DNA from: an uncultured Lachnospiraceae bacterium
Lineage (GTDB): Bacteria > Bacillota > Clostridia > Lachnospirales > Lachnospiraceae
DNA: 64,000 nucleotides
Assembly (NCBI GenBank): GCA_902801515.1
Contig: CADCII010000007.1
Span: forward strand, 1 to 64,000
Direction: 5' to 3'
Of the stretch, positions 1 to 64,000 are shown in pieces. Made by a program: the position numbers and the translations under genes. The stretch's first letter is position 1, and each line of letters opens with the position of its first letter. The notes beneath the pieces were generated by a model, which was given only the letters and a program-made list of their open reading frames with translations, was not told the DNA's origin and made no database searches.

Positions 1-37
1 TGGTTTTTTTCGCGTCAAGTTTGGCCATTTTTATAAC

Positions 38-66
38 TTGACACAGAAAAGTGTCTTGAGTAAAAT
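38..66 (+). promoter_or_regulatory. sigma-A-type promoter for the wall hydrolase gene
   Basis: TTGACA at 38-43 and TAAAAT at 61-66 are separated by 17 bases, a near-consensus housekeeping promoter. A short inverted repeat (GACAC/GTGTC, 40-44 and 51-55) lies in the -35/spacer region and could bind a regulator. The predicted leader before the gene is roughly 95 nt. Confidence 0.6.
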
Positions 67-168
67 TAAAACAAATGTAACAAAATTGTAATCAGGGCGT
101 CCGAAGTTTAAATAACTCATTTCGAAACAATGAACGGACGTTTGGGTATTAAACAGGGGGAAGAATTC

Positions 169-1917
169 ATGAGTAGGCGGCTTAGAGCCATACTTCTAGC
201 AACTGCGGCACTGATGATGGTATCGGTTCCCGCGCATGCAGAATTCGTAACAACTGATCAGGGTGTTGTCTATCAGACGTCTGCAGGTATCGTCACGGGA
301 CTTCAGAAGGTAGGCGACTATTATTATCTGTTTGACAATTCCGGCTACATGCAGACAGGAGTTCAGGTCATAAAGGGAAAGTGGTACTATTTCAGCCTTA
401 CCACAGGCAGAATGCAGTACGGCTGGATCCGTGAAGGCAGAAAGACCTATTACGCAGACCCGAAAACAGGAGAACTGTACAGGGCACGAGCACTGGGAAG
501 TCATTATTTCAACGCAGACGGAACAGAAAGAACCACCGGTTCCGGTGACGGTGTCCTTACAGCAGCTGCATCGGGAAGCTGGGTTACAAAGGGAAAGAAG
601 ACCTATTATTACAGTGCTTCAGGTTCTTATCTGAAGGGAATGCAGACGATCGACGGAAAACAGTACTTTTTCAATTCCGCGGGGGTTCTGCAGAAGAAGC
701 AGTGGGTCACCTGGAACGGCAAAAAGTATTACGCAGGCTCTGACGGAGCGATCAAGACGAACTCATGGGTCAAGAAAAAGTACTACGTGACCGCTTCCGG
801 TGAACGCGCGAAGGGTCTTGTCAATATTGGCGGCCAGTATTATTTCTTCGGCGTTAAGAGTGGCAAACTGAAGATTGGAAAGATCAAGGTCGCAGGCAAA
901 ATCTATTTTGCCAATTCAAAGGGTGTTGTCTACCACAACAAGATATTCAAGGAAAGCGGCAAAAAGTACTACGCGCAGGACGACTGCACGCTGGCAAAAG
1001 GCCTGACAAAGATCGGCAACAATTATTACTTCTTCCATCGTAAGAATGGCAGAATGCTGAAGAAGGTCAAGAAGAAGGTCAACGGCAAGTACTATTTCTT
1101 CCAGAAGAGCGGAAAGGCAGCGCGCGACAAATGGGTCAAGATCAAAGGTAAGTACTATTACTTCCTGGAAGACGGCACGATGGCTGTCAACCAGACGATC
1201 GGCGAATACTATGTCGGCAGCGACGGCGCCCGTCTCAAGAAGGTCCAGAAAAACAGTGTCAATAAGATCAAGGGTAAGTATTACCTGATTGACGGCAACG
1301 GCAAGAGTTACACCAACTGCTGGGTCACGATCGGAAGCAAAACTTACTATGCAGGTGCTGACGGAGCCGCTCTTATCGGCCTGCAGACCATCGGCGGATA
1401 CAAGTACTATTTCGCCAGCAACGGCGTGATGGAAACAGATACGATGGTTCTCGTTGGCAAGACGGTGTACGTGATAAACAAGAAAGGCCGTATCACCAAG
1501 ACCACTACGGATAACATCGGTGCGGCGATCGCGGCTTACGGTCAGAAGTTTGTAGGCAATCCGTATGTTTACGGCGGAACAAGCCTTACAAATGGCGCTG
1601 ACTGTTCGGGATTCGCGCTTGCGCTGCATGCCCACTTCGGGATCAAGCTGCTCAGGGTGTCGGATGACCAGATGAAAGGTCCTTCTGCTGCCATGCAGAA
1701 GCAGGGATACAAGAAGGGCACCGTGATCAAGGACAGCAACCTCCTTCCGGGAGACCTGATCTTCTACGGTTCTGCCAACTATTCGTCCCATACCGCGGTC
1801 TACATCGGCAACCACAAGGTTGTACATGCTGCGAATACGAGAATGGGTATCATCATCACGGATATCGACTGGTGCCCCGGCCGTGTCAAGAACAGGGCAA
1901 TGCGCTACTGGGCATAA
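169..1917 (+). CDS. secreted cell-wall-binding repeat protein with C-terminal NlpC/P60 peptidase
   Basis: Predicted exported peptidoglycan hydrolase of 582 aa. The ATG at 169 is chosen over one at 130 because a purine-rich site (aggggga) sits just upstream and the product then opens directly with a signal peptide (SRRLRAILLATAALMMV...AHA). The body is a long series of about 20-residue aromatic repeats (YYYLFDNSG, KYYFFQKSG, KTYYAGADG types), the cell-wall/choline-binding repeat family, probably anchoring to wall polymer. The last ~115 residues are NlpC/P60: catalytic Cys in NGADCSGFAL, then His in SSHTAVYIG and a further His in VVHAANTR. Such enzymes cut D-Glu/diamino acid stem-peptide bonds. 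It is a single gene with its own promoter and terminator, next to the OmpA-containing motor operon. Substrate is not readable from sequence. Confidence 0.85.
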   Translation: MSRRLRAILLATAALMMVSVPAHAEFVTTDQGVVYQTSAGIVTGLQKVGDYYYLFDNSGYMQTGVQVIKGKWYYFSLTTGRMQYGWIREGRKTYYADPKTGELYRARALGSHYFNADGTERTTGSGDGVLTAAASGSWVTKGKKTYYYSASGSYLKGMQTIDGKQYFFNSAGVLQKKQWVTWNGKKYYAGSDGAIKTNSWVKKKYYVTASGERAKGLVNIGGQYYFFGVKSGKLKIGKIKVAGKIYFANSKGVVYHNKIFKESGKKYYAQDDCTLAKGLTKIGNNYYFFHRKNGRMLKKVKKKVNGKYYFFQKSGKAARDKWVKIKGKYYYFLEDGTMAVNQTIGEYYVGSDGARLKKVQKNSVNKIKGKYYLIDGNGKSYTNCWVTIGSKTYYAGADGAALIGLQTIGGYKYYFASNGVMETDTMVLVGKTVYVINKKGRITKTTTDNIGAAIAAYGQKFVGNPYVYGGTSLTNGADCSGFALALHAHFGIKLLRVSDDQMKGPSAAMQKQGYKKGTVIKDSNLLPGDLIFYGSANYSSHTAVYIGNHKVVHAANTRMGIIITDIDWCPGRVKNRAMRYWA

Positions 1918-1934
1918 ATAAAAAAGATGGCATT

Positions 1935-1969
1935 CCGCCGGCAGATTTGATTTCTGCCGGCGGTTTTTT
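1935..1969 (+). terminator. rho-independent terminator of the wall hydrolase gene
   Basis: An 11-bp perfect stem (CCGCCGGCAGA / TCTGCCGGCGG) with a 7-nt loop is followed by six T residues, 17 bases after the stop codon. Confidence 0.9.
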
Positions 1970-2079
1970 GTCCCTGTGCCGCGATTCTCTGGTATGAAAG
2001 CTGCAGCTGCCGCGTCCGGACGGAATTGATTTCGCATAATATCGATATGAAAATTAAGAAAGATTTCACAGGATTTTGA

Positions 2080-2109
2080 TTGAAGGAGACAGCCCCTGCG
2101 GATTATACT
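2080..2109 (+). promoter_or_regulatory. probable promoter of the MotA/OmpA-like operon
   Basis: TTGAAG (2080-2085) and TATACT (2104-2109) with an 18-base spacer. The box GGATTATACT is echoed about 31 bases further on as GGATTATGCT, inside a TATCAG/CTGATA inverted repeat, so a second start or a regulatory site is possible. The leader to the first gene would be about 95 nt. Confidence 0.45.
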
Positions 2110-2211
2110 AGCGTATATCAGTATCTGTCGGATTATGCTCAGAACTGATACAGAAGGTACACGGAGCCGGGGGGAGTGGACCGGTACTTTATATAGTAAG
2201 GGGAACTGTCT

Positions 2212-4011
2212 ATGAGAAAATTTTCTAATGTTGTCATCGGGCTTGTCGCGGCCGGAGTGTGCGCGCTCATAACCTATCTTACGCTCGATTCCAGTTTTAC
2301 CAATATCGTATATAACCTGTGCTTCCTTGCAGTCATGCTGATGATCATGGCAGTCGGCTTCGGGGTCGGTTTCACACGTCTGATACAGACCAGGAACGGG
2401 CTTGACCGGGCGACGAAGAAGATGCAGCAGCTGTCGGCAAGCGGCGGCAACATGGCGACGATCACAAGTCCCGGCGCCACACTGTTCGGAGTTCCGTATC
2501 TGGACGGGAAATATCAGGAGTATCTTTCATTTCTCCATAAGACCAACAGCCCGACGGACATCGGTGATTATATCGGTGAGTACGAGATCAACAACTATAC
2601 CCACCGCCGCCTTGTCGAGATGGTGCCGGATATCCTGACCAGCCTGGGCATTCTGGGAACTTTCGTGGGACTGGTACTCGGTCTTCGCGGATTCAATCCC
2701 ACCAGCTATGAGGCGATGTCCGGATCGGTTGAGACGCTGATCAAGGGTATCAAGGTCGCATTCGTGACATCAATCTACGGTCTGACTCTGTCCCTCGCAT
2801 TTTCCTACTGGCTGCGCGGGACCCTGACCTCGGTCTCCGAGTCTCTTGACCGGTTCCTGGACGCATACTATACGAGTGTTGTGCCGCCGACTGACGCGAC
2901 GGCTATGAACCATATCATCGCAAACCAGAATTCCCAGACGAAACTGATGCAGCAGATGCAGAAGGATCTGGCGAAGGAGGTTGCCCAGAGCCTGTCGGTG
3001 TCGATCCAGCCTACGGTGGAGCATCTTGACCAGACGATGGATAACTTCACTGACGTGGTCACGATGAATCAGGAAAAACTCATGGAGAACATCGCGGAGC
3101 GGGTCGCCCGCACGATGAAGCAGGAGTTCTTCTCTGAGTTTATTGAGATGCGCAGGGTAATGGGCGAGACGAACAAGACCCAGAGAGAGCATCTTCAGTT
3201 TATCCGTGAAGCTGAGAACCAGTTCCAGTCAGATGTTCTGGACGGCGAGATGCGGATGTCACAGGCAATGGAGGCATCTTCCGACGTTGTACTGCGCGCT
3301 CTTGACGCTATGAACCAGCAGGAGCAGATGGTGGCCGCATTCGTCGGCGATATGCAGAATGCGATGAACGGCATTGCCCAGACCAGCGATCTCAGCCTGC
3401 GGATGACGCAGCAGATGGATCACCTGATCAATATGAATGACGATGTTGCCGACAAGATGATGGAAGTCGCCAGGCTGAACGAGCAGTACACCAAGAGCCT
3501 GGCATCTGTGCAGGCGGCCAATTCGGATCTGTCAGAGGGTCTGTCGGTCATGAATGACGCGAATATCCGTATGACGGACCAGATCTCCAAGATGAACAGC
3601 GTCACTGTCGAGGCGCTCGACGAAGGACGCAAGGTGCAGGTGGCGTACAACAATTCCGCTTCCGAGTATCTTGACCAGATCAGAGAATCACAGACAGAGC
3701 TTACAACGCAGATGCAGACGCAGCAGGCGAATCTGAGAGAGTTTACGGATTACATGACCCAGGTCCTCTCCAGAATGTCTAAACTTACAGAGATTACCAG
3801 CCAGGCAGCGATGAATCTGACAGAGCGTGCTGACAAGATCAAGGCCATGGAAAACGGTACGGATATGACAGAGATGACTGCAGCTCTCAACCGGCTTGTT
3901 GAACTTGAAGAAGCCAGGGAACGCAGGGAGCAGCAGGAAAGGGCGGAAGCGGAAGAGCTCCGCAGCCAGGCCGAGGCGCCGCGCAGGAGAGGTTTCTTTT
4001 CCAGAGGCTGA
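2212..4011 (+). CDS. MotA/TolQ/ExbB-type ion channel protein with long coiled-coil tail (ZorA-like)
   Basis: Membrane subunit of an ion-driven motor, 599 aa, started at ATG 2212 behind an AAGGGGA site. Four hydrophobic segments are visible at about residues 6-24, 32-54, 141-160 and 180-201, with a cytoplasmic loop of roughly 85 residues between the second and third as in MotA. The third and fourth carry the family pattern (SLGILGTFVGLVLGL and a GI..AF.TS.YGL stretch). Residues ~220-590 form a Gln/Met/Glu-rich helical tail, far longer than in MotA, TolQ or ExbB, and ending in a basic RRRGFFSRG. Long tails like this are known from ZorA of Zorya anti-phage systems. The gene is followed 21 bases later by its OmpA-domain partner. 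No flagellar or Tol genes are nearby, so a motility role is unlikely. The function is inferred; the fold assignment is firm. Confidence 0.8.
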   Translation: MRKFSNVVIGLVAAGVCALITYLTLDSSFTNIVYNLCFLAVMLMIMAVGFGVGFTRLIQTRNGLDRATKKMQQLSASGGNMATITSPGATLFGVPYLDGKYQEYLSFLHKTNSPTDIGDYIGEYEINNYTHRRLVEMVPDILTSLGILGTFVGLVLGLRGFNPTSYEAMSGSVETLIKGIKVAFVTSIYGLTLSLAFSYWLRGTLTSVSESLDRFLDAYYTSVVPPTDATAMNHIIANQNSQTKLMQQMQKDLAKEVAQSLSVSIQPTVEHLDQTMDNFTDVVTMNQEKLMENIAERVARTMKQEFFSEFIEMRRVMGETNKTQREHLQFIREAENQFQSDVLDGEMRMSQAMEASSDVVLRALDAMNQQEQMVAAFVGDMQNAMNGIAQTSDLSLRMTQQMDHLINMNDDVADKMMEVARLNEQYTKSLASVQAANSDLSEGLSVMNDANIRMTDQISKMNSVTVEALDEGRKVQVAYNNSASEYLDQIRESQTELTTQMQTQQANLREFTDYMTQVLSRMSKLTEITSQAAMNLTERADKIKAMENGTDMTEMTAALNRLVELEEARERREQQERAEAEELRSQAEAPRRRGFFSRG

Positions 4012-4032
4012 ACCATATCAGGGGGAATATAA

Positions 4033-5061
4033 GTGAAAAAAGTCAACCGGAGAAAAATGAACGATGCAGGCGCCCACAATATATGGCGTTCCTATTCGGA
4101 TATGATGTCGGGACTGCTCCTTCTGTTCGTTCTGATCATGGCAGTGTGTCTGATGCAGGCACAGAAGAACTATAACGACAAACTGGCGGAGCAGGCGTCC
4201 AGGATCGAAACGCAGGATGAACTGGAGCAGACTCAGAACGCGCTTTCAACAAAAGAGTCCGAGCTGGAGCAACAGTCACTGACGCTGACGGATCTGCAGA
4301 CTGCTCTCGAGAAGCAGGCGGCAACTCTCGCTACCAGAGAATCGGAACTGGAAGCAGCCCAGGCAACCCTTGAAGAGCAGAAGACGCTTCTGTCCCAGCA
4401 GGAATCCGAACTTGAAGTGAGAGACGCAGCGCTGGTAACAAGCCAGGCGAAACTGGACGAACAGAATCAGCTGATGAGCGAACAGCAGGAGAAGATCGAC
4501 CAGATCATCGGTGTCAAGGCCGACCTGATCGATTCGCTGAACAAAGAATTCGCAACGAATCAGATCAATGTGGATATTGATTCACAGACAGGCGCGATCG
4601 TTCTGGATTCCAGTGTCCTGTTTGATCTGGATGAATATGTGCTCACGGACCTGGGCCAGGAGACGCTCTCACAGATCCTGCCGGTTTACTGCCAGGTTTT
4701 GCTGAGTGACGAGTACAGAGATTACGTGGCAGAGATCATCATCGACGGATACACGGACTCTCAGGGTGATTACCTGATGAACCTGACACTGTCCCAGAGC
4801 AGGGCTTACGCGGTGGCGGAATATCTGCTTCAGATCAGCGGAGGCTTCCTTGACAATAAACGTGCAGAGGATCTTCAGGAGAAGCTGACTGCGAACGGCA
4901 GATCCGAGTCGAATCTTATCTATAAGGAAGACGGTCAGGAGGACCAGGATGCCTCCAGGCGTGTTGAGGTAAAGTTCCGACTCAAGGACGAAGAGATGAT
5001 CCAGGAACTGTCCGACATCATAGCCGATGCCCGGACAGCGGGAGAGACTGGCGGCAATTGA
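4033..5061 (+). CDS. OmpA/MotB-type stator protein (ZorB-like)
   Basis: Partner of the preceding channel, 342 aa, with a GTG start at 4033 preceded by GGGGGA. The N-terminus is MotB/ZorB-like: one membrane helix (about residues 24-42) introduced by the motif SYSDMMSGLL, whose Asp23 corresponds to the ion-carrying Asp of MotB-type stators. Residues 45-165 are a heptad-rich coiled coil. Residues ~185-320 are an OmpA-like peptidoglycan-binding domain, recognisable by GYTDSQGDYLMNLTLSQSRA and a terminal RRVEVKFRL. The layout predicts anchoring to the wall, with the coil spanning the space between membrane and wall. The coil is longer than in typical MotB. It overlaps or abuts the next small gene, indicating one transcript. 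The motor assignment is from family knowledge; the work it drives is unknown. Confidence 0.8.
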   Translation: MKKVNRRKMNDAGAHNIWRSYSDMMSGLLLLFVLIMAVCLMQAQKNYNDKLAEQASRIETQDELEQTQNALSTKESELEQQSLTLTDLQTALEKQAATLATRESELEAAQATLEEQKTLLSQQESELEVRDAALVTSQAKLDEQNQLMSEQQEKIDQIIGVKADLIDSLNKEFATNQINVDIDSQTGAIVLDSSVLFDLDEYVLTDLGQETLSQILPVYCQVLLSDEYRDYVAEIIIDGYTDSQGDYLMNLTLSQSRAYAVAEYLLQISGGFLDNKRAEDLQEKLTANGRSESNLIYKEDGQEDQDASRRVEVKFRLKDEEMIQELSDIIADARTAGETGGN

Positions 5062-5078
5062 GAGATACGGGGGAATCA

Positions 5079-5426
5079 ATGACCATGCGGGGCAGAAAAG
5101 ATACCGTGAAGGCAGCGGAAGTTCTGAAAGCACAGGAAAGCGCAAAGATACCGGAAGTTCTGACAGAGCAGGAAAGCGCAGCTGCATTGGAAGCGCTGAA
5201 ACCACAGAAGAAAGTAAAGACACCTAAGGCGCAGAAAACCCGCAGGAATAAGAAGCATTCCCTTGCAGCGATGGTCCGTGCAGCGGCAGATCCGAAGAAG
5301 AGGGCTGTCATGTCCAGGGTATGGAACCGGCGCCAGAAGAGGCTGGACCATATTGCCGCTGTAGTGAGACTGGTGATCCGGTACCTGAATGCACGTGACC
5401 GGATGACGATCTACCGGAATAAATAA
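5079..5426 (+). CDS. small basic protein, third gene of the motor operon
   Basis: Unrecognised 115-aa product. The ATG at 5079 is preferred because GGGGGA lies seven bases upstream. A TTG at 5058, overlapping the stator stop codon, is an alternative giving 122 aa. The protein has no membrane segment or signal peptide. The first 60 residues are low-complexity Ala/Glu/Lys/Gln with repeating E-x-L patterns, then a highly basic stretch (KAQKTRRNKKHS) and a basic helical C-terminus (RRQKRLDHIAAVVRLVIRYL). It could bind nucleic acid, acidic lipid or the acidic channel tail. It shares a terminator with the two genes before it, so it is likely functionally tied to them. No function is claimed. Confidence 0.6.
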   Translation: MTMRGRKDTVKAAEVLKAQESAKIPEVLTEQESAAALEALKPQKKVKTPKAQKTRRNKKHSLAAMVRAAADPKKRAVMSRVWNRRQKRLDHIAAVVRLVIRYLNARDRMTIYRNK

Positions 5427-5434
5427 AAGATCTG

Positions 5435-5480
5435 ACAGGACTGTCCTGCCGTATATCCGGCAGATGCAGTCCTGTTTATT
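5435..5480 (+). terminator. terminator of the motor operon
   Basis: Nested inverted repeats: outer ACAGGACTG (5435-5443) with CAGTCCTGT (5467-5475), inner CTGCCG (5446-5451) with CGGCAG (5458-5463), followed by a T-rich tract. It lies directly after the small basic gene and before the V-ATPase promoter. Confidence 0.75.
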
Positions 5481-5542
5481 TATTGCCTGAGCCAAGTCTG
5501 GTCTTGCCGATGGGCAGTTCAGCTTTGGCAGCGGATGTTTCG

Positions 5543-5571
5543 TTGACTGGCGATATGGCGCGTGCTAAAAT
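5543..5571 (+). promoter_or_regulatory. promoter of the V-type ATPase operon
   Basis: TTGACT at 5543-5548 and TAAAAT at 5566-5571 with exactly 17 bases between, 37 bases upstream of the first gene of the operon and downstream of a terminator. Confidence 0.65.
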
Positions 5572-5608
5572 TGAAAAGATTGATTAAGCCCCAAAGGAGG
5601 TGAAGGTA

Positions 5609-5920
5609 ATGGCCAAAAGTACCATCGATGCGATCCGTGAGGTGGAAAAACAGACACTGGAAGCGGAGAAGCAGGCGGCGGCCGATGCAAGGATTCTTTC
5701 TGCAAAGACGAAAGAAGATGCAGAAAAACTGGTCAGAGATACGCTTGCCAAGGCAGAAGCTGACGCTGATGCGATGCTGAAGGAGGCCGAAGCAAAGCAG
5801 AAGGAACTGGTCGACCAGAAGTCCAGAGAGACTGTGAAGGCAGTCGAGGACCTGAAAGCTGCTGCCGAAGCGAAGAGCAAAGAGGCGGTCAGGGCCATCC
5901 TGGATATCATCAGCGGCTGA
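5609..5920 (+). CDS. ntpF: V-type ATP synthase peripheral stalk subunit (G/H type)
   Basis: First gene of the nine-gene V-ATPase operon, 103 aa. ATG 5609 is chosen over the in-frame GTG at 5600 because a strong AAAGGAGG site ends at 5600, eight bases from the ATG. The product is an almost uninterrupted charged Ala/Glu/Lys helix without membrane segments, as expected for the stalk subunit (archaeal subunit H, E. hirae NtpF) that pairs with subunit E and holds the stator against rotation. The sequence alone is low complexity; the call rests mainly on its place immediately before ntpI. Confidence 0.8.
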   Translation: MAKSTIDAIREVEKQTLEAEKQAAADARILSAKTKEDAEKLVRDTLAKAEADADAMLKEAEAKQKELVDQKSRETVKAVEDLKAAAEAKSKEAVRAILDIISG

Positions 5921-5986
5921 GACGGGCGCTGACAGATTCATAAGAGGCAGCAAATATCCGCTGCCGGAAAGGAGAGAAAACAGCCT

Positions 5987-8490
<2,504 letters not shown>

Positions 8491-8545
8491 TCAGGAATCA
8501 TTGAAAGAAGCAGTTAAGTACACAAAGTAGACGAGGAGACGGGAA

Positions 8546-9136
8546 ATGGCAGGTTTGGATAAGATTTTAGAGGACATTCGCAGCGAATCAGCTGCGGCGG
8601 TCGCCTCTGTCACCGGCAAGGCACAGGCCGAGCGGGACAAGGTGCTCGCTGAAGCTGCAAAGGACGCGAATGCCCAGGCTGAAAAGATCCTGTCCCATGC
8701 AAAGAGCCAGGCAGATGACCTGATCGCCAGAGCGGATTCTGCCGCTCAGCTTCAGAGACGCCGCATGCTTCTGGAGACCAAGCAGGAGCTGATCGCGTCT
8801 GTGATCGATAAGGCAAAGCAGGCCATACTGGAACTTCCGGACAGTGATTATTTTGATCTGATCCTTAAACTGATCGGCGGCAATGCGCTTCCGAGAGAGG
8901 GTGAGATCTGCTTTAACAGAAAAGACTTTGCCCGTCTGCCGAAGGATTTCGCATCGAAACTCGTTGCATCCCTTCCGGCCGGAGCAAAACTGAATGTATC
9001 AAAAGACGAAGCGGACATCGACGGCGGATTCATCCTGAAGTATGACGGGATCGAACAGAATCTGTCTCTTGATGAGATCTTTGAGGAGAATCGGGACCGC
9101 ATGACTGACGCAGCAGGGAAGTTACTGTTTTCATAA
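8546..9136 (+). CDS. ntpE: V-type ATP synthase subunit E
   Basis: Peripheral stalk subunit of 196 aa that pairs with the G/H-type subunit and contacts the A3B3 head. The N-terminal ~90 residues are a long Ala/Gln/Glu/Lys helix (KAQAERDKVLAEAAKDA). The C-terminal globular part ends with the family pattern GGFILKYDGIEQNLSLDEIF. It lies 55 bases after ntpK with a GACGAGGAGAC ribosome site and 12 bases before ntpC. Confidence 0.9.
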   Translation: MAGLDKILEDIRSESAAAVASVTGKAQAERDKVLAEAAKDANAQAEKILSHAKSQADDLIARADSAAQLQRRRMLLETKQELIASVIDKAKQAILELPDSDYFDLILKLIGGNALPREGEICFNRKDFARLPKDFASKLVASLPAGAKLNVSKDEADIDGGFILKYDGIEQNLSLDEIFEENRDRMTDAAGKLLFS

Positions 9137-9148
9137 AGGAGGAGAGCC

Positions 9149-10114
9149 ATGGCCGAACAATACATATATGCGGTCGCGCGTATCCGTTCCCGTGAACTGT
9201 CTCTGCTCAGCGAGGCCGTGATCTCCCAGCTGTCTGCGGCAGCAACGGAAGAGGACTGCCGGCGGATCCTGAACGAGAAGAACTGGGGAAACCCGGATCT
9301 TCCCAGCGAGGAGATGTTCCAGGAGGAAAATAAGAAGACCTGGGCGCTTATCCGCGAGCTCGTACCGAACAATATGCAGATCTTTGATGTGTTCCGCCTG
9401 GAGAAGGACTACCACAACCTCAAGGCGGCGATCAAAGAGAGCTGCATCGACGGCATTCACCCGGGGATCTTTGCCGAAGGAGGAACCATTCCGGTCAAGG
9501 ATATCCAGCAGGCGGTCGAAGAATCAGATTATGATGCACTCCCCGAAACCATGCGCCAGGTCGCGCAGGATGCGAAGGAGACACTGCTTCAGACCAGAGA
9601 CGGCCAGCTGTGTGATGTTATGATTGACCGTGCGGCACTGGAAGAGATCCGCAAGGCAGGTGAGAAGACCGGCGAACCCCTGCTCCGGGATTACGGAGAG
9701 CTGGTATGTGCCACGGGCAATATCAAGACAGCGGTCCGTGCGGCAAAGACCGGTAAGTCCAGACAGTTCCTGGAGAAAGCACTGGCACCGTGCTCCACAC
9801 TGGATGTGGCAGCGCTTGCGGATGCTGCAGCAGCGGGGACCGACGCTGTCGTCGCGTATCTGGACCATACGGTCTACGCAGATGCCATTGACGAGTTAAA
9901 TGAATCTGTGGCGAGCTTCGAGCGCTGGTGCGACAACCGGATGATCGAGACCATCAAGCCGCAGATCCACAATCCTTTCGGCATCGGTCCGATTGCGGCG
10001 TACATTCTTGCCCGCGACAATGAGATCAAGACGGTGCGTATTATTCTGGCGGCAAAGAGAAACGGCCTGCCGGAAGAGATGCTCCGGGAAAGGGTAAGGG
10101 AAATGTATGTATAA
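9149..10114 (+). CDS. ntpC: V-type ATP synthase subunit C (d-like)
   Basis: Central-stalk adaptor of 321 aa that docks the shaft onto the c-ring. It is an all-helical protein with the family's terminal segment NPFGIGPIAAYILARDNEIK, which includes the conserved Pro and the Arg-Asp-Asn-Glu cluster. Preceded by AAAGGAGGAG. Its 3' end overlaps ntpG by eight bases, suggesting translational coupling. Confidence 0.92.
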   Translation: MAEQYIYAVARIRSRELSLLSEAVISQLSAAATEEDCRRILNEKNWGNPDLPSEEMFQEENKKTWALIRELVPNNMQIFDVFRLEKDYHNLKAAIKESCIDGIHPGIFAEGGTIPVKDIQQAVEESDYDALPETMRQVAQDAKETLLQTRDGQLCDVMIDRAALEEIRKAGEKTGEPLLRDYGELVCATGNIKTAVRAAKTGKSRQFLEKALAPCSTLDVAALADAAAAGTDAVVAYLDHTVYADAIDELNESVASFERWCDNRMIETIKPQIHNPFGIGPIAAYILARDNEIKTVRIILAAKRNGLPEEMLRERVREMYV

Positions 10115-10436
10115 GGCAGCTGTTATGGGGGACTGGGATTCCATCTACGGATTCTCGGCACTTGGCCTTGACACATTTCGCGTTGAGGCGGAAACGAGTG
10201 CGGAAGAAGCTGCGGATACGCTGAAGAAACTGTCCCAGAGTAAATATGAGGTCATCTACATCACAGAATCGCTGGCAAAGCGCATTCCTGCAGAGATAGA
10301 CAAGTACCGCCTGATGCCGAGCCCTGCGGTCATTCTGATCCCGGGCATCTACGGCAATACGGGAGACGGCCTTAAGGCAGTCAAGAAGTCTGTCGAGCAG
10401 GCAGTCGGAAGCGATATCATATTCGGAAATACATAA
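10107..10436 (+). CDS. ntpG: V-type ATP synthase subunit F
   Basis: Small shaft subunit of 109 aa (F type; NtpG in E. hirae nomenclature) that binds subunit D and activates rotation. It has the compact Rossmann-like pattern of the family: AVMGDWDSIYGFSALGLDTF at the start, YEVIYITESLAKRI in the middle, and PAVILIPGI near residues 70-80. Overlaps the end of ntpC by eight bases. Confidence 0.9.
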   Translation: MYKAAVMGDWDSIYGFSALGLDTFRVEAETSAEEAADTLKKLSQSKYEVIYITESLAKRIPAEIDKYRLMPSPAVILIPGIYGNTGDGLKAVKKSVEQAVGSDIIFGNT

Positions 10437-10477
10437 GGCTTGGAAGCTTTTAACCAATTCAAAGAAAGGCACAGGAT

Positions 10478-12250
10478 ATGGCAAAGGGAACAATCAAGAA
10501 GGTGTCCGGACCGCTCGTCGTCGCGACTGGCATGCGTGACGCGAACATGTTCGACGTGTGCCGTGTCTCTGACAGAAGACTGATCGGTGAGATCATTGAG
10601 ATCCACGGAGATGAGGCATCCGTTCAGGTCTATGAGGAGACTGCGGGACTGGCTCCGGGAGAGCCGGTCGAATCCACGGGAGCTCCGCTGAGCGTTGAAC
10701 TGGGGCCCGGCCTGATCGGAAGTATCTATGACGGTATTCAGAGACCGCTGGTCGAGATCATGGAGCAGACACAGTCTAACCTCCTCTCCCGCGGTATCGA
10801 AGTCCCGTCGCTCAACCGCGAGAAGGTATGGCATTTCACACCCGTCGCCAAGGCAGGCGACAAGGTCATCGGCGGAGACGTGATCGGAACGGTCCAGGAG
10901 ACACATATCGTAACGCAGAAGATCATGATCCCCCCGAACACAGAGGGAACCATCAAGTCCATTCAGGAAGGCGACTTCAAGGTTACGGATACCGTCTGTG
11001 TTCTTACGAAGGAAGACGGAACCGAGCTGGAGATCAACCTGATCCAGAAATGGCCGGTCCGCCGCGAGAGACCGTACGCTCAGAAACTGGCTCCTGACAA
11101 GCCGCTGATCACAGGACAGAGAGTTATCGACGCCCTGTTCCCGATCGCCAAGGGCGGCGTCGCCGCTATCCCGGGCCCCTTCGGCTCAGGAAAGACGGTC
11201 GTACAGCATCAGCTGGCAAAATGGGCAGAGGCAGACATCGTCGTCTATATCGGCTGCGGCGAGCGCGGAAATGAGATGACGGACGTTCTGAACGAGTTCC
11301 CGGAACTGAAGGACCCCAAGAGCGGATACTCCCTGATGGAGCGTACCGTTCTGATCGCGAATACCTCCGACATGCCGGTTGCGGCACGTGAGGCATCCAT
11401 CTACACAGGAATCACTATCGCTGAGTACTTCCGTGACATGGGCTATTCCGTGGCACTGATGGCAGACTCCACCTCCCGCTGGGCAGAGGCCCTGCGTGAG
11501 ATGTCCGGCCGTCTGGAAGAGATGCCCGGTGAGGAAGGTTACCCGGCGTACCTGTCATCCAGACTTGCACAGTTCTATGAGAGAGCCGGCCGCGTCGTCA
11601 CCCTCGGATCTGAGGGAAGAGAAGGCGCCCTGTCCGCGATCGGTGCAGTTTCACCGGCAGGCGGCGATATCTCCGAACCTGTCTCCCAGGCGACGCTGCG
11701 TATCGTCAAGGTCTTCTGGAGACTGGACGCAGACCTGGCTTACCAGAGACATTTCCCGGCAATCAACTGGCTGAGTTCCTACTCACTGTACCTGGATTCC
11801 CTGGGCAAATGGTTTGACTCCCAGACAGACGGCGAGTGGATGAGACTCCGCGGTGAGATGATGAGGATCCTGCAGCAGGAGAGTGAGCTGAATGAGATGG
11901 TACAGCTGGTCGGTATGGACGCGCTGTCCTGGCCGGACCGTCTGACCATGGAAGCTGCCAGATCCATCCGTGAGGACTACCTGAACCAGAATGCGTTCAT
12001 GGATACCGATACCTACACGACACTGGAGAAGCAGCATCTGATGATGAAACTGATCCTTGCGTACTATGACAAGGGCAAAGAAGCCCTGGCGCAGGGAGCG
12101 ACCATCAATTCACTAGTGAATCTTCCCTGCCGTGAAGAGATCGGACGTTACAAATATACGGAAAATGAAAAGATCCATTCGGAGTACGACAGGATCATGA
12201 ATAACCTGGAAGAAGCGATCCGCGACGCGGTAGCGAAGAGCCAGGAGTAA
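10478..12250 (+). CDS. ntpA: V-type ATP synthase catalytic subunit A
   Basis: Catalytic nucleotide-binding subunit, 590 aa, the usual length. The Walker A loop is GPFGSGKT at residues 233-240, and the catalytic region GERGNEM and Walker B-like [18 protein letters not shown] follow. The bulge domain typical of A subunits, absent from F-type beta, lies between residues ~110 and 200. It works as an A3B3 hexamer in ATP synthesis or hydrolysis in the cytoplasm. Ribosome site AAAGAAAGG upstream of ATG 10478. Confidence 0.96.
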
Positions 12251-12262
12251 GGGGGCATAACA

Positions 12263-13633
12263 ATGGCAAAAGAATACAGAACCATTCAGGAAGTTGCCGG
12301 CCCTCTGATGATGGTGCGCGGCGTAGAGGGCGTTGCCTATGATGAGCTCGGTGAGATCGAGCTGTCAGACGGCGAGAAGAGAAGATGCCGTGTCCTTGAG
12401 ATCGATGGCGGAAACGCACTGGTCCAGCTGTTTGAGAGCTCTACCGGTATCAATGTTGAGAGTTCGAAGGTCCGTTTCCTTGGCCGCTCCATGGAGCTTG
12501 GCGTATCGGAAGATATGCTTTCCAGAGTCTTCGACGGACTCGGCCGTCCTATCGATAACGGTCCGGAGATCCTTCCGGATGAGAGACGTGACGTTAACGG
12601 CCTGCCGATGAACCCGGCAGCCCGCGCATACCCGGAAGAGTTCATTCAGACGGGCGTCTCTGCGATCGACGGACTGAATACGCTGGTCAGAGGACAGAAG
12701 CTGCCGATCTTCTCGGCGTCCGGCCTTCCCCATGCGCAGCTGGCGGCACAGATCGCCAGACAGGCGAAGGTTGTTGGAACCAGCGAACCGTTCGCAGTCG
12801 TATTTGCTGCAATGGGTATCACATTCGAGGAATCCAACTACTTCATCGAATCCTTCCGTGAGACGGGTGCTATCGACAGAGCAGTTCTGTTTATGAATCT
12901 TGCAAATGACCCTGCCGTCGAGCGTATCGCGACTCCGCGAATGGCACTGACTGCGGCAGAGTATCTTGCATTTGAAAAAGGAATGCATGTCCTGGTCATC
13001 ATGACAGACATTACCAACTACGCAGACGCCCTGCGTGAGATCTCCGCAGCCCGCAAGGAAGTTCCGGGACGCCGCGGATATCCGGGATATATGTATACCG
13101 ACCTGGCTTCCCTGTATGAAAGAGCAGGACGTCAGAAGGGCAGAAACGGATCCATCACCATGATCCCGATCCTTACCATGCCTGAGGATGACAAGACGCA
13201 CCCGATCCCGGACCTTACCGGATACATCACAGAGGGTCAGGTTATCCTGAGCCGTGATCTCTACCGCAAGGGCCTCGAGCCGCCCATCGACGTTCTTCCG
13301 TCGCTGTCGCGTCTGAAGGATAAGGGTATCGGCGAAGGCAAGACCAGAGCAGACCATGCGAATACCATGAACCAGCTGTTCGCCGCATATGCGCGCGGCA
13401 AGGACGCGAAGGAACTGATGGTCATCCTGGGTGAAGCAGCCCTGACCGATGTCGACAAACTGTACGCTAAGTTCGCCGATGAATTCGAAGAGCGCTATGT
13501 CAACCAGGGATACCGTACCGACCGTTCCATCGAAGAGACTCTGGATATTGGCTGGGAACTTCTGAGGATCCTGCCCAGAGGCGAGCTGAAGAGAATCAAG
13601 GACGAATACCTTGACAAGTACTATTCGCGATAA
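12263..13633 (+). CDS. ntpB: V-type ATP synthase subunit B
   Basis: Regulatory subunit of the A3B3 head, 456 aa. It resembles subunit A in fold but has no Walker A loop: the corresponding region reads [17 protein letters not shown], the hallmark of B subunits. The arginine-finger region is near [15 protein letters not shown]. Starts 12 bases after ntpA behind an AAGGGGGC site. Confidence 0.96.
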
Positions 13634-13651
13634 GAAGTTGGAGGCATAATT

Positions 13652-14344
13652 ATGGCCAGTTCAACCATTATACCGACCAGAATGGAGCTCACGCGCCTGA
13701 AAAAGAAGCTGGTGACAGCCCGCAAAGGCCACAAGCTTCTGAAGGACAAGCGCGATGAACTGATGAGACAGTTCCTCATCATGGTCAGGGAGAATAAAGA
13801 ACTGAGAGAGCAGGTCGAGAAGGGGATCGCAGAGGCAAACCGCGGATTTGCCCTGGCCAGAAGCTCGATGTCTGATGAGGCCGTCAGGGTAGCTTTCATG
13901 GCACCCAAGCAGAAGGTTTCCCTGGATGTTTCCTACAACAACATCATGAGCGTGAATGTGCCGGTATATACTTTCCAGACCAGGACCAGTGACGCAGCCG
14001 ATATGTTCTCATACGGATATGCGTTCACTTCGGCCGATCTTGACGATGCGGTCACGCAGCTTGCCGACGTATTTCCGCAGATGCTGAAACTTGCCCAGAC
14101 TGAGAAGAGCTGCCAGCTGATGGCGGCAGAGATCGAGAAGACCAGAAGGCGTGTCAACGCTCTGGAACACGTCATGATCCCTCAGCTGGAAACGGATATC
14201 AAGTACATCTCGATGAAACTTGATGAAAATGAGCGCTCCAGCCAGATCCGCCTGATGAAGGTCAAGGACATGATGCTGGAGGATGCGCACCATTATTCCG
14301 AGAAGGCAGAAGCCCGGGCAAGAGAAAAGGAAGCTGCCCGCTGA
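13652..14344 (+). CDS. ntpD: V-type ATP synthase subunit D
   Basis: Central rotor shaft, 230 aa, predicted as two long antiparallel helices at the N- and C-termini with a short middle part. The start contains the family signature PTRMELTRLKKKLVTARKGH. It inserts into the A3B3 head and contacts subunits F and C. It is the last gene of the operon and is followed by a terminator. Enterococcus-type ntpH/ntpJ genes are absent here. Confidence 0.94.
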   Translation: MASSTIIPTRMELTRLKKKLVTARKGHKLLKDKRDELMRQFLIMVRENKELREQVEKGIAEANRGFALARSSMSDEAVRVAFMAPKQKVSLDVSYNNIMSVNVPVYTFQTRTSDAADMFSYGYAFTSADLDDAVTQLADVFPQMLKLAQTEKSCQLMAAEIEKTRRRVNALEHVMIPQLETDIKYISMKLDENERSSQIRLMKVKDMMLEDAHHYSEKAEARAREKEAAR

Positions 14345-14369
14345 CGTATTTTATTGTGTTATTGTACAG

Positions 14370-14405
14370 AAACACCGTTGTTTTTAGTAAACAACGGTGT
14401 TTTTT
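14370..14405 (+). terminator. terminator of the V-ATPase operon
   Basis: A 12-13 bp stem (AACACCGTTGTTT with AAACAACGGTGTT, small loop tttag region) runs directly into a T tract at 14400-14405. Confidence 0.9.
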
Positions 14406-14484
14406 GTGAAATTTGCTTGGTGGCAGATCTGGCGATTATTGATATACTGTTACGGAAAAAAGCGAAGCATCAGAGGAATCACCA

Positions 14485-15927
14485 TTGAAAAAACTTACTT
14501 TCAGAGGCGGTGTTCATCCGTTCGAGGGAAAGGACCTGACGGAAAATGCGCCAGTCAGTGTCCTGGAGCCCGGGCGGGAGCTCGCCTTTTTATTATCTCA
14601 GCACATCGGTGCTCCTGCCGTTCCTGTCGTAAAGAAGGGAGACCGTGTCCTTACAGGCCAGCTGCTCGGTGAAGCAGGCGGCTTTGTTTCTGCACGCGTT
14701 TTTTCATCTGTTTCAGGTACGGTGAAAGGTATCGAGAAGCGACGCAATGCCAAAGGGGCTCTGACAGATGCAGTCATTGTCGAAAATGACGGTCTGTATG
14801 AATCAACTCCGTTTGAACCTCTGCCGGGTATGGAAGAGTACATCCGGGTTTTCGGACTGCGCCCGTCAGGGAACTGGTACGGTCCGCAGGACCTTCAGGG
14901 ACGCGACGCGCAGGCGGTGCTTGATGTGGTAAAGCCTGACGAGATCCTGAAGCAGATGGAGCCCTCGCAGGTGCTCGACAGGATCCGGGCCGCCGGCCTG
15001 GTCGGTATGGGAGGCGCCGGATTCCCGACACATGTGAAACTGTCTCCTTCCGATCCGGAGAAGATCGATTACGTTCTTATCAACGGATGTGAATGTGAGC
15101 CCTACGTGACCTGTGACCAGAAATTGCTGTGCGAGCGGCCGGGTGAGCTTATCGCAGGGCTCAAAGCAGTCCTGAAACTGTTCGGTAAGGTACAGGGAGT
15201 CTTCTGCATAGAGGACAACAAGCCGGACGCGATCCAGATTCTGAAGAAGGCACTGCGCAGAGAGGAGAATATCTTCGTAGCCCCCTGCCGGACCAAGTAT
15301 CCGGAAGGCGCCGAGCGCAGCCTGATCAAGGCGATCACGTACAGGGATGTAAACTCGAAGATGCTTCCTGCGGACGCAGGCTGCATCGTGGTCAATGTAA
15401 GTTCCGCGTACGCGATCTTTGAGGCAGTGTTCCTGGGAAAACCTGATTATGAACGTCTTATGACGGTTGCCGGAGACGCCATCGCAACGCCCGGCAACTA
15501 TCTGGTGCCGAACGGCATGTACTACCGCGAGATCATACAGCAGGCAGGAGGATTTACACAGACTCCTGAGAAACTGATAGCCGGGGGCCCGATGATGGGA
15601 TTTGCCCAGGCAGATACGGAAGGTGTTTCCACGAAGACGTCCAGTGCCATTACAGCACTGTGCTATGACATCATCTCCCGGGAGCCGGAGACACAGTGCA
15701 TCAACTGCGGACGCTGCGCAGATGCATGCCCTGCCCGCCTGGTGCCCAGCCATCTTGCGCATATGGTCGAAAAACGCAGGCTGGACCAGTTTGAGGAAAA
15801 TTACGGAATGGAATGTGTCAACTGCGGCTCCTGTTCCTGGAGCTGTCCGGCCAGAAGGCCTCTCGCGGCACTGATCTCCCAGGGAAGACAGACGCTTCTT
15901 GCGCAGAAGCGTAAGGCAAGGAAATAA
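14485..15927 (+). CDS. rnfC: Rnf electron transport complex subunit C
   Basis: NADH-side peripheral subunit of the Rnf complex, 480 aa, with a TTG start at 14485 behind AGAGGA. The N-terminal domain opens with the family pattern LTFRGGVHPFEGK. The nucleotide/flavin-binding fold contains GLVGMGGAGFPTHVK. Near the C-terminus two [4Fe-4S] motifs are complete: CINCGRCADACP and CVNCGSCSWSCP. Rnf couples ferredoxin oxidation to NAD reduction with ion export. It is the first gene of rnfCDGEAB, 80 bases after the V-ATPase terminator. Confidence 0.95.
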   Translation: MKKLTFRGGVHPFEGKDLTENAPVSVLEPGRELAFLLSQHIGAPAVPVVKKGDRVLTGQLLGEAGGFVSARVFSSVSGTVKGIEKRRNAKGALTDAVIVENDGLYESTPFEPLPGMEEYIRVFGLRPSGNWYGPQDLQGRDAQAVLDVVKPDEILKQMEPSQVLDRIRAAGLVGMGGAGFPTHVKLSPSDPEKIDYVLINGCECEPYVTCDQKLLCERPGELIAGLKAVLKLFGKVQGVFCIEDNKPDAIQILKKALRREENIFVAPCRTKYPEGAERSLIKAITYRDVNSKMLPADAGCIVVNVSSAYAIFEAVFLGKPDYERLMTVAGDAIATPGNYLVPNGMYYREIIQQAGGFTQTPEKLIAGGPMMGFAQADTEGVSTKTSSAITALCYDIISREPETQCINCGRCADACPARLVPSHLAHMVEKRRLDQFEENYGMECVNCGSCSWSCPARRPLAALISQGRQTLLAQKRKARK

Positions 15928-15947
15928 ATCACATGAGAGGAGTTCAG

Positions 15948-17012
15948 ATGAACCCGAAATTACAGGTATCCCCGTCACCGCACATGCGAGGTACAGTCAC
16001 GACATCGACGATTATGTACATCGTCGCTTTAGCGCTGCTGCCGTCCTGCATAGCCGGAGTGCTGTGCTTCGGGGAGCACGCATTTATCATACTTGTACTG
16101 GCCACCGCTTCGGCAGTGGGAGCGGAGTACCTCTTTGAGAAACTGCTCGGCAGGCCGGTAACAGTCTCTGACGGATCCGCCCTGGTCACAGGTCTTCTGA
16201 TCGGAATGAACATGCCGCCGAAGATCTCCTGGTGGATCCCGTGTCTCGGGTCGGCATTTGCGATCATTGTGATCAAGCAGCTCTACGGCGGCCTTGGACA
16301 GAACTTTATGAATCCTGCGATGGGGGCTAGATGCTTCCTGCTGATCTCATTTACGGGAAGAATGACAGACTTTGCGACGGGGAAAGGAATTATCCCGATT
16401 GTGACGAAAGCATCGGAGGCGACAGATGCCCTTTCCGGGGCGACTCCGCTTGCATGGCTGAAGACCGGGACAACATTTGACCTGAAGAGTATGTTCTTCG
16501 GCAATACTGCCGGGTGCATCGGAGAGACCAGCGCGCTGGCACTGCTGGCGGGGGGCCTCTTCCTGGTTGCTGTCCGGATCATCCGCCTGCGCATTCCCGG
16601 AACTTATCTGGGGACATTTGCCCTGCTGACTCTGGTAACAGCCCTGATCAGAGGGTATCATGATCCGCTCATCTATACGCTGGAGCAGCTGTGCGCCGGC
16701 GGACTGATGCTGGGAGCATGGTTCATGGCGACCGACTACGTGACAAGCCCCATAACAGGCAGGGGACAGCTGGTGTTCGGAACACTGCTGGGAATCCTGA
16801 CATGGCTGTTCCGTCTCATAGGGACATCCGTTGAAGGCGTCTCGTATTCGATCATCTTCTGCAATCTGCTGGTTCCGATGATTGAGCACTATACCAGACC
16901 GGTTGCGGCAGGTGTCGCAAAACAGAGCCGCGAGGCTAAGCGGCTCATGCGCGAGAAGGCGAGGGAAGCAAGAAGGCTGAAAGCTGCGGACAGGAAGGAG
17001 AAGTCGGTATGA
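15948..17012 (+). CDS. rnfD: Rnf electron transport complex subunit D
   Basis: Integral membrane flavoprotein, 354 aa. The ATG at 15948 is preferred to one at 15933 because GAGAGGAG lies six bases upstream and the product then begins MNPKLQVSPSPHMRG, the conserved RnfD start. Multiple membrane helices are present. DALSGATPLAWLK holds the SGAT motif whose Thr carries covalent FMN in RnfD/NqrB. The C-terminal tail is long and basic (KRLMREKAREARRLK). It overlaps rnfG by four bases. Confidence 0.94.
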   Translation: MNPKLQVSPSPHMRGTVTTSTIMYIVALALLPSCIAGVLCFGEHAFIILVLATASAVGAEYLFEKLLGRPVTVSDGSALVTGLLIGMNMPPKISWWIPCLGSAFAIIVIKQLYGGLGQNFMNPAMGARCFLLISFTGRMTDFATGKGIIPIVTKASEATDALSGATPLAWLKTGTTFDLKSMFFGNTAGCIGETSALALLAGGLFLVAVRIIRLRIPGTYLGTFALLTLVTALIRGYHDPLIYTLEQLCAGGLMLGAWFMATDYVTSPITGRGQLVFGTLLGILTWLFRLIGTSVEGVSYSIIFCNLLVPMIEHYTRPVAAGVAKQSREAKRLMREKAREARRLKAADRKEKSV

Positions 17013-17713
17013 GTGAGACAACCCAGACTGCCGGTACCAAAACTGCGAACCGGACCGTCCGAGACGTCAGCATCCTTGTGGTGATCACCCTTGCAGCAGG
17101 CATACTGCTGGGGGCAGCTTACACAGTGACAAAAGGACCGATCGCCCGGGCACAGGAGAAGGCAAGGACGCAGGCACAGCATACAGTCATGGAGGAGGCG
17201 GAAGCCTTCGAACCTTTGGAAGATTCTGAAGCACTGGCCCAGGCAGTTCAGACAGCACTGGATGAGAAGGGACTTACGGCCACCCGGGTGGAACAGATCG
17301 ACCTGGCACTGGATAAGGCAGGAAAGACCGCAGGCTATGTGGTTTCCTGTTCCAACTCCGAAGGCTATGGCGGAGACGTGGAGCTGATGTGCGGGATCCT
17401 TGCTGATAAAGACGGTACGCTTACCATTGAAGGAATCTCATTTCTCGCACTGACCGAGACCGCCGGCATGGGGATGAGAGCCAGGGATGAAGAGTTCATA
17501 AGCCAGTTTGACGGCAAACAGATTCGTGAGGGAGAATCTCTGGTCTATACGAAGGACGGAGCTTCTGAGGAAAATGAGATTGACGCGATCAGCGGCTGTA
17601 CGGTCACGACCTCAGCCGTCACGAAGGATATAAATGCGGCGCTTGAGGCTGTGCGCGTGATCCTTGCAGATTACGGCGACGCCGGCAGTGCGGCAGCGGA
17701 AGGGGAGGCTTGA
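17009..17713 (+). CDS. rnfG: Rnf electron transport complex subunit G
   Basis: Membrane-anchored flavoprotein, 234 aa, one N-terminal helix (SILVVITLAAGILLGAAY) and an extracytoplasmic FMN-binding domain. The region DAISGCTVTTSAV is where RnfG/NqrC carries phosphodiester-linked FMN on a Thr; the usual SGAT is SGCT here. ATG 17009 overlaps the rnfD stop, and rnfE follows after one base. Confidence 0.94.
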   Translation: MSETTQTAGTKTANRTVRDVSILVVITLAAGILLGAAYTVTKGPIARAQEKARTQAQHTVMEEAEAFEPLEDSEALAQAVQTALDEKGLTATRVEQIDLALDKAGKTAGYVVSCSNSEGYGGDVELMCGILADKDGTLTIEGISFLALTETAGMGMRARDEEFISQFDGKQIREGESLVYTKDGASEENEIDAISGCTVTTSAVTKDINAALEAVRVILADYGDAGSAAAEGEA

Positions 17714-17714
17714 C

Positions 17715-18542
17715 ATGAAAACAGGATATCCCGGAATGCGGAGAAAAAGACCGCGCGGGCATTTTGAGCTCAGCCGCTATATCCGCCTGCGGAAAGACTC
17801 TCCCGGAGAGCGGATCGTAAACGGAGTTTATTTTGAAAACCCCGTGTTCATGCTGGTGCTGGGCATGTGCCCCACACTTGCGACAACGACTTCTGTCACG
17901 AATGCAGTGGGCATGGGACTGTCTACGACAGCGATCCTGACAATGTCGAACCTGTTTATCTCACTGCTGAGAAAGGTCATACCGGAGCGCATGCGGATGC
18001 CCTCCTACATTGTTATTATCGCGTCCTTCGTGACTATCGTAGACTTCCTGATGGAAGGCTTCACACCGGCCATGTACCAGTCTCTGGGCGTCTATATCCC
18101 GCTGATCGTCGTCAACTGTATCATCATGGGACGGGCGGAGGCTTATGCCGGAAAGCACAAGCCGCTGGAAGCTTTATTTGACGGAATCGGAATGGGGATC
18201 GGCTTTACCATCGCCCTGATCCTGGTCGCCTCAGTCAGGGAACTGATTGGAAGCGGGACCTGGGCCGGACTTCCGGTCATGCCGGAATCCTATGAACCGG
18301 TCAATATATTTGTCCTGGCGCCGGGTGCATTCCTGGTGCTGGCAGTATTCGTGGCAATCATGAACCGACTCCATATCGGGGCGGCACGCAGAGACGACGA
18401 ATGGGATCCTTCCTCAAAGTTCGTATGCGGAGACTGCAGAAACTGCACGCGTGTCATGAACTGCTCGGGCAAACCTGCTGAAGATGTTATCATTGCCCAC
18501 AGTGCATATGATATCGAACACGGAATCGGCGAGAGGAGGTAG
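17715..18542 (+). CDS. rnfE: Rnf electron transport complex subunit E with extra cysteine tail
   Basis: Integral membrane subunit of 275 aa. ATG 17715 follows an AAGGGGAGG site. The core of six helices includes ENPVFMLVLGMCPTLATTTS and a mid-membrane NCIIMGRAEAYA, the Cys pairs that in Rnf/Nqr flank a membrane-embedded iron centre with RnfA. It is longer than many RnfE/RsxE proteins: about 40 polar residues precede helix one, and the last 40 residues hold CGDCRNCTRVMNC, a CX2CX2CX5C pattern at about residues 238-250. That could bind an extra cluster or zinc. Confidence 0.93.
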   Translation: MKTGYPGMRRKRPRGHFELSRYIRLRKDSPGERIVNGVYFENPVFMLVLGMCPTLATTTSVTNAVGMGLSTTAILTMSNLFISLLRKVIPERMRMPSYIVIIASFVTIVDFLMEGFTPAMYQSLGVYIPLIVVNCIIMGRAEAYAGKHKPLEALFDGIGMGIGFTIALILVASVRELIGSGTWAGLPVMPESYEPVNIFVLAPGAFLVLAVFVAIMNRLHIGAARRDDEWDPSSKFVCGDCRNCTRVMNCSGKPAEDVIIAHSAYDIEHGIGERR

Positions 18543-18547
18543 AGAAA

Positions 18548-19132
18548 ATGAATGCTGCCGGAATTATCACGCTGACCGTTACTACGATCCTTGCGAACAA
18601 TGTTGTTCTGAGCCAGTTCCTGGGTATCTGTTCCTTCCTCGGCGTCTCCCAGAAGCGGGAGACCGCACGCGGTATGGGAGGAGCGCTGACCTTCGTCCTG
18701 ACTCTGTCTTCTCTTGTGTGCGGAGTCCTGTACCATCTGGTGCTGGTGCCGTTTCACCTTGAGTATCTGCGTACCATCGTGTTCATTGCCATCGTGGCAG
18801 CCCTGGTACAGTTCGTGGAGATGTTCCTTAAAAAATACATGATGGCTCTCTACGACGCTCTGGGAATCTATCTGCCCCTGATCACGACAAACTGCGCAGT
18901 GCTGGGCGTTGCGCTTTTGAACGTGCAGAAGGACTACAGCATACTGACAGGAACGATCTACGGATTTGCCACCGCGGTGGGATACTGGATCGTAATCGTG
19001 CTGCTTTCATTTCTCAGAGAGAAGATCACTGACAATAATATTCCCCGGCCGTTTCAGGGCTTTCCCATCGTTATGGTGACTGCCGCCCTGATGAGCATAG
19101 CTTTCTTCGGGTTCGCCGGGCTCAGATTCTGA
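18548..19132 (+). CDS. rnfA: Rnf electron transport complex subunit A
   Basis: Integral membrane subunit, 194 aa, six predicted helices. It begins with ILANNVVLSQFLGICSFLG and contains LPLITTNCAVLGVAL, the two Cys-bearing half-helices that pair with those of RnfE. Five bases separate it from rnfE; ribosome site GAGGAGGTAGAG. Confidence 0.95.
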   Translation: MNAAGIITLTVTTILANNVVLSQFLGICSFLGVSQKRETARGMGGALTFVLTLSSLVCGVLYHLVLVPFHLEYLRTIVFIAIVAALVQFVEMFLKKYMMALYDALGIYLPLITTNCAVLGVALLNVQKDYSILTGTIYGFATAVGYWIVIVLLSFLREKITDNNIPRPFQGFPIVMVTAALMSIAFFGFAGLRF

Positions 19133-19161
19133 CGGCCTGACCGTCCTGTGGAGAATCGGAT

Positions 19162-19947
19162 ATGACAGATATACTGTATGCAGCGGCAATGATAGGAGGA
19201 GTCGGCCTGTTTGTGGGCATATTCCTCGGATTTGCCGGTAAAGTGTTCGCCGTGAAGGTGAACCAGAAAGAGAAGGATATCCTGGACGTCCTGCCCGGCG
19301 CCAACTGCGGCGGGTGCGGATACTCCGGCTGTGCAGCTCTGGCAGCTGCCATTGCCCGAGGAGAAGCAGGGGCGACATCCTGCGTCGTCGGCCAGGAACC
19401 GGTCGCAAACCAGATCCGCTGGATCATTGGCGGCAAGAGTGAGCGTATTGTCCGGAATGTGGCGTTCGTCCGCTGCTCCGGAGACTGCGGAAGCACATTT
19501 GACCGCTATGAATACACCGGCCCCAGAACCTGCGCCGCACTGGCACTGGCTCCGGAGGGCGGCCCGAAATCCTGCTTCTATGGCTGCATCGGCTGCGGAG
19601 ACTGCGTCTCAGGCTGTGAGTACGGTGCGATCTACATTGAGCGAGGAGTCGCCGTCGTAGACGAAGACAAATGCCTGGACTGCCGCAAGTGCATCAAGAC
19701 CTGCCCGAAGGGGCTGATCGTCGAAGTGCCGTACTACCGCGCGTCACATGTAGGCTGCGTAAACCCGCTGAAGGGGAAGGCGGTCATGGAAAACTGCAAG
19801 ATCGGCTGCATCTCCTGCGGAAAATGCGCGAAGAACTGCCACATGAACGCCATAGACCTGTCGGGCGGCTACCCGGTCATCGACTATGATAAATGTGATA
19901 ACTGCGGGACATGCCGTGACAACTGCCCCAGACACTGCATTGTGTAA
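19162..19947 (+). CDS. rnfB: Rnf electron transport complex subunit B
   Basis: Ferredoxin-accepting subunit, 261 aa. One N-terminal membrane helix, then LPGANCGGCGYSGCAALA, the first iron-sulfur site. From about residue 135 on there are four ferredoxin-type motifs (CIGCGDCVSGC, CLDCRKCIKTCP, CISCGKCAKNC, CDNCGTCRDNCP), enough for two bacterial-type 2[4Fe-4S] units. It is the last gene of the operon. A perfect palindrome TGTGTAATTACACA (19941-19954) overlaps its stop codon and is followed by a T-rich tract that could weakly terminate. Confidence 0.95.
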   Translation: MTDILYAAAMIGGVGLFVGIFLGFAGKVFAVKVNQKEKDILDVLPGANCGGCGYSGCAALAAAIARGEAGATSCVVGQEPVANQIRWIIGGKSERIVRNVAFVRCSGDCGSTFDRYEYTGPRTCAALALAPEGGPKSCFYGCIGCGDCVSGCEYGAIYIERGVAVVDEDKCLDCRKCIKTCPKGLIVEVPYYRASHVGCVNPLKGKAVMENCKIGCISCGKCAKNCHMNAIDLSGGYPVIDYDKCDNCGTCRDNCPRHCIV

Positions 19948-19970
19948 TTACACAGTAATTTCGCTTTTTT

Positions 19971-20004
19971 GGGCGGGAAAGGCACCTCCGGCGCCTTCCC
20001 GCCC
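19971..20004. repeat. strong inverted repeat downstream of rnfB
   Basis: GGGCGGGAAAGGC (19971-19983) pairs with GCCTTCCCGCCC (19993-20004) with one bulge. It has no T tract on either exit side (it is preceded by T residues on the plus strand), so it is not a standard terminator. It may protect rnf mRNA from exonucleases. The remaining bases to 20140 hold nothing recognisable. Confidence 0.5.
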
Positions 20005-20142
20005 AGACTGATCTCAAGATTCCAATATGCTCTGGGCTGGAGGTACTGTAAAATAGCCCTCCTGTCCAAAATCCCACATAAAAAATCGACAGGAGCCTTC
20101 CTGTTTCCCATCCTTCTCCACTGTTATTGAATCTGGCAACTG

Positions 20143-20196
20143 TGAAAACAGTATCTTTGGTGAGAACAGTAACTCTGATGAAAGCAGTAACATTGA
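20143..20196 (+). repeat. three tandem 18-bp repeats upstream of nrdD
   Basis: Three imperfect contiguous units of exactly 18 bases, starting at 20143, 20161 and 20179, share the pattern TGAAAACAGTAACTTTGA. They end about 26 bases before the -35 box of the nrdD promoter, a position suited to an activator or repressor array. Confidence 0.6.
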
Positions 20197-20222
20197 TATT
20201 TTAATAACTTTAATGTTTTCTC

Positions 20223-20250
20223 TTTACACCACCATATTTTGTGCTATTAT
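20223..20250 (+). promoter_or_regulatory. nrdD promoter with overlapping NrdR-like box
   Basis: TTTACA (20223-20228) and TATTAT (20245-20250) with a 16-base spacer. The spacer itself (20229-20244) matches the NrdR consensus ACACWATATATWGTGT at 12 of 16 positions (CACCATATTTTGTG core). NrdR represses ribonucleotide reductase genes when dATP is high. A second box, usual in many operators, was not clear. Confidence 0.55.
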
Positions 20251-20257
20251 AAGAGGT

Positions 20258-20286
20258 GCGCCGCAACATGTTGTCAGTTGCGGCGC
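20258..20286 (+). promoter_or_regulatory. leader hairpin of the nrdD transcript
   Basis: GCGCCGCAAC and GTTGCGGCGC form a perfect 10-bp stem with a 9-nt loop within the first 40 nt of the predicted nrdD mRNA. No T run follows, so it is more likely an mRNA-stability or RNA-binding element than a terminator. Confidence 0.5.
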
Positions 20287-20354
20287 ATTGAGAGAAGGAA
20301 GAACGCCGGATTGGCGGAAAGTATGAAAACTGTATCGTGAGGGGGAGTTTCATC

Positions 20355-22802
20355 ATGCTGAAGGTCAGGAAGAGAAACGGGAGTATAGTAGAGTTTAACG
20401 GGGGTAAGATCGAAGAAGCGATGGAGAAGGCGTTCCGGGCGACCGGTACACCGGTTCCGGGCGAATACATCAAGAACAAGATGCTGATGAATATCTACGC
20501 CCTTATGAGGACGGAAGATAACATCGTAGAGATCGAATCGATCCAGGATGCTGTGGAGCAGGTGCTCTCAGAGTCCGGTTATTTCCAGGTCAGTAAAGCA
20601 TATGTTCTGTACCGCAACCAGCGCAAGAATGTGCGTGAGGCGGCGGCGAGCGTACTGGATTACTCCAAACTGGTCAACGGATATCTGGACCGTCTGGACT
20701 GGAGAGTCAAGGAGAATTCCACTGTACAGTACACACTGGGCGGTCTGATCCTGTCCAACTCCGGTGCTGTCACAGCCAACTACTGGCTCAATGAGATCTA
20801 TGACAATGAAGTGGCTCAGCTTCACAAAAATGCAGCGATCCATCTTCATGACCTGTCCATGCTTGCTCCCTACTGTGCAGGCTGGAACCTGAAGCAGCTG
20901 ATCTGCGAGGGTATCAAGGGCGTTTCCGGAAGGATCGCATCCAGCCCGGCGAAGCATCTGTCCACACTCTGCAACCAGATGGTCAATTTCCTTGGCATCA
21001 TGCAGAATGAATGGGCAGGAGCGCAGGCGTTCTCATCCTTTGACACTTACCTTGCACCCTTCGTGCGCACGGATAACCTTGATTACAAGGGTGTGAAGCA
21101 GTGCGTGCAGAGCTTTATCTACGGCGTCAACACTCCGTCCAGATGGGGCTGCCAGTCTCCGTTCACGAACGTTACTCTTGACTGGACCGTTCCGGAAGAC
21201 CTGAAGGACCAGAAGGCTGTAGTCGGCGGTGTGGAGCAGAACTTCACCTATGGTGAGTGCAAGAAAGAGATGGACATGATCAACAAGGCGTTCATCGAGA
21301 TCATGACCGAAGGCGACGCTCAGGGAAGAGGCTTCCAGTATCCGATTCCGACCTATTCCATCACCAGGGATTTCGACTGGGAAGAGTCGGAGAACAACAA
21401 GCTCCTCTTTGAGATGACCGCGAAGTATGGCACTCCGTATTTCTCCAACTATGTGAACAGCGACATGAAGCCGTCTGATATCCGCTCCATGTGCTGCAGG
21501 CTCCGCCTGGATCTGCGCGAGCTCAAGAGACGCAACGGCGGATTCTTCGGCGCGGGCGAATCGACCGGTTCCATCGGTGTTGTGACCATCAACCTTCCGC
21601 AGCTTGCATATCTGTGTGAGACAGAGGATGAGTTCTGGGAGAAGCTGGATCACATGATGGATGTGTGTGCGGATTCTCTGCACACCAAGAGAGAAGTCGT
21701 CTCCAAACTGCTGGATGCGGGCCTGTATCCCTACACCCAGGCTTATCTGGGATCCTTTGAGAATCATTTCTCAACGATCGGTCTGTGCGGCGGCAATGAG
21801 ATGTGCCTGAACGCGAAGTGGCTGGGCATGGATCTGACTCATAAGGAGAGCCAGGATTTCGTAGAGAAGATGCTGAACCACATGCGTGACCGCCTGTCCG
21901 ATTATCAGGAGAAGTACGCGCCTGAGCTGTTCAACCTGGAGGCAACGCCGGCTGAGTCTACCTCATACCGTTTCGCGAAGCATGACAAAGAGCGCTTCCC
22001 GGATATCAAGACTGCAAATGAGCACGGCACTCCGTATTATACGAATTCCACGAACCTTCCTGTCGGAACGACGGATGATGTGTTCGATGCTCTGGATGTG
22101 CAGGATCGTTTCCAGCCGCTGTACACCTCAGGAACCGTGTTCCACACCTTCCTGGGCGAGAAGCTTCCGGACTGGAAGAGCGCGGCGAAGCTGGTGAAGA
22201 CCATCACGGACACCTACAAGCTGCCTTACGTATCCGTCAGCCCGACCTACTCAGTATGTCCGGACCACGGCTACATCGCAGGCGAGCATTTCAAGTGCCC
22301 GATCTGCCAGAGAGAAGCGGAGGTCTACTCCAGGATCACCGGCTATTACCGCCCGGTAAAGAACTGGAATGACGGCAAGTCGCAGGAATTCAAGGACCGC
22401 AAGGTCTACGATGCCATGAGATCGGGCGTCCTGCTTGACCGCGGCACAAACGTAAAGACTCCGGTTCAGAATCATGCGGAAGCTGAACAGAAGGCTGAAA
22501 ACAGTACAGCCACTCCTGCAGGGAATGCCGTAAATGAGACTCCGGTGAAGGCAGAAGGCGGAATTCCGACCATGTATGTCAAGAACCACTGCCCGAAGTG
22601 CAAGGGTGCGGAGCAGCGTTTCAAGATCAATAAGGTGGAATACAATGTCGTCAACTGTTCCGAGCATATGGACATTGCCCGCGAACTTGGGATCACGCAG
22701 ACTCCGACGATCATTGATCCGGACGGGACAAGATATATCGGTGAAGGCGCAGCAGTCGCATGGCTGGGAGCGCACAAGAATGCGGCAGTGAAAAACAGAT
22801 AA
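20355..22802 (+). CDS. nrdD: anaerobic ribonucleoside-triphosphate reductase with C-terminal redoxin domain
   Basis: Class III reductase making dNTPs by glycyl-radical chemistry, 815 aa. ATG 20355 is chosen over GTG 20337 because AGGGGGA lies eight bases before it. Order: ATP-cone (residues 1-95, KVRKRNGSIVEFNGGKIEEA), ten-stranded barrel with a Cys pair at 380-381 (SMCCRLRLD), a zinc site (CPDHGY ... CPIC), and the glycyl-radical loop RITGYYRPV with Gly663. After a ~45-residue Ala/Glu linker comes a glutaredoxin/NrdH-like domain (about 738-808) with active site CPKC (746/749) and a cis-Pro segment TQTPTI. The fused redoxin suggests thiol-dependent rather than formate-dependent reduction. It heads an operon with trxB and nrdG. 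Confidence 0.95.
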   Translation: MLKVRKRNGSIVEFNGGKIEEAMEKAFRATGTPVPGEYIKNKMLMNIYALMRTEDNIVEIESIQDAVEQVLSESGYFQVSKAYVLYRNQRKNVREAAASVLDYSKLVNGYLDRLDWRVKENSTVQYTLGGLILSNSGAVTANYWLNEIYDNEVAQLHKNAAIHLHDLSMLAPYCAGWNLKQLICEGIKGVSGRIASSPAKHLSTLCNQMVNFLGIMQNEWAGAQAFSSFDTYLAPFVRTDNLDYKGVKQCVQSFIYGVNTPSRWGCQSPFTNVTLDWTVPEDLKDQKAVVGGVEQNFTYGECKKEMDMINKAFIEIMTEGDAQGRGFQYPIPTYSITRDFDWEESENNKLLFEMTAKYGTPYFSNYVNSDMKPSDIRSMCCRLRLDLRELKRRNGGFFGAGESTGSIGVVTINLPQLAYLCETEDEFWEKLDHMMDVCADSLHTKREVVSKLLDAGLYPYTQAYLGSFENHFSTIGLCGGNEMCLNAKWLGMDLTHKESQDFVEKMLNHMRDRLSDYQEKYAPELFNLEATPAESTSYRFAKHDKERFPDIKTANEHGTPYYTNSTNLPVGTTDDVFDALDVQDRFQPLYTSGTVFHTFLGEKLPDWKSAAKLVKTITDTYKLPYVSVSPTYSVCPDHGYIAGEHFKCPICQREAEVYSRITGYYRPVKNWNDGKSQEFKDRKVYDAMRSGVLLDRGTNVKTPVQNHAEAEQKAENSTATPAGNAVNETPVKAEGGIPTMYVKNHCPKCKGAEQRFKINKVEYNVVNCSEHMDIARELGITQTPTIIDPDGTRYIGEGAAVAWLGAHKNAAVKNR

Positions 22803-23013
22803 ACTGTGGCACTGCTCCGGTCTGCTGCCATGCTTAGAGCGGCAGCTGCAATGAGAATATACAGGGATTACACTGGGCAGTTTGTGAGAGACAGACTGCT
22901 CAGTATTTGTCAGAAGGCGCTGGATATCCAGTGGATGTCCGATCAGCGCCGGCCGGAGCGGAAGCGGAGAGCCAGGACTGCCAGAGGCAGACTGTAAAAA
23001 CATAGGAGGTAGT

Positions 23014-23928
23014 ATGTACGATATAGTGGTGATCGGCGGAGGTCCTGCAGGGTTGACAGCTGCGGTCTATGGCTGCAGGATGGGGAAGAGTGTGCTGCTG
23101 ATTGAAAAAGAGGTATTCGGCGGCCAGATCGTCAATACTCCTAAAGTGGAAAATATTCCGGGTTTCATCTCGATCAGCGGGGAGGAGTTTGCTGACCGTT
23201 ATCTGGAACAGGCGATGAGCCAGGGCTGCGAAGTGGCCCTGGAGACAGTGACCGGGATTGAAAAGAGCGGAGCGGATTTTCTGGTGAAGACGGCGGAAGG
23301 CACTGAATGCGCCGCAAAGAGCGTGATCCTTGCCACCGGAACGACGCATCGGACGCTGGGACTTGACGGTGAAGAGGAACTGATCGGGAACGGGATTCAT
23401 TTTTGCGCGGTCTGTGACGGTGATTTCTACGCAGGGAAGGATGTTGTGGTGATCGGGGGCGGAAACTCTGCCTTTGTCGAAGCAAAAATACTCGCGCAGA
23501 CAGCCGGCAGGCTGATCATGCTGCAGGATCTGCCGGAATTCACTGCGGAAGCAAAGTCTCAGGAAGAACTGTTCTCAAACTATGAAGTTGAAACCCATGT
23601 GTCGGCACGGGTCACGGGATACGAGACGCAGGATGGCCAGGTAACAGGTGTGACATTCCTGGAGAACGGTGAAGAAAAGAGTGTCAGGTGCGATGGCATC
23701 TTCTTATCTGTCGGCCTTATTCCGGCAAATGAACCGTTCGCGTCTCTTGCCAAGCTGAACGGCCAGGGGTACTTCGAGGCGGATGAGACCGGCGTGACGC
23801 AGACGCCCGGGGTGTTTGTTGCCGGCGACTGCCGCACAAAAGCCTTAAGGCAGGTCGCGACAGCCTGCTCTGACGGGGCAAACGCCGCAATCGCGGCATG
23901 CAGTTATCTTGCCGGAGGTGCTTCATGA
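23014..23928 (+). CDS. trxB: thioredoxin reductase-like FAD/NAD(P)H disulfide reductase
   Basis: Low-molecular-weight thioredoxin reductase of 304 aa. FAD-binding GGGPAGLTAAVYG at the N-terminus, redox-active CAVC at residues 131-134, second nucleotide fold VVVIGGGNSAFVEA, and terminal FAD motif GVFVAGDCRTKALRQVATA. It would pass electrons from NAD(P)H to a thioredoxin or glutaredoxin-like partner. Its place between nrdD and nrdG suggests the partner is the redoxin domain fused to NrdD. The 211 bases before it contain no credible gene; ribosome site ATAGGAGG. The ATGA overlap with nrdG indicates coupled translation. Confidence 0.93.
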   Translation: MYDIVVIGGGPAGLTAAVYGCRMGKSVLLIEKEVFGGQIVNTPKVENIPGFISISGEEFADRYLEQAMSQGCEVALETVTGIEKSGADFLVKTAEGTECAAKSVILATGTTHRTLGLDGEEELIGNGIHFCAVCDGDFYAGKDVVVIGGGNSAFVEAKILAQTAGRLIMLQDLPEFTAEAKSQEELFSNYEVETHVSARVTGYETQDGQVTGVTFLENGEEKSVRCDGIFLSVGLIPANEPFASLAKLNGQGYFEADETGVTQTPGVFVAGDCRTKALRQVATACSDGANAAIAACSYLAGGAS

Positions 23929-24671
23929 GACTTGCCGGACTGCAGAAGCTTACCCTACTTGATTATCCGGGGCAGCTTGCCTGTACTGTATTTACACAGG
24001 GGTGCAATATGCGCTGCCCGTTCTGCCAGAATGCGGATCTGGTCCTGCCGGAACGTTTTGAAGGCGGGGAACTGCTGACGGAAGATGCGTTTTTCTCATT
24101 TCTGGAATCCAGAAAGGGGAAACTTGCAGGTGTGGCGGTGACCGGCGGTGAACCGACGCTGCATGCGGATCTCCCGCAGTTCCTGGGAAGGATCCGGGAG
24201 ATGGGATTCCTTGCGAAACTGGATACCAACGGAACGAATCCCGGGATGCTGGAGCAGATCGTGAAAGCCGGACTGGTCAATTATGTGGCCATGGATATCA
24301 AGAACGCACCGTCAAAATACGCTCTGACTGCAGGGATTCCACAGACGCAGGCAGAAGAATCACCGGCTGCGCGCATGCAGCGGAACATACAGCAGAGTAT
24401 TTCATTTCTGATGGAAGACAGGGTTCCCTATGAATTCCGTACGACGGTCGTGGACGGTCTGCATACGAAAGAGGACATCGTCTGCATGGCAAAGTGGCTT
24501 GAGGGAGCCCGTGCATGGTACCTGCAGCAGTTCATCCCGTCAGAGCGCATGGTCGGCTTCCCGGGCAGCGGTGAATGCATGAACATGACTGCGCCGTCTT
24601 CGCAGCAGCTTCTTGACATGTGCGAGGCAGCGCGGCGATATGTTCCCAACGTGCAGGTGCGGGGTGTTTAG
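23925..24671 (+). CDS. nrdG: anaerobic ribonucleotide reductase activating enzyme (radical SAM)
   Basis: Radical SAM activase that installs the glycyl radical on NrdD, 248 aa. ATG 23925 overlaps the trxB stop. The cluster motif is CNMRCPFC (Cys27, 31, 34), and the SAM-binding GG pair appears as VTGGEPTLHADLPQFL. The reading LQKLTLLDYPGQLACTVFTQ before the cluster is typical of the clostridial NrdG type that is longer than the E. coli enzyme (154 aa). Confidence 0.93.
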   Translation: MRLAGLQKLTLLDYPGQLACTVFTQGCNMRCPFCQNADLVLPERFEGGELLTEDAFFSFLESRKGKLAGVAVTGGEPTLHADLPQFLGRIREMGFLAKLDTNGTNPGMLEQIVKAGLVNYVAMDIKNAPSKYALTAGIPQTQAEESPAARMQRNIQQSISFLMEDRVPYEFRTTVVDGLHTKEDIVCMAKWLEGARAWYLQQFIPSERMVGFPGSGECMNMTAPSSQQLLDMCEAARRYVPNVQVRGV

Positions 24672-24672
24672 C

Positions 24673-24697
24673 TGAACAAGTGCCTGTCACTTGTTCA
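24673..24697. repeat. dispersed palindromic element, copy 1
   Basis: TGAACAAGTG and CACTTGTTCA form a perfect 10-bp inverted repeat around CCTGT, two bases after the nrdG stop. The core GTGCCTGTCAC recurs at 47039-47067 and twice at 47193-47232, always between genes. It may double as a weak terminator hairpin but has no T run. Confidence 0.75.
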
Positions 24698-24720
24698 AGA
24701 CCTCGTCGCTCTATTGTGCG

Positions 24721-24749
24721 TTGACATGCGGCGCAGGCAATGTTATAGT
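24721..24749 (+). promoter_or_regulatory. promoter of the lysine-biosynthesis operon
   Basis: Perfect TTGACA at 24721-24726, 17-base spacer, TATAGT at 24744-24749, immediately upstream of the lysine riboswitch. Confidence 0.8.
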
Positions 24750-24756
24750 TTCTTTG

Positions 24757-24960
24757 ATTTTGATAGAGGTTGCGCGACTTATCAGTAGCCTGCCGGATGT
24801 GCCCGGACACAGGAGAAGGCAGACAAAAGGAAGGTGCGCCGAAGGCAGGCTGTACACGGGAGCAGATTTGCCTGGGTGCAGGTCGAACAGGCCTGCAACT
24901 GTCATCATGCACATGATGGAGCGCTACTTTCACCATGTACATGGTGGAGCGCTATCTCCA
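24757..24960 (+). ncRNA. lysine riboswitch (L box) aptamer
   Basis: The leader of dapA contains L-box landmarks in order: GATAGAGG at 24762-24769, CAGTAGCC, GGATGTGCCC, GAAGGCAGAC, CGCCGAAG at 24837-24844, and AACTGTCAT at 24897-24905, before a closing GGAGCGCTA. The closing P1 helix can pair GATAG (24762-24766) with CTATC (24952-24956). The last hairpin plus GAGCGCTA is present twice, 28 bases apart (24903-24926 and 24931-24954). Lysine binding would be expected to favour the downstream terminator and shut off dapA, dapB and aspartokinase. Confidence 0.9.
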
Positions 24961-25002
24961 TAGACGGATCTGCGCAGGGAACTGCGCCGTGACAGCATAT
25001 GG

Positions 25003-25029
25003 GCGGGCGCTGAATGTGCCGGCTTTTTT
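25003..25029 (+). terminator. riboswitch-controlled terminator before dapA
   Basis: GCGGGCGC and GTGCCGGC form an 8-bp stem with one G-G mismatch around TGAAT, followed by six T residues, 25 bases before the dapA start. Another hairpin, GCGCAG/CTGCGC (24972-24987), precedes it and could be part of the switch. Confidence 0.75.
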
Positions 25030-25053
25030 GTTATTCAGACGAAGGAGGGTCAT

Positions 25054-25938
25054 ATGGCTATATTCAAGGGTGCAGGTGTCGCGATCGTTACACCGATGAA
25101 TGAGGATGACACTGTTAATTTCGACAAACTGTATGAACTGATCGATGAGCAGATCGCAGGCGGGACCGACGCGATCATTATCTGCGGAACCACCGGTGAA
25201 TCAGCTACTCTGACTGTGGAGGAACACCTTGAGACCATCAAGGCATGTATTGACCATGTGGATCACAGGATTCCTGTCATTGCCGGAACCGGATCAAACT
25301 GCACAAGAGACGCAGTTTCCATGTCGAAGGAAGCAGAAAGCTACGGCGCTGACGGCCTTCTGTGCGTGACTCCGTACTATAACAAAGCAACCCAGAAGGG
25401 ACTGATCGCGCATTACACGGCAATCTCCGAGGCAGTGAACATTCCGGTCATTGTCTACAATGTACCGAGCCGCACAGGCTGCAATATCCTTCCGGAGACC
25501 ATTGCATACCTTGCAGAGCACACCAAAAATATCCGTGCCGTCAAGGAAGCGAGCGGCAACATTTCCCAGATCGCAAAGCTCAAAGCACTCTGCGGAGATT
25601 CCATTGATATCTATTCCGGCAACGACGATCAGATCGTACCGATCCTCTCTGTGGGAGGCATCGGAGTGATCTCTGTTCTGTCCAATGTGGCGCCGCGCCA
25701 GACTCACGACATCTGCCAGGCATGGTTTGACGGTGATGTGGCGAAGGCTGCGAAGCTGCAGCTGGAGGCTCTCGACATGATCGAGGCTCTGTTCTGCGAA
25801 GTCAATCCGATCCCGGTCAAAACAGCCATGAATCTTATGGGCAAGAATGTCGGTCCGCTGAGGATGCCGATGTGCGAGATGGATCCGAAGAATGTGGAGA
25901 GACTGAAGAAATCCATGGAAGCATACGGAATTCTGTGA
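25054..25938 (+). CDS. dapA: 4-hydroxy-tetrahydrodipicolinate synthase
   Basis: Condenses pyruvate and aspartate semialdehyde, the first committed step to diaminopimelate/lysine, in the cytoplasm. 294 aa, usual length. Visible motifs: GTTGESATLTVEEH, YYNKATQKGL, YNVPSRTGCN (catalytic Tyr) and VKEASGN with the Schiff-base Lys. Strong GAAGGAGG ribosome site. It is the first gene of dapA-dapB-aspartokinase under the lysine riboswitch. Confidence 0.97.
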   Translation: MAIFKGAGVAIVTPMNEDDTVNFDKLYELIDEQIAGGTDAIIICGTTGESATLTVEEHLETIKACIDHVDHRIPVIAGTGSNCTRDAVSMSKEAESYGADGLLCVTPYYNKATQKGLIAHYTAISEAVNIPVIVYNVPSRTGCNILPETIAYLAEHTKNIRAVKEASGNISQIAKLKALCGDSIDIYSGNDDQIVPILSVGGIGVISVLSNVAPRQTHDICQAWFDGDVAKAAKLQLEALDMIEALFCEVNPIPVKTAMNLMGKNVGPLRMPMCEMDPKNVERLKKSMEAYGIL

Positions 25939-25960
25939 CATTATGACTGAGCTTAGGTCT

Positions 25961-25977
25961 CCGGCAGGCACTGCCGG
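25961..25977. repeat. intraoperon hairpin between dapA and dapB
   Basis: CCGGCAG and CTGCCGG form a perfect 7-bp stem with a 3-nt loop and no T run. It may tune mRNA stability or the dapA:dapB ratio. Confidence 0.45.
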
Positions 25978-26004
25978 GGCAGAACCATACAGGAGAAATT
26001 GATT

Positions 26005-26760
26005 ATGACAAAGATGCTGCTGGTCGGCTGCAACGGCCGAATGGGAAAGGTAATCACAGAACTGGCTGCCGGGGATGTGGATATTGAGATCACGGCAGGA
26101 GTGGACGTGGCAGGAGAATGCGCAGGGAAATATCCCGTCGTATCTTCATTTGACGAGGTTGCTGCGGACGTGGATGTGATCGTTGACTTCAGCTCACCGA
26201 AAGTATTCGACGCGATGCTGGATTATGCCCTTGCAAATAAACTTCCGGTGGTGGTGTGCACCACAGGTCTGTCGGAAGAGCAGATTGCCCGTCTTGACAG
26301 CGCGGTGGAGCAGATCGCGGTGCTTCGCTCGGCAAATATGTCGCTGGGCGTCAACCTGCTGATCAAGCTTGTCAAAGAGGCAGCGCAGACACTGGCGAAG
26401 GCAGGATTTGATATCGAGATCGTCGAGCGCCACCACAACCAGAAGAAGGATGCGCCCAGCGGAACCGCTCTGGCTCTGGCTGACAGTATCAACGAAGGTC
26501 TGGACAATGCCTATGAATACGTCTATGACCGCTCGGACCGTGTCCAGAAGAGAGACCCGAAGGAGATCGGCATCAGCGCAGTCAGAGGCGGCAATATCCC
26601 GGGAACCCACGAAGTGATCTTCGCGGGTATGGATGAAGTCGTAGAACTGACACATCTGGCATATTCCAGGAGCATTTTCGGAAAAGGTGCCATCTCAGCG
26701 GCAAAATTCCTTGCAGGAAAGAGCCCGAAGTTTTATAGTATGGCAGATGTGATAGGTTAA
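26005..26760 (+). CDS. dapB: 4-hydroxy-tetrahydrodipicolinate reductase
   Basis: NAD(P)H-dependent second step of the diaminopimelate pathway, 251 aa. ATG 26005 is preferred to the upstream TTG because AGGAG lies nine bases before it. Rossmann motif VGCNGRMGK at the N-terminus and the catalytic/substrate loop ERHHNQKKDAPSGTAL are intact. Confidence 0.96.
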   Translation: MTKMLLVGCNGRMGKVITELAAGDVDIEITAGVDVAGECAGKYPVVSSFDEVAADVDVIVDFSSPKVFDAMLDYALANKLPVVVCTTGLSEEQIARLDSAVEQIAVLRSANMSLGVNLLIKLVKEAAQTLAKAGFDIEIVERHHNQKKDAPSGTALALADSINEGLDNAYEYVYDRSDRVQKRDPKEIGISAVRGGNIPGTHEVIFAGMDEVVELTHLAYSRSIFGKGAISAAKFLAGKSPKFYSMADVIG

Positions 26761-26800
26761 ATAAGATTAAAGAGATTGAAGATTCAGGGAGACTCAGAGA

Positions 26801-28126
26801 ATGATCAAGGTCACGAAATTCGGTGGAAGTTCGCTTGCGAGCGCGCAGCAGATGGAGAAGGTCGGAAACATAATCCGTTCTGATCCGGACAGAAAGTATA
26901 TCATTCCGTCTGCGCCGGGCAAGCGGTTCTCGGACGATACGAAAGTCACGGATATGCTGTATAAGTGCTACGACGCTGCGTCCGATGGCGAGGATATCGA
27001 CGGAAGGATGGCCGAGATCGCAGCGCGCTATCAGGAGATCATAGACGGGCTGCATATCGACCTGAGTCTGGACGATGAATTTGCACTCATCAAGGATCTG
27101 TTCAAGAGAAGAGCAGGCCGTGATTATGCTGCCAGCCGCGGAGAATACCTGAACGGTATCGTACTTGCGGCTTATCTGGGATACCGCTTTATCGATGCGA
27201 AGGAAGTGATCCTGTTTGACGCACACGGAAATTTTGACGCGGAGCGTACCAATGACGTAGCCCGCGCCAGGTTCAAGAGCGTGGAGAAGGCTGTCATACC
27301 GGGCTTCTACGGGGCGATGCCGGACGGAAGCATCAAGACCTTCTCAAGGGGCGGATCCGACATAACCGGATCGATCATTTCCAGAGCAGTCCATGCCAAT
27401 GTGTATGAGAACTGGACCGACGTCTCCGGCTGCCTGGCCTGCGACCCCCGTCTGGTGGACAACCCGGAAGTCATCGAGACGGTCACTTACCGTGAACTGC
27501 GCGAGCTCTCCTACATGGGCGCCTCCGTACTTCATGAAGACGCGATCTTCCCGGTCAGAGTGGAGGGAATCCCGATCAATATCCGCAACACGAACCGTCC
27601 GGAAGACCACGGGACGCTCATCGTAGAGTCCACGGTCAGAAGTCCGAGACACGTCATCACCGGCGTTGCGGGAAGAAAGGGCTTCTGTTCGATCAACATC
27701 GATAAGGCCATGATGAACTCCGAGATCGGATTCGGCCGCAGAGTCCTGCAGGTCTTCGAGGACAATAACATTTCCTTCGAGCATACTCCTTCAGGCATCG
27801 ATACCTTCTCCGTGCTGGTGCACCAGGAAGAGTTCGCTGACAAAGAGCAGGATGTGATCGCCGGACTGCACAGAGCAGTGAACCCGGACAACATCTATCT
27901 GGAGACCGACCTTGCTCTGGTTGCTATTGTGGGCCGCGGCATGAAGAATGCGCAGGGTACTGCCGGAAGGCTGTGCACAGCCCTTGCAAACGCCGGCGTC
28001 AACATCAAGATGATCGACCAGGGCTCCAGCGAGCTTAACATCATCGTCGGTGTGAGAGATGAAGACTTTGAGCGTACGATCCGTGCGATCTACAGGGAAT
28101 TCATTGAAAACGACTACAAGAAATAA
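26801..28126 (+). CDS. lysC: aspartate kinase
   Basis: Phosphorylates aspartate at the head of the lysine/threonine/methionine family, 441 aa, monofunctional. N-terminal kinase motif KVTKFGGSSLA, catalytic-region TFSRGGSDITGS, and two C-terminal ACT regulatory domains (from about residue 300: GFCSINIDKAMMNSE and LALVAIVGRGMKN). The ACT domains predict feedback inhibition by an amino acid end product in addition to riboswitch control. Position in a lysine-box operon suggests the lysine-sensitive isozyme; the symbol is assigned on that basis. Confidence 0.9.
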   Translation: MIKVTKFGGSSLASAQQMEKVGNIIRSDPDRKYIIPSAPGKRFSDDTKVTDMLYKCYDAASDGEDIDGRMAEIAARYQEIIDGLHIDLSLDDEFALIKDLFKRRAGRDYAASRGEYLNGIVLAAYLGYRFIDAKEVILFDAHGNFDAERTNDVARARFKSVEKAVIPGFYGAMPDGSIKTFSRGGSDITGSIISRAVHANVYENWTDVSGCLACDPRLVDNPEVIETVTYRELRELSYMGASVLHEDAIFPVRVEGIPINIRNTNRPEDHGTLIVESTVRSPRHVITGVAGRKGFCSINIDKAMMNSEIGFGRRVLQVFEDNNISFEHTPSGIDTFSVLVHQEEFADKEQDVIAGLHRAVNPDNIYLETDLALVAIVGRGMKNAQGTAGRLCTALANAGVNIKMIDQGSSELNIIVGVRDEDFERTIRAIYREFIENDYKK

Positions 28127-28147
28127 ATAAAAAGACTGGATAAGAAA

Positions 28148-28185
28148 TACCCCTTAACAGCGGTGATAGAGGCTGTTAAGGGGTA
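28148..28185. terminator. terminator between convergent aspartokinase and M28-like genes
   Basis: A perfect 14-bp inverted repeat (TACCCCTTAACAGC / GCTGTTAAGGGGTA) with a 10-nt loop lies between two convergent genes. T tracts are modest on both sides, so it probably serves both directions. Confidence 0.7.
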
Positions 28186-28225
28186 CTGCTTTCAGAAAAT
28201 TCTTTTCATGGTGTTGTCAGTATCT

Positions 28226-29806
28226 TTAAGGTGCTGTCTGCTCAGCTTCCATAATGTAAGCCAGCACTTCCGCCAGAACATCTGCATTCTGCGCGAGCAG
28301 AACAGGATCCGTCTCAGGAAGTTTAACCTCAATCTCTGTTTCCGTTTCTGTCTCTGTTTCCGATTCGGGAGGCACATCCTCTGCCAGAGAGGTATCCTGG
28401 CTCAGGAAAGAATCCTCCAGCCCCAGGATCTCAGCATCATTGAACGTGTCAGACGCTTCATTGATCCCGTCCATCAGCCTTGCCCGGACAGTCTCAAGGA
28501 GATCTTCGACGGTCATGTCTGCAAGTCCCAGTTCTATTGTCTGCTGATAGAGTTCCTTGTCACGTTCCGGATCATACTGGGTGATCTGAGCAGATTCAAA
28601 CTGCGCATCGGCAAAGATACTCTGGATCGAATTCAGGTCGGGATTGGATACCGGGTCTGCATCTTCCGATACAACGTATGGGTCGGCCAGGCAGCTCCAT
28701 ACAGCAGGAATCTTCATTTCCTCAGAATCATTCTCTGTCTCAGAAGCAATGCCGTCTTCCTGGGCAGAACTGTCAGCAAGAGCAGTATCACCGGCCAGAG
28801 CGGTATCGCCCGCAAGTGCAGTATCTCCGGACAGAAGCGGATCATCTGCCGGGGCAGTTTCCTCCGGCAGCGTTTTCACCCCGTCCAGGATCAGGCCGGC
28901 TTCCTGCCAGATACCGCTGTCCTGTATCAGATCGACGATACGGTTATCTTCACCGGTCAGTGTCTTGATAACATTCGGCATACCGGTATCATACCCCACA
29001 CGGTCGACTGCCAGCACGCCTTTGATGCGGCTTCGGTTCTCATCGCTCAGAGAATTGATAAAAGCCTTCGCACCATATCCGCCATCCTCCTGTCCGGACA
29101 GGAACAGGAAGCACAGGTCCGTGTCCGTTTCAACCTGTGACAGGATGCGGGCTGCTTCCAGGAGCACGACAACGCCGGACTTGTCATTTGCATAAGGAAT
29201 CTTCTCTCTTTCCGCTGCAGCATCCTCTTCGGGAAGTGTTATGGAATCATAGTGGGTAACGACCAGGAAGATGTCGCGGGTCCTGTTCTCCTGTGAATCA
29301 GCTCCGCGCTCGGCAAGAATGTTGACGCCCGGTGCGTCAATCCCGTTTATGTTGACAAATCCTTCGTGAAATGGCTGCTGCTGGACGGTGTAGCCGAGAG
29401 CTTTCATCTGCTCCCCTATATAGGATGCGGTCATAAGTTCTTCATTGGAGCCGGTAGGATCAGCATTTTTGAGAAGAGCCTCCAGATGGGCCGAGATACG
29501 CTCCGCTTCGGCAGGGATCAGTTCGATCTCGATCAGTTCCGTCTCCGGAGAGGGATCTGCCTCAAGCTCATCAATTGTAAGTCCGACCGCTTCGTCGGAC
29601 TTATTGCCGGAATCTACGATCAGGGCGTCTCCTGAAACATCGGCAGGCACTTCCGTATCCGGGATCAGTATTTCTTCTGAATCGGAACCATTATCAATAA
29701 CGATCTCATCTGCGGTGACTGCCATGCCGCTGCTCAGCAGAAGGGCTGCCGTCAGTACAGATACTGCCCGGCGGCAGGTGCGTTTAGCTGTATTAAAATG
29801 AAACAT
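28226..29806 (-). CDS. secreted M28-peptidase-like protein with degenerate active site
   Basis: Exported 526-aa protein. The start at 29806 has a GAAAGGGG site and a signal peptide (KRTCRRAVSVLTAALLLSSG). Residues ~100-300 follow the M28 Zn-aminopeptidase pattern: VVTHYDS (His185), YANDKSG (Asp208), FLSGQEDGGYGAKAF (Gln239-Glu240) and AVDRVGYD (Asp268). The family normally has Glu-Glu, the first being the general base; here it is Gln. The last His zinc ligand also cannot be found: the C-terminal ~220 residues contain no His. Those residues are acidic and low-complexity, with tandem GDTALA units and an ETETETE run. It is therefore probably inactive as a peptidase or has altered chemistry. It is the only minus-strand gene besides the cold-shock gene. 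Confidence 0.75.
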   Translation of the reverse strand: MFHFNTAKRTCRRAVSVLTAALLLSSGMAVTADEIVIDNGSDSEEILIPDTEVPADVSGDALIVDSGNKSDEAVGLTIDELEADPSPETELIEIELIPAEAERISAHLEALLKNADPTGSNEELMTASYIGEQMKALGYTVQQQPFHEGFVNINGIDAPGVNILAERGADSQENRTRDIFLVVTHYDSITLPEEDAAAEREKIPYANDKSGVVVLLEAARILSQVETDTDLCFLFLSGQEDGGYGAKAFINSLSDENRSRIKGVLAVDRVGYDTGMPNVIKTLTGEDNRIVDLIQDSGIWQEAGLILDGVKTLPEETAPADDPLLSGDTALAGDTALAGDTALADSSAQEDGIASETENDSEEMKIPAVWSCLADPYVVSEDADPVSNPDLNSIQSIFADAQFESAQITQYDPERDKELYQQTIELGLADMTVEDLLETVRARLMDGINEASDTFNDAEILGLEDSFLSQDTSLAEDVPPESETETETETEIEVKLPETDPVLLAQNADVLAEVLAYIMEAEQTAP

Positions 29807-29856
29807 ATCAAAACCCCTTTCCCCATACTTATTTAGCAAAATCAGAAAATCAAACA

Positions 29857-29872
29857 GACCGCACGTGCGGTC
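29857..29872. promoter_or_regulatory. palindrome between divergent M28-like gene and ilvE
   Basis: GACCGCACGTGCGGTC is a perfect 16-bp palindrome located 51 bases upstream of the minus-strand gene and in the divergent intergenic region. It may be an operator or an mRNA hairpin. No regulator gene is adjacent. Confidence 0.4.
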
Positions 29873-29939
29873 ATCTGACTCATTCTACTTCATCCTTCTG
29901 TCCTGCGCAATGAAATGCACACAGAGTTTTCCTGAAATA

Positions 29940-29968
29940 TTGACGGCAAAATATTGTGGTGATAAACT
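29940..29968 (+). promoter_or_regulatory. promoter of ilvE
   Basis: TTGACG (29940-29945) and TAAACT (29963-29968) with a 17-base spacer, about 50 bases before the ilvE start. Confidence 0.5.
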
Positions 29969-30018
29969 CAGAAAGAGTGAATTTTCACTGCAAAACAGGA
30001 AGAAAGGCGGCAAAAACT

Positions 30019-31053
30019 ATGGTAGAGAAGAAAAAAATCGACTGGTCGTCACTGGGGTTCAGTTACCAGAAGACAGACTATCGTTTCGTAGCCAACTTCA
30101 AGGATGGCGCCTGGGATGAAGGCGTCCTGACTGATGACGACAAGGTAGTCATCACTGAGTGCGCAGGCGTGCTGCAGTATGCCCAGACCTGTTTCGAGGG
30201 ACTGAAGGCTTACACAACAAAAGACGGACACATTGTCACGTTCCGCCCGGACCTCAATGCAGAGCGTATGAAGAACTCCTGCGAACGCCTGGAGATGCCA
30301 GTATATCCGGTGGACAAGTGGATCGAGGCAGTCGAGAAAGTTGTCCGCGCCAATGAAGCATGGGTCGCTCCTTATGGCAGCGGCGCTACCCTGTATATCC
30401 GTCCTTATATGTTCGGAAGCAGCGCAGTCATCGGCGTCAAGCCTGCGGAAGAGTATCAGTTCCGCATTCTTACCACTCCGGTAGGGCCGTATTTCAAGGG
30501 CGGTGCGAAGCCGATCACTATCCGTATCTCTGACTTTGACCGTGCAGCGCCTCACGGCACCGGACATATCAAAGCCGGCCTGAACTATGCAATGAGCCTG
30601 TACCAGATCATGGACGCTCACCGCAACGGATTTGACGAGAACCTGTATCTGGATCCGGGAACCCGCACCAAGATCGAGGAGACCGGCGGAGCAAACGTCC
30701 TCCTGGTCAAGAAGGATGGTACGATCGTCATCCCGAAGAGCCCGAGCATCCTTCCGTCCATCACCCGCAGAAGCCTTGTCACCATCGCAAGCGATGTACT
30801 TGGCATGAAGGTCGAGGAGAGAGAAGTCCTGTTCCAGGAAGTAAAGGACGGCGAATTCGCAGAGTGCGGACTGTGCGGAACAGCAGCAGTCATTTCCCCG
30901 GTCGGACGCATCTATGACCATGGCACATACTATGATATGCCGAGCGGCATGGAAGGCATGGGACCGGTCACCAAGAAACTGTACGACACACTGACCGGCA
31001 TCCAAATGGGAACCATCGAAGGACCGGAAGGCTGGGTACATGTGATCGACTGA
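30019..31053 (+). CDS. ilvE: branched-chain amino acid aminotransferase
   Basis: PLP enzyme interconverting Val/Leu/Ile with their 2-oxo acids, 344 aa. ATG 30019 gives the family start KIDWSSLGFSY; the longer in-frame extension is unlikely. The PLP lysine lies in GTGHIKAGLNYAMSL. Other signatures are CFEGLKAYTTKDG and ECGLCGTAAVISPVG near the C-terminus. It is a single gene with its own promoter and terminator. Confidence 0.95.
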   Translation: MVEKKKIDWSSLGFSYQKTDYRFVANFKDGAWDEGVLTDDDKVVITECAGVLQYAQTCFEGLKAYTTKDGHIVTFRPDLNAERMKNSCERLEMPVYPVDKWIEAVEKVVRANEAWVAPYGSGATLYIRPYMFGSSAVIGVKPAEEYQFRILTTPVGPYFKGGAKPITIRISDFDRAAPHGTGHIKAGLNYAMSLYQIMDAHRNGFDENLYLDPGTRTKIEETGGANVLLVKKDGTIVIPKSPSILPSITRRSLVTIASDVLGMKVEEREVLFQEVKDGEFAECGLCGTAAVISPVGRIYDHGTYYDMPSGMEGMGPVTKKLYDTLTGIQMGTIEGPEGWVHVID

Positions 31054-31073
31054 TCCTAAGTGATTATGAAATG

Positions 31074-31114
31074 AAACAGGCTGTCGTATTTTTCCTGCGA
31101 CAGTCTGTTTTTTT
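31074..31114 (+). terminator. terminator of ilvE
   Basis: A 13-bp stem (AAACAGGCTGTCG with CGACAGTCTGTTT, one G-T pair) is followed by seven T residues. Confidence 0.9.
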
Positions 31115-31201
31115 GAGAGGATCTTTCAGAAGGTAGAGAAGTATTTCGGAAGGGAAGAATCCACAATAAAGCAATAAACAGCAGAGGAGAAGAAACCGGA
31201 A

Positions 31202-31620
31202 ATGAATTCATTTGACGAATTAAAAGAGGTAGTGCGGCATCTGCGTGCGGAGGATGGCTGTCCGTGGGACAGAGAGCAGACACATGCATCGCTGAAAGCG
31301 ACATGTATCGAGGAGGCGGCAGAGGTGCTCTGCGGGATCAATATCTTCTGCAGGTTGTGATGCATGCCCAGATCGCCGAAGAAGAAGGTGCGTTTACACT
31401 GGATGATGTGATCTGCGGAATCCGGGACAAGATGATCCGGAGACATCCGCACGTATTCGGAGACGCGCATGTATCCGGTTCGCAGGAGGTACTGGTAAAC
31501 TGGGAGCAGATCAAGGCGAAGGAGAAGGAAGGAAAGAAAGATACCGGGGATTATCTCCCGCAGGCTTTTGAGGAAGCGAAAGAGATGATCGAGCGCGCGA
31601 AGAAGCGGAAGGGATACTGA
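31202..31620 (+). pseudogene. mazG: broken mazG (nucleoside triphosphate pyrophosphohydrolase)
   Basis: ATG 31202 opens a frame reading FDELKEVVRHLRAEDGCPWD and ...EEAAEVLCGINI, the MazG N-terminus with the first half of its metal site. It stops at TGA 31358-31360. The other half continues in a different frame to 31620: LLQVVMHAQIAEEEG, FTLDDVICGIRDKMIRRHPHVFGD. Between them the segment that should hold the second metal motif (EELGD) is missing, so an out-of-frame deletion of perhaps 50-60 bases near 31340-31347 is inferred. Without that motif the NTP-hydrolysing site is destroyed. Normal MazG removes aberrant NTPs. An assembly error is possible. Confidence 0.8.
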
Positions 31621-31646
31621 AAAAGATAAAAGAGGAGGAACATACC

Positions 31647-32495
31647 ATGAAGAACCGCATCATAACAGCCATCCTGACGGTATCTGTCATTTTATCCGGA
31701 ATTAGCTTCACTGCATATGCGGACGCAATCGCCGTACCGCCTGACGAAGCTCTGATCAATGAGGCGGCTGCCAGGGTGGCTGATTCCGAAGAGGAAACGG
31801 AAGCTGCCCCGCAGGATATTGATTCCAATCAGATTACGCAGGAGCTGGTTTCGACCCGCTGGGAGACAACCGAACCAGACGGTTCTCATTATTATATTGA
31901 GTTTTATCCGGATGGGAACGGAACGATTATCCGGACGGATACGGACGAAGAAGAGTCACTGTCCATGAAATGGGTGCTCCGCGGCAAGACTATAATCATG
32001 CAGCTTGAGTCAACGGGTATCGGATACGCTGAATACAATGATGAGAACGGCAATCCGTCCCTGCTGGCATACCAGGATTCCATCGACAGGATAGAAACCA
32101 TCATCACACCAGTCGGAGAGGATGAAACAGAGGTGTCCGCGCAGGAGCTGACAGAATCGGAAGCATCCAAAGAACCCCGGACTCTGTCTTTTGAACTGTC
32201 AGACGGAACACAGATCCTGTCACAGGATAATGTGACAGATGCGAGGATGGTACCCCGGACCTTATCAACAGGCCAGCAGGAATACATGGTTGAGATCACG
32301 CTGGATGAGGAAGGGAAGGAAGCCTTCGGCAAGGCAACGACCGAACATACAGGAGAGGTGATCAATATTCTGATCAACGGAGAGCTGATCAGTGCGCCGA
32401 AAGTCCAGGAACCGATCACTGATGGAAAATGTATAATCACCGGGACCTATTCGCTGGAAGAAGCGGAGCGTCTGGTTGAGTCTCTGAAACCATAA
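31647..32495 (+). CDS. secreted protein with SecD P1-head-like domain
   Basis: Exported 282-aa protein with a signal peptide (RIITAILTVSVILSGISFTAYA) and no lipobox. Residues ~65-120 form a beta-rich segment (STRWETTEPDGSHYYIEFYP) of the kind seen in small lipocalin-like clostridial domains. The C-terminal ~110 residues follow the periplasmic P1-head of SecD: VEITLDEEGKEAFGKATTEH, NILINGELISAPKV, ITGTYSLEEAERL. No SecD membrane helices are present. The role is unknown; the domain may bind a translocating or surface protein. Strong GAGGAGG ribosome site; it stands alone between the mazG remnant and the opp operon. Confidence 0.7.
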   Translation: MKNRIITAILTVSVILSGISFTAYADAIAVPPDEALINEAAARVADSEEETEAAPQDIDSNQITQELVSTRWETTEPDGSHYYIEFYPDGNGTIIRTDTDEEESLSMKWVLRGKTIIMQLESTGIGYAEYNDENGNPSLLAYQDSIDRIETIITPVGEDETEVSAQELTESEASKEPRTLSFELSDGTQILSQDNVTDARMVPRTLSTGQQEYMVEITLDEEGKEAFGKATTEHTGEVINILINGELISAPKVQEPITDGKCIITGTYSLEEAERLVESLKP

Positions 32496-32551
32496 TTACC
32501 CCTGCCTGCAAAGTGAATACAGGCATCTTTGCATATGCCCTTACGCGGCTG

Positions 32552-32580
32552 TTGACTTTAGCGCTTTAACGAGTTAGAAT
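32552..32580 (+). promoter_or_regulatory. promoter of the opp operon
   Basis: TTGACT (32552-32557), 17-base spacer, TAGAAT (32575-32580). The leader that follows (32583-32617) can fold as GCTTAA...TTAAGC enclosing GCCGC/GCGGC, just before the ribosome site AAAGGAGG. Confidence 0.65.
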
Positions 32581-32635
32581 GCTTAAGTGCAGCCGCGTTT
32601 CTGCGGCGTTTTTAAGCAAAGGAGGCTTTGAAACT

Positions 32636-34294
32636 ATGAATATCAGAAAAATGATTACAGCCGGTCTTGCGGGCATGGCCATGGCGGTTCTCGGGAGCTG
32701 TGTTGCTCTTGCGGGCGGTGATATCTACGTCATGTTCTCAACCAACGTCATGTCACTTGACACGAACCTTGCTACAGACGGTGAATCTTTCGAGCTCATT
32801 GCTGACTGCATCGACGGTCTGACCCAGATGGATTCTGAAGGCGCTGCTATTCCTGCAATCGCGGAGTCCTGGGATGTTTCTGATGACGGATGCACTTATA
32901 CGTTCCATCTGAGAGATGATGCGAACTGGTCCAACGGTGAGCCTGTTACCGCCGCAGATTTCGAATTTGCATGGAAGCTGGCGATGACTGCCAACGTAGA
33001 ATACAACTACATGTTTGACTCCTCTGTCGGCGCTGTCAAGAACGCGGACGCGATCCTTTATGAGGAAGGCGATCCGGATACGCTCGGCGTAAAGGCAGTG
33101 GATGACAAGACACTGGAGGTTGAGCTGGAAGTTCCGGTCTCCTTCTTCCCGTCACTGCTTTATTTCCCGACATTCTATCCGATCAACCAGGCGTTCTATG
33201 AGAGCTTCGGCGACGGCGAGTACGGCACCAGCCCGTCCTCCTTCCTGTCCAACGGCGCTTTCCTGCTTGATGATTACATTCCGGGCGCGGCCAGCATGAC
33301 CGTCGTAAAGAATCCGGATTACTACGATGCGGACAGAGTCAACCTTGACTCCATCACCTATCAGGTAGTCGGTTCTTCCGACCAGGCACTCACCGGCTTC
33401 AAGAGCGGCAACCTTGACCTTGCAGTAGTCAGCGGCGACCAGGTTGCATCTGTACAGGATGATGCACAGCTTGCCGACAGCCTGAACGTAGTCGGTGCAG
33501 GCTATCTGTGGTACCTGTCCTTCAGCCAGACTGAGAACAATTCCAGCGACGGCTCTCTTGGCAATGTCAATCTGAGACTGGCGATCACCAACGCCATCGA
33601 CAGAGAATCCCTTGCTGACAACTATGTCATGGACGGATCTCTTCCGACCTATACGGCAGTTCCGCCTCAGTTCGCAGCAAGCGCAACGACCGGCGAAGAC
33701 TTCTCCGCAGACCAGGAGATGTTTGCAGACTATATCGGATTCGATACAGCCAGAGCTCAGGAATACTATGAGAAGGCAAAAGAAGAACTCGGCACCGACA
33801 GCTTCCAGTTCACCATGATCTACGGAAACAACGAAGGTGACGAAGTTGCCAAGGTTGCTCAGGCGATCAAGGAGCAGGTAGAGGCAGCCCTTGACGGCGT
33901 GACCATCGATCTGCAGGCAATGACCAAGGCAGAGCGTCTGGAGAAGATGCAGAATGATGACTACTGTGTAGCACTTACCCGCTGGGGCCCGGACTATGCT
34001 GATCCGATGACCTACCTCGGCATGTGGGTAACAGACAATGCCAACAACTATGGATTCTGGAGCAATGAAGAGTATGATCAGCTGATCACAGACTGCACCT
34101 CCGGCGCATATGTATCCGATTATGATGCACGCTGGGAAGCACTGTACAAAGCAGAAGAGCTGGTTATGCAGGAAGCAGTCATTGCACCGCTGTATACCAA
34201 GGCAAATGCAAACCTGATCATTGACAACCTGGAAGGCGTTGATTTCCATCCGGTTGCCCTGAACAGAGTCTATAAGGACGCTGTCCTGAACTGA
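32636..34294 (+). CDS. oppA: oligopeptide ABC transporter substrate-binding protein
   Basis: Extracellular peptide receptor of an Opp/Dpp importer, 552 aa. ATG 32636 is chosen for its AAAGGAGG site; an upstream TTG/ATG in frame lacks one. Signal segment IRKMITAGLAGMAMAVLGSC: LGSC may be a lipobox, giving a membrane-anchored lipoprotein, or cleavage may follow ALA. Solute-binding family 5 features include LIADCIDGLTQMD, WSNGEPVTAADFEFAWKLA and DYCVALTRWGPDYADPMTYL. It heads oppABCDF. A stable stem-loop after it probably keeps its transcript more abundant than the permease part. Confidence 0.93.
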   Translation: MNIRKMITAGLAGMAMAVLGSCVALAGGDIYVMFSTNVMSLDTNLATDGESFELIADCIDGLTQMDSEGAAIPAIAESWDVSDDGCTYTFHLRDDANWSNGEPVTAADFEFAWKLAMTANVEYNYMFDSSVGAVKNADAILYEEGDPDTLGVKAVDDKTLEVELEVPVSFFPSLLYFPTFYPINQAFYESFGDGEYGTSPSSFLSNGAFLLDDYIPGAASMTVVKNPDYYDADRVNLDSITYQVVGSSDQALTGFKSGNLDLAVVSGDQVASVQDDAQLADSLNVVGAGYLWYLSFSQTENNSSDGSLGNVNLRLAITNAIDRESLADNYVMDGSLPTYTAVPPQFAASATTGEDFSADQEMFADYIGFDTARAQEYYEKAKEELGTDSFQFTMIYGNNEGDEVAKVAQAIKEQVEAALDGVTIDLQAMTKAERLEKMQNDDYCVALTRWGPDYADPMTYLGMWVTDNANNYGFWSNEEYDQLITDCTSGAYVSDYDARWEALYKAEELVMQEAVIAPLYTKANANLIIDNLEGVDFHPVALNRVYKDAVLN

Positions 34295-34374
34295 TCAGAC
34301 ATAATTTTGCCAGGTCGGCATTGATCTGAGAAATGTGAGATGCGGCTGATGTTTCAGCCGGATAAAGAATAGCG

Positions 34375-34414
34375 GCAGCCCGCCATTATGGCCGCAAGCC
34401 ATGAGGCGGGCTGC
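34375..34414 (+). promoter_or_regulatory. stem-loop between oppA and oppB
   Basis: GCAGCCCGCC pairs perfectly with GGCGGGCTGC, with an inner ATGGC/GCCAT stem. Only a weak T-rich stretch follows, so it is likely a leaky terminator or a 3' mRNA stabiliser for oppA, a common arrangement in peptide transporter operons. Confidence 0.65.
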
Positions 34415-34438
34415 ATTCTTTCACGCAGGGAGAAAACG

Positions 34439-35491
34439 ATGGCCAGATATATCATCAAAAGAATCCTGATGGCGGTGGTGACGCTCTTTATCATTACATT
34501 CCTGCTGTTCCTGCTGGTGCGTATCATGCCGGGCAATCCGTTCCCGTCAGAGCGCATGAGCGACGAGGCGATCGCAAAGAAGCGGGAGGAAATGGGCCTG
34601 GATGACCCGATCCTTGTGCAGTTTGGGAATTATATGAAAGAGGTCGTGACCACAGGAAGCTTCGGCAAGGGATCTTCACTCTACAATGGCGCCCCGATAT
34701 CGACCGTACTTCCGACCGCCATGAACAACTCGTTCCGGATCGGTACTGCGGCAATCCTGCTGGGCGTGATCACAGGCCTGATCCTGGGAATTGCGGCAGC
34801 CCTCAACAGAGGGCATTTCTGGGATGTATTCTGCTCGGTCCTGTCCATAGTGGGGGTCTGTATACCTTCCTATGTGTTCATGATCTTTCTGCAGTACTAC
34901 TTTGCCTACAAGACTACGATCTTCCCCTTCTATTTCAACAACCGGAGATTTGTCCTGTCGACCGTCATGCCGGCGCTGTCCCTGTCCCTCTTCTCTATGA
35001 GTACCATCGCGCGGTTTACGCGAAATGAAATGGTGGAAGTCATGGACAGTGATTACATCCTCATGGCAGAGTCGAAGGGTATGTATGGTTCGAGGCTGGT
35101 CATGCGTCATGTCCTGCGAAATGCACTGATCCCCATCGTTACCGTCATCGCTCCGCTCATCGTCGATCTGCTGACCGGCGCTCTGGTCGTGGAGAAGATA
35201 TACGGGATCAATGGAATCGGCAAACTAATGGTAGACGCGATCACGGGAGAGGGCATCGACTATAACTACGTCCTGGCGCTGGGCATCCTGTACTCTGCGA
35301 TGTACATCGGGATCATGCTGGTGCTGGACATCGTGTACTGCCTGCTGGATCCGCGTATCCGTGTATCGGGGGATCCGCGCAGGAAGAAACAGAATACGGA
35401 AGGTAGCGGAGGTATGCCCGGCGGCACGCAGCAGGATGTCCCTGTGCAGTCCGTGGACCAGATTCTTGACGGAAGGGGGGTGCAGCTATGA
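34439..35491 (+). CDS. oppB: oligopeptide ABC transporter permease OppB-type
   Basis: Membrane permease of 350 aa with the OppB N-terminus (ARYIIKRILMAVVTLFIITF) and the ABC-coupling loop containing MAESKGMYGSRLVMRHVLRN. Six predicted helices. ATG 34439 follows AGGGAG. The C-terminus has an unusual ~35-residue Gly/Gln-rich hydrophilic tail. Its stop overlaps the oppC start (ATGA). Confidence 0.93.
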   Translation: MARYIIKRILMAVVTLFIITFLLFLLVRIMPGNPFPSERMSDEAIAKKREEMGLDDPILVQFGNYMKEVVTTGSFGKGSSLYNGAPISTVLPTAMNNSFRIGTAAILLGVITGLILGIAAALNRGHFWDVFCSVLSIVGVCIPSYVFMIFLQYYFAYKTTIFPFYFNNRRFVLSTVMPALSLSLFSMSTIARFTRNEMVEVMDSDYILMAESKGMYGSRLVMRHVLRNALIPIVTVIAPLIVDLLTGALVVEKIYGINGIGKLMVDAITGEGIDYNYVLALGILYSAMYIGIMLVLDIVYCLLDPRIRVSGDPRRKKQNTEGSGGMPGGTQQDVPVQSVDQILDGRGVQL

Positions 35492-36540
35492 GCGTACAGA
35501 AAGCAGTACAGAGCGAATATGCTCTGCAGCAGTCTGCATATGAACCTTCTGCGGAAGATTTTGTCTTCGACAAATCCATCGATATCTATACGGACCGCAA
35601 CTATGCGTCCGTCGGTTTCTGGAAGGGAGTCTTCACCCGCTTCTTTAAAAATGTCCGCGCAGTAATCGGACTTGTGATCATCGTGGTCTGCATGTTCCTG
35701 GCACTTGTCGGGCCTCATATGAACCGGTACGGGTACAGCGACATTCAGTCAGTCTACGACCAGGAGACCGGCAAAGAGATCACGGCGCGCAGCCTTCCTC
35801 CCCGTATTCCGTGGCTGCACCGTATGATTTCGGGAGAAGAGTACCAGGATGAATTCGCTGACCGTACATTCTTGTTCGGCACTGATTCGCTGGGGCGCGA
35901 TCTGTGGACAAGAGTCTGGTACGGAGCGAGAGTATCCCTGCTGATCGCATTTGTAACGATATTCATCGATATGATTGTAGGCATGAGTTTCGGCCTGATC
36001 TCAGGGTACTTCGGGGGATTTGCCGATGACGTGATGCAGCGGTTTGTGGAGATTGCGAACTCCATTCCGAGGCTGGTTATCGTCGGCGTCCTTGCCACGA
36101 TCATGCCCAAAGGCATCGGCCTGGTCATCGTGGCTCTGCTGCTGACCGAGTGGATCGGAATGAGTAAGATCGCGCGTGCTGAGATGCTCAAGAACAAGGA
36201 GCAGGAATATATCATGGCCAGCCGCACCCTGGGTGCAGGCAGCGGACGGATCATTTTCATCGACATCCTGCCGAATACGATCGGCCCCATCATCACGCAG
36301 ATGATGTTCTCCATCCCGACGGCTATCTTTACCGAAGCGTTCCTGAGCTTCGTCGGCGTCGGCATCATGCTGCCGCAGTGCTCCATCGGATCGCTGATCG
36401 AGGACGGATTCAACAATATCACAACGCTGCCGTATCAGATCGTGCCGCCCATTCTGGTGCTGGCGTTCCTGATGCTGGCGTTCAATTTCGTGGGCGACGG
36501 ACTGCGCGAGGCACTCGCTCCGCGTATTGAAGACATGTAA
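35488..36540 (+). CDS. oppC: oligopeptide ABC transporter permease OppC-type
   Basis: Second permease, 350 aa, with an ~45-residue cytoplasmic N-terminus before the first helix, as usual for OppC. FGTDSLGRDLWTRVWYGARVSL is the family signature (positions about 131-150), and the coupling loop reads EYIMASRTLGAGSGRI. Translationally coupled to oppB. Confidence 0.93.
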   Translation: MSVQKAVQSEYALQQSAYEPSAEDFVFDKSIDIYTDRNYASVGFWKGVFTRFFKNVRAVIGLVIIVVCMFLALVGPHMNRYGYSDIQSVYDQETGKEITARSLPPRIPWLHRMISGEEYQDEFADRTFLFGTDSLGRDLWTRVWYGARVSLLIAFVTIFIDMIVGMSFGLISGYFGGFADDVMQRFVEIANSIPRLVIVGVLATIMPKGIGLVIVALLLTEWIGMSKIARAEMLKNKEQEYIMASRTLGAGSGRIIFIDILPNTIGPIITQMMFSIPTAIFTEAFLSFVGVGIMLPQCSIGSLIEDGFNNITTLPYQIVPPILVLAFLMLAFNFVGDGLREALAPRIEDM

Positions 36541-36552
36541 GGAGGCGGGGAT

Positions 36553-37638
36553 ATGGCAGATAAGATACTGGATATCCGGAATCTGGATATCACCTTTACT
36601 ACCACCGCCGGACCGGTACATGCCATTCGTGGTGTAAATATGGACCTGGAACGCGGCGAGACCGTTGCAATTGTCGGGGAATCCGGATCGGGCAAATCCG
36701 TTGTCATGAAGACAGCCATGGGGATTCTTGCAGGCAATGCAGTGATCAACAGCGGCGAGATCATCTTCCGGTATAAGGAAGATGACGGCTCCACGCAGGA
36801 AGTGGACATACTGAAGAAAGAGAAGAAATGGATCCGGAAGAATATCAACGGGCGGAAGATCTCGATGATCTTCCAGGATCCCATGACATCCCTGGATCCT
36901 ACCATGACCATCGGAAAACAGCTGATGGAAGGTATGATCATGCACCTGAAGATCTCCCCTAAGGAAGCGGCGGCGCGGGCGGTGCAGCTTCTGAGCGAGG
37001 TCGGAATCACCGAGCCCGGAAGGCGTATGAAGCAGTATCCGCACCAGCTGTCCGGCGGTATGCGGCAGAGAGTAGTCATCGCCATGGCGATCTCCTGCAA
37101 CCCGGACCTTCTGATCTGCGATGAGCCGACCACTGCGCTGGACGTTACGATCCAGGCGAAGATCCTCGAGCTGATCAAAAAACTACAGGCAGACCACGGA
37201 ATCTCGGTCATCTATATCACCCACGACCTGGGCGTGGTAGCCAAGGTAGCGGATTATGTAAATGTAATGTACGCCGGCAAGATCGTGGAAGTCGGGAATA
37301 TTGAAGAGATCTTCTACGAACCCAGGCATCCGTACACATGGGGACTGCTGTCGGCCATGCCGGATCTTGAGACGGATGATTCCAGGCTCTATACGATCCC
37401 TGGATCGCCGCCGAACCTGCTCCACGAGGTAAAGGGCGACGCGTTCGCGCCGAGGAACCAGTATGCGCTGAAGATCGACTCCCTGAAGGAGCCGCCCATG
37501 TTCAAGATAAGCGAGACGCACTACGCAGCCACCTGGCTGCTGGATCCGCGCGCTCCGAAGGTGGAGATGCCGGAGGAACTGAGCCGGCGCATCCAGAGAA
37601 TGAAGAAGGAGGTGAAGGAAGATGGCAGCAGACTATAG
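36553..37638 (+). CDS. oppD: oligopeptide ABC transporter ATPase OppD-type
   Basis: ATP-binding subunit of 361 aa. Walker A GESGSGKS, signature LSGGMRQRV, Walker B LLICDEPTTALD, and an H-loop in YITHDLGVVAKV. The C-terminal oligopeptide-transporter extension follows residue 260 and includes YTIPGSPPNL; the Cys-rich iron-sulfur motif found in some OppD proteins was not seen. Its end overlaps oppF by 17 bases. Confidence 0.94.
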   Translation: MADKILDIRNLDITFTTTAGPVHAIRGVNMDLERGETVAIVGESGSGKSVVMKTAMGILAGNAVINSGEIIFRYKEDDGSTQEVDILKKEKKWIRKNINGRKISMIFQDPMTSLDPTMTIGKQLMEGMIMHLKISPKEAAARAVQLLSEVGITEPGRRMKQYPHQLSGGMRQRVVIAMAISCNPDLLICDEPTTALDVTIQAKILELIKKLQADHGISVIYITHDLGVVAKVADYVNVMYAGKIVEVGNIEEIFYEPRHPYTWGLLSAMPDLETDDSRLYTIPGSPPNLLHEVKGDAFAPRNQYALKIDSLKEPPMFKISETHYAATWLLDPRAPKVEMPEELSRRIQRMKKEVKEDGSRL

Positions 37639-38566
37639 TCAGGAACCGATCCTGAAAGTCGAGCACATGAAACAGTATTTCAAAGTCAGCTCTTCCTTCA
37701 CTGTCAAAGCTGTGGATGACGTAAGCTTTGACATATACCCGGGAGAGACCTACGGACTGGTCGGGGAATCCGGATCCGGAAAGACCACGATCGGCCGGGG
37801 GATCATCCGCCTGTATGATCCGACCGACGGGAAGATTACCTTCAAAGGGGCGGACATCACGGGGAAACTGGACAAGGATACATTCAAGCTGCTTCGCACA
37901 AAGATGCAGATGATCTTCCAGGACCCCATGGCCTCTCTGAACCCGCGCAAGAAAATCGGCGATATCATAGGCGAAGGACTGGACATCCACAAGATGTACA
38001 GTACGAAAGAGGAGCGCAAGCAGAAGATCGACCGGATCCTTGCGATGGTCGGCCTTGCGGCTGAACACTATGACCGCTATCCTTACCAGTTTTCCGGCGG
38101 ACAGCGTCAGCGTGTCGGAATCGCGAGGGCGCTGATCATGAATCCGGAGCTGATCATAGCGGATGAATGTATCTCCGCGCTGGACGTATCGATCCAGGCA
38201 CAGGTAGTCAACCTGATGAAGGATATTCAGGAAGAGACCGGCGCGGCATATCTGTTCATCGCGCACGACCTGTCCATGGTCAAATATATCTCCGACCGGA
38301 TCGGCGTGCTGCATCTGGGGCGGATGCTGGAAACCGGGACCACCCAGGAGATCTTCTCGCGGCCGCTGCACCCATATACCCGCAGCCTGCTGTCGGCGAT
38401 TCCCAGTCCGAATCCGCGCACAGAGAAGGGCAGGACGGCGCTGGAATACGACTACGCGACAAGCGGCCTGGACTACGACAAGGGGACACTGACCAAAGTA
38501 GAAGGTTCCCACTATGTACACGGAACTGCCAAGGAGATTGCTGAGTGGATGGAAAGCACGTCATAA
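37622..38566 (+). CDS. oppF: oligopeptide ABC transporter ATPase OppF-type
   Basis: Second ATPase, 314 aa, forming the heterodimer with OppD. Walker A GESGSGKTT, signature FSGGQRQRVGIARAL, Walker B IIADECISALD (the usual DEP is DEC here), and HDLSMVKYISD. Ribosome site AAGGAGGTGAAGG within oppD. It is the last gene of the operon. Confidence 0.94.
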   Translation: MAADYSQEPILKVEHMKQYFKVSSSFTVKAVDDVSFDIYPGETYGLVGESGSGKTTIGRGIIRLYDPTDGKITFKGADITGKLDKDTFKLLRTKMQMIFQDPMASLNPRKKIGDIIGEGLDIHKMYSTKEERKQKIDRILAMVGLAAEHYDRYPYQFSGGQRQRVGIARALIMNPELIIADECISALDVSIQAQVVNLMKDIQEETGAAYLFIAHDLSMVKYISDRIGVLHLGRMLETGTTQEIFSRPLHPYTRSLLSAIPSPNPRTEKGRTALEYDYATSGLDYDKGTLTKVEGSHYVHGTAKEIAEWMESTS

Positions 38567-38594
38567 AAGCCTGGAAAATGAATATTTTGGACGT

Positions 38595-38667
38595 CGTATC
38601 AGGACAGGACGGTTGATACGGCTGTTACAGGAGCGCTTTTGGGTGAGAGACCTGAAAGCGCTCTTTT
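38595..38667 (+). terminator. opp operon terminator within a repeated intergenic element
   Basis: CGTATCA/TGATACG (38595-38601, 38614-38620) is followed by GAGCGCTTT (38631-38639) and AAAGCGCTC (38655-38663) with TTTT. The second hairpin is a rho-independent terminator. A 26-nt part (38631-38656) is 23/26 identical to 44205-44230 downstream of the giant surface protein gene, where a GTATCA/TGATAC repeat also precedes it. Confidence 0.75.
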
Positions 38668-38807
38668 GCAAGGCTCCTGTTGCGAACTGCCAAGACCTGT
38701 GCGATAATTTGTTCAAACATTAAGTTAATGTAATTCTGCGAGTTTATGCAGACAGGCAGGATAGAAAACAGTGGCAGTGAGCCCTTTATACAGGACAGGA
38801 GAATCAT

Positions 38808-41800
38808 ATGAAAAAGAAACTTGCCCTCATTATGACAATGTCGTTGCTTCTCACATCAGTATCCCCGGTGAATGCAGCAGGCACGGAAGTAATAGAGATT
38901 GCAGAGGAAGAGAATCTGTCTGCTTCATTTACAGAGGATGAGGAAGACCCGGAGATTGAGATCGTGGAAGATCCGGAAACCGTGCCCGAAGCAGATGTAT
39001 CGGATGAAGAAGTTATACCGGAAGAGGATGGAACAGACGACGAAATCTTCACAGAAGATATGTCTTTGGAGGATGTTTCCGGTCTGATTGAGGATGAAGA
39101 TGCCGGAAACGGTATGATCAGCGAGATCTTTTCATCTGAGCCTGTGCCGGTTGGTGATGCTGAAGATGGCTATGGCAGGGCAGACCATGGAGAGTTATTG
39201 ATGTCAGCCGCATCTGAGCCGGACGGACCAGAGTATTATGGCAGCCAGCTGGCGGGAAACCAGAAGGCTATGTATGAATTGCTGAAGACCGGGAACTGGC
39301 AGCTTGGCACGTCGAATAGTTCAGGGGAAATACCATATACCATGGCCTATTCACCGGACACAGATTATTCTTTTGAGTTAGAAAGTACAGATTATGCATC
39401 AAGTGAGGTGTACAAGAGCATCCGCCAGAAATTGTATTCAGATGCATATACTGCATTTGACGCATATCTCTATGATTATCCGGAAGAATCATTCTGGATT
39501 GACAGGTCAGGATTTGGATTTGCCGTATCCTATAACCCATACGAAACTGCTCCGTATCATTTCTCAATAATAAAAATGCGTCTTAATGCTTATGAACGCT
39601 GGACAGGCGCAAAAAAGCAGCTGGCGGATCTGGAGACTTATACGGACCGCTCCGTGGCTCAGATACAGGCAGTCGACGGTTATTCCACAATGACCCCAGG
39701 AGAAAAACTGAAGGCAGTGCATGATCATATCTGCGACTTGGTGTCATACGGAGATGCGTCAACTACCATTGAGGCACAGCATACTCCCTACGGGGCATAT
39801 GATTTCGACCATAAGGTGGTCTGCGAAGGATATTCAAAACTGTTTAAGATACTGGTTGATAAACTGGGGATAACAGACAATGTCCTGGTATCGGGGATTG
39901 CGTATTCTCCTGACGGTTCAGGCGGTCCTCATATGTGGAATGTAGTATCGCTGGAGAGCAGCTGGTATCTGCTGGATGCGACCTGGGACGACCAGGATGA
40001 GAGTTCTACGGTTTATTACGACTATTTCCTTGCAGGATCCGGCAGTAAAGGATTCTCTTACTGGACGATTGGAGAGGAGCATGAGGCTCATGCGAATCTC
40101 TCCAATGGCGGTGGAGAATTTATTACACCGACACTGTCAGTAACCATGTATCATCAGCGGAAACAGACAGGAGTCACAGCGACGTGCACTGAGGCCGGGA
40201 GCGCAACCATAGTCTGCGGACTGCATCCGAAGATGGGAGGAGGATATGAAGTACCCCCAGAAACAGAGACGATTCCTGCGATGGGGCATCAGCCAGTCAC
40301 CGATGCGGCAGTTGCTGCAACCTGTACTGAACCTGGGCTGACCGAGGGAAGCCACTGTTCCGCCTGCGGCATGATTATTGTCTCACAGGAAACGGTTGCA
40401 GCGACAGGCCATTCCTGGGGCTCTCCCAGCTGGAAGTGGACTGAGGATCATACAGGCGCGACGGCAACATTTACATGTAAAAATGACAGTTCGCACAGTG
40501 AAAGTATACCGGCGGAAATCTCATCTGCTGGAACAGATCCGACCTGTACTGCAGGCGGAGAGGCTGTATATACGGCTGAAGTATCGTTTGAAGGAAATAA
40601 ATACACAGATGAGAAAACCGTACAAAACTCAGCGTTGGGCCATGACTGGGGTGATGCGACATATACATGGACAGACGATTATACGAGCGTAACAGCAGAG
40701 CGTGTCTGCACGCGTGATGAAACCCATACAGAGAGCGAAACAGTACAGACAACCTCAGAGATTACAAAAGCAGCAACCTGTACAGAAAAAGGAGAAACCA
40801 CCTATACCGCAGTATTTACGAAAGAAGGATTTGAAACTCAGACTGAGAAAGTACCGATCCCGGAAAAAGGGCATGTGGAAACAGATCTTCCGGCGGTTGC
40901 GGCAACCTGTACTAAAACAGGCCTTACGGCAGGAAAGAAGTGCTCGGCGTGCGGAGAGATTCTTGTACAGCAGGAAGTAACTGCAGCTCTCGGCCATGCT
41001 TTTGGGGAATGGACAGAAACAAAACCGGCAACCTGTACCGAAGCCGGCAGTGAAGAACGTGTATGTTCTCGCTGCGGTGAGAAGGAAACTTCCGGTATTT
41101 CTCCGACAGGTCACGACTGGGGCGGACCTAATTGGGCATGGCTAGATAATAATACTCGGGCAGATGCCAGGTTCACCTGCAAAAACGATTCCAGTCATGT
41201 GGAACACGTACCTGCAACGACCACGCAAAAAGTAATAAAAGAGGCGACATGTGGAACAACCGGCACGGTTGTCTATATGGCAGTTGTTGAATTTGAGGAC
41301 AATACCTATACAGGCCAGAAGCAGGCAACCACTCCCATGGCGGATCATAACTGGGGTGAACCAGAATATACATGGGCAAATGACAATTCAGAAGTGACCG
41401 CGGTACGAGTCTGCTTAAATGATAATAGCCACAGACAGAACCGGATATCACAGACAACTTCTGAACAGACAAAAGCAGCCACCTGTACAGAAAAAGGCGA
41501 AACTACCTATACGGCTGTATTCAACAATGGGTTTGAAACACAGACTAAAACAGTAGCCAATATTGATCCGACAGGCCATGATTATGGAGCCCCTGTCTGG
41601 AAATGGGCTGAAGACTATTCTTCCGCCACAGTTACACTCACCTGCAAAAATGACAGTACTCATATCATAGAACTGGATGGAGAACTGACATCGGAAATCA
41701 CGGCTGATGCCTCGTATACGAGTACTGGTGTAAAAACATATACGGCAGCTGCCGAATATGAAGGAGAAGAGTATCAGGATCAGAAAACAGAAACGATCCC

Positions 41801-44147
41801 AGTTCTTTCCCCGAGTGGAGTTACTGACCAAGGTCTGAGCTGGGAAGTTGCTGACGGAGTACTGACGGTCAGCCTTAAGGAAGATGCCCAGAGCACAGAG
41901 ATCCCGGATTACGCAGCGGCAGATGATGCCCCGTGGGCTGAAGCTGCTGCAGAACTGAATGTAACAAAGATAGTTGTAAAAGACAAAATCACCAAGGTTG
42001 GATCAAATTCATTTGCCGGGCTTGGGAGTCTGGTAGTGATGGAACTTCCCCAGAGCCTTGAGTACCTCGCAGACGACTCGATAGACGCTGCTTTACTCAG
42101 TACGATAAATGTAATCTATTCCGGCACAGAATCCGAGTGGGAGACGCTGACGCAGGGAACCGCTTTCCGGGATGTAAATATGATATCCTCGCATACGCAT
42201 AAATGGGGAAACTGGTATCAGAAAATTCCTGCTACCTGCACAGCAGATGCTATCCTGGAACGAAAGTGTAACATCTGTCAGACAGCTGAGACCATGACGG
42301 ATAAGGAAAATCCGGCAACTGGCCATGACTATGATAATCCTGTCTGGGAGTGGGCTGAAGATTATACTTTTGCCAAGGTTACACTCACCTGCAAAAATGA
42401 CAATACCCATGTCATAGAACTGGATGGAGAACTGACGTCGGAAATCACGGCTGATGCTTCGTATACGAGTACTGGTGTAAAAACATATACAGCAGTTGCC
42501 GAATATGAAGGGAACGAGTATCAGAATCAGAAAACAGAAGAGATTCCCGTACTTTCCCCGAGTGGAGTTACTGACGAAGGGCTGAGCTGGGAAATTGCTG
42601 ACGGAGTACTGACGATCGGCTTGACAGAGGGCATCCAGAATGCGGAGATACCGGATTATGAATCTGAAGATGATGCCCCGTGGGCTGAAGCCCCGTGGGC
42701 TGAAGCTGCTGCAGAACTGGAAGTATCAAAGATAGTCGTTGAAGAGGGCATTACCAAGGTTGGTGCAAATGCATTTACAGGTGTAGAGAGCCTGGATGAA
42801 ATAAGCCTTCCTCAGAGTCTTAAAGAACTTGCAGACGATTCGATAGAGGGCACTGTGCTCAGTACGATAAATGTGATCTATGCCGGTTCAGAATCTGAGT
42901 GGGAGACGCTGACGCAGGGAACCGCTTTCCAGGATGTAGATATGACGTCCACACATACGCATGAATGGGGAAACTGGTACCAGAAAATTCCTGCCACCTG
43001 CACAGCAAACGCCATCCTGGAACGTAAGTGTAAGATTTGTCAGATGGCGGAGACTATGACAGATGAGGAAAATCCGGCAACTGGCCATGACTATGATAAT
43101 CCTGTCTGGGAGTGGGCAGATGATTATTCTTCCGCCAAAGTTACGCTCACCTGCAAAAATGACAGTACTCATATCATAGAACTGGATGGAGAACTGACAT
43201 CGGAAATCACGGCTGATGCTTCGTATACGAATACTGGTGTGAAAACATATACAGCAATCGCCGAATATGGAGAAAAAGTGTATCAGGATAAGGCAACGGA
43301 AGTAATCCCCGTACTTTCCCCGAATGGAGTTACTGACGAAGGACTGAGCTGGGAAATTGCTGACGGAGTACTGACGATCGGCTTGACAGAGGGCACCCAG
43401 AATGCTGAGATACCGGATTATGAATCTGAAGATGATGCCCCATGGGCAGAAGCAGCAGTTGCGTTGAAAGTAACAAAGATCATCGTAAAAGAGGGCATTA
43501 CCAAGGTCGGGTCATATGCATTTACATGCAGGAAAGACCTGAGTGAAATAAGCCTTCCTCAGAGTCTTGAGGAACTTGCGGATGATTCAGTAGATGACAC
43601 TGTGCTCAGTACGGTAGATGTTAACTATGCCGGTTCAGAATCCCAGTGGGAGAGACTGACACAGGGAACGTCTTTCCAGAATGTCAATATGACATCTACG
43701 CATGTACACAGCTGGGGCTCCGGTGTGGTGACAAAACCAGCAACAACAGCTGCCGCCGGCATCAGAACATACAAGTGCTCCTGCGGCAAGATAAAAACGG
43801 AAGCTATTCCACGATTAAAGATAGTTGAAAAGATAACCGTTTCAAAGAAGCCAACGATTCAGAAACCGGCACCTGCAAAGGGCAAGATCACCGTTAAGTG
43901 GAAGCACTTCAAGAATAAAACCAAGAACGGTAAGAAGATCTGGAAGCCAATCAAGAAGGTCCAGATCCAGTGTGCAACAGACAGTGGTTTCAGGAATATT
44001 GTAAAGAAAGCTGATGTTAGTAAAGGCAAGACGAAGACCACGATCAAGGGATTGAAGAAGAAGACAACATACTATGTCCGAGTCAGATACTTCGATGGAG
44101 TCGGATATTCAGCGTGGAGCAAAGTGAAGAAGGTTAAAACAAAATAA
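38808..44147 (+). CDS. giant secreted transglutaminase-like protein with CxxC repeats
   Basis: Exported 1779-aa protein: signal peptide (KKKLALIMTMSLLLTSVSPVNA), a very acidic stretch to about residue 120, then a transglutaminase/protease-like domain with a plausible triad Cys339 (VVCEGYSKLF), His375 (PHMWNVV) and Asp390 (LLDATWDD). Residues ~450-1000 are repeated beta modules with paired cysteines (ATCTEAG, CSACG, CSRCG) and W-x-W strands. From ~1002, 1251 and 1505 a ~250-residue module repeats three times, containing a short leucine-rich-like stretch (KIVVKEGITKVG) and CNICQ-type pairs. The C-terminus (~1675-1779) is a Lys-rich fibronectin-III-like domain. No LPxTG motif was seen. Such proteins of clostridia are probably adhesins or wall-modifying enzymes. 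It looks more AT-rich than its neighbours and is bracketed by copies of one intergenic element. Confidence 0.8.
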   Translation: MKKKLALIMTMSLLLTSVSPVNAAGTEVIEIAEEENLSASFTEDEEDPEIEIVEDPETVPEADVSDEEVIPEEDGTDDEIFTEDMSLEDVSGLIEDEDAGNGMISEIFSSEPVPVGDAEDGYGRADHGELLMSAASEPDGPEYYGSQLAGNQKAMYELLKTGNWQLGTSNSSGEIPYTMAYSPDTDYSFELESTDYASSEVYKSIRQKLYSDAYTAFDAYLYDYPEESFWIDRSGFGFAVSYNPYETAPYHFSIIKMRLNAYERWTGAKKQLADLETYTDRSVAQIQAVDGYSTMTPGEKLKAVHDHICDLVSYGDASTTIEAQHTPYGAYDFDHKVVCEGYSKLFKILVDKLGITDNVLVSGIAYSPDGSGGPHMWNVVSLESSWYLLDATWDDQDESSTVYYDYFLAGSGSKGFSYWTIGEEHEAHANLSNGGGEFITPTLSVTMYHQRKQTGVTATCTEAGSATIVCGLHPKMGGGYEVPPETETIPAMGHQPVTDAAVAATCTEPGLTEGSHCSACGMIIVSQETVAATGHSWGSPSWKWTEDHTGATATFTCKNDSSHSESIPAEISSAGTDPTCTAGGEAVYTAEVSFEGNKYTDEKTVQNSALGHDWGDATYTWTDDYTSVTAERVCTRDETHTESETVQTTSEITKAATCTEKGETTYTAVFTKEGFETQTEKVPIPEKGHVETDLPAVAATCTKTGLTAGKKCSACGEILVQQEVTAALGHAFGEWTETKPATCTEAGSEERVCSRCGEKETSGISPTGHDWGGPNWAWLDNNTRADARFTCKNDSSHVEHVPATTTQKVIKEATCGTTGTVVYMAVVEFEDNTYTGQKQATTPMADHNWGEPEYTWANDNSEVTAVRVCLNDNSHRQNRISQTTSEQTKAATCTEKGETTYTAVFNNGFETQTKTVANIDPTGHDYGAPVWKWAEDYSSATVTLTCKNDSTHIIELDGELTSEITADASYTSTGVKTYTAAAEYEGEEYQDQKTETIPVLSPSGVTDQGLSWEVADGVLTVSLKEDAQSTEIPDYAAADDAPWAEAAAELNVTKIVVKDKITKVGSNSFAGLGSLVVMELPQSLEYLADDSIDAALLSTINVIYSGTESEWETLTQGTAFRDVNMISSHTHKWGNWYQKIPATCTADAILERKCNICQTAETMTDKENPATGHDYDNPVWEWAEDYTFAKVTLTCKNDNTHVIELDGELTSEITADASYTSTGVKTYTAVAEYEGNEYQNQKTEEIPVLSPSGVTDEGLSWEIADGVLTIGLTEGIQNAEIPDYESEDDAPWAEAPWAEAAAELEVSKIVVEEGITKVGANAFTGVESLDEISLPQSLKELADDSIEGTVLSTINVIYAGSESEWETLTQGTAFQDVDMTSTHTHEWGNWYQKIPATCTANAILERKCKICQMAETMTDEENPATGHDYDNPVWEWADDYSSAKVTLTCKNDSTHIIELDGELTSEITADASYTNTGVKTYTAIAEYGEKVYQDKATEVIPVLSPNGVTDEGLSWEIADGVLTIGLTEGTQNAEIPDYESEDDAPWAEAAVALKVTKIIVKEGITKVGSYAFTCRKDLSEISLPQSLEELADDSVDDTVLSTVDVNYAGSESQWERLTQGTSFQNVNMTSTHVHSWGSGVVTKPATTAAAGIRTYKCSCGKIKTEAIPRLKIVEKITVSKKPTIQKPAPAKGKITVKWKHFKNKTKNGKKIWKPIKKVQIQCATDSGFRNIVKKADVSKGKTKTTIKGLKKKTTYYVRVRYFDGVGYSAWSKVKKVKTK

Positions 44148-44159
44148 TTCCTGAACACT

Positions 44160-44230
44160 GTATCATGGCGATACGATTGATACGATAAGGATAATCAGAA
44201 CAGAGAACGCTTTCGGGTGAGAAACCTGAA
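44160..44230 (+). repeat. second copy of the intergenic element flanking the giant gene
   Basis: GTATCA (44160-44165) and TGATAC (44178-44183), then 44205-44230, which matches 38631-38656 at 23 of 26 bases. Here the downstream hairpin arm has decayed (gaatgccg), so it is a poor terminator. Confidence 0.55.
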
Positions 44231-44297
44231 GAATGCCGTAAATTTAGTAAAGTCAGCCTACAATGATTCTTGATTTTTCTCATTGCTTCGGGCATAC

Positions 44298-44334
44298 TAT
44301 GGTCAGAAAGGTCAACTTAGTCTTTCTGACCATA
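44298..44334. promoter_or_regulatory. operator-like palindrome before the toxin-antitoxin pair
   Basis: TATGGTCAGAAAG (44298-44310) and CTTTCTGACCATA (44322-44334) are perfect 13-bp arms around an 11-base centre, ending 17 bases before the antitoxin start. Phd/YefM antitoxins usually repress their own operon through such sites. A hairpin in the mRNA leader is the alternative reading. Confidence 0.6.
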
Positions 44335-44351
44335 TTTGGGGGGTGTGCAAA

Positions 44352-44597
44352 ATGAGACAAGTGAATATCCTCGAAGCAAAAACCGATTTTTCCAAGCTGA
44401 TCCGTCTTCTGGAAACAAAGAAAGAAGATTTCATCACAGTTGCCAGAAACGGAAAACCTGTGGTCAAGATTACACTCATCAATGAGACGCCTGTTTCAAA
44501 GCGTATCGGTATCGCAAAAGGCAAATTCACAGTTAAAGGTGACTTTGATGCTGATAATGATGCTATTGCGGAATCAATGACGGGAGGCATTTTATGA
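44352..44597 (+). CDS. type II antitoxin, Phd/YefM family
   Basis: 81-aa antitoxin. ATG 44352 follows a GGGGGG run; an upstream in-frame start would give a non-conserved leader. The N-terminus has the Phd/YefM DNA-binding fold (VNILEAKTDFSKLIRLLETK and FITVARNGKPVVKITLI). The C-terminus (AESMTGGIL) should wrap the toxin. Overlaps the toxin start by four bases (ATGA). The palindrome just upstream is the likely autoregulatory site. Confidence 0.88.
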   Translation: MRQVNILEAKTDFSKLIRLLETKKEDFITVARNGKPVVKITLINETPVSKRIGIAKGKFTVKGDFDADNDAIAESMTGGIL

Positions 44598-44998
44598 ATC
44601 TGCTTCTTGATACCCATGTTGCTGTATGGGCTCTGAACGATGATCCCGCACTTTCTGAAAAAGCACGAGAATTAATCCTTGACCCAGATAACACTATTTA
44701 TTACAGCACGGTCTCAGTATGGGAGGTGCTTCTCAAGCACTCACGCCGGCCAGACAATATTCCATTTGATGAAAAAGACTTTTCCGAAGGATGCAGGGAA
44801 GCGGGGTTTGTTCCTCTCGCTCTGGCAGATAAGCACATCCTTGCCGTGCGTTCTTTGTCCAGGCCGGAGGGTGTCAAAGAGCACAACGACCCGTTTGACC
44901 GCCTGCTCCTGGCGCAGGCCAAAGTGGAGAACCTGTCTTTCCTCACGCACGACGAACTAATTCCAGGCTATGTGGAAAAGTGCATCATTCCAGTCTAA
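44594..44998 (+). CDS. PIN-domain toxin (VapC-like RNase)
   Basis: 134-aa PIN-fold ribonuclease paired with the preceding antitoxin. Conserved acidic residues are visible: LLLDTHVAVWAL (Asp6), SVWEVLLK (Glu near residue 45), DPFDRLLLAQA (Asp near 97-100) and LTHDELIPGY (Asp near 118), so the Mg-dependent active site appears intact. Targets of this PIN class are usually tRNA or rRNA; the specific target is not predictable. Confidence 0.88.
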   Translation: MNLLLDTHVAVWALNDDPALSEKARELILDPDNTIYYSTVSVWEVLLKHSRRPDNIPFDEKDFSEGCREAGFVPLALADKHILAVRSLSRPEGVKEHNDPFDRLLLAQAKVENLSFLTHDELIPGYVEKCIIPV

Positions 44999-45106
44999 AC
45001 GAGAACAGCAGTAAGAGGATGAGATCCGAAGGCAAGATAATGACGATAAGACCGTCCGGCAGACAGGCTGGATGGGTTTCACATAATAAGAGGAGAAGAC
45101 CGGAAT

Positions 45107-46048
45107 ATGGAATACTGGATCAATATTATTCTGCTGTTTTTTATATATGGTTTCGCGGGCTGGTGTATGGAGGTCGCTCTCAAATACAGGCAGTTTCACC
45201 GGTTTATTAACCGGGGGTTTCTGACAGGTCCGCTGCTGCCGATTTACGGAAGCGGTACAGTGCTGATCACACTGGTCGTAGGCAATCTGTCCAGTGTGGA
45301 ATCGGGCCCGGTCATGACATTTTCGCTGTCTTTTGTGATCTGCGGACTGGTTGAGTACCTGACAAGCCTGGTGCTTGAGAAGATTTTTCATGCAAGATGG
45401 TGGGATTACAGCCAGAAGCCAATGAATCTGCATGGGAGGGTCTGGATCGGCAATCTGATCCTGTTTGGCCTGGCGGGGTTAGGAATCATTCATATCTCTA
45501 ATCCGCTTCTTTACAGATTTTTGGATCTTTTCACATTGAGAACCAGGGAAATCGTTGCGGCAGTTCTTCTTGTGATTCTTTGTGCAGACTTTGTTGTTTC
45601 CTACTTTGTTCTGAAACTGGTCAAGGTCGGTATTGACAGCAGTGAAGCGGACAATACCGAAGAGATCAGCAAGGAAGTGCGCCAGCTGCTGACGAACAGG
45701 TCTTATTTCCATAAACGTTTCTCCGAGGCTTATCCGGAGGTTGTGTATAAGACCGACCGCGTACAGGCCAGAATTGCCGCGGTTAAGGCAGAGACCGAGC
45801 GACTCCGGGCTGAAGCGGAGAGGAATCTCGACGAGAAGGCCGGAAAGGTTGCTGCCAAACTCGAACCGGTGCATAGAATCCGCGCAGACCTGATCGGAAT
45901 GCAGGATGAGCTGATTGAATTGCTTTATAATGAGCAGTCGGCAAGCGATGAGATAAAGGAACTGAAAGCAGAGGTTGACCAGCAGAAAAAGCGCTTGGAA
46001 AATCATGCTTTTGTCAGGTATCCGTACGGCAAGCGCAGGGAGCGGTAG
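45107..46048 (+). CDS. CmpB-type putative ABC transporter permease with coiled-coil tail
   Basis: 313-aa membrane protein. The first ~170 residues contain about five helices and the CmpB-family pattern (FFIYGFAGWCMEVALKY, GFLTGPLLPIYGSG, KIFHARWWDYSQKPMNLHGR). This family is annotated as putative ABC permease, but no ATPase gene is adjacent, so transport is doubtful. Residues ~215-305 are a cytoplasmic coiled coil (AAVKAETERLRAEAERNLDE). Ribosome site AAGAGGAGAAG. Function unknown. Confidence 0.75.
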   Translation: MEYWINIILLFFIYGFAGWCMEVALKYRQFHRFINRGFLTGPLLPIYGSGTVLITLVVGNLSSVESGPVMTFSLSFVICGLVEYLTSLVLEKIFHARWWDYSQKPMNLHGRVWIGNLILFGLAGLGIIHISNPLLYRFLDLFTLRTREIVAAVLLVILCADFVVSYFVLKLVKVGIDSSEADNTEEISKEVRQLLTNRSYFHKRFSEAYPEVVYKTDRVQARIAAVKAETERLRAEAERNLDEKAGKVAAKLEPVHRIRADLIGMQDELIELLYNEQSASDEIKELKAEVDQQKKRLENHAFVRYPYGKRRER

Positions 46049-46108
46049 ATTAAGACAAAGTAATCAGGAGTACGCAGACTATATATGCAGAAGAGATTAA
46101 AAGCAGCA

Positions 46109-46137
46109 TTGCAGAATTCATAAAAAGGTGATATAGT
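46109..46137 (+). promoter_or_regulatory. promoter of the FMN riboswitch-ribU unit
   Basis: TTGCAG (46109-46114) and TATAGT (46132-46137) with a 17-base spacer, ~20 bases before the riboswitch. Confidence 0.6.
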
Positions 46138-46156
46138 CCAGATTGTACAACATATT

Positions 46157-46273
46157 CAGTCTTCAGGGCGGGGTGAAACTCCCCACTGGCGGTATAGTCC
46201 GCGAACTGCCATATGGCAGCCGAACCGGTGCAACTCCGGTACCAACGGTATAGTCCGGATGGAAGAAGATGTC
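46157..46273 (+). ncRNA. FMN riboswitch (RFN element)
   Basis: The RFN landmarks are in order: TTCAGGGCGGGGTGAAA, CCCCACTGGCGG, AGTCCGCGA, a variable hairpin (CTGCCATATGGCAG), CGAACCGGTG, CAACTCCGGTACC and AGTCCGGATGGAAGAAGA. It controls the riboflavin transporter gene downstream; FMN binding should favour the terminator at 46288-46320. Confidence 0.96.
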
Positions 46274-46287
46274 AGATCGTGATGCAG

Positions 46288-46320
46288 CGCCCGGAGACCA
46301 TTGAAGGTCCCGGGCGTTTT
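46288..46320 (+). terminator. riboswitch-controlled terminator before ribU
   Basis: CGCCCGG-A-GACC pairs with GGTCCCGGGCG (one bulged A), followed by TTTT, 15 bases after the aptamer. Confidence 0.85.
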
Positions 46321-46393
46321 AACTTGGTCAAAGTGAAGCAGCAGCGCCTCTGGCATTTCCGACCTCCTGAACAACGAAAGGAGAGAAGAAATA

Positions 46394-47035
46394 ATGAGCA
46401 GCAATGTAAACACAGCAGGAGCAGGCACTATGAAGAGCAGTATGACACAAACACAGAGAAGAACAAGATATCTGGTAATCTCAGCGATGCTGAGCGCAAT
46501 CTCCATCGTACTCATGCAGTTTGATTTCTCGGTACCATTCATGCCGTCTTTCATCAAGATGGACCTGTCGGATCTTCCGGCCCTGATCGGATCCTTCTCA
46601 ATGGGACCGCTTTACGGAGTGATCATTGCTCTGGTCAAGAACCTGCTTCACCTTCTGCGCACCTCAACCGGAGGTATCGGAGAACTGTCCAACTTCCTGC
46701 TGAGTGCATTGTTTGTACTTCCGGCAGGGCTGATCTACCAGAGGAACAAGACCAGGAAGCGCGCTATCATCGGTGCAGTCGTCGGTGCAGTCTGCATGGC
46801 AGTGTTCAGTGTCATCACCAACTTTTTCATCGTATATCCGGTCTACACAGCATTTATGCCCATGGAGACCATAATCGCCATGTATCAGGCCATCCTGCCG
46901 AAGATCAAAGACGGAGACCTGCTCAGCTGCCTGGTGATCTTCAACATGCCCTTCACTTTCGTGAAAGCCATGCTGTCCGTTGTCATCACACTGCTGATCT
47001 ACAAACCGCTGTCACCGATCATCCACGGAGAGTGA
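46394..47035 (+). CDS. ribU: ECF transporter riboflavin-binding S component
   Basis: 213-aa membrane S component for riboflavin/FMN uptake, working with the shared EcfAA'T module encoded elsewhere. After a ~25-residue polar N-terminus it has about five or six helices and RibU-like sequence (MPSFIKMDLSDLPALIGSF, GPLYGVIIALVKNLLHLL, GELSNFLLSALFVLPAGL). Preceded by AAAGGAGAGAAG. The FMN riboswitch upstream supports the substrate. Confidence 0.93.
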   Translation: MSSNVNTAGAGTMKSSMTQTQRRTRYLVISAMLSAISIVLMQFDFSVPFMPSFIKMDLSDLPALIGSFSMGPLYGVIIALVKNLLHLLRTSTGGIGELSNFLLSALFVLPAGLIYQRNKTRKRAIIGAVVGAVCMAVFSVITNFFIVYPVYTAFMPMETIIAMYQAILPKIKDGDLLSCLVIFNMPFTFVKAMLSVVITLLIYKPLSPIIHGE

Positions 47036-47038
47036 TAA

Positions 47039-47067
47039 CTTGAACAAGTGCCTGTCACCTGTTCAAG
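47039..47067. repeat. dispersed palindromic element, copy 2
   Basis: CTTGAACAAGTG and CACCTGTTCAAG (one mismatch) surround CCTGT, three bases after the ribU stop; same core as 24673-24697. Confidence 0.75.
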
Positions 47068-47136
47068 GATGGGGCGGTAGCTATCCACCGTTTTTTCCAC
47101 TTTTTTGACAGTAACTTATATTATGTAACGTTGAGA

Positions 47137-47167
47137 GGCAGCCCGTTTCGCCGGGCTGCCCCTTTTT
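47137..47167 (+). terminator. terminator between ribU and the TPR lipoprotein gene
   Basis: GGCAGCCCG and CGGGCTGCC form a perfect 9-bp stem with a 6-nt loop, then CCTTTTT. Confidence 0.85.
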
Positions 47168-47192
47168 ACGCTAGCCGGCAGAACTTGCACCA

Positions 47193-47232
47193 GTGCCTGT
47201 CACTTGTTCAAGTTTGAACTAGTGACAGGCAC
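47193..47232. repeat. dispersed palindromic element, inverted double copy
   Basis: Two GTGCCTGTCAC cores in opposite orientation form 19-bp arms (47193-47211 and 47214-47232) with one mismatch and a 2-nt loop. A possible TATGAT -10 box (47246-47251) for the next gene lies 18 bases after GTGACA (47222-47227) inside the right arm, so the element may supply its promoter. Confidence 0.75.
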
Positions 47233-47288
47233 CTGTTCAGTATGCTATGATGGGGGCGCTTAATTATCTTAGAAAAGGGTACTTGAAT

Positions 47289-48362
47289 ATGATTTTGAAC
47301 GGTTCTAAAAGAACGGGTTTATATTTTGCGGCTGCTGCGGCAGCCTGTGCGCTGTTTCTGGGCGGATGTCACCGTGATGCTGTGCCGACTGAGAAGACGA
47401 AGGCCGGGTTTGCGGCGGTGGAGTCTCAGAATTACCAGGAGGCGGAGGGCTTTTTCACGGAGGCTGTCTCTGACGGTGAGGATCCGGTAGCGGCTTACCG
47501 TGGACTTGGGATCGCGCAGATGGGCCAGGCGAAGTATGCGGAAGCGTCGGATTCTTTCGGCAAGGCGCTGGCGGCGACGGATGACAAGATGCCGGAGACG
47601 GTGCTGGATCTGCTGCAGTACAGGGGGTCTTCGCAGTATCGCATGCAGGATTATGAAGGGGCGATCGAGACCTGCAGCCAGATCACGGCGGCGGACCCGC
47701 AGCAGGTGATGGCGTATTTCTACACCGGTGCGAGCCAGCTTCATCTGGGGAATCAGGAGGAGGCTGAGGCGAATTTTGACTATGCTGCTTCCCTGCGGCC
47801 TGACGATTACCAGCTGTATCTGGACATCTACAGTGTCTATGAAGACACGAAGCTGTCCGGCGTGGGTGATACCTATCTGCAGACTGCCCTCGGCATTGCG
47901 CCGGAGGACAATGAAGATTATTACAATGTAGGCAAGATCTACTACTATCTGGAGCAGTATGACCAGGCGTCTGAGGCGCTGAACCAGCCGGTGAAGGATG
48001 GACATGAACCGGCGCTGTCGCTTATGGGCCGGATCTATCTTGCCAAGGGGGAAAATGACAACGCCAACGCGATTTATTCCCAGATTCTTCAGAAGAATCA
48101 GAAGGATGCTGACGCGTACAATGGTCTTGCGCTGTGCGCGCTTGCACAGGATGATCCTGATAAGGCGCTGAATTATATCACCCAGGGACTGGAACTGCCC
48201 GGCGGTGAAGGCAAGCAGGAACTGTACTTTAACGAGATCATTGCCTATGAGAAGAAGCTGGATTTCCTGACGGCGAGAGACAAGTGCAGGACTTATGTGG
48301 AGATGTATCCGACCGATGAGGAAGGAGCGAAGGAACTGGAGTTCCTGAATACAAGAGGATAA
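47289..48362 (+). CDS. TPR-repeat lipoprotein
   Basis: 357-aa exported lipoprotein. ATG 47289 gives a compact signal peptide ending in the lipobox LFLGGC; an upstream start at 47247 would add 14 residues without a better ribosome site. The mature part consists of tetratricopeptide repeats (AYRGLGIAQMGQAKYAEASDSFGKAL is one; others at AYFYTGASQLHLGNQEEAE and YYNVGKIYYYLEQYDQASEA), about eight in all, forming a protein-binding solenoid on the outer face of the membrane. Partner unknown. Confidence 0.82.
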   Translation: MILNGSKRTGLYFAAAAAACALFLGGCHRDAVPTEKTKAGFAAVESQNYQEAEGFFTEAVSDGEDPVAAYRGLGIAQMGQAKYAEASDSFGKALAATDDKMPETVLDLLQYRGSSQYRMQDYEGAIETCSQITAADPQQVMAYFYTGASQLHLGNQEEAEANFDYAASLRPDDYQLYLDIYSVYEDTKLSGVGDTYLQTALGIAPEDNEDYYNVGKIYYYLEQYDQASEALNQPVKDGHEPALSLMGRIYLAKGENDNANAIYSQILQKNQKDADAYNGLALCALAQDDPDKALNYITQGLELPGGEGKQELYFNEIIAYEKKLDFLTARDKCRTYVEMYPTDEEGAKELEFLNTRG

Positions 48363-48400
48363 TCACGGGACTGCCTGCGGCAGACCCGTACGGGAAATGG

Positions 48401-48428
48401 AAAAGCGGTCCGCCATAAAGCGGACCGC
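48401..48428 (-). terminator. terminator of the cold-shock gene
   Basis: GCGGTCCGC (48405-48413) and GCGGACCGC (48420-48428) form a perfect 9-bp stem; on the minus strand it is followed by TTTT. It may also stop plus-strand transcripts from the TPR gene. Confidence 0.75.
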
Positions 48429-48487
48429 CGATTCAACAAAACTTTTTATATATTCAGTATCTATATATAAAGAAAAGGTTGGATGAA

Positions 48488-48685
48488 TCACTCTTTGACT
48501 ACGTTGGAAGCCTGCATTCCACGCTGACCTTCTGTCAGATCGTATGTTACGCTCTGGCCTTCGTCCAGCGTCTTGAAGCCTTCGCCCTGGATTGCGGAGA
48601 AATGAACGAATACGTCCTTTCCATCCTCACCAGTGATAAATCCATAACCTTTTTCTGCGTTGAACCACTTAACTGTACCCTTCAT
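48488..48685 (-). CDS. cspA: cold-shock family RNA chaperone
   Basis: 65-aa single CSD protein. The start at 48685 gives [20 protein letters not shown] behind a TGGAGG site. RNP1 (KGYGFI) and RNP2 (VFVHFSA) nucleic-acid-binding motifs are intact. It binds single-stranded RNA/DNA and melts mRNA structure. The symbol denotes family rather than a specific paralogue. Confidence 0.93.
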
Positions 48686-48754
48686 TATAACGGGACCTCC
48701 ATAAATAAAAAAAACATAGATTGATGTAATTGCGTCAATCTCGATTGCGGATAG

Positions 48755-48784
48755 ATTATATCGCCCGGCGCTATGATGTGTCAA
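48755..48784 (-). promoter_or_regulatory. promoter of the cold-shock gene
   Basis: On the minus strand TTGACA (48784-48779) and TATAAT (48760-48755) are both perfect, spacer 18 bases. The predicted leader is about 60 nt. Confidence 0.75.
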
Positions 48785-48957
48785 CCGCTAAATCGTTCAT
48801 TTTCCACCTAATTTCACGAAAACGCAAAGTCAGGATGTGCTGAACTTGTGCAACTTGGTGGTTTCAAGGGGTGGTTTCGCGACATTTGAAGACCGATTAT
48901 TATGTATATTCTATAAAAAACAGGTGCAACCTAAGTTCGTATGCAGGAGAGACTTAT

Positions 48958-50331
48958 ATGACGGCAGACATCAGACAGAAAATAAACATACCGGACCCTG
49001 CGAAGAAGGTCCTGGAACGGCTGCACGAATGCGGTTATGAAGCTTATGTTGTGGGCGGCTGCGTCCGCGACAGCGTGATCGGAATGGTACCGGACGACTG
49101 GGACATTACGACCGGGGCGACTCCGGAGCAGGTGAGGGCAATATTCAAAAGGACGATCGACACAGGGGTCGAACACGGGACTGTCACAGTCCGCATGGAC
49201 GGAGAGAGCCTGGAGGTCACGACCTTCCGGATCGACGGAGATTACGCGGATCACAGGCATCCGGACAATGTGAGTTTCACGACGGATCTTGAGGAAGACC
49301 TGAAGAGGCGCGACTTTACGATCAACGCCATGGCCTACAATGACAGGGACGGGATCATCGACCTGTTCGGAGGCATGGAGGATCTGAAGAACGGGATCGT
49401 GCGCTGTGTCGGAGATCCGAGAGAACGATTCACGGAGGACGCTCTGAGGATCTTCCGCGCTGTCCGCTTCTGCGCGAAACTCGGATACGAACTGGACCCG
49501 GGGACAAGGGAGGCGGCAGCCCGGATGGCTCCCTCGCTTGCCATGGTGAGCGCAGAGCGGATCCGCATGGAACTGGAAAAACTGCTGGTATCCCCGCATC
49601 CGGAGATGATCCGCCTTGCCTGGGAGTGCGGCATCACGAAGATAATCCTCCCGGAATTTGACGCGGAGATGGACGCGGTCCAGAACAATGCGCATCATAA
49701 GATTACCGTGGGAGAGCATACCATCCGGACGATGATGGCGGTGGAGCCGGACCGGATCCTGCGGCTTACCATGCTGCTTCATGACTCGGGAAAACCGGTC
49801 TGCCAGACGCTGGCGCCTGACGGTGTGTTCCATTACCACGGACATGCGGCTCCGGGAGCTGTGATCGCGAAAGAAGTCATGGAGCGCCTTAAATATGATA
49901 AGGCAACGGAACGGACCGTTGTGCAGCTGATACAGAACCACTCACTGTATCCCGAACTGACGCCGGAAGGGGTGAGGCGTGCCGTGGTGCAGATCGGAGA
50001 AGACCTGTTCCCGTTATTCCTGAAGGTCAAAAGAGCTGACATAGGCGGGCAGAGCGAAGAGGTGCAGCAGAGGAAGTTCGAGTATATGGATCAGGTGGAG
50101 CTGATCTACCGCGGGATCCTGGAGAGGGGAGACTGCCTGTCGCTCAAGAGACTTGCTGTGACAGGAGACGACCTGATTGCCATGGGAGTTCCGAAGGGAA
50201 AGCGGATCGGGAAGATCCTGAACACGCTTCTGGACGAGGTCCTGGCAGATCCTCAGAGAAATGAAAGAGACTGCCTGCTGGCGCGGGCGGCGAAACTTGT
50301 TTCATCATCTGGTGACAATCCAGAGGATTGA
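48958..50331 (+). CDS. cca: CCA tRNA nucleotidyltransferase with HD domain
   Basis: Adds or repairs the 3'-CCA of tRNAs, 457 aa. ATG 48958 follows AGGAGA; the longer in-frame extension is not conserved-looking. The nucleotidyltransferase core shows VGGCVRDSVIG and the catalytic DDWDI, followed by RRDFTINAMAYN and a helical neck/body. An HD-type motif (LTMLLHDSGKPVC) near residue 285 and a C-terminal helical region complete the gram-positive long form. Confidence 0.94.
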   Translation: MTADIRQKINIPDPAKKVLERLHECGYEAYVVGGCVRDSVIGMVPDDWDITTGATPEQVRAIFKRTIDTGVEHGTVTVRMDGESLEVTTFRIDGDYADHRHPDNVSFTTDLEEDLKRRDFTINAMAYNDRDGIIDLFGGMEDLKNGIVRCVGDPRERFTEDALRIFRAVRFCAKLGYELDPGTREAAARMAPSLAMVSAERIRMELEKLLVSPHPEMIRLAWECGITKIILPEFDAEMDAVQNNAHHKITVGEHTIRTMMAVEPDRILRLTMLLHDSGKPVCQTLAPDGVFHYHGHAAPGAVIAKEVMERLKYDKATERTVVQLIQNHSLYPELTPEGVRRAVVQIGEDLFPLFLKVKRADIGGQSEEVQQRKFEYMDQVELIYRGILERGDCLSLKRLAVTGDDLIAMGVPKGKRIGKILNTLLDEVLADPQRNERDCLLARAAKLVSSSGDNPED

Positions 50332-50340
50332 TAGTATACT
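50312..50340 (+). promoter_or_regulatory. promoter for the hisS leader
   Basis: GTGACA (50312-50317), 17-base spacer, TATACT (50335-50340); overlaps the end of cca. Transcription would begin near 50347. Confidence 0.6.
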
Positions 50341-50346
50341 GATGAT

Positions 50347-50480
50347 GTAAGGGTCAAAAGCTCTGAAGCCGAGGTAAGCTTGCTTACCGGAGGCAAAAGA
50401 GGTGTTGCCCCACCGGACACGGAGCGATCCGTACATCATAGCTGGGGACAAAAGGTACTTTTGCCCCCAGCATCATGTTG
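50347..50480 (+). ncRNA. structured leader RNA upstream of hisS, class unknown
   Basis: The ~160-nt leader folds into several stems: CTCT/AGAG with GCC/GGC and GGTAAG/CTTACC (50361-50401), GGTG/CACC (50401-50414, sharing one base with the first arm), ACGGA-GCGA-TCCGT with a GNRA loop (50419-50432), and a long GCTGGGG-A-CAAAAG / CTTTTG-C-CCCCAGC hairpin (50441-50471). GGG-T-CAAAAG at 50351-50360 repeats the left arm of the last hairpin and could pair with the same right arm, giving two exclusive folds. No T-box sequence (GGGTGGNACCGCG) is present. No T run follows the hairpin, so translational control or mRNA stability is more likely than attenuation. Confidence 0.55.
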
Positions 50481-50508
50481 GTTCATAAATAGGAAGGCAG
50501 AATAGAGC

Positions 50509-51819
50509 ATGAAATTTATACAGACACCGGTGAAGGGGATGCAGGATTTCCTTCCCGAGGATATGGCACTGAGACAGCATGTACTCGGACTGATCCGTGA
50601 AACCTACGGAAGATACGGATTCACGGAGATCGAGACTCCGGTCATGGAACACATCGAGAATCTGACCGGGAAAAACGGCGGTGAAAATGAGAAGCTGATC
50701 TTCAAGGTTGAGAAGAGAGGCCGTGAACTGGAGAAGGCTCTTGGCAAGGTACGCGGCAGCGAGGATATGCCCTCTGACGCGGCGGGAACAGAGATAGCGG
50801 ACAGTGCGCTCCGCTACGACCTGACGGTTCCGCTGTGCCGGTACTACAGCTGCCACAAGAACGAGCTTCCCACCCCGTTCAAAGCACTGCAGATCGGCAA
50901 CGTGTTCCGTGCGGACCGTCCCCAGAAGGGTCGCTTCCGCCAGTTTACACAGTGCGACATCGATATTATCGGCGATAATTCCGTCATGGCAGAGATCGAA
51001 CTGATCGCGGCCACTTCCGGAGCCCTTCACAGGATCTTCGCCGAAGTCGGAGTGTCCGGATTTACCGTACATATCGGAGACCGCAGGATCCTTCGTGCCA
51101 TGGCCAGGAGTGCAGGCTTCTCGGAAGAAGAATACGATGATGTGTTCATTATCCTCGACAAGATGGACAAGATCGGTCTTGATGGTGTACGTGAGGACCT
51201 TCTTGCAAATGGATATGCTGAGGAAAAGGTCGATAAGTATGTCGGGTATTTCCACCTGTACCAGGAAGGAAAAGCTGAAGACGTTGCATCCTTTATTGAG
51301 AGCACATGCGCAGATGCGATCGAAGAGGGCGCCGCGAAGGATCTGGAACTGATCATGTCGGCAGCCCGTGCCATGATCAGTGAGGACATCACCCTGAAGT
51401 TCGACCCGACTCTGGTACGCGGCATGAGCTACTATACGGGGACGATCTTCGAGATCTCCATCGACAACTATTCATTTTCCATCGCAGGCGGCGGAAGATA
51501 TGACAAGATGGTCGGCAGATTCTGCGGACAGGACGCCCCGGCGTGCGGCTTCTCCATCGGTTTTGAGCGGATCGTCACGATCCTGAAGGACCTCAACTGG
51601 AAGGAGGAAGGCGCAGGGGCAAAGAAGGCATATCTGGTTGACATGAAAGGTGCTGCCGGAAGAGTCACCGAAGTGTTCGGCAAGGCTGCCGCAGAGCGCG
51701 CGGACGGCATGACAGTAGTGGTGCAGCCGCTGAAGAAGAACGCGAAGTTCCAGGTCGAGACCCTGGAGAAGGGCGGATATACAGACATTCTGAAAGTATA
51801 TTCCGACACACAGCTGTAA
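50509..51819 (+). CDS. hisS: histidyl-tRNA synthetase
   Basis: Class II synthetase charging tRNA-His, 436 aa. The N-terminus reads TPVKGMQDFLPEDMALR. Motif 2 contains FRADRPQKGRFRQFTQCD, the histidine-binding HisA is LVRGMSYYTGTIFE and HisB is IAGGGRYDKMVGRF. A C-terminal anticodon-binding domain begins near residue 340. Preceded by AGGAAGG and by a structured leader. Confidence 0.96.
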   Translation: MKFIQTPVKGMQDFLPEDMALRQHVLGLIRETYGRYGFTEIETPVMEHIENLTGKNGGENEKLIFKVEKRGRELEKALGKVRGSEDMPSDAAGTEIADSALRYDLTVPLCRYYSCHKNELPTPFKALQIGNVFRADRPQKGRFRQFTQCDIDIIGDNSVMAEIELIAATSGALHRIFAEVGVSGFTVHIGDRRILRAMARSAGFSEEEYDDVFIILDKMDKIGLDGVREDLLANGYAEEKVDKYVGYFHLYQEGKAEDVASFIESTCADAIEEGAAKDLELIMSAARAMISEDITLKFDPTLVRGMSYYTGTIFEISIDNYSFSIAGGGRYDKMVGRFCGQDAPACGFSIGFERIVTILKDLNWKEEGAGAKKAYLVDMKGAAGRVTEVFGKAAAERADGMTVVVQPLKKNAKFQVETLEKGGYTDILKVYSDTQL

Positions 51820-51920
51820 TACGGATTCACAGGCACCTCCGGGGAACAGACAGGAGGATGCCTTAAGTAGCAGAGCGGAAACAGAGACTATGCAACCTAC
51901 GTAAAAAGGAGACGACTGTT

Positions 51921-53657
51921 ATGGAAGATTACAGGGCAAGGTATGAAGAATGGCTGAACGACCCTTATTTTGATGAGGGAACGAAGGCCGAACTGAAGGC
52001 GATCGCCGATGATGAAAATGAGATCAAAGAGCGTTTCTACATGGATCTTGAGTTCGGCACGGCAGGTCTTCGCGGTATTATCGGAGCGGGAACCAACCGC
52101 ATGAATATCTATGTCGTCCGTAAGGCGACACAGGGCCTTGCGAATTACATCCTCAAGGTCGGCGCTGAGGCAAAGGGTGTAGCGATTGCTCATGATTCCC
52201 GCCGCATGCATGATGAGTTTACCGAATGCGCGGCTCTCACACTTGCCGCCAACGGCATCAAGGCTTATGTGTTTGACGCTCTGCGTCCCACGCCGGAACT
52301 GTCCTATGCGGTCCGTCATCTGGGCTGTATAGCCGGCATCAATATCACAGCAAGCCACAACCCGCCTGAATACAACGGCTACAAAGTATACTGGGAAGAC
52401 GGCGCGCAGATCACCCCGCCCCATGACAGCGGCATCATGGCCGAGGTCAAGGCGATCACGGAGTATTCCGCATGCAAGACCATGGACAAACAGGAAGCGA
52501 TCGACAAGGGCCTGTATGTAGTGATCGGCGAAGAGGTTGACAATGACTATCTTGCAGAACTGAAGAAAAATGTCCTTCATCCGGAAGCGATCCGTGATCA
52601 GGCGAGGAATCTGAAGATCGTCTACACTCCGCTTCACGGAACCGGACTGGTCCCGGCAGTCAGAGTCCTGAAAGAACTGGGATTTGAGAATGTTATTGTT
52701 GTTCCGGAACAGGAGAAACCGGACGGAGACTTCCCGACCGTATCCTATCCGAATCCGGAAGCAGAAGAGGCATTTGCCCTCGGACTTAAGTTGGCGGAAG
52801 AGACCGGAGCTGATCTGGTCCTTGCAACCGACCCGGATGCAGACCGTCTCGGCGTGAGAGTCAGGGACAAGGAAGGCGTCTATCATACACTGACCGGAAA
52901 TATGTCCGGAAGCCTTCTGGCAGACTATGAGATCGGACAGACGAAGGCACTGAAGGGACTTCCCTCCGACGGCCTGCTGATCAAGACCATCGTCACCACG
53001 AACCTGGCAGATGCGATCTGCAAGTACTATGGTGTAGCTGAATACGAGTGCCTGACAGGCTTCAAGTGGATCGGACGTCAGATCCTGAAGATGGAAAATG
53101 AGAAGAAGGGCACTTATCTGTTTGGATTTGAGGAGAGCTACGGCTGCCTGATCGGAACCCATGCCCGTGACAAGGATGCTATCGTGGCAGTCATGGCACT
53201 GTGCGAAGCTGCGGCATATTACAAGACAAAGGATATGACCCTGTGGGATGCTATGCTCGACCTGTATGAGCGCTGCGGATACTACAAGGATGATATCAAG
53301 TCTGTCGGACTTGCAGGTATCGAAGGCCTTCAGAAGATCCAGCAGATCATGGCCACACTTCGTGAAGAGCCTCTCAAAGAGCTGGCAGGATACAAAGTAC
53401 TCAAGGTCCGCGACTATCAGAAGGATACGATCCTGGATCTGCAGACCGGAACAGAGACCGATACAGGCCTTCCGAAGTCCAATGTTCTGTACTATGAGAT
53501 GACCGACGACGCATGGCTGTGCGTACGCCCGTCCGGAACCGAGCCAAAGATCAAATTCTACTACGGAGTGGTCGGGAATTCCCTGGAAGATGCAGACGCG
53601 AAGAGCGAAGCATTCGGGGCAGAAGTACTCGCAGTTATCGACGAGATGCTGAAATAA
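51921..53657 (+). CDS. pgcA: phosphoglucomutase/phosphomannomutase
   Basis: Alpha-D-phosphohexomutase of 578 aa, the long gram-positive PgcA type interconverting glucose-1- and glucose-6-phosphate for glycogen or wall/capsule sugars. Phosphoserine loop TASHNPPEYNGYKVY, metal-binding DPDADRLGV, sugar-binding GFEESYG and phosphate-binding RPSGTEPKIKFYY are all intact. AAAAAGGAG ribosome site; no adjoining partner gene. Confidence 0.93.
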   Translation: MEDYRARYEEWLNDPYFDEGTKAELKAIADDENEIKERFYMDLEFGTAGLRGIIGAGTNRMNIYVVRKATQGLANYILKVGAEAKGVAIAHDSRRMHDEFTECAALTLAANGIKAYVFDALRPTPELSYAVRHLGCIAGINITASHNPPEYNGYKVYWEDGAQITPPHDSGIMAEVKAITEYSACKTMDKQEAIDKGLYVVIGEEVDNDYLAELKKNVLHPEAIRDQARNLKIVYTPLHGTGLVPAVRVLKELGFENVIVVPEQEKPDGDFPTVSYPNPEAEEAFALGLKLAEETGADLVLATDPDADRLGVRVRDKEGVYHTLTGNMSGSLLADYEIGQTKALKGLPSDGLLIKTIVTTNLADAICKYYGVAEYECLTGFKWIGRQILKMENEKKGTYLFGFEESYGCLIGTHARDKDAIVAVMALCEAAAYYKTKDMTLWDAMLDLYERCGYYKDDIKSVGLAGIEGLQKIQQIMATLREEPLKELAGYKVLKVRDYQKDTILDLQTGTETDTGLPKSNVLYYEMTDDAWLCVRPSGTEPKIKFYYGVVGNSLEDADAKSEAFGAEVLAVIDEMLK

Positions 53658-53709
53658 TGAAATAATCCCAAAAAAGCCTGCATTTAAAGCCTTTGCGGCC
53701 TCAGTATGC

Positions 53710-53738
53710 TTGACAAATAGGCTTAACAGGGATATAAG
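53710..53738 (+). promoter_or_regulatory. promoter of the HU gene
   Basis: Perfect TTGACA (53710-53715), 17-base spacer, TATAAG (53733-53738), ~65 bases before the gene. Confidence 0.75.
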
Positions 53739-53802
53739 TAAACATAGTGCCCCCCTGAGGGTGGGTGAGGTAATAAACTATTATTGAAAAAGGAGTAATC
53801 TC

Positions 53803-54075
53803 ATGAATAAGACAGAACTTGTAGCCGCTATGGCTGAAAACGCTGGACTGACCAAGAAGGACGCAGAGGCAGCTCTGAAGGCATTTGTTGAGACCGTTGA
53901 AGCAGCTCTGAAGGCTGACGACAAGGTTCAGATCGTTGGATTCGGTACTTTCGAAGTTTCCGAGAGAGCAGCCCGCGAGGGAAGAAATCCGCAGACTGGC
54001 GAGACCATGAAGATCGCAGCTTCCAAGAGCCCGAAGTTCAAGGCCGGCAAGGCTCTGAAGGATGCTCTGAACTGA
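53803..54075 (+). CDS. hup: HU-type DNA-binding protein
   Basis: 90-aa nucleoid protein that bends and compacts DNA. Complete family sequence: [40 protein letters not shown], and the terminal [11 protein letters not shown]. The beta-arm carries the RNPQTGE turn. Strong AAAGGAG site. Confidence 0.97.
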
Positions 54076-54135
54076 TTGCAGACTGTCCGGCGATTCTGTA
54101 TCGCTGCTATAGCTGAATGAGTTAGATGAGTTAAG

Positions 54136-54165
54136 CCCCTTGTCCGAACGGACAGGGGGTTTATT
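54136..54165 (+). terminator. terminator of the HU gene
   Basis: CCCCTTGTCCG and CGGACAGGGGG (one G-T pair) with a 2-nt loop, followed by TTTATT, just before rqcP. Confidence 0.8.
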
Positions 54166-54178
54166 GCAGGGGAAAAAG

Positions 54179-54418
54179 ATGAGACTTGATAAATACTTGA
54201 AGGTTTCCCGCCTGATCAAGAGGCGCACGGTGGCAAATGAAGCCTGTGACGCCGGAAGAGTACAGATCAACGGAAGACCGGCAAAAGCCTCAGCACAGGT
54301 CGAGGTGGGAGACGTGATTGAGATCGCGTTCGGGAACCGCTCTGTCAAAGCGGAGATTCTCAGTATTGCTGAAACCGTCCGCAAGGAAGAAGCGCAGGAG
54401 ATGTTCCGGTACCTGTGA
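54179..54418 (+). CDS. rqcP: S4-domain ribosome quality-control factor (RqcP/Hsp15-like)
   Basis: 79-aa protein consisting of one S4 RNA-binding domain (MRLDKYLKVSRLIKRRTVAN, AGRVQINGRPAKAS, VGDVIEIAFG). The start at 54179 follows AGGGGA. RqcP stabilises peptidyl-tRNA in the P site during alanine tailing by RqcH on stalled 50S subunits. Position between hup and ftsB is the conserved Firmicutes arrangement (yabO-divIC). Confidence 0.9.
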   Translation: MRLDKYLKVSRLIKRRTVANEACDAGRVQINGRPAKASAQVEVGDVIEIAFGNRSVKAEILSIAETVRKEEAQEMFRYL

Positions 54419-54472
54419 ATTTTTTACATTTTTATTACAATTGACACAATTTGCAGATTGGGGGTTGAATTC

Positions 54473-54486
54473 GCTGTTTAAACAGC
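54473..54486. promoter_or_regulatory. palindrome upstream of ftsB
   Basis: GCTGTTTAAACAGC is a perfect 14-bp palindrome touching a possible promoter (TTAAAC 54487-54492, 16-base spacer, TATAAA 54509-54514). Operator function is a guess. Confidence 0.35.
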
Positions 54487-54590
54487 TTAAACTGATACAC
54501 AGTATAAGTATAAATATCACGTTTGTCTGATGCGGGGAGACGGCTGGGGAGGCCGGCAGAGGACAGCGGGAAAGTAAGGGGTACAACAGA

Positions 54591-54896
54591 ATGGCGTCAA
54601 AAAACAGCCGCCCGGTTTCGGATGCGAACCGCAGAGGCATGAGACTCATTGCAGTCGTCGTGCTGATCATGGTAATTGCACTTGCAGTGCGCTGCAGAAG
54701 TCTTATCATCAAGAATGAGACCTATGCGCAGCAGATAGACATGCTGGAGCAGCAGATCACGGAAGAGAACGACAGGACCGTGAATATCGAGGAATTCCGC
54801 GACTATACGAAGACGGATCCTTATATTGAGAAGGTCGCCCGGGAGAAACTGGGACTGGTCTATCCGGATGAGATTATATTCCAGCCGGGAGACTGA
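54591..54896 (+). CDS. divIC: septum formation initiator FtsB/DivIC-type protein
   Basis: 101-aa division protein: polar N-terminus, one membrane helix (LIAVVVLIMVIALAVRC, about residues 20-37), a coiled coil (YAQQIDMLEQQITEENDR) and the family C-terminal pattern DPYIEKVAREKLGLVYPDEI. It links FtsL and FtsQ/DivIB in the divisome. Preceded by GTAAGGGG. Confidence 0.92.
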   Translation: MASKNSRPVSDANRRGMRLIAVVVLIMVIALAVRCRSLIIKNETYAQQIDMLEQQITEENDRTVNIEEFRDYTKTDPYIEKVAREKLGLVYPDEIIFQPGD

Positions 54897-54921
54897 TGCG
54901 GATCATATATCAGGATAACCA

Positions 54922-54958
54922 GACGCTCTGTGGAGGTATTCCACGGAGCGTCTTTTTT
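54922..54958 (+). terminator. terminator after divIC
   Basis: A 13-bp stem (GACGCTCTGTGGA with TCCACGGAGCGTC, one G-T pair) followed by seven T residues. tilS lies downstream and must have its own start or read-through. Confidence 0.88.
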
Positions 54959-55046
54959 TAAGATTTTGCAGCGTTTCATTTCGTGGCTTAAGACCTGGAA
55001 GAAGCGGGTCATAGCAAATCGACATAATCGAGAGAACAGACCGGAC

Positions 55047-56418
55047 ATGAATGATTTTCTGAGACAGATACACGATATGATCTTAAGCCGGCAGATGCTG
55101 GCCGCAGGTGAACGAGTCCTCGTGGCAGTATCGGGCGGCGCGGACTCTGTCTGTCTTCTTCTGGCACTGAAAGAGCTGGGGTATGAAGTACATGCAGTCC
55201 ACGTCGAGCACGGAATCCGGGGGCAGGAGAGCCTGGAAGACTGCGCATTTGTACAGGAACTGTGCGCAGGAGAGAGGATACCCCTGACCGTATGCAGGAT
55301 CGATGCTCCGGCGCTCTCTGCGATAAGCGGCCGGTCTGTGGAGGAGGCAGCAAGAGACGAGCGGTACCGGATCCTTATAGAAACCGCGCAGAGTCTGAAG
55401 ATCAGCGCAGTGGCGACTGCCCATCACATGGACGACCGGGCAGAGACCGTTCTCTGGAATCTGATGCGGGGGAGCAGTCTGGCGGGACTGTGCGGAATCC
55501 TCCCTGTGCGGGAGGCGGAAGAAAAGGGGCAGAATCCGGAGACAGGAGAAGCTGAAGCACTGAGAATCCGGATCATCCGGCCGCTTCTGGAGACAGGCCG
55601 GGATGAGATCGAGAAATGGCTGACAGAACGAAGGCAGCTCTGGAGAGAGGACTGCACCAATCTGGACACAGACATCACCAGAAATGCGATCCGCCTGCGG
55701 ATCCTCCCGCAGATGGAGAAACTCAACGCGGGAGCGCGGCGCCATATCGCTCAAACAGCGGAAGACCTGGTGCAGGTGGAGAACTACCTGGAAGACGCGG
55801 CACAGCATGCATACAGCTGCGCTGTAAGATATGAAGACCGGAGAAATGAACTTGAGATCTGCCTTAAGGAACTGAAGGAGCAGCCGGAGCTGATCCGCAG
55901 AAGGATCCTGCACAGGGCGCTTGGACAGGCAGAAGGCGGCCTTCGGGATATCACCAGGGAGCATGTGGAGTCCCTGATGAGGCTTGCCGGCATGGACAAC
56001 GGCAGGAGGATCAGCCTTCCGGGCGGCCTTAAGGCAGTCAGGGAGGAGGGCGTCATCCGCCTTACGCGCAGGACTTCTTCCCATATTGCGGATGAGATCC
56101 GGATCGATTCAGACGGAGAATACCTGTTTCCCGGAGGCTATAAGCTGAAGGCTGAATTCGGTATCTGGGAAGGCGGGGATGTCCCCAAAAAGAAGTACAC
56201 GAAGACACTGGATACAGGTCAATTCTCAGGGAGGGCGCAGGAAACTGAAGGATTACCTGATCGATGAGAAGATACCCAGGGACAGAAGGGACCAGATCCC
56301 TCTCATCGCCCAGGGAAGCCATGTACTCTGGGTGATCGGCCTGCGAATCAGTGAGGCGGCCAAAGTATCCGAAGGCGCTCATTTTGCAAGGATCACCGTT
56401 ACCCCGGAGCAGTATTAA
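55047..56418 (+). pseudogene. tilS: tRNA(Ile)-lysidine synthase with frame break near the C-terminus
   Basis: TilS converts the wobble C of tRNA-Ile(CAU) to lysidine and is normally essential. The first frame (ATG 55047 to TGA 56267) has the PP-loop VAVSGGADSVCLLL, HHMDDRAETVLWNLMRG and the middle domain, ending with an off-pattern tail after KKKYTKTLD. The expected TilS C-terminal core then appears in another frame, about 56207-56418: WIQVNSQGGRRKLKDYLIDE, RDQIPLIAQGSHVLWVIGL, SEAAKVSE. The segment with the usual RxPGD motif is absent, so roughly 50 bases, not a multiple of three, seem to be missing near 56207. Either the N-terminal and central domains suffice, or the sequence is faulty here. 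It is listed as broken because of the frame, although the gene should be needed. Confidence 0.75.
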
Positions 56419-56449
56419 AGAGCCGTGATTCGGCTGACAGGAGAGACTT

Positions 56450-56980
56450 ATGAAAGAGACAAGCAGAGTTCTGATTCCGGAAGATAAAGTTGACGAGAGG
56501 ATCGCACAGCTGGGAGAACAGATCAGCAGGGATTACGCAGGCAGGCAGGTCCACCTGATCGGGATCCTGAAGGGGAGCATCTTTTTCATCTGCGAACTGG
56601 CCAAGAGGATTACAGTTCCGGTGACGATGGACTTCATGTCCGTCTCCAGCTACGGAGCCGGCACCAAGTCTTCAGGCGTCGTCAAGCTGATCAAGGACCT
56701 TGATGAGCCGATCGAGGGGAAGGATGTTCTGGTCGTGGAAGATATTATCGACTCCGGCCACACGCTCAGCTATCTGCTGAAGAACCTCTCCAGCCGCAAT
56801 CCGGCTTCCATCCGTCTGTGCACCCTGCTGGACAAGCCGGAGCGCAGAGAAGTCGATGTGGAAGTCGATTATCAGGGATTCTCCATACCGGATGAGTTCG
56901 TGATCGGTTACGGGCTCGATTATGACCAGAGATATCGCAATCTGCCCTATATAGGGGTTCTGTCACTCACAGAGGAGTAA
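56450..56980 (+). CDS. hpt: hypoxanthine phosphoribosyltransferase
   Basis: Purine salvage enzyme, 176 aa, making IMP/GMP from hypoxanthine/guanine and PRPP. Flexible loop region SSYGAGTKSSG, PRPP-binding VLVVEDIIDSGHTLSYL, and purine-binding end FVIGYGLDYDQRYRNLPYIG. Located between tilS and ftsH as in most Firmicutes; ribosome site ACAGGAGAG. Confidence 0.96.
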   Translation: MKETSRVLIPEDKVDERIAQLGEQISRDYAGRQVHLIGILKGSIFFICELAKRITVPVTMDFMSVSSYGAGTKSSGVVKLIKDLDEPIEGKDVLVVEDIIDSGHTLSYLLKNLSSRNPASIRLCTLLDKPERREVDVEVDYQGFSIPDEFVIGYGLDYDQRYRNLPYIGVLSLTEE

Positions 56981-56987
56981 TAACATT

Positions 56988-58790
56988 TTGAATAAGACAG
57001 CCAGAAGTACAGGTTTTTATATACTGCTCGGCCTGCTGTGCATTTTCCTGATCTTTGCGCTGCGCGACAGCTTCAACGGACGCAGCGACATCACTGAGAA
57101 GGAACTGACCTCCATGCTGGAGAAAGGCCAGGTTTCCAAGGTCGAAATAGTCCAGAATGAGGAGGTTCCCACCGGAACCCTGAATGTCACTACGACTGAC
57201 AATGAGATCCTGACGGTCAATGTGACCGATACGACCCGCGCGGTTGAACTGCTGAGCGGATATGACGTCACTGTCAGCATAGAGGATGTGTCCAGGCGCA
57301 GCACCCTGTTTACAATGTTTATCCCGGTACTGCTTACCGGCGCGATGGTCCTCTTCCTGATCATGTTCATGAACCGCCAGCAGGGCGGCGGTTCCGCCAT
57401 GATGAACTTCGGCAAGAGCCGGGCGAAGATGTTCACTCCGGACGCGAAGAAGGTCACGTTTGCGGATGTCGCAGGCCTGCAGGAGGAGAAGGAAGAGCTG
57501 GCGGAGATCGTGGAATTCCTGTCGGAGCCGGGCAAGTTCCTGGATGTAGGTGCGAGGATCCCGAAGGGCGTGATCCTGGTCGGTCCTCCCGGAACAGGTA
57601 AGACGCTGATTGCACGCGCAGTCGCAGGCGAGGCGGGAGTCCCGTTCTTCTCCATTTCCGGATCGGATTTCGTAGAGATGTTTGTAGGCGTCGGCGCAAG
57701 CCGTGTCAGGGATCTGTTTGAGGAAGCCAAGAAGAACCAGCCCTGCATCGTATTTATCGATGAGATCGACGCGGTGGGACGCCGCAGAGGCACCGGTATG
57801 GGCGGCGGCCATGACGAACGTGAGCAGACCCTGAACCAGCTGCTTGTCGAGATGGACGGCTTCTCTGAAAATGAAGGCATCATCGTGATGGCAGCCACGA
57901 ACCGTGTGGACATCCTGGATCCCGCGATCCTCAGAGCCGGCAGGTTTGACCGTCAGGTGACGGTGGGACGGCCGGACGTAAAGGGACGTGAAGAGATCCT
58001 GAAAGTTCATTCGAAAAATAAACCGCTGGCGGATGACGTGGATCTGAAGTCCGTCGCCCGCACGACAGCAGGATTTACCGGGGCGGACCTGGAGAACCTG
58101 ATGAATGAGGCGGCGATCCTGGCAGCGAAGGAGAAGAGAGCCTTCCTGAAGCAGAATGACATCGAGCAGGCATTTATCCGGATCGGAATCGGAGCCGAGA
58201 AGCACAGCCGTGTGATCTCCGAGAAGGAGAAGCGGATCACTGCGTACCACGAATCCGGACACGCGATCCTGTTCCACCTTCTGCCGGATGTCGGACCGGT
58301 CCATACGGTCTCCATCATACCTACCGGACACGGAGCCGCCGGTTATACCATGCCGCTCCCTGAGAACGATTACATGTTCGATACCAGGGGCAGGATGTTC
58401 CAGCAGATCGTAGTCTCACTCGGCGGAAGAGTTGCCGAGGAGCTGGTCATCGGAGACATCACTACAGGAGCGTCGCAGGATATCAAACAGGCGACGGCGG
58501 CGGCCAGGGCCATGGTCACAAAGTACGGATTCTCCGAGAAACTGGGACCGATCAACTATGAGCAGGGTGAGGATGAGATCTTCATCGGCAAGGATCTTGC
58601 ACATACCCGCCAGTACGGTGAGCAGGTTGCTTCCGTCATCGATGATGAAGTCAAGCGGATCATTGACGAGGCTTACGCGAAGGCCCGTGAACTGATCACC
58701 GCTCACTCGGATGTGCTTGAGAGATCAGCCAAGCTGCTGATCGAGAAGGAAAAACTGTCCAGGGAAGAGTTCGAGGCACTGTTTGTGTAA
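56988..58790 (+). CDS. ftsH: ATP-dependent zinc metalloprotease FtsH
   Basis: Membrane-bound AAA+ protease, 600 aa, degrading membrane and regulatory proteins. TTG start at 56988 with AGAGGAG upstream. Two membrane helices (about 10-25 and 104-124) flank an extracytoplasmic loop. Walker A GPPGTGKT, Walker [16 protein letters not shown] arginine region RAGRFDRQV, and zinc site HESGH with the distal Asp in the DIKQAT region. Complete and typical. Confidence 0.97.
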
Positions 58791-58917
58791 CGGGAAATAT
58801 GCCGGACCGGACATATACAGGACCGGTACACATAGCTGAGGCTGAACTCGTATCAGAAATATATAGCAGGTCTGAGCTGGCGTAAGCAGTTGAAGCGCTG
58901 ACAAATGCTTTTGCTCG

Positions 58918-58958
58918 TTTAGACAAAATGCACAAAATAAAAAAATTTATTTAGACAA
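58918..58958 (+). repeat. direct repeat upstream of the GH13 promoter
   Basis: TTTAGACAA occurs at 58918-58926 and 58950-58958, 32 bases (about three helical turns) apart, directly before the -35 box. The spacing suits a dimeric regulator. Confidence 0.4.
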
Positions 58959-58960
58959 GT

Positions 58961-58989
58961 TTGAGCACACTTATTTTGCAGTCTATGCT
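58961..58989 (+). promoter_or_regulatory. promoter of the GH13 gene
   Basis: TTGAGC (58961-58966), 17-base spacer, TATGCT (58984-58989); leader about 140 nt. Confidence 0.55.
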
Positions 58990-59061
58990 ATATTACTATT
59001 GTGTAAAACCCCAATACATAAATAGTTTTGCTACACCCCATAAGAGAATACCTTCTCCAAT

Positions 59062-59095
59062 GAAAAGGGACAGCGCTCAGGCGTTGTTCCTTTTC
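59062..59095 (+). terminator. leader hairpin / possible attenuator before the GH13 gene
   Basis: GAAAAGGGACAGCGC and GCGTTGTTCCTTTTC form a 15-bp stem (two G-T pairs) with a TCAG loop, followed by TAATATA. It sits in the leader ~43 bases before the start codon, so it may attenuate transcription. The rest of 58791-59137 shows nothing further. Confidence 0.55.
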
Positions 59096-59137
59096 TAATA
59101 TACAGCGGGGTAAAAATAACCAATAAGGATAACTGGA

Positions 59138-61288
59138 ATGTATACACAGAAGAACAGAAAGATCTACAGTCAGGCGATGCGGACTTCCCGCTATGTGATG
59201 GAGATGATCCCCACACTGAACAGGGAGGCTCTGTTTGCTGATGAGAGCCGTGACTACGTATCACCGCCGGAACCGGAGGTCGGGGATATCGTGACTTTCC
59301 GTGTGCGTACGGCCAAAGCCAATGTGGATGAGGTCTGGCTTGTAAGTGAACACCTGCGCCAGAGGCTGGATTTTGAGAAAAGCCAGGGAGTCTTTGATTT
59401 CTATACGACAAAGATAGAGATGGGAAGAGACATCCTCAGCTATTATTTCATTATCATCAGCGGGAACGCAAGGGAGGGCCTTGGCAAGAGCGGGGTTGTC
59501 AGCAGGCGCGAAGATGTTGTGCCGTTCCGGCTCTGTCCCGGTTTTTCCACGCCGGACTGGGCAAAAGGCGCTGTCATGTATCAGATCTACACTGACCGGT
59601 TCTGCAATGGTGATCCGTCCAATGATGTGCTTGATGATGAGTATTCCTATATCGGGAATCATGTCCGACAGGTCAGGGACTGGAATCAGAGACCGGAGAG
59701 CATGGATGTGGGCAATTTCTACGGCGGCGATCTGGAAGGTGTGAGGCAGAAACTGGATTATCTTCAGGAACTGGGGATTGAGGCGATCTACTTTAATCCG
59801 CTGTTTGTGTCCCCTTCCAATCACAAGTATGATACCCAGGACTATGACCATATCGATCCGCATTTCGGGAAACTTGTCGTTGATGAGGGAGAACTCCTCG
59901 AGGAAGGTGAGACAGATAACGAGAAGGCCACACGCTATATCTGCAGGGTGACAAGAAAAGAGAACCTGGAAGCCTCGGATGAACTTTTCTGCACACTGGT
60001 GAAGGAGGCTCACGAGCGCGGGATCCGCGTTATCCTGGACGGAGTATTCAACCACTGCGGGTCCTTCAACAAATGGCTGGACCGCGAGAAGATCTACAGC
60101 GCTCAGGAGGGATATGAGGAAGGCGCCTACCGCTCAGCATCCTCGCCCTACAGAGATTATTTCCAGTTTGACGAGACAGAGGAAGAGCGCTGGCCGGACA
60201 ACGCCTCCTACTCCGGATGGTGGGGGCATGATACGCTTCCGAAGCTGAACTATGAAGGCTCGGAGAAACTCTGTTCCTATATCCTCTCGGTGGCCCGGAA
60301 ATGGGTCTCCCCTCCATATAACGCGGACGGCTGGAGACTGGACGTGGCTGCGGATCTGGGACACAGTCCCGAGTTCAACCACAGGTTCTGGAAAGCATTC
60401 CGTCATGAGGTGAAGGCGGCGAACCCGGACGCTGTGATCATAGCGGAGCATTACGGGTATGCTGCTGACTGGCTTGGCGGAGACCAGTGGGATACTGTCA
60501 TGAACTATGATGCGTTCATGGAGCCGATGACCTGGTTTTTCACAGGGATGGAGAAGCACTCCGATGACTTCAATCCGGATCTTCTGGGTGACGCGTGGCG
60601 CTTCCGCTCCTCCATGGAGCACAATATGTGCGCTTTTATGCAGTCGTCTCTGCTCTGTTCCATGAACCAGCTGTCAAACCATGACCATTCAAGGTTCCTG
60701 ACGAGGACGAACCATACGACAGGCAGGATCTCAGATTTTACCTTTGACGCTGCGTCAGAGGATGTGGTACCTGCCGTGATGAGGGAGGCTGTCATCTTCC
60801 AGATGACCTGGCCGGGGGCACCTACCCTGTATTACGGGGATGAAGCAGGCCTGACCGGATTCACCGATCCGGACAGCCGGAGACCTTATCCCTGGGGAAA
60901 AGAAGACCGGAGAATGCTTCATTTCCACCAGGACGCCATAGCTTTTCACAAGGAATATGAGGTTCTGAAGTACGGGTCCGTCCGGTTCCTGAAGGGGGAG
61001 AAGGACTTTATCTCCTATGCAAGGTTCAGCAGGAAGGAACAGATCGTCTGTGCATTCAATAATTCTGACCGCGAGATGGAAGTGACCATTCCGGTCTGGA
61101 TCGCAGGAGTTCCTCCGGAATGTGAGATGACCAGAGTCTTTGCCTCGGACAGGACTTCCTGGACGAAGGAGAAGAAGCGATACAAGGTAGTGAACGGGGA
61201 ACTGGCGCTCAGCCTCGGGCCGAAGTCGGCTCTGGTGCTGTCAGCGCACGGGAAACCGAAGTTTGCACAGAAGCCCAGATGGTGGTAA
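59138..61288 (+). CDS. GH13 alpha-glycosidase (neopullulanase/alpha-glucosidase type)
   Basis: Cytoplasmic glycoside hydrolase of 716 aa, no signal peptide. An N-terminal beta domain (about 20-130) precedes the TIM barrel, which begins AVMYQIYTDRFCNGDPSNDV. The GH13 regions are complete: I GVFNHCG, II DGWRLDVAAD (nucleophile Asp), III VIIAEHYG (acid/base Glu), IV LSNHDHSRF. A C-terminal beta domain ends the protein. It should hydrolyse alpha-1,4/1,6-glucans such as maltodextrin or pullulan fragments; exact specificity is not readable. Confidence 0.92.
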   Translation: MYTQKNRKIYSQAMRTSRYVMEMIPTLNREALFADESRDYVSPPEPEVGDIVTFRVRTAKANVDEVWLVSEHLRQRLDFEKSQGVFDFYTTKIEMGRDILSYYFIIISGNAREGLGKSGVVSRREDVVPFRLCPGFSTPDWAKGAVMYQIYTDRFCNGDPSNDVLDDEYSYIGNHVRQVRDWNQRPESMDVGNFYGGDLEGVRQKLDYLQELGIEAIYFNPLFVSPSNHKYDTQDYDHIDPHFGKLVVDEGELLEEGETDNEKATRYICRVTRKENLEASDELFCTLVKEAHERGIRVILDGVFNHCGSFNKWLDREKIYSAQEGYEEGAYRSASSPYRDYFQFDETEEERWPDNASYSGWWGHDTLPKLNYEGSEKLCSYILSVARKWVSPPYNADGWRLDVAADLGHSPEFNHRFWKAFRHEVKAANPDAVIIAEHYGYAADWLGGDQWDTVMNYDAFMEPMTWFFTGMEKHSDDFNPDLLGDAWRFRSSMEHNMCAFMQSSLLCSMNQLSNHDHSRFLTRTNHTTGRISDFTFDAASEDVVPAVMREAVIFQMTWPGAPTLYYGDEAGLTGFTDPDSRRPYPWGKEDRRMLHFHQDAIAFHKEYEVLKYGSVRFLKGEKDFISYARFSRKEQIVCAFNNSDREMEVTIPVWIAGVPPECEMTRVFASDRTSWTKEKKRYKVVNGELALSLGPKSALVLSAHGKPKFAQKPRWW

Positions 61289-61348
61289 TGTGAAGTACTG
61301 CAAGCACCGATGCACGGTATACAAACAAAAACAGGGGGGTATTCAGAT

Positions 61349-62389
61349 ATGAAGATAGTAGTTCTTTGCGGCGGCATCAGCACTGAGAGAGAGATCTCCA
61401 TCATATCCGGCACGCAGGTGTGCCTTGCTCTACGCAAGAAGGGACACAGAGCGATCCTGCTGGATGTGTTCTGCGGCGACGAACGCATAAAAAACGCAGG
61501 GCCGGATTCATTTCCGGAGGAATATGATGTAGAGGCTGCCGCAGTTTACGCCAGATCGTTTGACGACAAACTGGATGAAATAAAAAAGACGAGAGACTGG
61601 TTCTTCGGACCGAATGTTCTGAAACTCTGCAATGCTTCAGATACAGTGTTCATGGCGCTTCACGGATCGAACGGTGAAGACGGCAAACTCCAGGCAACAT
61701 TTGAACTGCTTGGTATCCCGTACACCGGAAGCAGTTATCTCGGAAGTGCGCTCGCGATGGACAAGAACCTGTCCAAGCAGCTGTTTCGGGAAAATGATGT
61801 CCCGACCCCGAAGGGTATCGTTCTGTACAGGGGTCAGGAAGTGAAGAGTCCCGATGAGAACGGCGTAGGTCTTCCCTGTGTGGTAAAGCCTGCCTGCGGC
61901 GGCTCCAGTGTCGGAGTCAGCATCCCGCGGACGCCGGAAGAGTATCAGAAAGCGGTGAATGACGCATTTTCCTACGAGAGCGTTCTGATCATAGAGCAGT
62001 ACATCAGCGGCAGGGAATTCTCCTGCGGTGTTGTGGACGGAGAGGCGTATCCCGTCATTGAGATCGCTCCGCTTCAGGGATTCTATGATTACACCAACAA
62101 ATACAAGGCAGGTTCCACGGTTGAGACCTGTCCGGCGGACATTCCGCAGGATGTGACTAAGAAGATTCAGGAGACCTGCGTAAAAGCGTATCACGCGCTG
62201 CGCCTTACCAGCTACGGCAGGATCGACCTGATGATGGATGAAGACCAGAATATCTACTGCCTGGAGGCAAACACACTGCCCGGCATGACGCCTACAAGCC
62301 TGCTTCCCCAGGAAGCGGCGGCGATGGGGATCGACTTCCCGTCCCTGTGCGAGAAACTGATCGAGGTATCGGTCAGAGACAGAGGCTGA
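61349..62389 (+). CDS. ddl: D-alanine--D-alanine ligase
   Basis: Makes the D-Ala-D-Ala dipeptide for peptidoglycan, 346 aa. ATG 61349 follows AGGGGGG. N-terminal LCGGISTEREISIISG, ATP-grasp loop VVKPACGGSSVGVSIP, and metal/substrate end CLEANTLPGMTPTSLLPQ. Followed at 47 bases by murF, the next enzyme of the pathway, and probably cotranscribed. Confidence 0.94.
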   Translation: MKIVVLCGGISTEREISIISGTQVCLALRKKGHRAILLDVFCGDERIKNAGPDSFPEEYDVEAAAVYARSFDDKLDEIKKTRDWFFGPNVLKLCNASDTVFMALHGSNGEDGKLQATFELLGIPYTGSSYLGSALAMDKNLSKQLFRENDVPTPKGIVLYRGQEVKSPDENGVGLPCVVKPACGGSSVGVSIPRTPEEYQKAVNDAFSYESVLIIEQYISGREFSCGVVDGEAYPVIEIAPLQGFYDYTNKYKAGSTVETCPADIPQDVTKKIQETCVKAYHALRLTSYGRIDLMMDEDQNIYCLEANTLPGMTPTSLLPQEAAAMGIDFPSLCEKLIEVSVRDRG

Positions 62390-62436
62390 GGCCGGGAAAG
62401 CCGGACGCCAGGTCCGGAATTACGGGAGACATGAGT

Positions 62437-63987
62437 ATGAGAGGACTGACATTACAGCGGATTGCGGAAGTGACAGAGGGGACACTGCATCTGTCCATGC
62501 TGTCCGCCGGAGGAATATTCGGAACGGTTGATGAGGACGGACTGAACAGAGCGCAGCATGCGACGAAAGAAGCCTTCGCAAAGTACAGCCGCATGGAGAT
62601 CTCTTCGATCACGACCGACAGCCGCAAAGCCGAGGAAGGAGCGCTGTTCGGCGCCATCGTCGGAGCCAGAGTGGACGGGCATGATTTCATCGCTTCTGTC
62701 TTTGAGCAGGGGGCACTGTGTGTCCTCTCGCAGAGAGTCCTTGGCAAGAAGGAAATCTTCGGAGAAGCAGCAGGGACAGAGGAGACGCTGATGCGCCCCT
62801 GGATCGAGGTCGATGACACACAGAGCGCGCTGCAGCAGATCGCGAGGGAGTACCTGAGAGTCATGAAGATCCCGGTGGTCGGGATCACGGGTTCTGTGGG
62901 AAAGACATCCACTAAAGAGATGATCGCGGCGGTCCTGTCTGTGAAGTTCAATACTCTGAAGACCGAAGGGAATTTCAATAATGATCTTGGCCTTCCGCTG
63001 ACGGTTTTCCGGCTGAGGGACGAGCATCAGATAGCAGTCCTGGAGATGGGCGTGAGCCATTTCGGAGACATGACAAGGCTTGCCCGGATTGCGAACCCGG
63101 ACATTATGGTCATCACCAATATCGGGACCTGCCACCTGGAGTTTCTCAGGGACAGGGATGGAGTATTCCGTGCGAAGACCGAAGTCTTCTCCTATGTGAA
63201 ACAGAATGGCCGCGTGATCCTGAACGGAAATGACGATAAGTTGAGAGCTGTCAAGGAGGTTCATGGTATCCGTCCCACTTTCTACGGGGTGGACAGCACC
63301 CTGGAAGGATCGCAGGACCTTGGAGCGGGAATGAGGATGGAATATCCGGGAGATCTTGCGGCAGATCAGTGCGTCCGTATTACCGGAATACAGCTGCAGG
63401 GATTTGAAGGATCTCTGTGCACTCTGCATACTCCCTCCGGAGACATGACGGTCCGTGTACCGGTCCCGGGAATCCATAACGCTTCCAACGCGGCGGCAGC
63501 GGCAGCTGTGGGACTTGCCTGCGGCATGACGCCGGATGAGATCCGGTGCGGCATTGAGTCCGCGCAGACCATCTCCGGCCGTTTCCGTGTCCTGAAGACA
63601 GACCGGATGACTGTGATCGATGACTGCTACAATGCCAATCCGGTTTCCATGAAGTCTTCCGTCGCTGTGCTCGAGCAGGGCAGCGGCCGCAGGGTAGCGG
63701 TGCTGGGCGATATGGGCGAGCTGGGCGAGGATGAGGTGAAGCTCCATGAGGGAGTCGGCACCTACGCAGCCGGCCGGGTGGATCATCTGGCCGCAATCGG
63801 AACACTGGCAAAAAGCCTGTATGAGGCTGCACTCAGGGAGAAACCGGACCTGTCAGCATCGTGGTATGCGACCGTGGAAGATTTCCTTGCCCATAAGGAT
63901 GAGGAACTGAAAGACGGAGACAGTGTACTGGTCAAGGCAAGTCATTTCATGCAGTTTTCAAAGATCGTGGAGGAACTGACAGCATGA
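62437..63987 (+). CDS. murF: UDP-MurNAc-tripeptide--D-alanyl-D-alanine ligase
   Basis: Cytoplasmic Mur ligase adding the D-Ala-D-Ala made by Ddl, 516 aa. ATG 62437 is preferred to 62431 because GGGAG is eight bases upstream of the former. It has an N-terminal substrate domain (SSITTDSRKAEEGALFGAI), the ATP loop GITGSVGKTSTKEM, EGNFNNDLGLPLT, the nucleotide region YNANPVSMKSSV and a C-terminal LGDMGELG domain. It is longer than many MurF because of an insertion near residues 15-50. The stop overlaps a following ATG. Confidence 0.93.
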   Translation: MRGLTLQRIAEVTEGTLHLSMLSAGGIFGTVDEDGLNRAQHATKEAFAKYSRMEISSITTDSRKAEEGALFGAIVGARVDGHDFIASVFEQGALCVLSQRVLGKKEIFGEAAGTEETLMRPWIEVDDTQSALQQIAREYLRVMKIPVVGITGSVGKTSTKEMIAAVLSVKFNTLKTEGNFNNDLGLPLTVFRLRDEHQIAVLEMGVSHFGDMTRLARIANPDIMVITNIGTCHLEFLRDRDGVFRAKTEVFSYVKQNGRVILNGNDDKLRAVKEVHGIRPTFYGVDSTLEGSQDLGAGMRMEYPGDLAADQCVRITGIQLQGFEGSLCTLHTPSGDMTVRVPVPGIHNASNAAAAAAVGLACGMTPDEIRCGIESAQTISGRFRVLKTDRMTVIDDCYNANPVSMKSSVAVLEQGSGRRVAVLGDMGELGEDEVKLHEGVGTYAAGRVDHLAAIGTLAKSLYEAALREKPDLSASWYATVEDFLAHKDEELKDGDSVLVKASHFMQFSKIVEELTA

Positions 63988-64000
63988 TGACAGGATCTGA
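63984..64000 (+). CDS. start of a further gene, truncated by the window end
   Basis: ATG at 63984 overlaps the murF stop (ATGA) and five codons remain open to the end. Coupled start codons of this kind are common in wall-synthesis operons, but five codons do not identify a product. Confidence 0.3.

Follow-up and report, generated by a model that had tools for sequence, protein, structure and literature searches.

A conserved ZorAB-type motor pair of Lachnospiraceae found apart from Zorya effectors, with a possible role in cell-wall homeostasis

The window analysed here is a stretch of 64,000 nucleotides from an uncultured Lachnospiraceae bacterium, and it carries two adjacent genes, A and B, whose products resemble the ZorA and ZorB subunits of the Zorya systems. 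Tentatively, and as a call that falls a little short of even, we read this pair as an ion-driven motor of the ZorAB type that stands on its own: carried stably on the chromosome by a clade of Lachnospiraceae, it would lie outside Zorya defence and most likely serve cell-wall homeostasis. The motor architecture is well supported, while the output of the motor is something we infer. We know of no house-keeping motor of this superfamily described in monoderms except the flagellar stators, and the open-access literature on ZorA/ZorB and Zorya, in those parts that were available to us, holds no description of this clade. An effector-less and near-universal ZorAB pair with a long stalk, found in a gut genus, makes the solo role of the ZorAB module directly testable, and with it the exchange between defence machinery and envelope machinery. 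It also means that matches to ZorA and ZorB alone should not be taken as a defence system.

Gene A occupies positions 2212-4011 of the forward strand (ATG start, 599 residues) and is followed on the same strand by gene B at 4033-5061 (GTG start, 342 residues). A third gene, an open reading frame (ORF) also on the forward strand, covers 5058-5426 (TTG start, with an alternative ATG at 5079; 122 residues). All three genes are real and their coordinates are correct. Behind the third gene stands an intrinsic-terminator-like hairpin (5434-5476, forward strand, -28.2 kcal/mol, z -7.6), in agreement with the single terminator that had been proposed in an earlier, sequence-only reading of this DNA. 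The single promoter of the same proposal is less secure: a candidate upstream of A (2080-2109) matches the consensus at 9 of 12 positions, but the four promoter-like sites of the upstream region barely exceed the 2.5 (sd 1.6) seen in shuffled sequences. Further upstream, at 130-1917 of the forward strand, the CBP gene encodes a secreted choline-binding-repeat protein with a C-terminal NlpC/P60 domain (Pfam Choline_bind_3, 1.4e-38; NLPC_P60, 4.7e-19), likely a wall hydrolase to judge from these domains. Because it has a terminator-like hairpin of its own (1935-1963, forward strand; 11 pairs, 9 of them G-C, then TTTTTT), this gene is probably transcribed separately from A, B and the third gene.

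Protein A is made of a membrane core (residues ~1-222) and a helical cytoplasmic tail of ~370 residues ending in RRRGFFSRG. In a single-chain structure prediction the core (residues 1-220) reaches a pLDDT of at least 86 in 20 of its 22 ten-residue blocks, and the tail, predicted at lower confidence, is helical up to residue 586; the earlier description of A as a membrane protein with such a tail is borne out to this extent. According to the accessible part of one report (PMC12505986), terminal extensions occur on many non-flagellar A proteins, their function being given as unknown. The best solved-structure match of the A family profile is ZorA, and the PADLOC ZorA model matches A at 8e-22. 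Protein B has a membrane helix with Asp23, which sits within SYSDMMSGLL, then a long helical stalk to residue ~175 and an OmpA-type peptidoglycan-binding domain. Its single-chain prediction gives one continuous helix from residue 20 to 175, followed by the OmpA-type domain (mean pLDDT 86). The PADLOC ZorB1 model matches B at 2.8e-69, and among solved structures the B profile best finds the ZorB of 8VVI (1.5e-28); against the ZorB1 equivalog model B scores 82.3 bits, below the cut-off of 400. By sequence and by predicted fold alike, A and B are members of the ZorA and ZorB families, a ZorA-family motor subunit and its ZorB-family partner, which, for the motor core, does away with the earlier idea of a motor of an undescribed kind.

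Residue conservation was followed across the loci of the family. From 113 loci, 10 duplicates (B identical over its last 150 residues) and the locus L029 were removed to leave 102. For the residue counts, four loci at contig ends where A could not be read were then set aside, together with five with a short A. In all of the remaining 93, Asp23 of B and the ion-path residues Thr150 and Ser187 of A are invariant, a pattern that would assign the pair to the 5:2 type of ion-driven motor, and the same is true of Asp242 and Arg257, the OmpA-type wall-binding residues of B. We take a conserved Asp and Arg spaced 15 residues apart to be the peptidoglycan-binding signature of OmpA domains, and D242/R257 match it; the invariant pair thereby marks the domain of B, at the sequence level, as a putative wall binder of this type. 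Since the key residues are invariant, both the ion drive and the wall anchoring of the motor are supported by the sequences. In the machine that we propose, two copies of B would be encircled by five copies of A.

A flagellar or Tol stator can be ruled out, as A is the only MotA_ExbB (PF01618) match in the whole genome of the window (searched at a threshold of E 0.1), its best match is ZorA, and FliG_C has no match in this genome. Contrary to the flagellar stators MotAB and MotPS, A resembles ZorA and not MotA, B is one long helix, and FliG is lacking both from the window's genome and from 17 of the 20 carrier genomes. The Tol-Pal and Ton systems (TolQR, ExbBD) differ in other ways: here A has a long cytoplasmic tail, B combines a long stalk with an OmpA domain, and the window's genome holds no second gene of the MotA/TolQ/ExbB family. 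The sequence-only reading had called the pair an orphan ZorAB-like motor, not flagellar and without Tol genes, and this stands. The other three of the 20 carriers do have FliG_C.

The A-B pair forms one conserved family of 102 de-duplicated loci in Lachnospiraceae and unplaced Clostridia, and the two genes are adjacent on one strand at all 98 loci in which both can be read, an arrangement that goes beyond chance. Within the window's genus the pair is near-universal (18 of 19 genomes) and vertically inherited, and both genes are under strong purifying selection. Among the sampled genomes of the bacterial family, only 15-16 of 299 are carriers, so that the pair is lacking from most genera; patchy presence above the genus level would also be expected of a defence gene. 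Co-occurrence with MreB, considered as a clue to cell shape, is uninformative, MreB being present in 294 of these 299 genomes. Trees were computed from 50 rows, thinned at 72% identity. The A-B family (with L029) is recovered as one group with a support of 97 in the A+B tree and 95 in the B tree; a grouping of the family with L207, a ZorABCD locus, obtains only 68 and 45, respectively. A mixture-model tree without L029, which raised long-branch warnings, gives 89/87 for the family as one group and 25/72 for ZorABCD as one group, and in the A-only tree the family is not recovered as a single group. It is placed away from the ZorABE group, and its nearest relatives outside the family are Zorya loci.

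Could the pair then be a reduced Zorya? A-B would sense the damage done by phage to the envelope, and the action on DNA would come from an effector, unlinked or unknown, or from the basic third protein in the case of the genus. A defence role is the less likely one, and we hold this form of it to be unlikely. It would fit with the closeness of the Zorya loci, with the PADLOC matches (8e-22 for A, 3e-69 for B), with the very basic third protein (26% K+R), and with the genes downstream of the pair at one genus locus, L097, which we take to be CRISPR-like. In the literature, as far as it was accessible, ZorA and ZorB are described as parts of defence systems; in the tested ones, however, defence needs more than ZorAB, according to the available portions of two reports (PMC8565338; deletion results in PMC11890865). 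No ZorC-, ZorD- or ZorE-like ORF is present at any of the 102 family loci, which extends what had already been noticed in the window, whereas the same B profile, elsewhere in the phylum, finds A-B-C-D or A-B-E at 11 of 14 loci. With the ZorE references, L211, L214 and L215 do yield ZorE-like ORFs; three of the five references come from these loci. EH_Signature, the ZorC domain, is likewise absent from the 20 carrier genomes, that of the window included, with a model that also misses the ZorABCD control G435. Partial matches to the ZorD model occur in 12 of the 20 carriers, at up to 419 bits (a single helicase match of 170 bits in the window's genome), and could be counted in favour of defence; they are however of the size of the second helicases of the control genomes G435, G354 and G639 (395-447 bits), and full-length ZorD matches, at 1092-1299 bits, are found only in three of the four controls. 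Vertical inheritance across the genus also argues against a phage-defence role, as do the plasmid and phage collections, where the only matches lie below 60% identity and cover at most 55% of B. Viral contigs gave three pattern matches, none of them related to A by tblastn.

Like type I Zorya (ZorA-ZorD; 8QYD, 8VVN), the pair has adjacent ZorA and ZorB homologues in identical order, the same membrane-core fold, a long helical ZorA tail, an OmpA-type wall domain, and the conserved Asp and Thr/Ser. It differs in having no adjacent ZorC or ZorD, in being a near-universal vertical trait of a genus, with an extra basic gene and a wall hydrolase as neighbours, and in the stalk of B, whose 124-204 residues in the family are roughly two to three times the 50-75 measured at the 15 Zorya loci examined. 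With type II (ZorA, ZorB, ZorE; 8VVI) it shares the ZorA/ZorB core, the ZorB of 8VVI being the solved structure that the B profile matches best, but there is no ZorE at the locus and the family falls outside the ZorABE group. Neither the long stalk nor the wall-hydrolase gene had been remarked upon in the sequence-only reading. Envelope or wall type may be an alternative explanation of stalk length, given that 11 of the Zorya loci with short stalks belong to the window's phylum. Elsewhere in that phylum, one locus (L208) has an A-B pair without effectors and yet a short stalk (68).

The stalk of the family is long enough to span the Gram-positive periplasm. As a helix of ~20 nm, it would keep B permanently attached to the wall, in contrast to Zorya, where B is proposed to touch the wall only after damage. 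Driven by ion flow, A would rotate relative to the wall together with its long cytoplasmic tail, and the tail would report or apply force in the cytoplasm, this output step being the weakest part of the proposal. Put in full, this would be a permanent, wall-tethered rotary ZorAB machine of monoderm gut bacteria, neither flagellar nor defensive, coupling the ion gradient to wall growth or remodelling via a periplasm-spanning stalk and a rotating tail; so specific a version is possible but doubtful.

The neighbouring wall hydrolase might take part in the same process, that is, in wall sensing or remodelling during growth. A homologue with Choline_bind and NlpC/P60 domains lies upstream of A at all 15 genus loci whose sequence extends that far. 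Outside the genus, CBP-type neighbours are found at only three of 83 loci (L019, L117, L023), which leaves a single clade as the main basis of the link to the wall. Choline-binding-type repeat matches number 33 in G142 and 28 in G105; such repeat proteins being commoner in some relatives, adjacency of the CBP gene is less telling there. The neighbour clusters of the family loci contain no partner gene common to the whole family.

Downstream genes bring in an ion-conductance or homeostasis device, in which the pair would be a gated leak under wall-tension control, tied to an adjacent ion-pumping ATPase. A V-type ATPase operon does lie downstream in 12 of 19 genus loci, L018 and L105 have downstream ATP synthase-like genes that are presumably F-type, and the ion path is invariant. 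Outside the genus, however, no recurring ATPase neighbour was recognised among the neighbour clusters listed, and a tail as conserved as that of A, with its 377-388 residues at each of the 16 genus loci measured, would be superfluous for a mere channel. We regard this device as very improbable.

To return to the wall-homeostasis motor, the basic tip of the A tail and, in the window's genus, the third protein would form a local output adaptor. The third protein is small, with a variable N-terminal part and, at the C-terminus, a conserved amphipathic stretch whose last residues are TIYRNK. As a candidate for the general output of the motor it has to be given up: the gene is restricted to the window's genus and therefore cannot play this part. 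Its conservation held only within those bounds, where 14 clear members and a profile match at L109 give support at 15 of 18 loci, while most of the A-B family, including the Blautia and Butyrivibrio records, has A-B without it. A basic-Gly-Phe/Leu pattern, loosely defined, is found at the tail tip of 45 of 94 A proteins. Together with the third protein's conserved basic C-terminal stretch, such a tip could also serve cell division or the positioning of the chromosome, by gripping a division or nucleoid target and pulling or twisting it against the wall. In Gram-negatives, a role in division is stated for the related TolQRA motor in the accessible part of PMC12583513. This role nevertheless seems improbable, as no recurring division gene was recognised beside A-B among the neighbour clusters listed, and the tip pattern is mostly lacking in the Butyrivibrio-type branch.

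Basic ORFs directly behind B were picked up by a loose scan at 10 of 83 non-genus loci. L020, L117 and L118 were considered as carrying third-gene relatives, and none was retrieved by the third-protein profile. Basic ORFs of similar layout, missed by this profile, are present at the genus loci L018, L097 and L105. Built from the 14 third proteins and run against 10,125 ORFs, the profile added a single member from the genus, at 4e-4.

The window takes up bases 1-64000 of its contig, which is 113.6 kb long and belongs to a 3.08 Mb genome. Near its start lie the gene for a ZorA-family motor subunit (A, 2212-4011), that for a ZorB-family subunit carrying an OmpA-type wall domain (B, 4033-5061), and a small, very basic third gene (5058-5426) directly followed by a strong terminator-like hairpin. 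The sequence-only reading had noted a three-gene motor operon here, and that observation is sound. Upstream of A is the gene of a choline-binding-repeat protein (CBP, 130-1917), which combines these repeats with an NlpC/P60 domain and has its own terminator-like hairpin, while a V-type ATPase operon starts downstream of the third gene (PF01496 in 5987-8002). Farther along, the window encodes a 1779-residue protein with BspA-type leucine-rich repeats (38808-44147; LRR_5, 4.1e-18), near which stands a small PIN-domain gene (44594-44998).

The A-B motor is inherited as a near-universal trait within the window's genus: B is found in 18 of 19 genomes, and in 8/8 of those of good quality. In a family sample of 299 genomes from 298 genera (thresholds 1e-5 for A and 1e-10 for the B profile), A matched in 16 genomes and the B profile in 28. 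The motor pair was counted in 15 of these 28 (E < 1e-100), the other 13 scoring far lower. In the five low scorers inspected (L218-L222, from G190, G234, G232, G102 and G088), no A lies beside the B-profile match; these Lachnospiraceae proteins are 413-554 aa long and carry an OmpA-type domain close to the B profile, adjoined at L219-L221 by what we take to be phosphatase- or kinase-like genes. A scan of 84,980 species genomes gave at least 325 stretches encoding a B relative, other OmpA-domain proteins possibly included, and the best 80 were kept. Among these best 80 of at least 325, the titles name Lachnospiraceae, or unplaced Clostridia, Clostridiales, Eubacteriales or Eubacterium, and the genera include Blautia, Butyrivibrio, Marvinbryantia, Parablautia, Porcincola, Candidatus Limivivens and Candidatus Merdiplasma. 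"Lachnospiraceae loci" is our short label for the whole set, unplaced Clostridia and the like included; 102 loci were kept of 113, after removal of 10 duplicates and of L029, a locus with no B at threshold. The genus contributes 19 of the 102, from 18 genomes, one genome being divided between L102 and L108. Wherever both genes can be read (98/98 loci), A and B sit side by side on the same strand (gap -53 to 173 bases, median 12). The genes flanking them vary by clade and, judged mostly from their sequences, are presumably housekeeping genes. In searches of open-access literature on ZorA, ZorB and Zorya, no description of this clade came up, which is not proof of absence.

Are the effectors of Zorya anti-phage defence (ZorC, ZorD and ZorE; C, D and E) present alongside? 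With the same B profile, 398 phylum genomes searched at 1e-20 gave 14 matches besides the window, none in its family. The order A-B-C-D is seen at eight of these loci and A-B-E at three; L208, L213 and L216 have neither. PADLOC recognized ZorC in all four C proteins submitted (L204, L206, L209, L217), and confirmed ZorD for the L206 D protein and ZorE for the L211 E protein (one submitted each). At 1e-5, references from these phylum loci and from E. coli and Spirosoma picked out no ORF resembling C, D or E in the Lachnospiraceae loci (0/102). Of the 11 loci that serve as positive controls, seven are also sources of reference proteins; the independent recoveries are those at L205, L207, L210 and L212. 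Genome-wide, EH_Signature (ZorC) was found in 0/20 carriers of the A-B pair versus 3/4 controls. The ZorD model gave partial matches in 12/20 carriers (at most 419 bits), as it did with extra helicases of the controls, full-length matches appearing only in 3/4 controls. Since the carrier matches are partial, like those helicases, a ZorD encoded elsewhere in the carrier genomes appears unlikely. The A-B pair is a ZorAB that lacks defence partners at its locus and has a lengthened wall stalk. One 6.5 kb record, labelled Bacteriophage (L225, MT837639.1), carries A-B and then two long ORFs resembling Zorya C-D in order and size; either a contig of bacterial origin or a Zorya carried by a phage could account for it.

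Counted from the membrane Asp23 as far as the OmpA-type domain's first strand, the B stalk is 124-204 residues long across 93 loci (162-204 for 16 loci of the genus), compared with 50-75 residues in 15 Zorya loci of four phyla, 11 of which come from the window's phylum and may differ from Lachnospiraceae in envelope type. A heptad period, one of five periods tested, is seen in stalk residues 45-158 of the window's B (p 0.0005); as a helix they would measure 17 nm, and the predicted helix 20-175 reaches about 23 nm if the membrane part is counted. A review puts the width of the periplasm at 22 nm for B. subtilis and 16 nm for S. aureus, and describes this as contested (PMC8141598). The authors of the Zorya study suggest that ZorB is off the wall at rest and binds it upon phage push or damage (PMC11890865). 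A stalk long enough for constant wall reach would do away with such a trigger, and mainly for this reason we infer that the motor has a different job. Wall homeostasis is the best guess for its function, at slightly less than an even chance. Elsewhere in the phylum, the effector-less A-B of L213 (G586, 8632-13008) has a longish stalk of 134 residues and is followed by genes that we take to resemble sleB and ypeB (spore cortex lysis); it is possibly an independent wall-related ZorAB case.

Across 93 loci, Trp18, Ser20, Ser22 and Asp23 of B are invariant, as are its Thr241, Asp242, Asn250, Arg257, Arg309, Arg310 and Glu312, and Thr150, Thr186, Ser187 and Ser194 of A. Zorya defence requires the Asp equivalent to Asp23, the wall domain and the tail, according to the same article (PMC11890865). 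Three near-relative pairs for each of A and B gave dN/dS values of 0.03-0.07 and 0.05-0.09, respectively; the third gene's, from two pairs whose silent sites are nearly saturated, were 0.11-0.25. Across 10 genus loci, the distances of A and B parallel those of NtpI, encoded next to them (rho 0.93 and 0.81; pairs not independent). Porcincola- and Blautia-type A tails tend toward a basic-Gly-Phe/Leu tip (RRRGFFSRG, KGKFGLFR); this loose pattern occurs in 45/94 A proteins and is mostly missing from Butyrivibrio-type tails.

A CBP homologue, with both choline-binding repeats and NlpC/P60, precedes A in 15/15 genus loci having enough upstream sequence, the remaining four of 19 ending too early. All five loci scanned for it (L018, L097 and L105 of the genus, L019 and L117 of other genera) encode a large secreted protein that carries a transglutaminase-like domain. 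The V-type ATPase flanks 12 genus loci; the outer flanks elsewhere presumably consist of F-type-ATPase-like genes (L018, L105), CRISPR-like genes (L097) and metabolic genes (L019, L117). Because these flanks differ, rearrangement seems to have left the wall proteins beside the motor, on neighbour evidence from one clade plus L023, where a choline-binding CAP-domain protein lies downstream. Two different rotary ATPases, V-type and F-type ATP synthase-like, thus adjoin the same motor operon.

The third gene was counted over the 18 genus loci with a readable B end, whose post-B basic ORFs are 52-181 residues long. Searching with the window's protein recovered a homologue in 12/18, and L101 and L102 were assigned through the common C-terminal end. 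The last 45 residues of these 14 proteins were made into a profile and searched against the 10,125 ORFs of the 102 loci. L109 was gained in this way (4e-4), whereas the profile missed the basic ORFs in L018, L097 and L105 and those after B in L020, L117 and L118; all six resemble the third gene only in layout and charge. What the third proteins have in common is a basic amphipathic C-terminal stretch with a mostly TIYRK-like end, which L094 lacks. At L019 there is no room for a third gene, the next gene being 44 bases away. L018, L097 and L105 have both a post-B ORF outside the profile and the transglutaminase-like gene upstream of A.

In trees (LG+F+R5), the Lachnospiraceae pairs and L029 form one group versus the Zorya rows, with support of 97 (A+B) and 95 (B); the link of this group to the ZorABCD locus L207 is weaker, at 68 and 45. 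The A-only tree did not recover the Lachnospiraceae group; under a mixture model without L029, the pairs group at 89/87. L029 itself (G129, 5229-10169) has an A-type gene and then a very divergent B of 557 aa (weak match, 4e-5), inside what we take to be an exopolysaccharide/Wzz-like locus.
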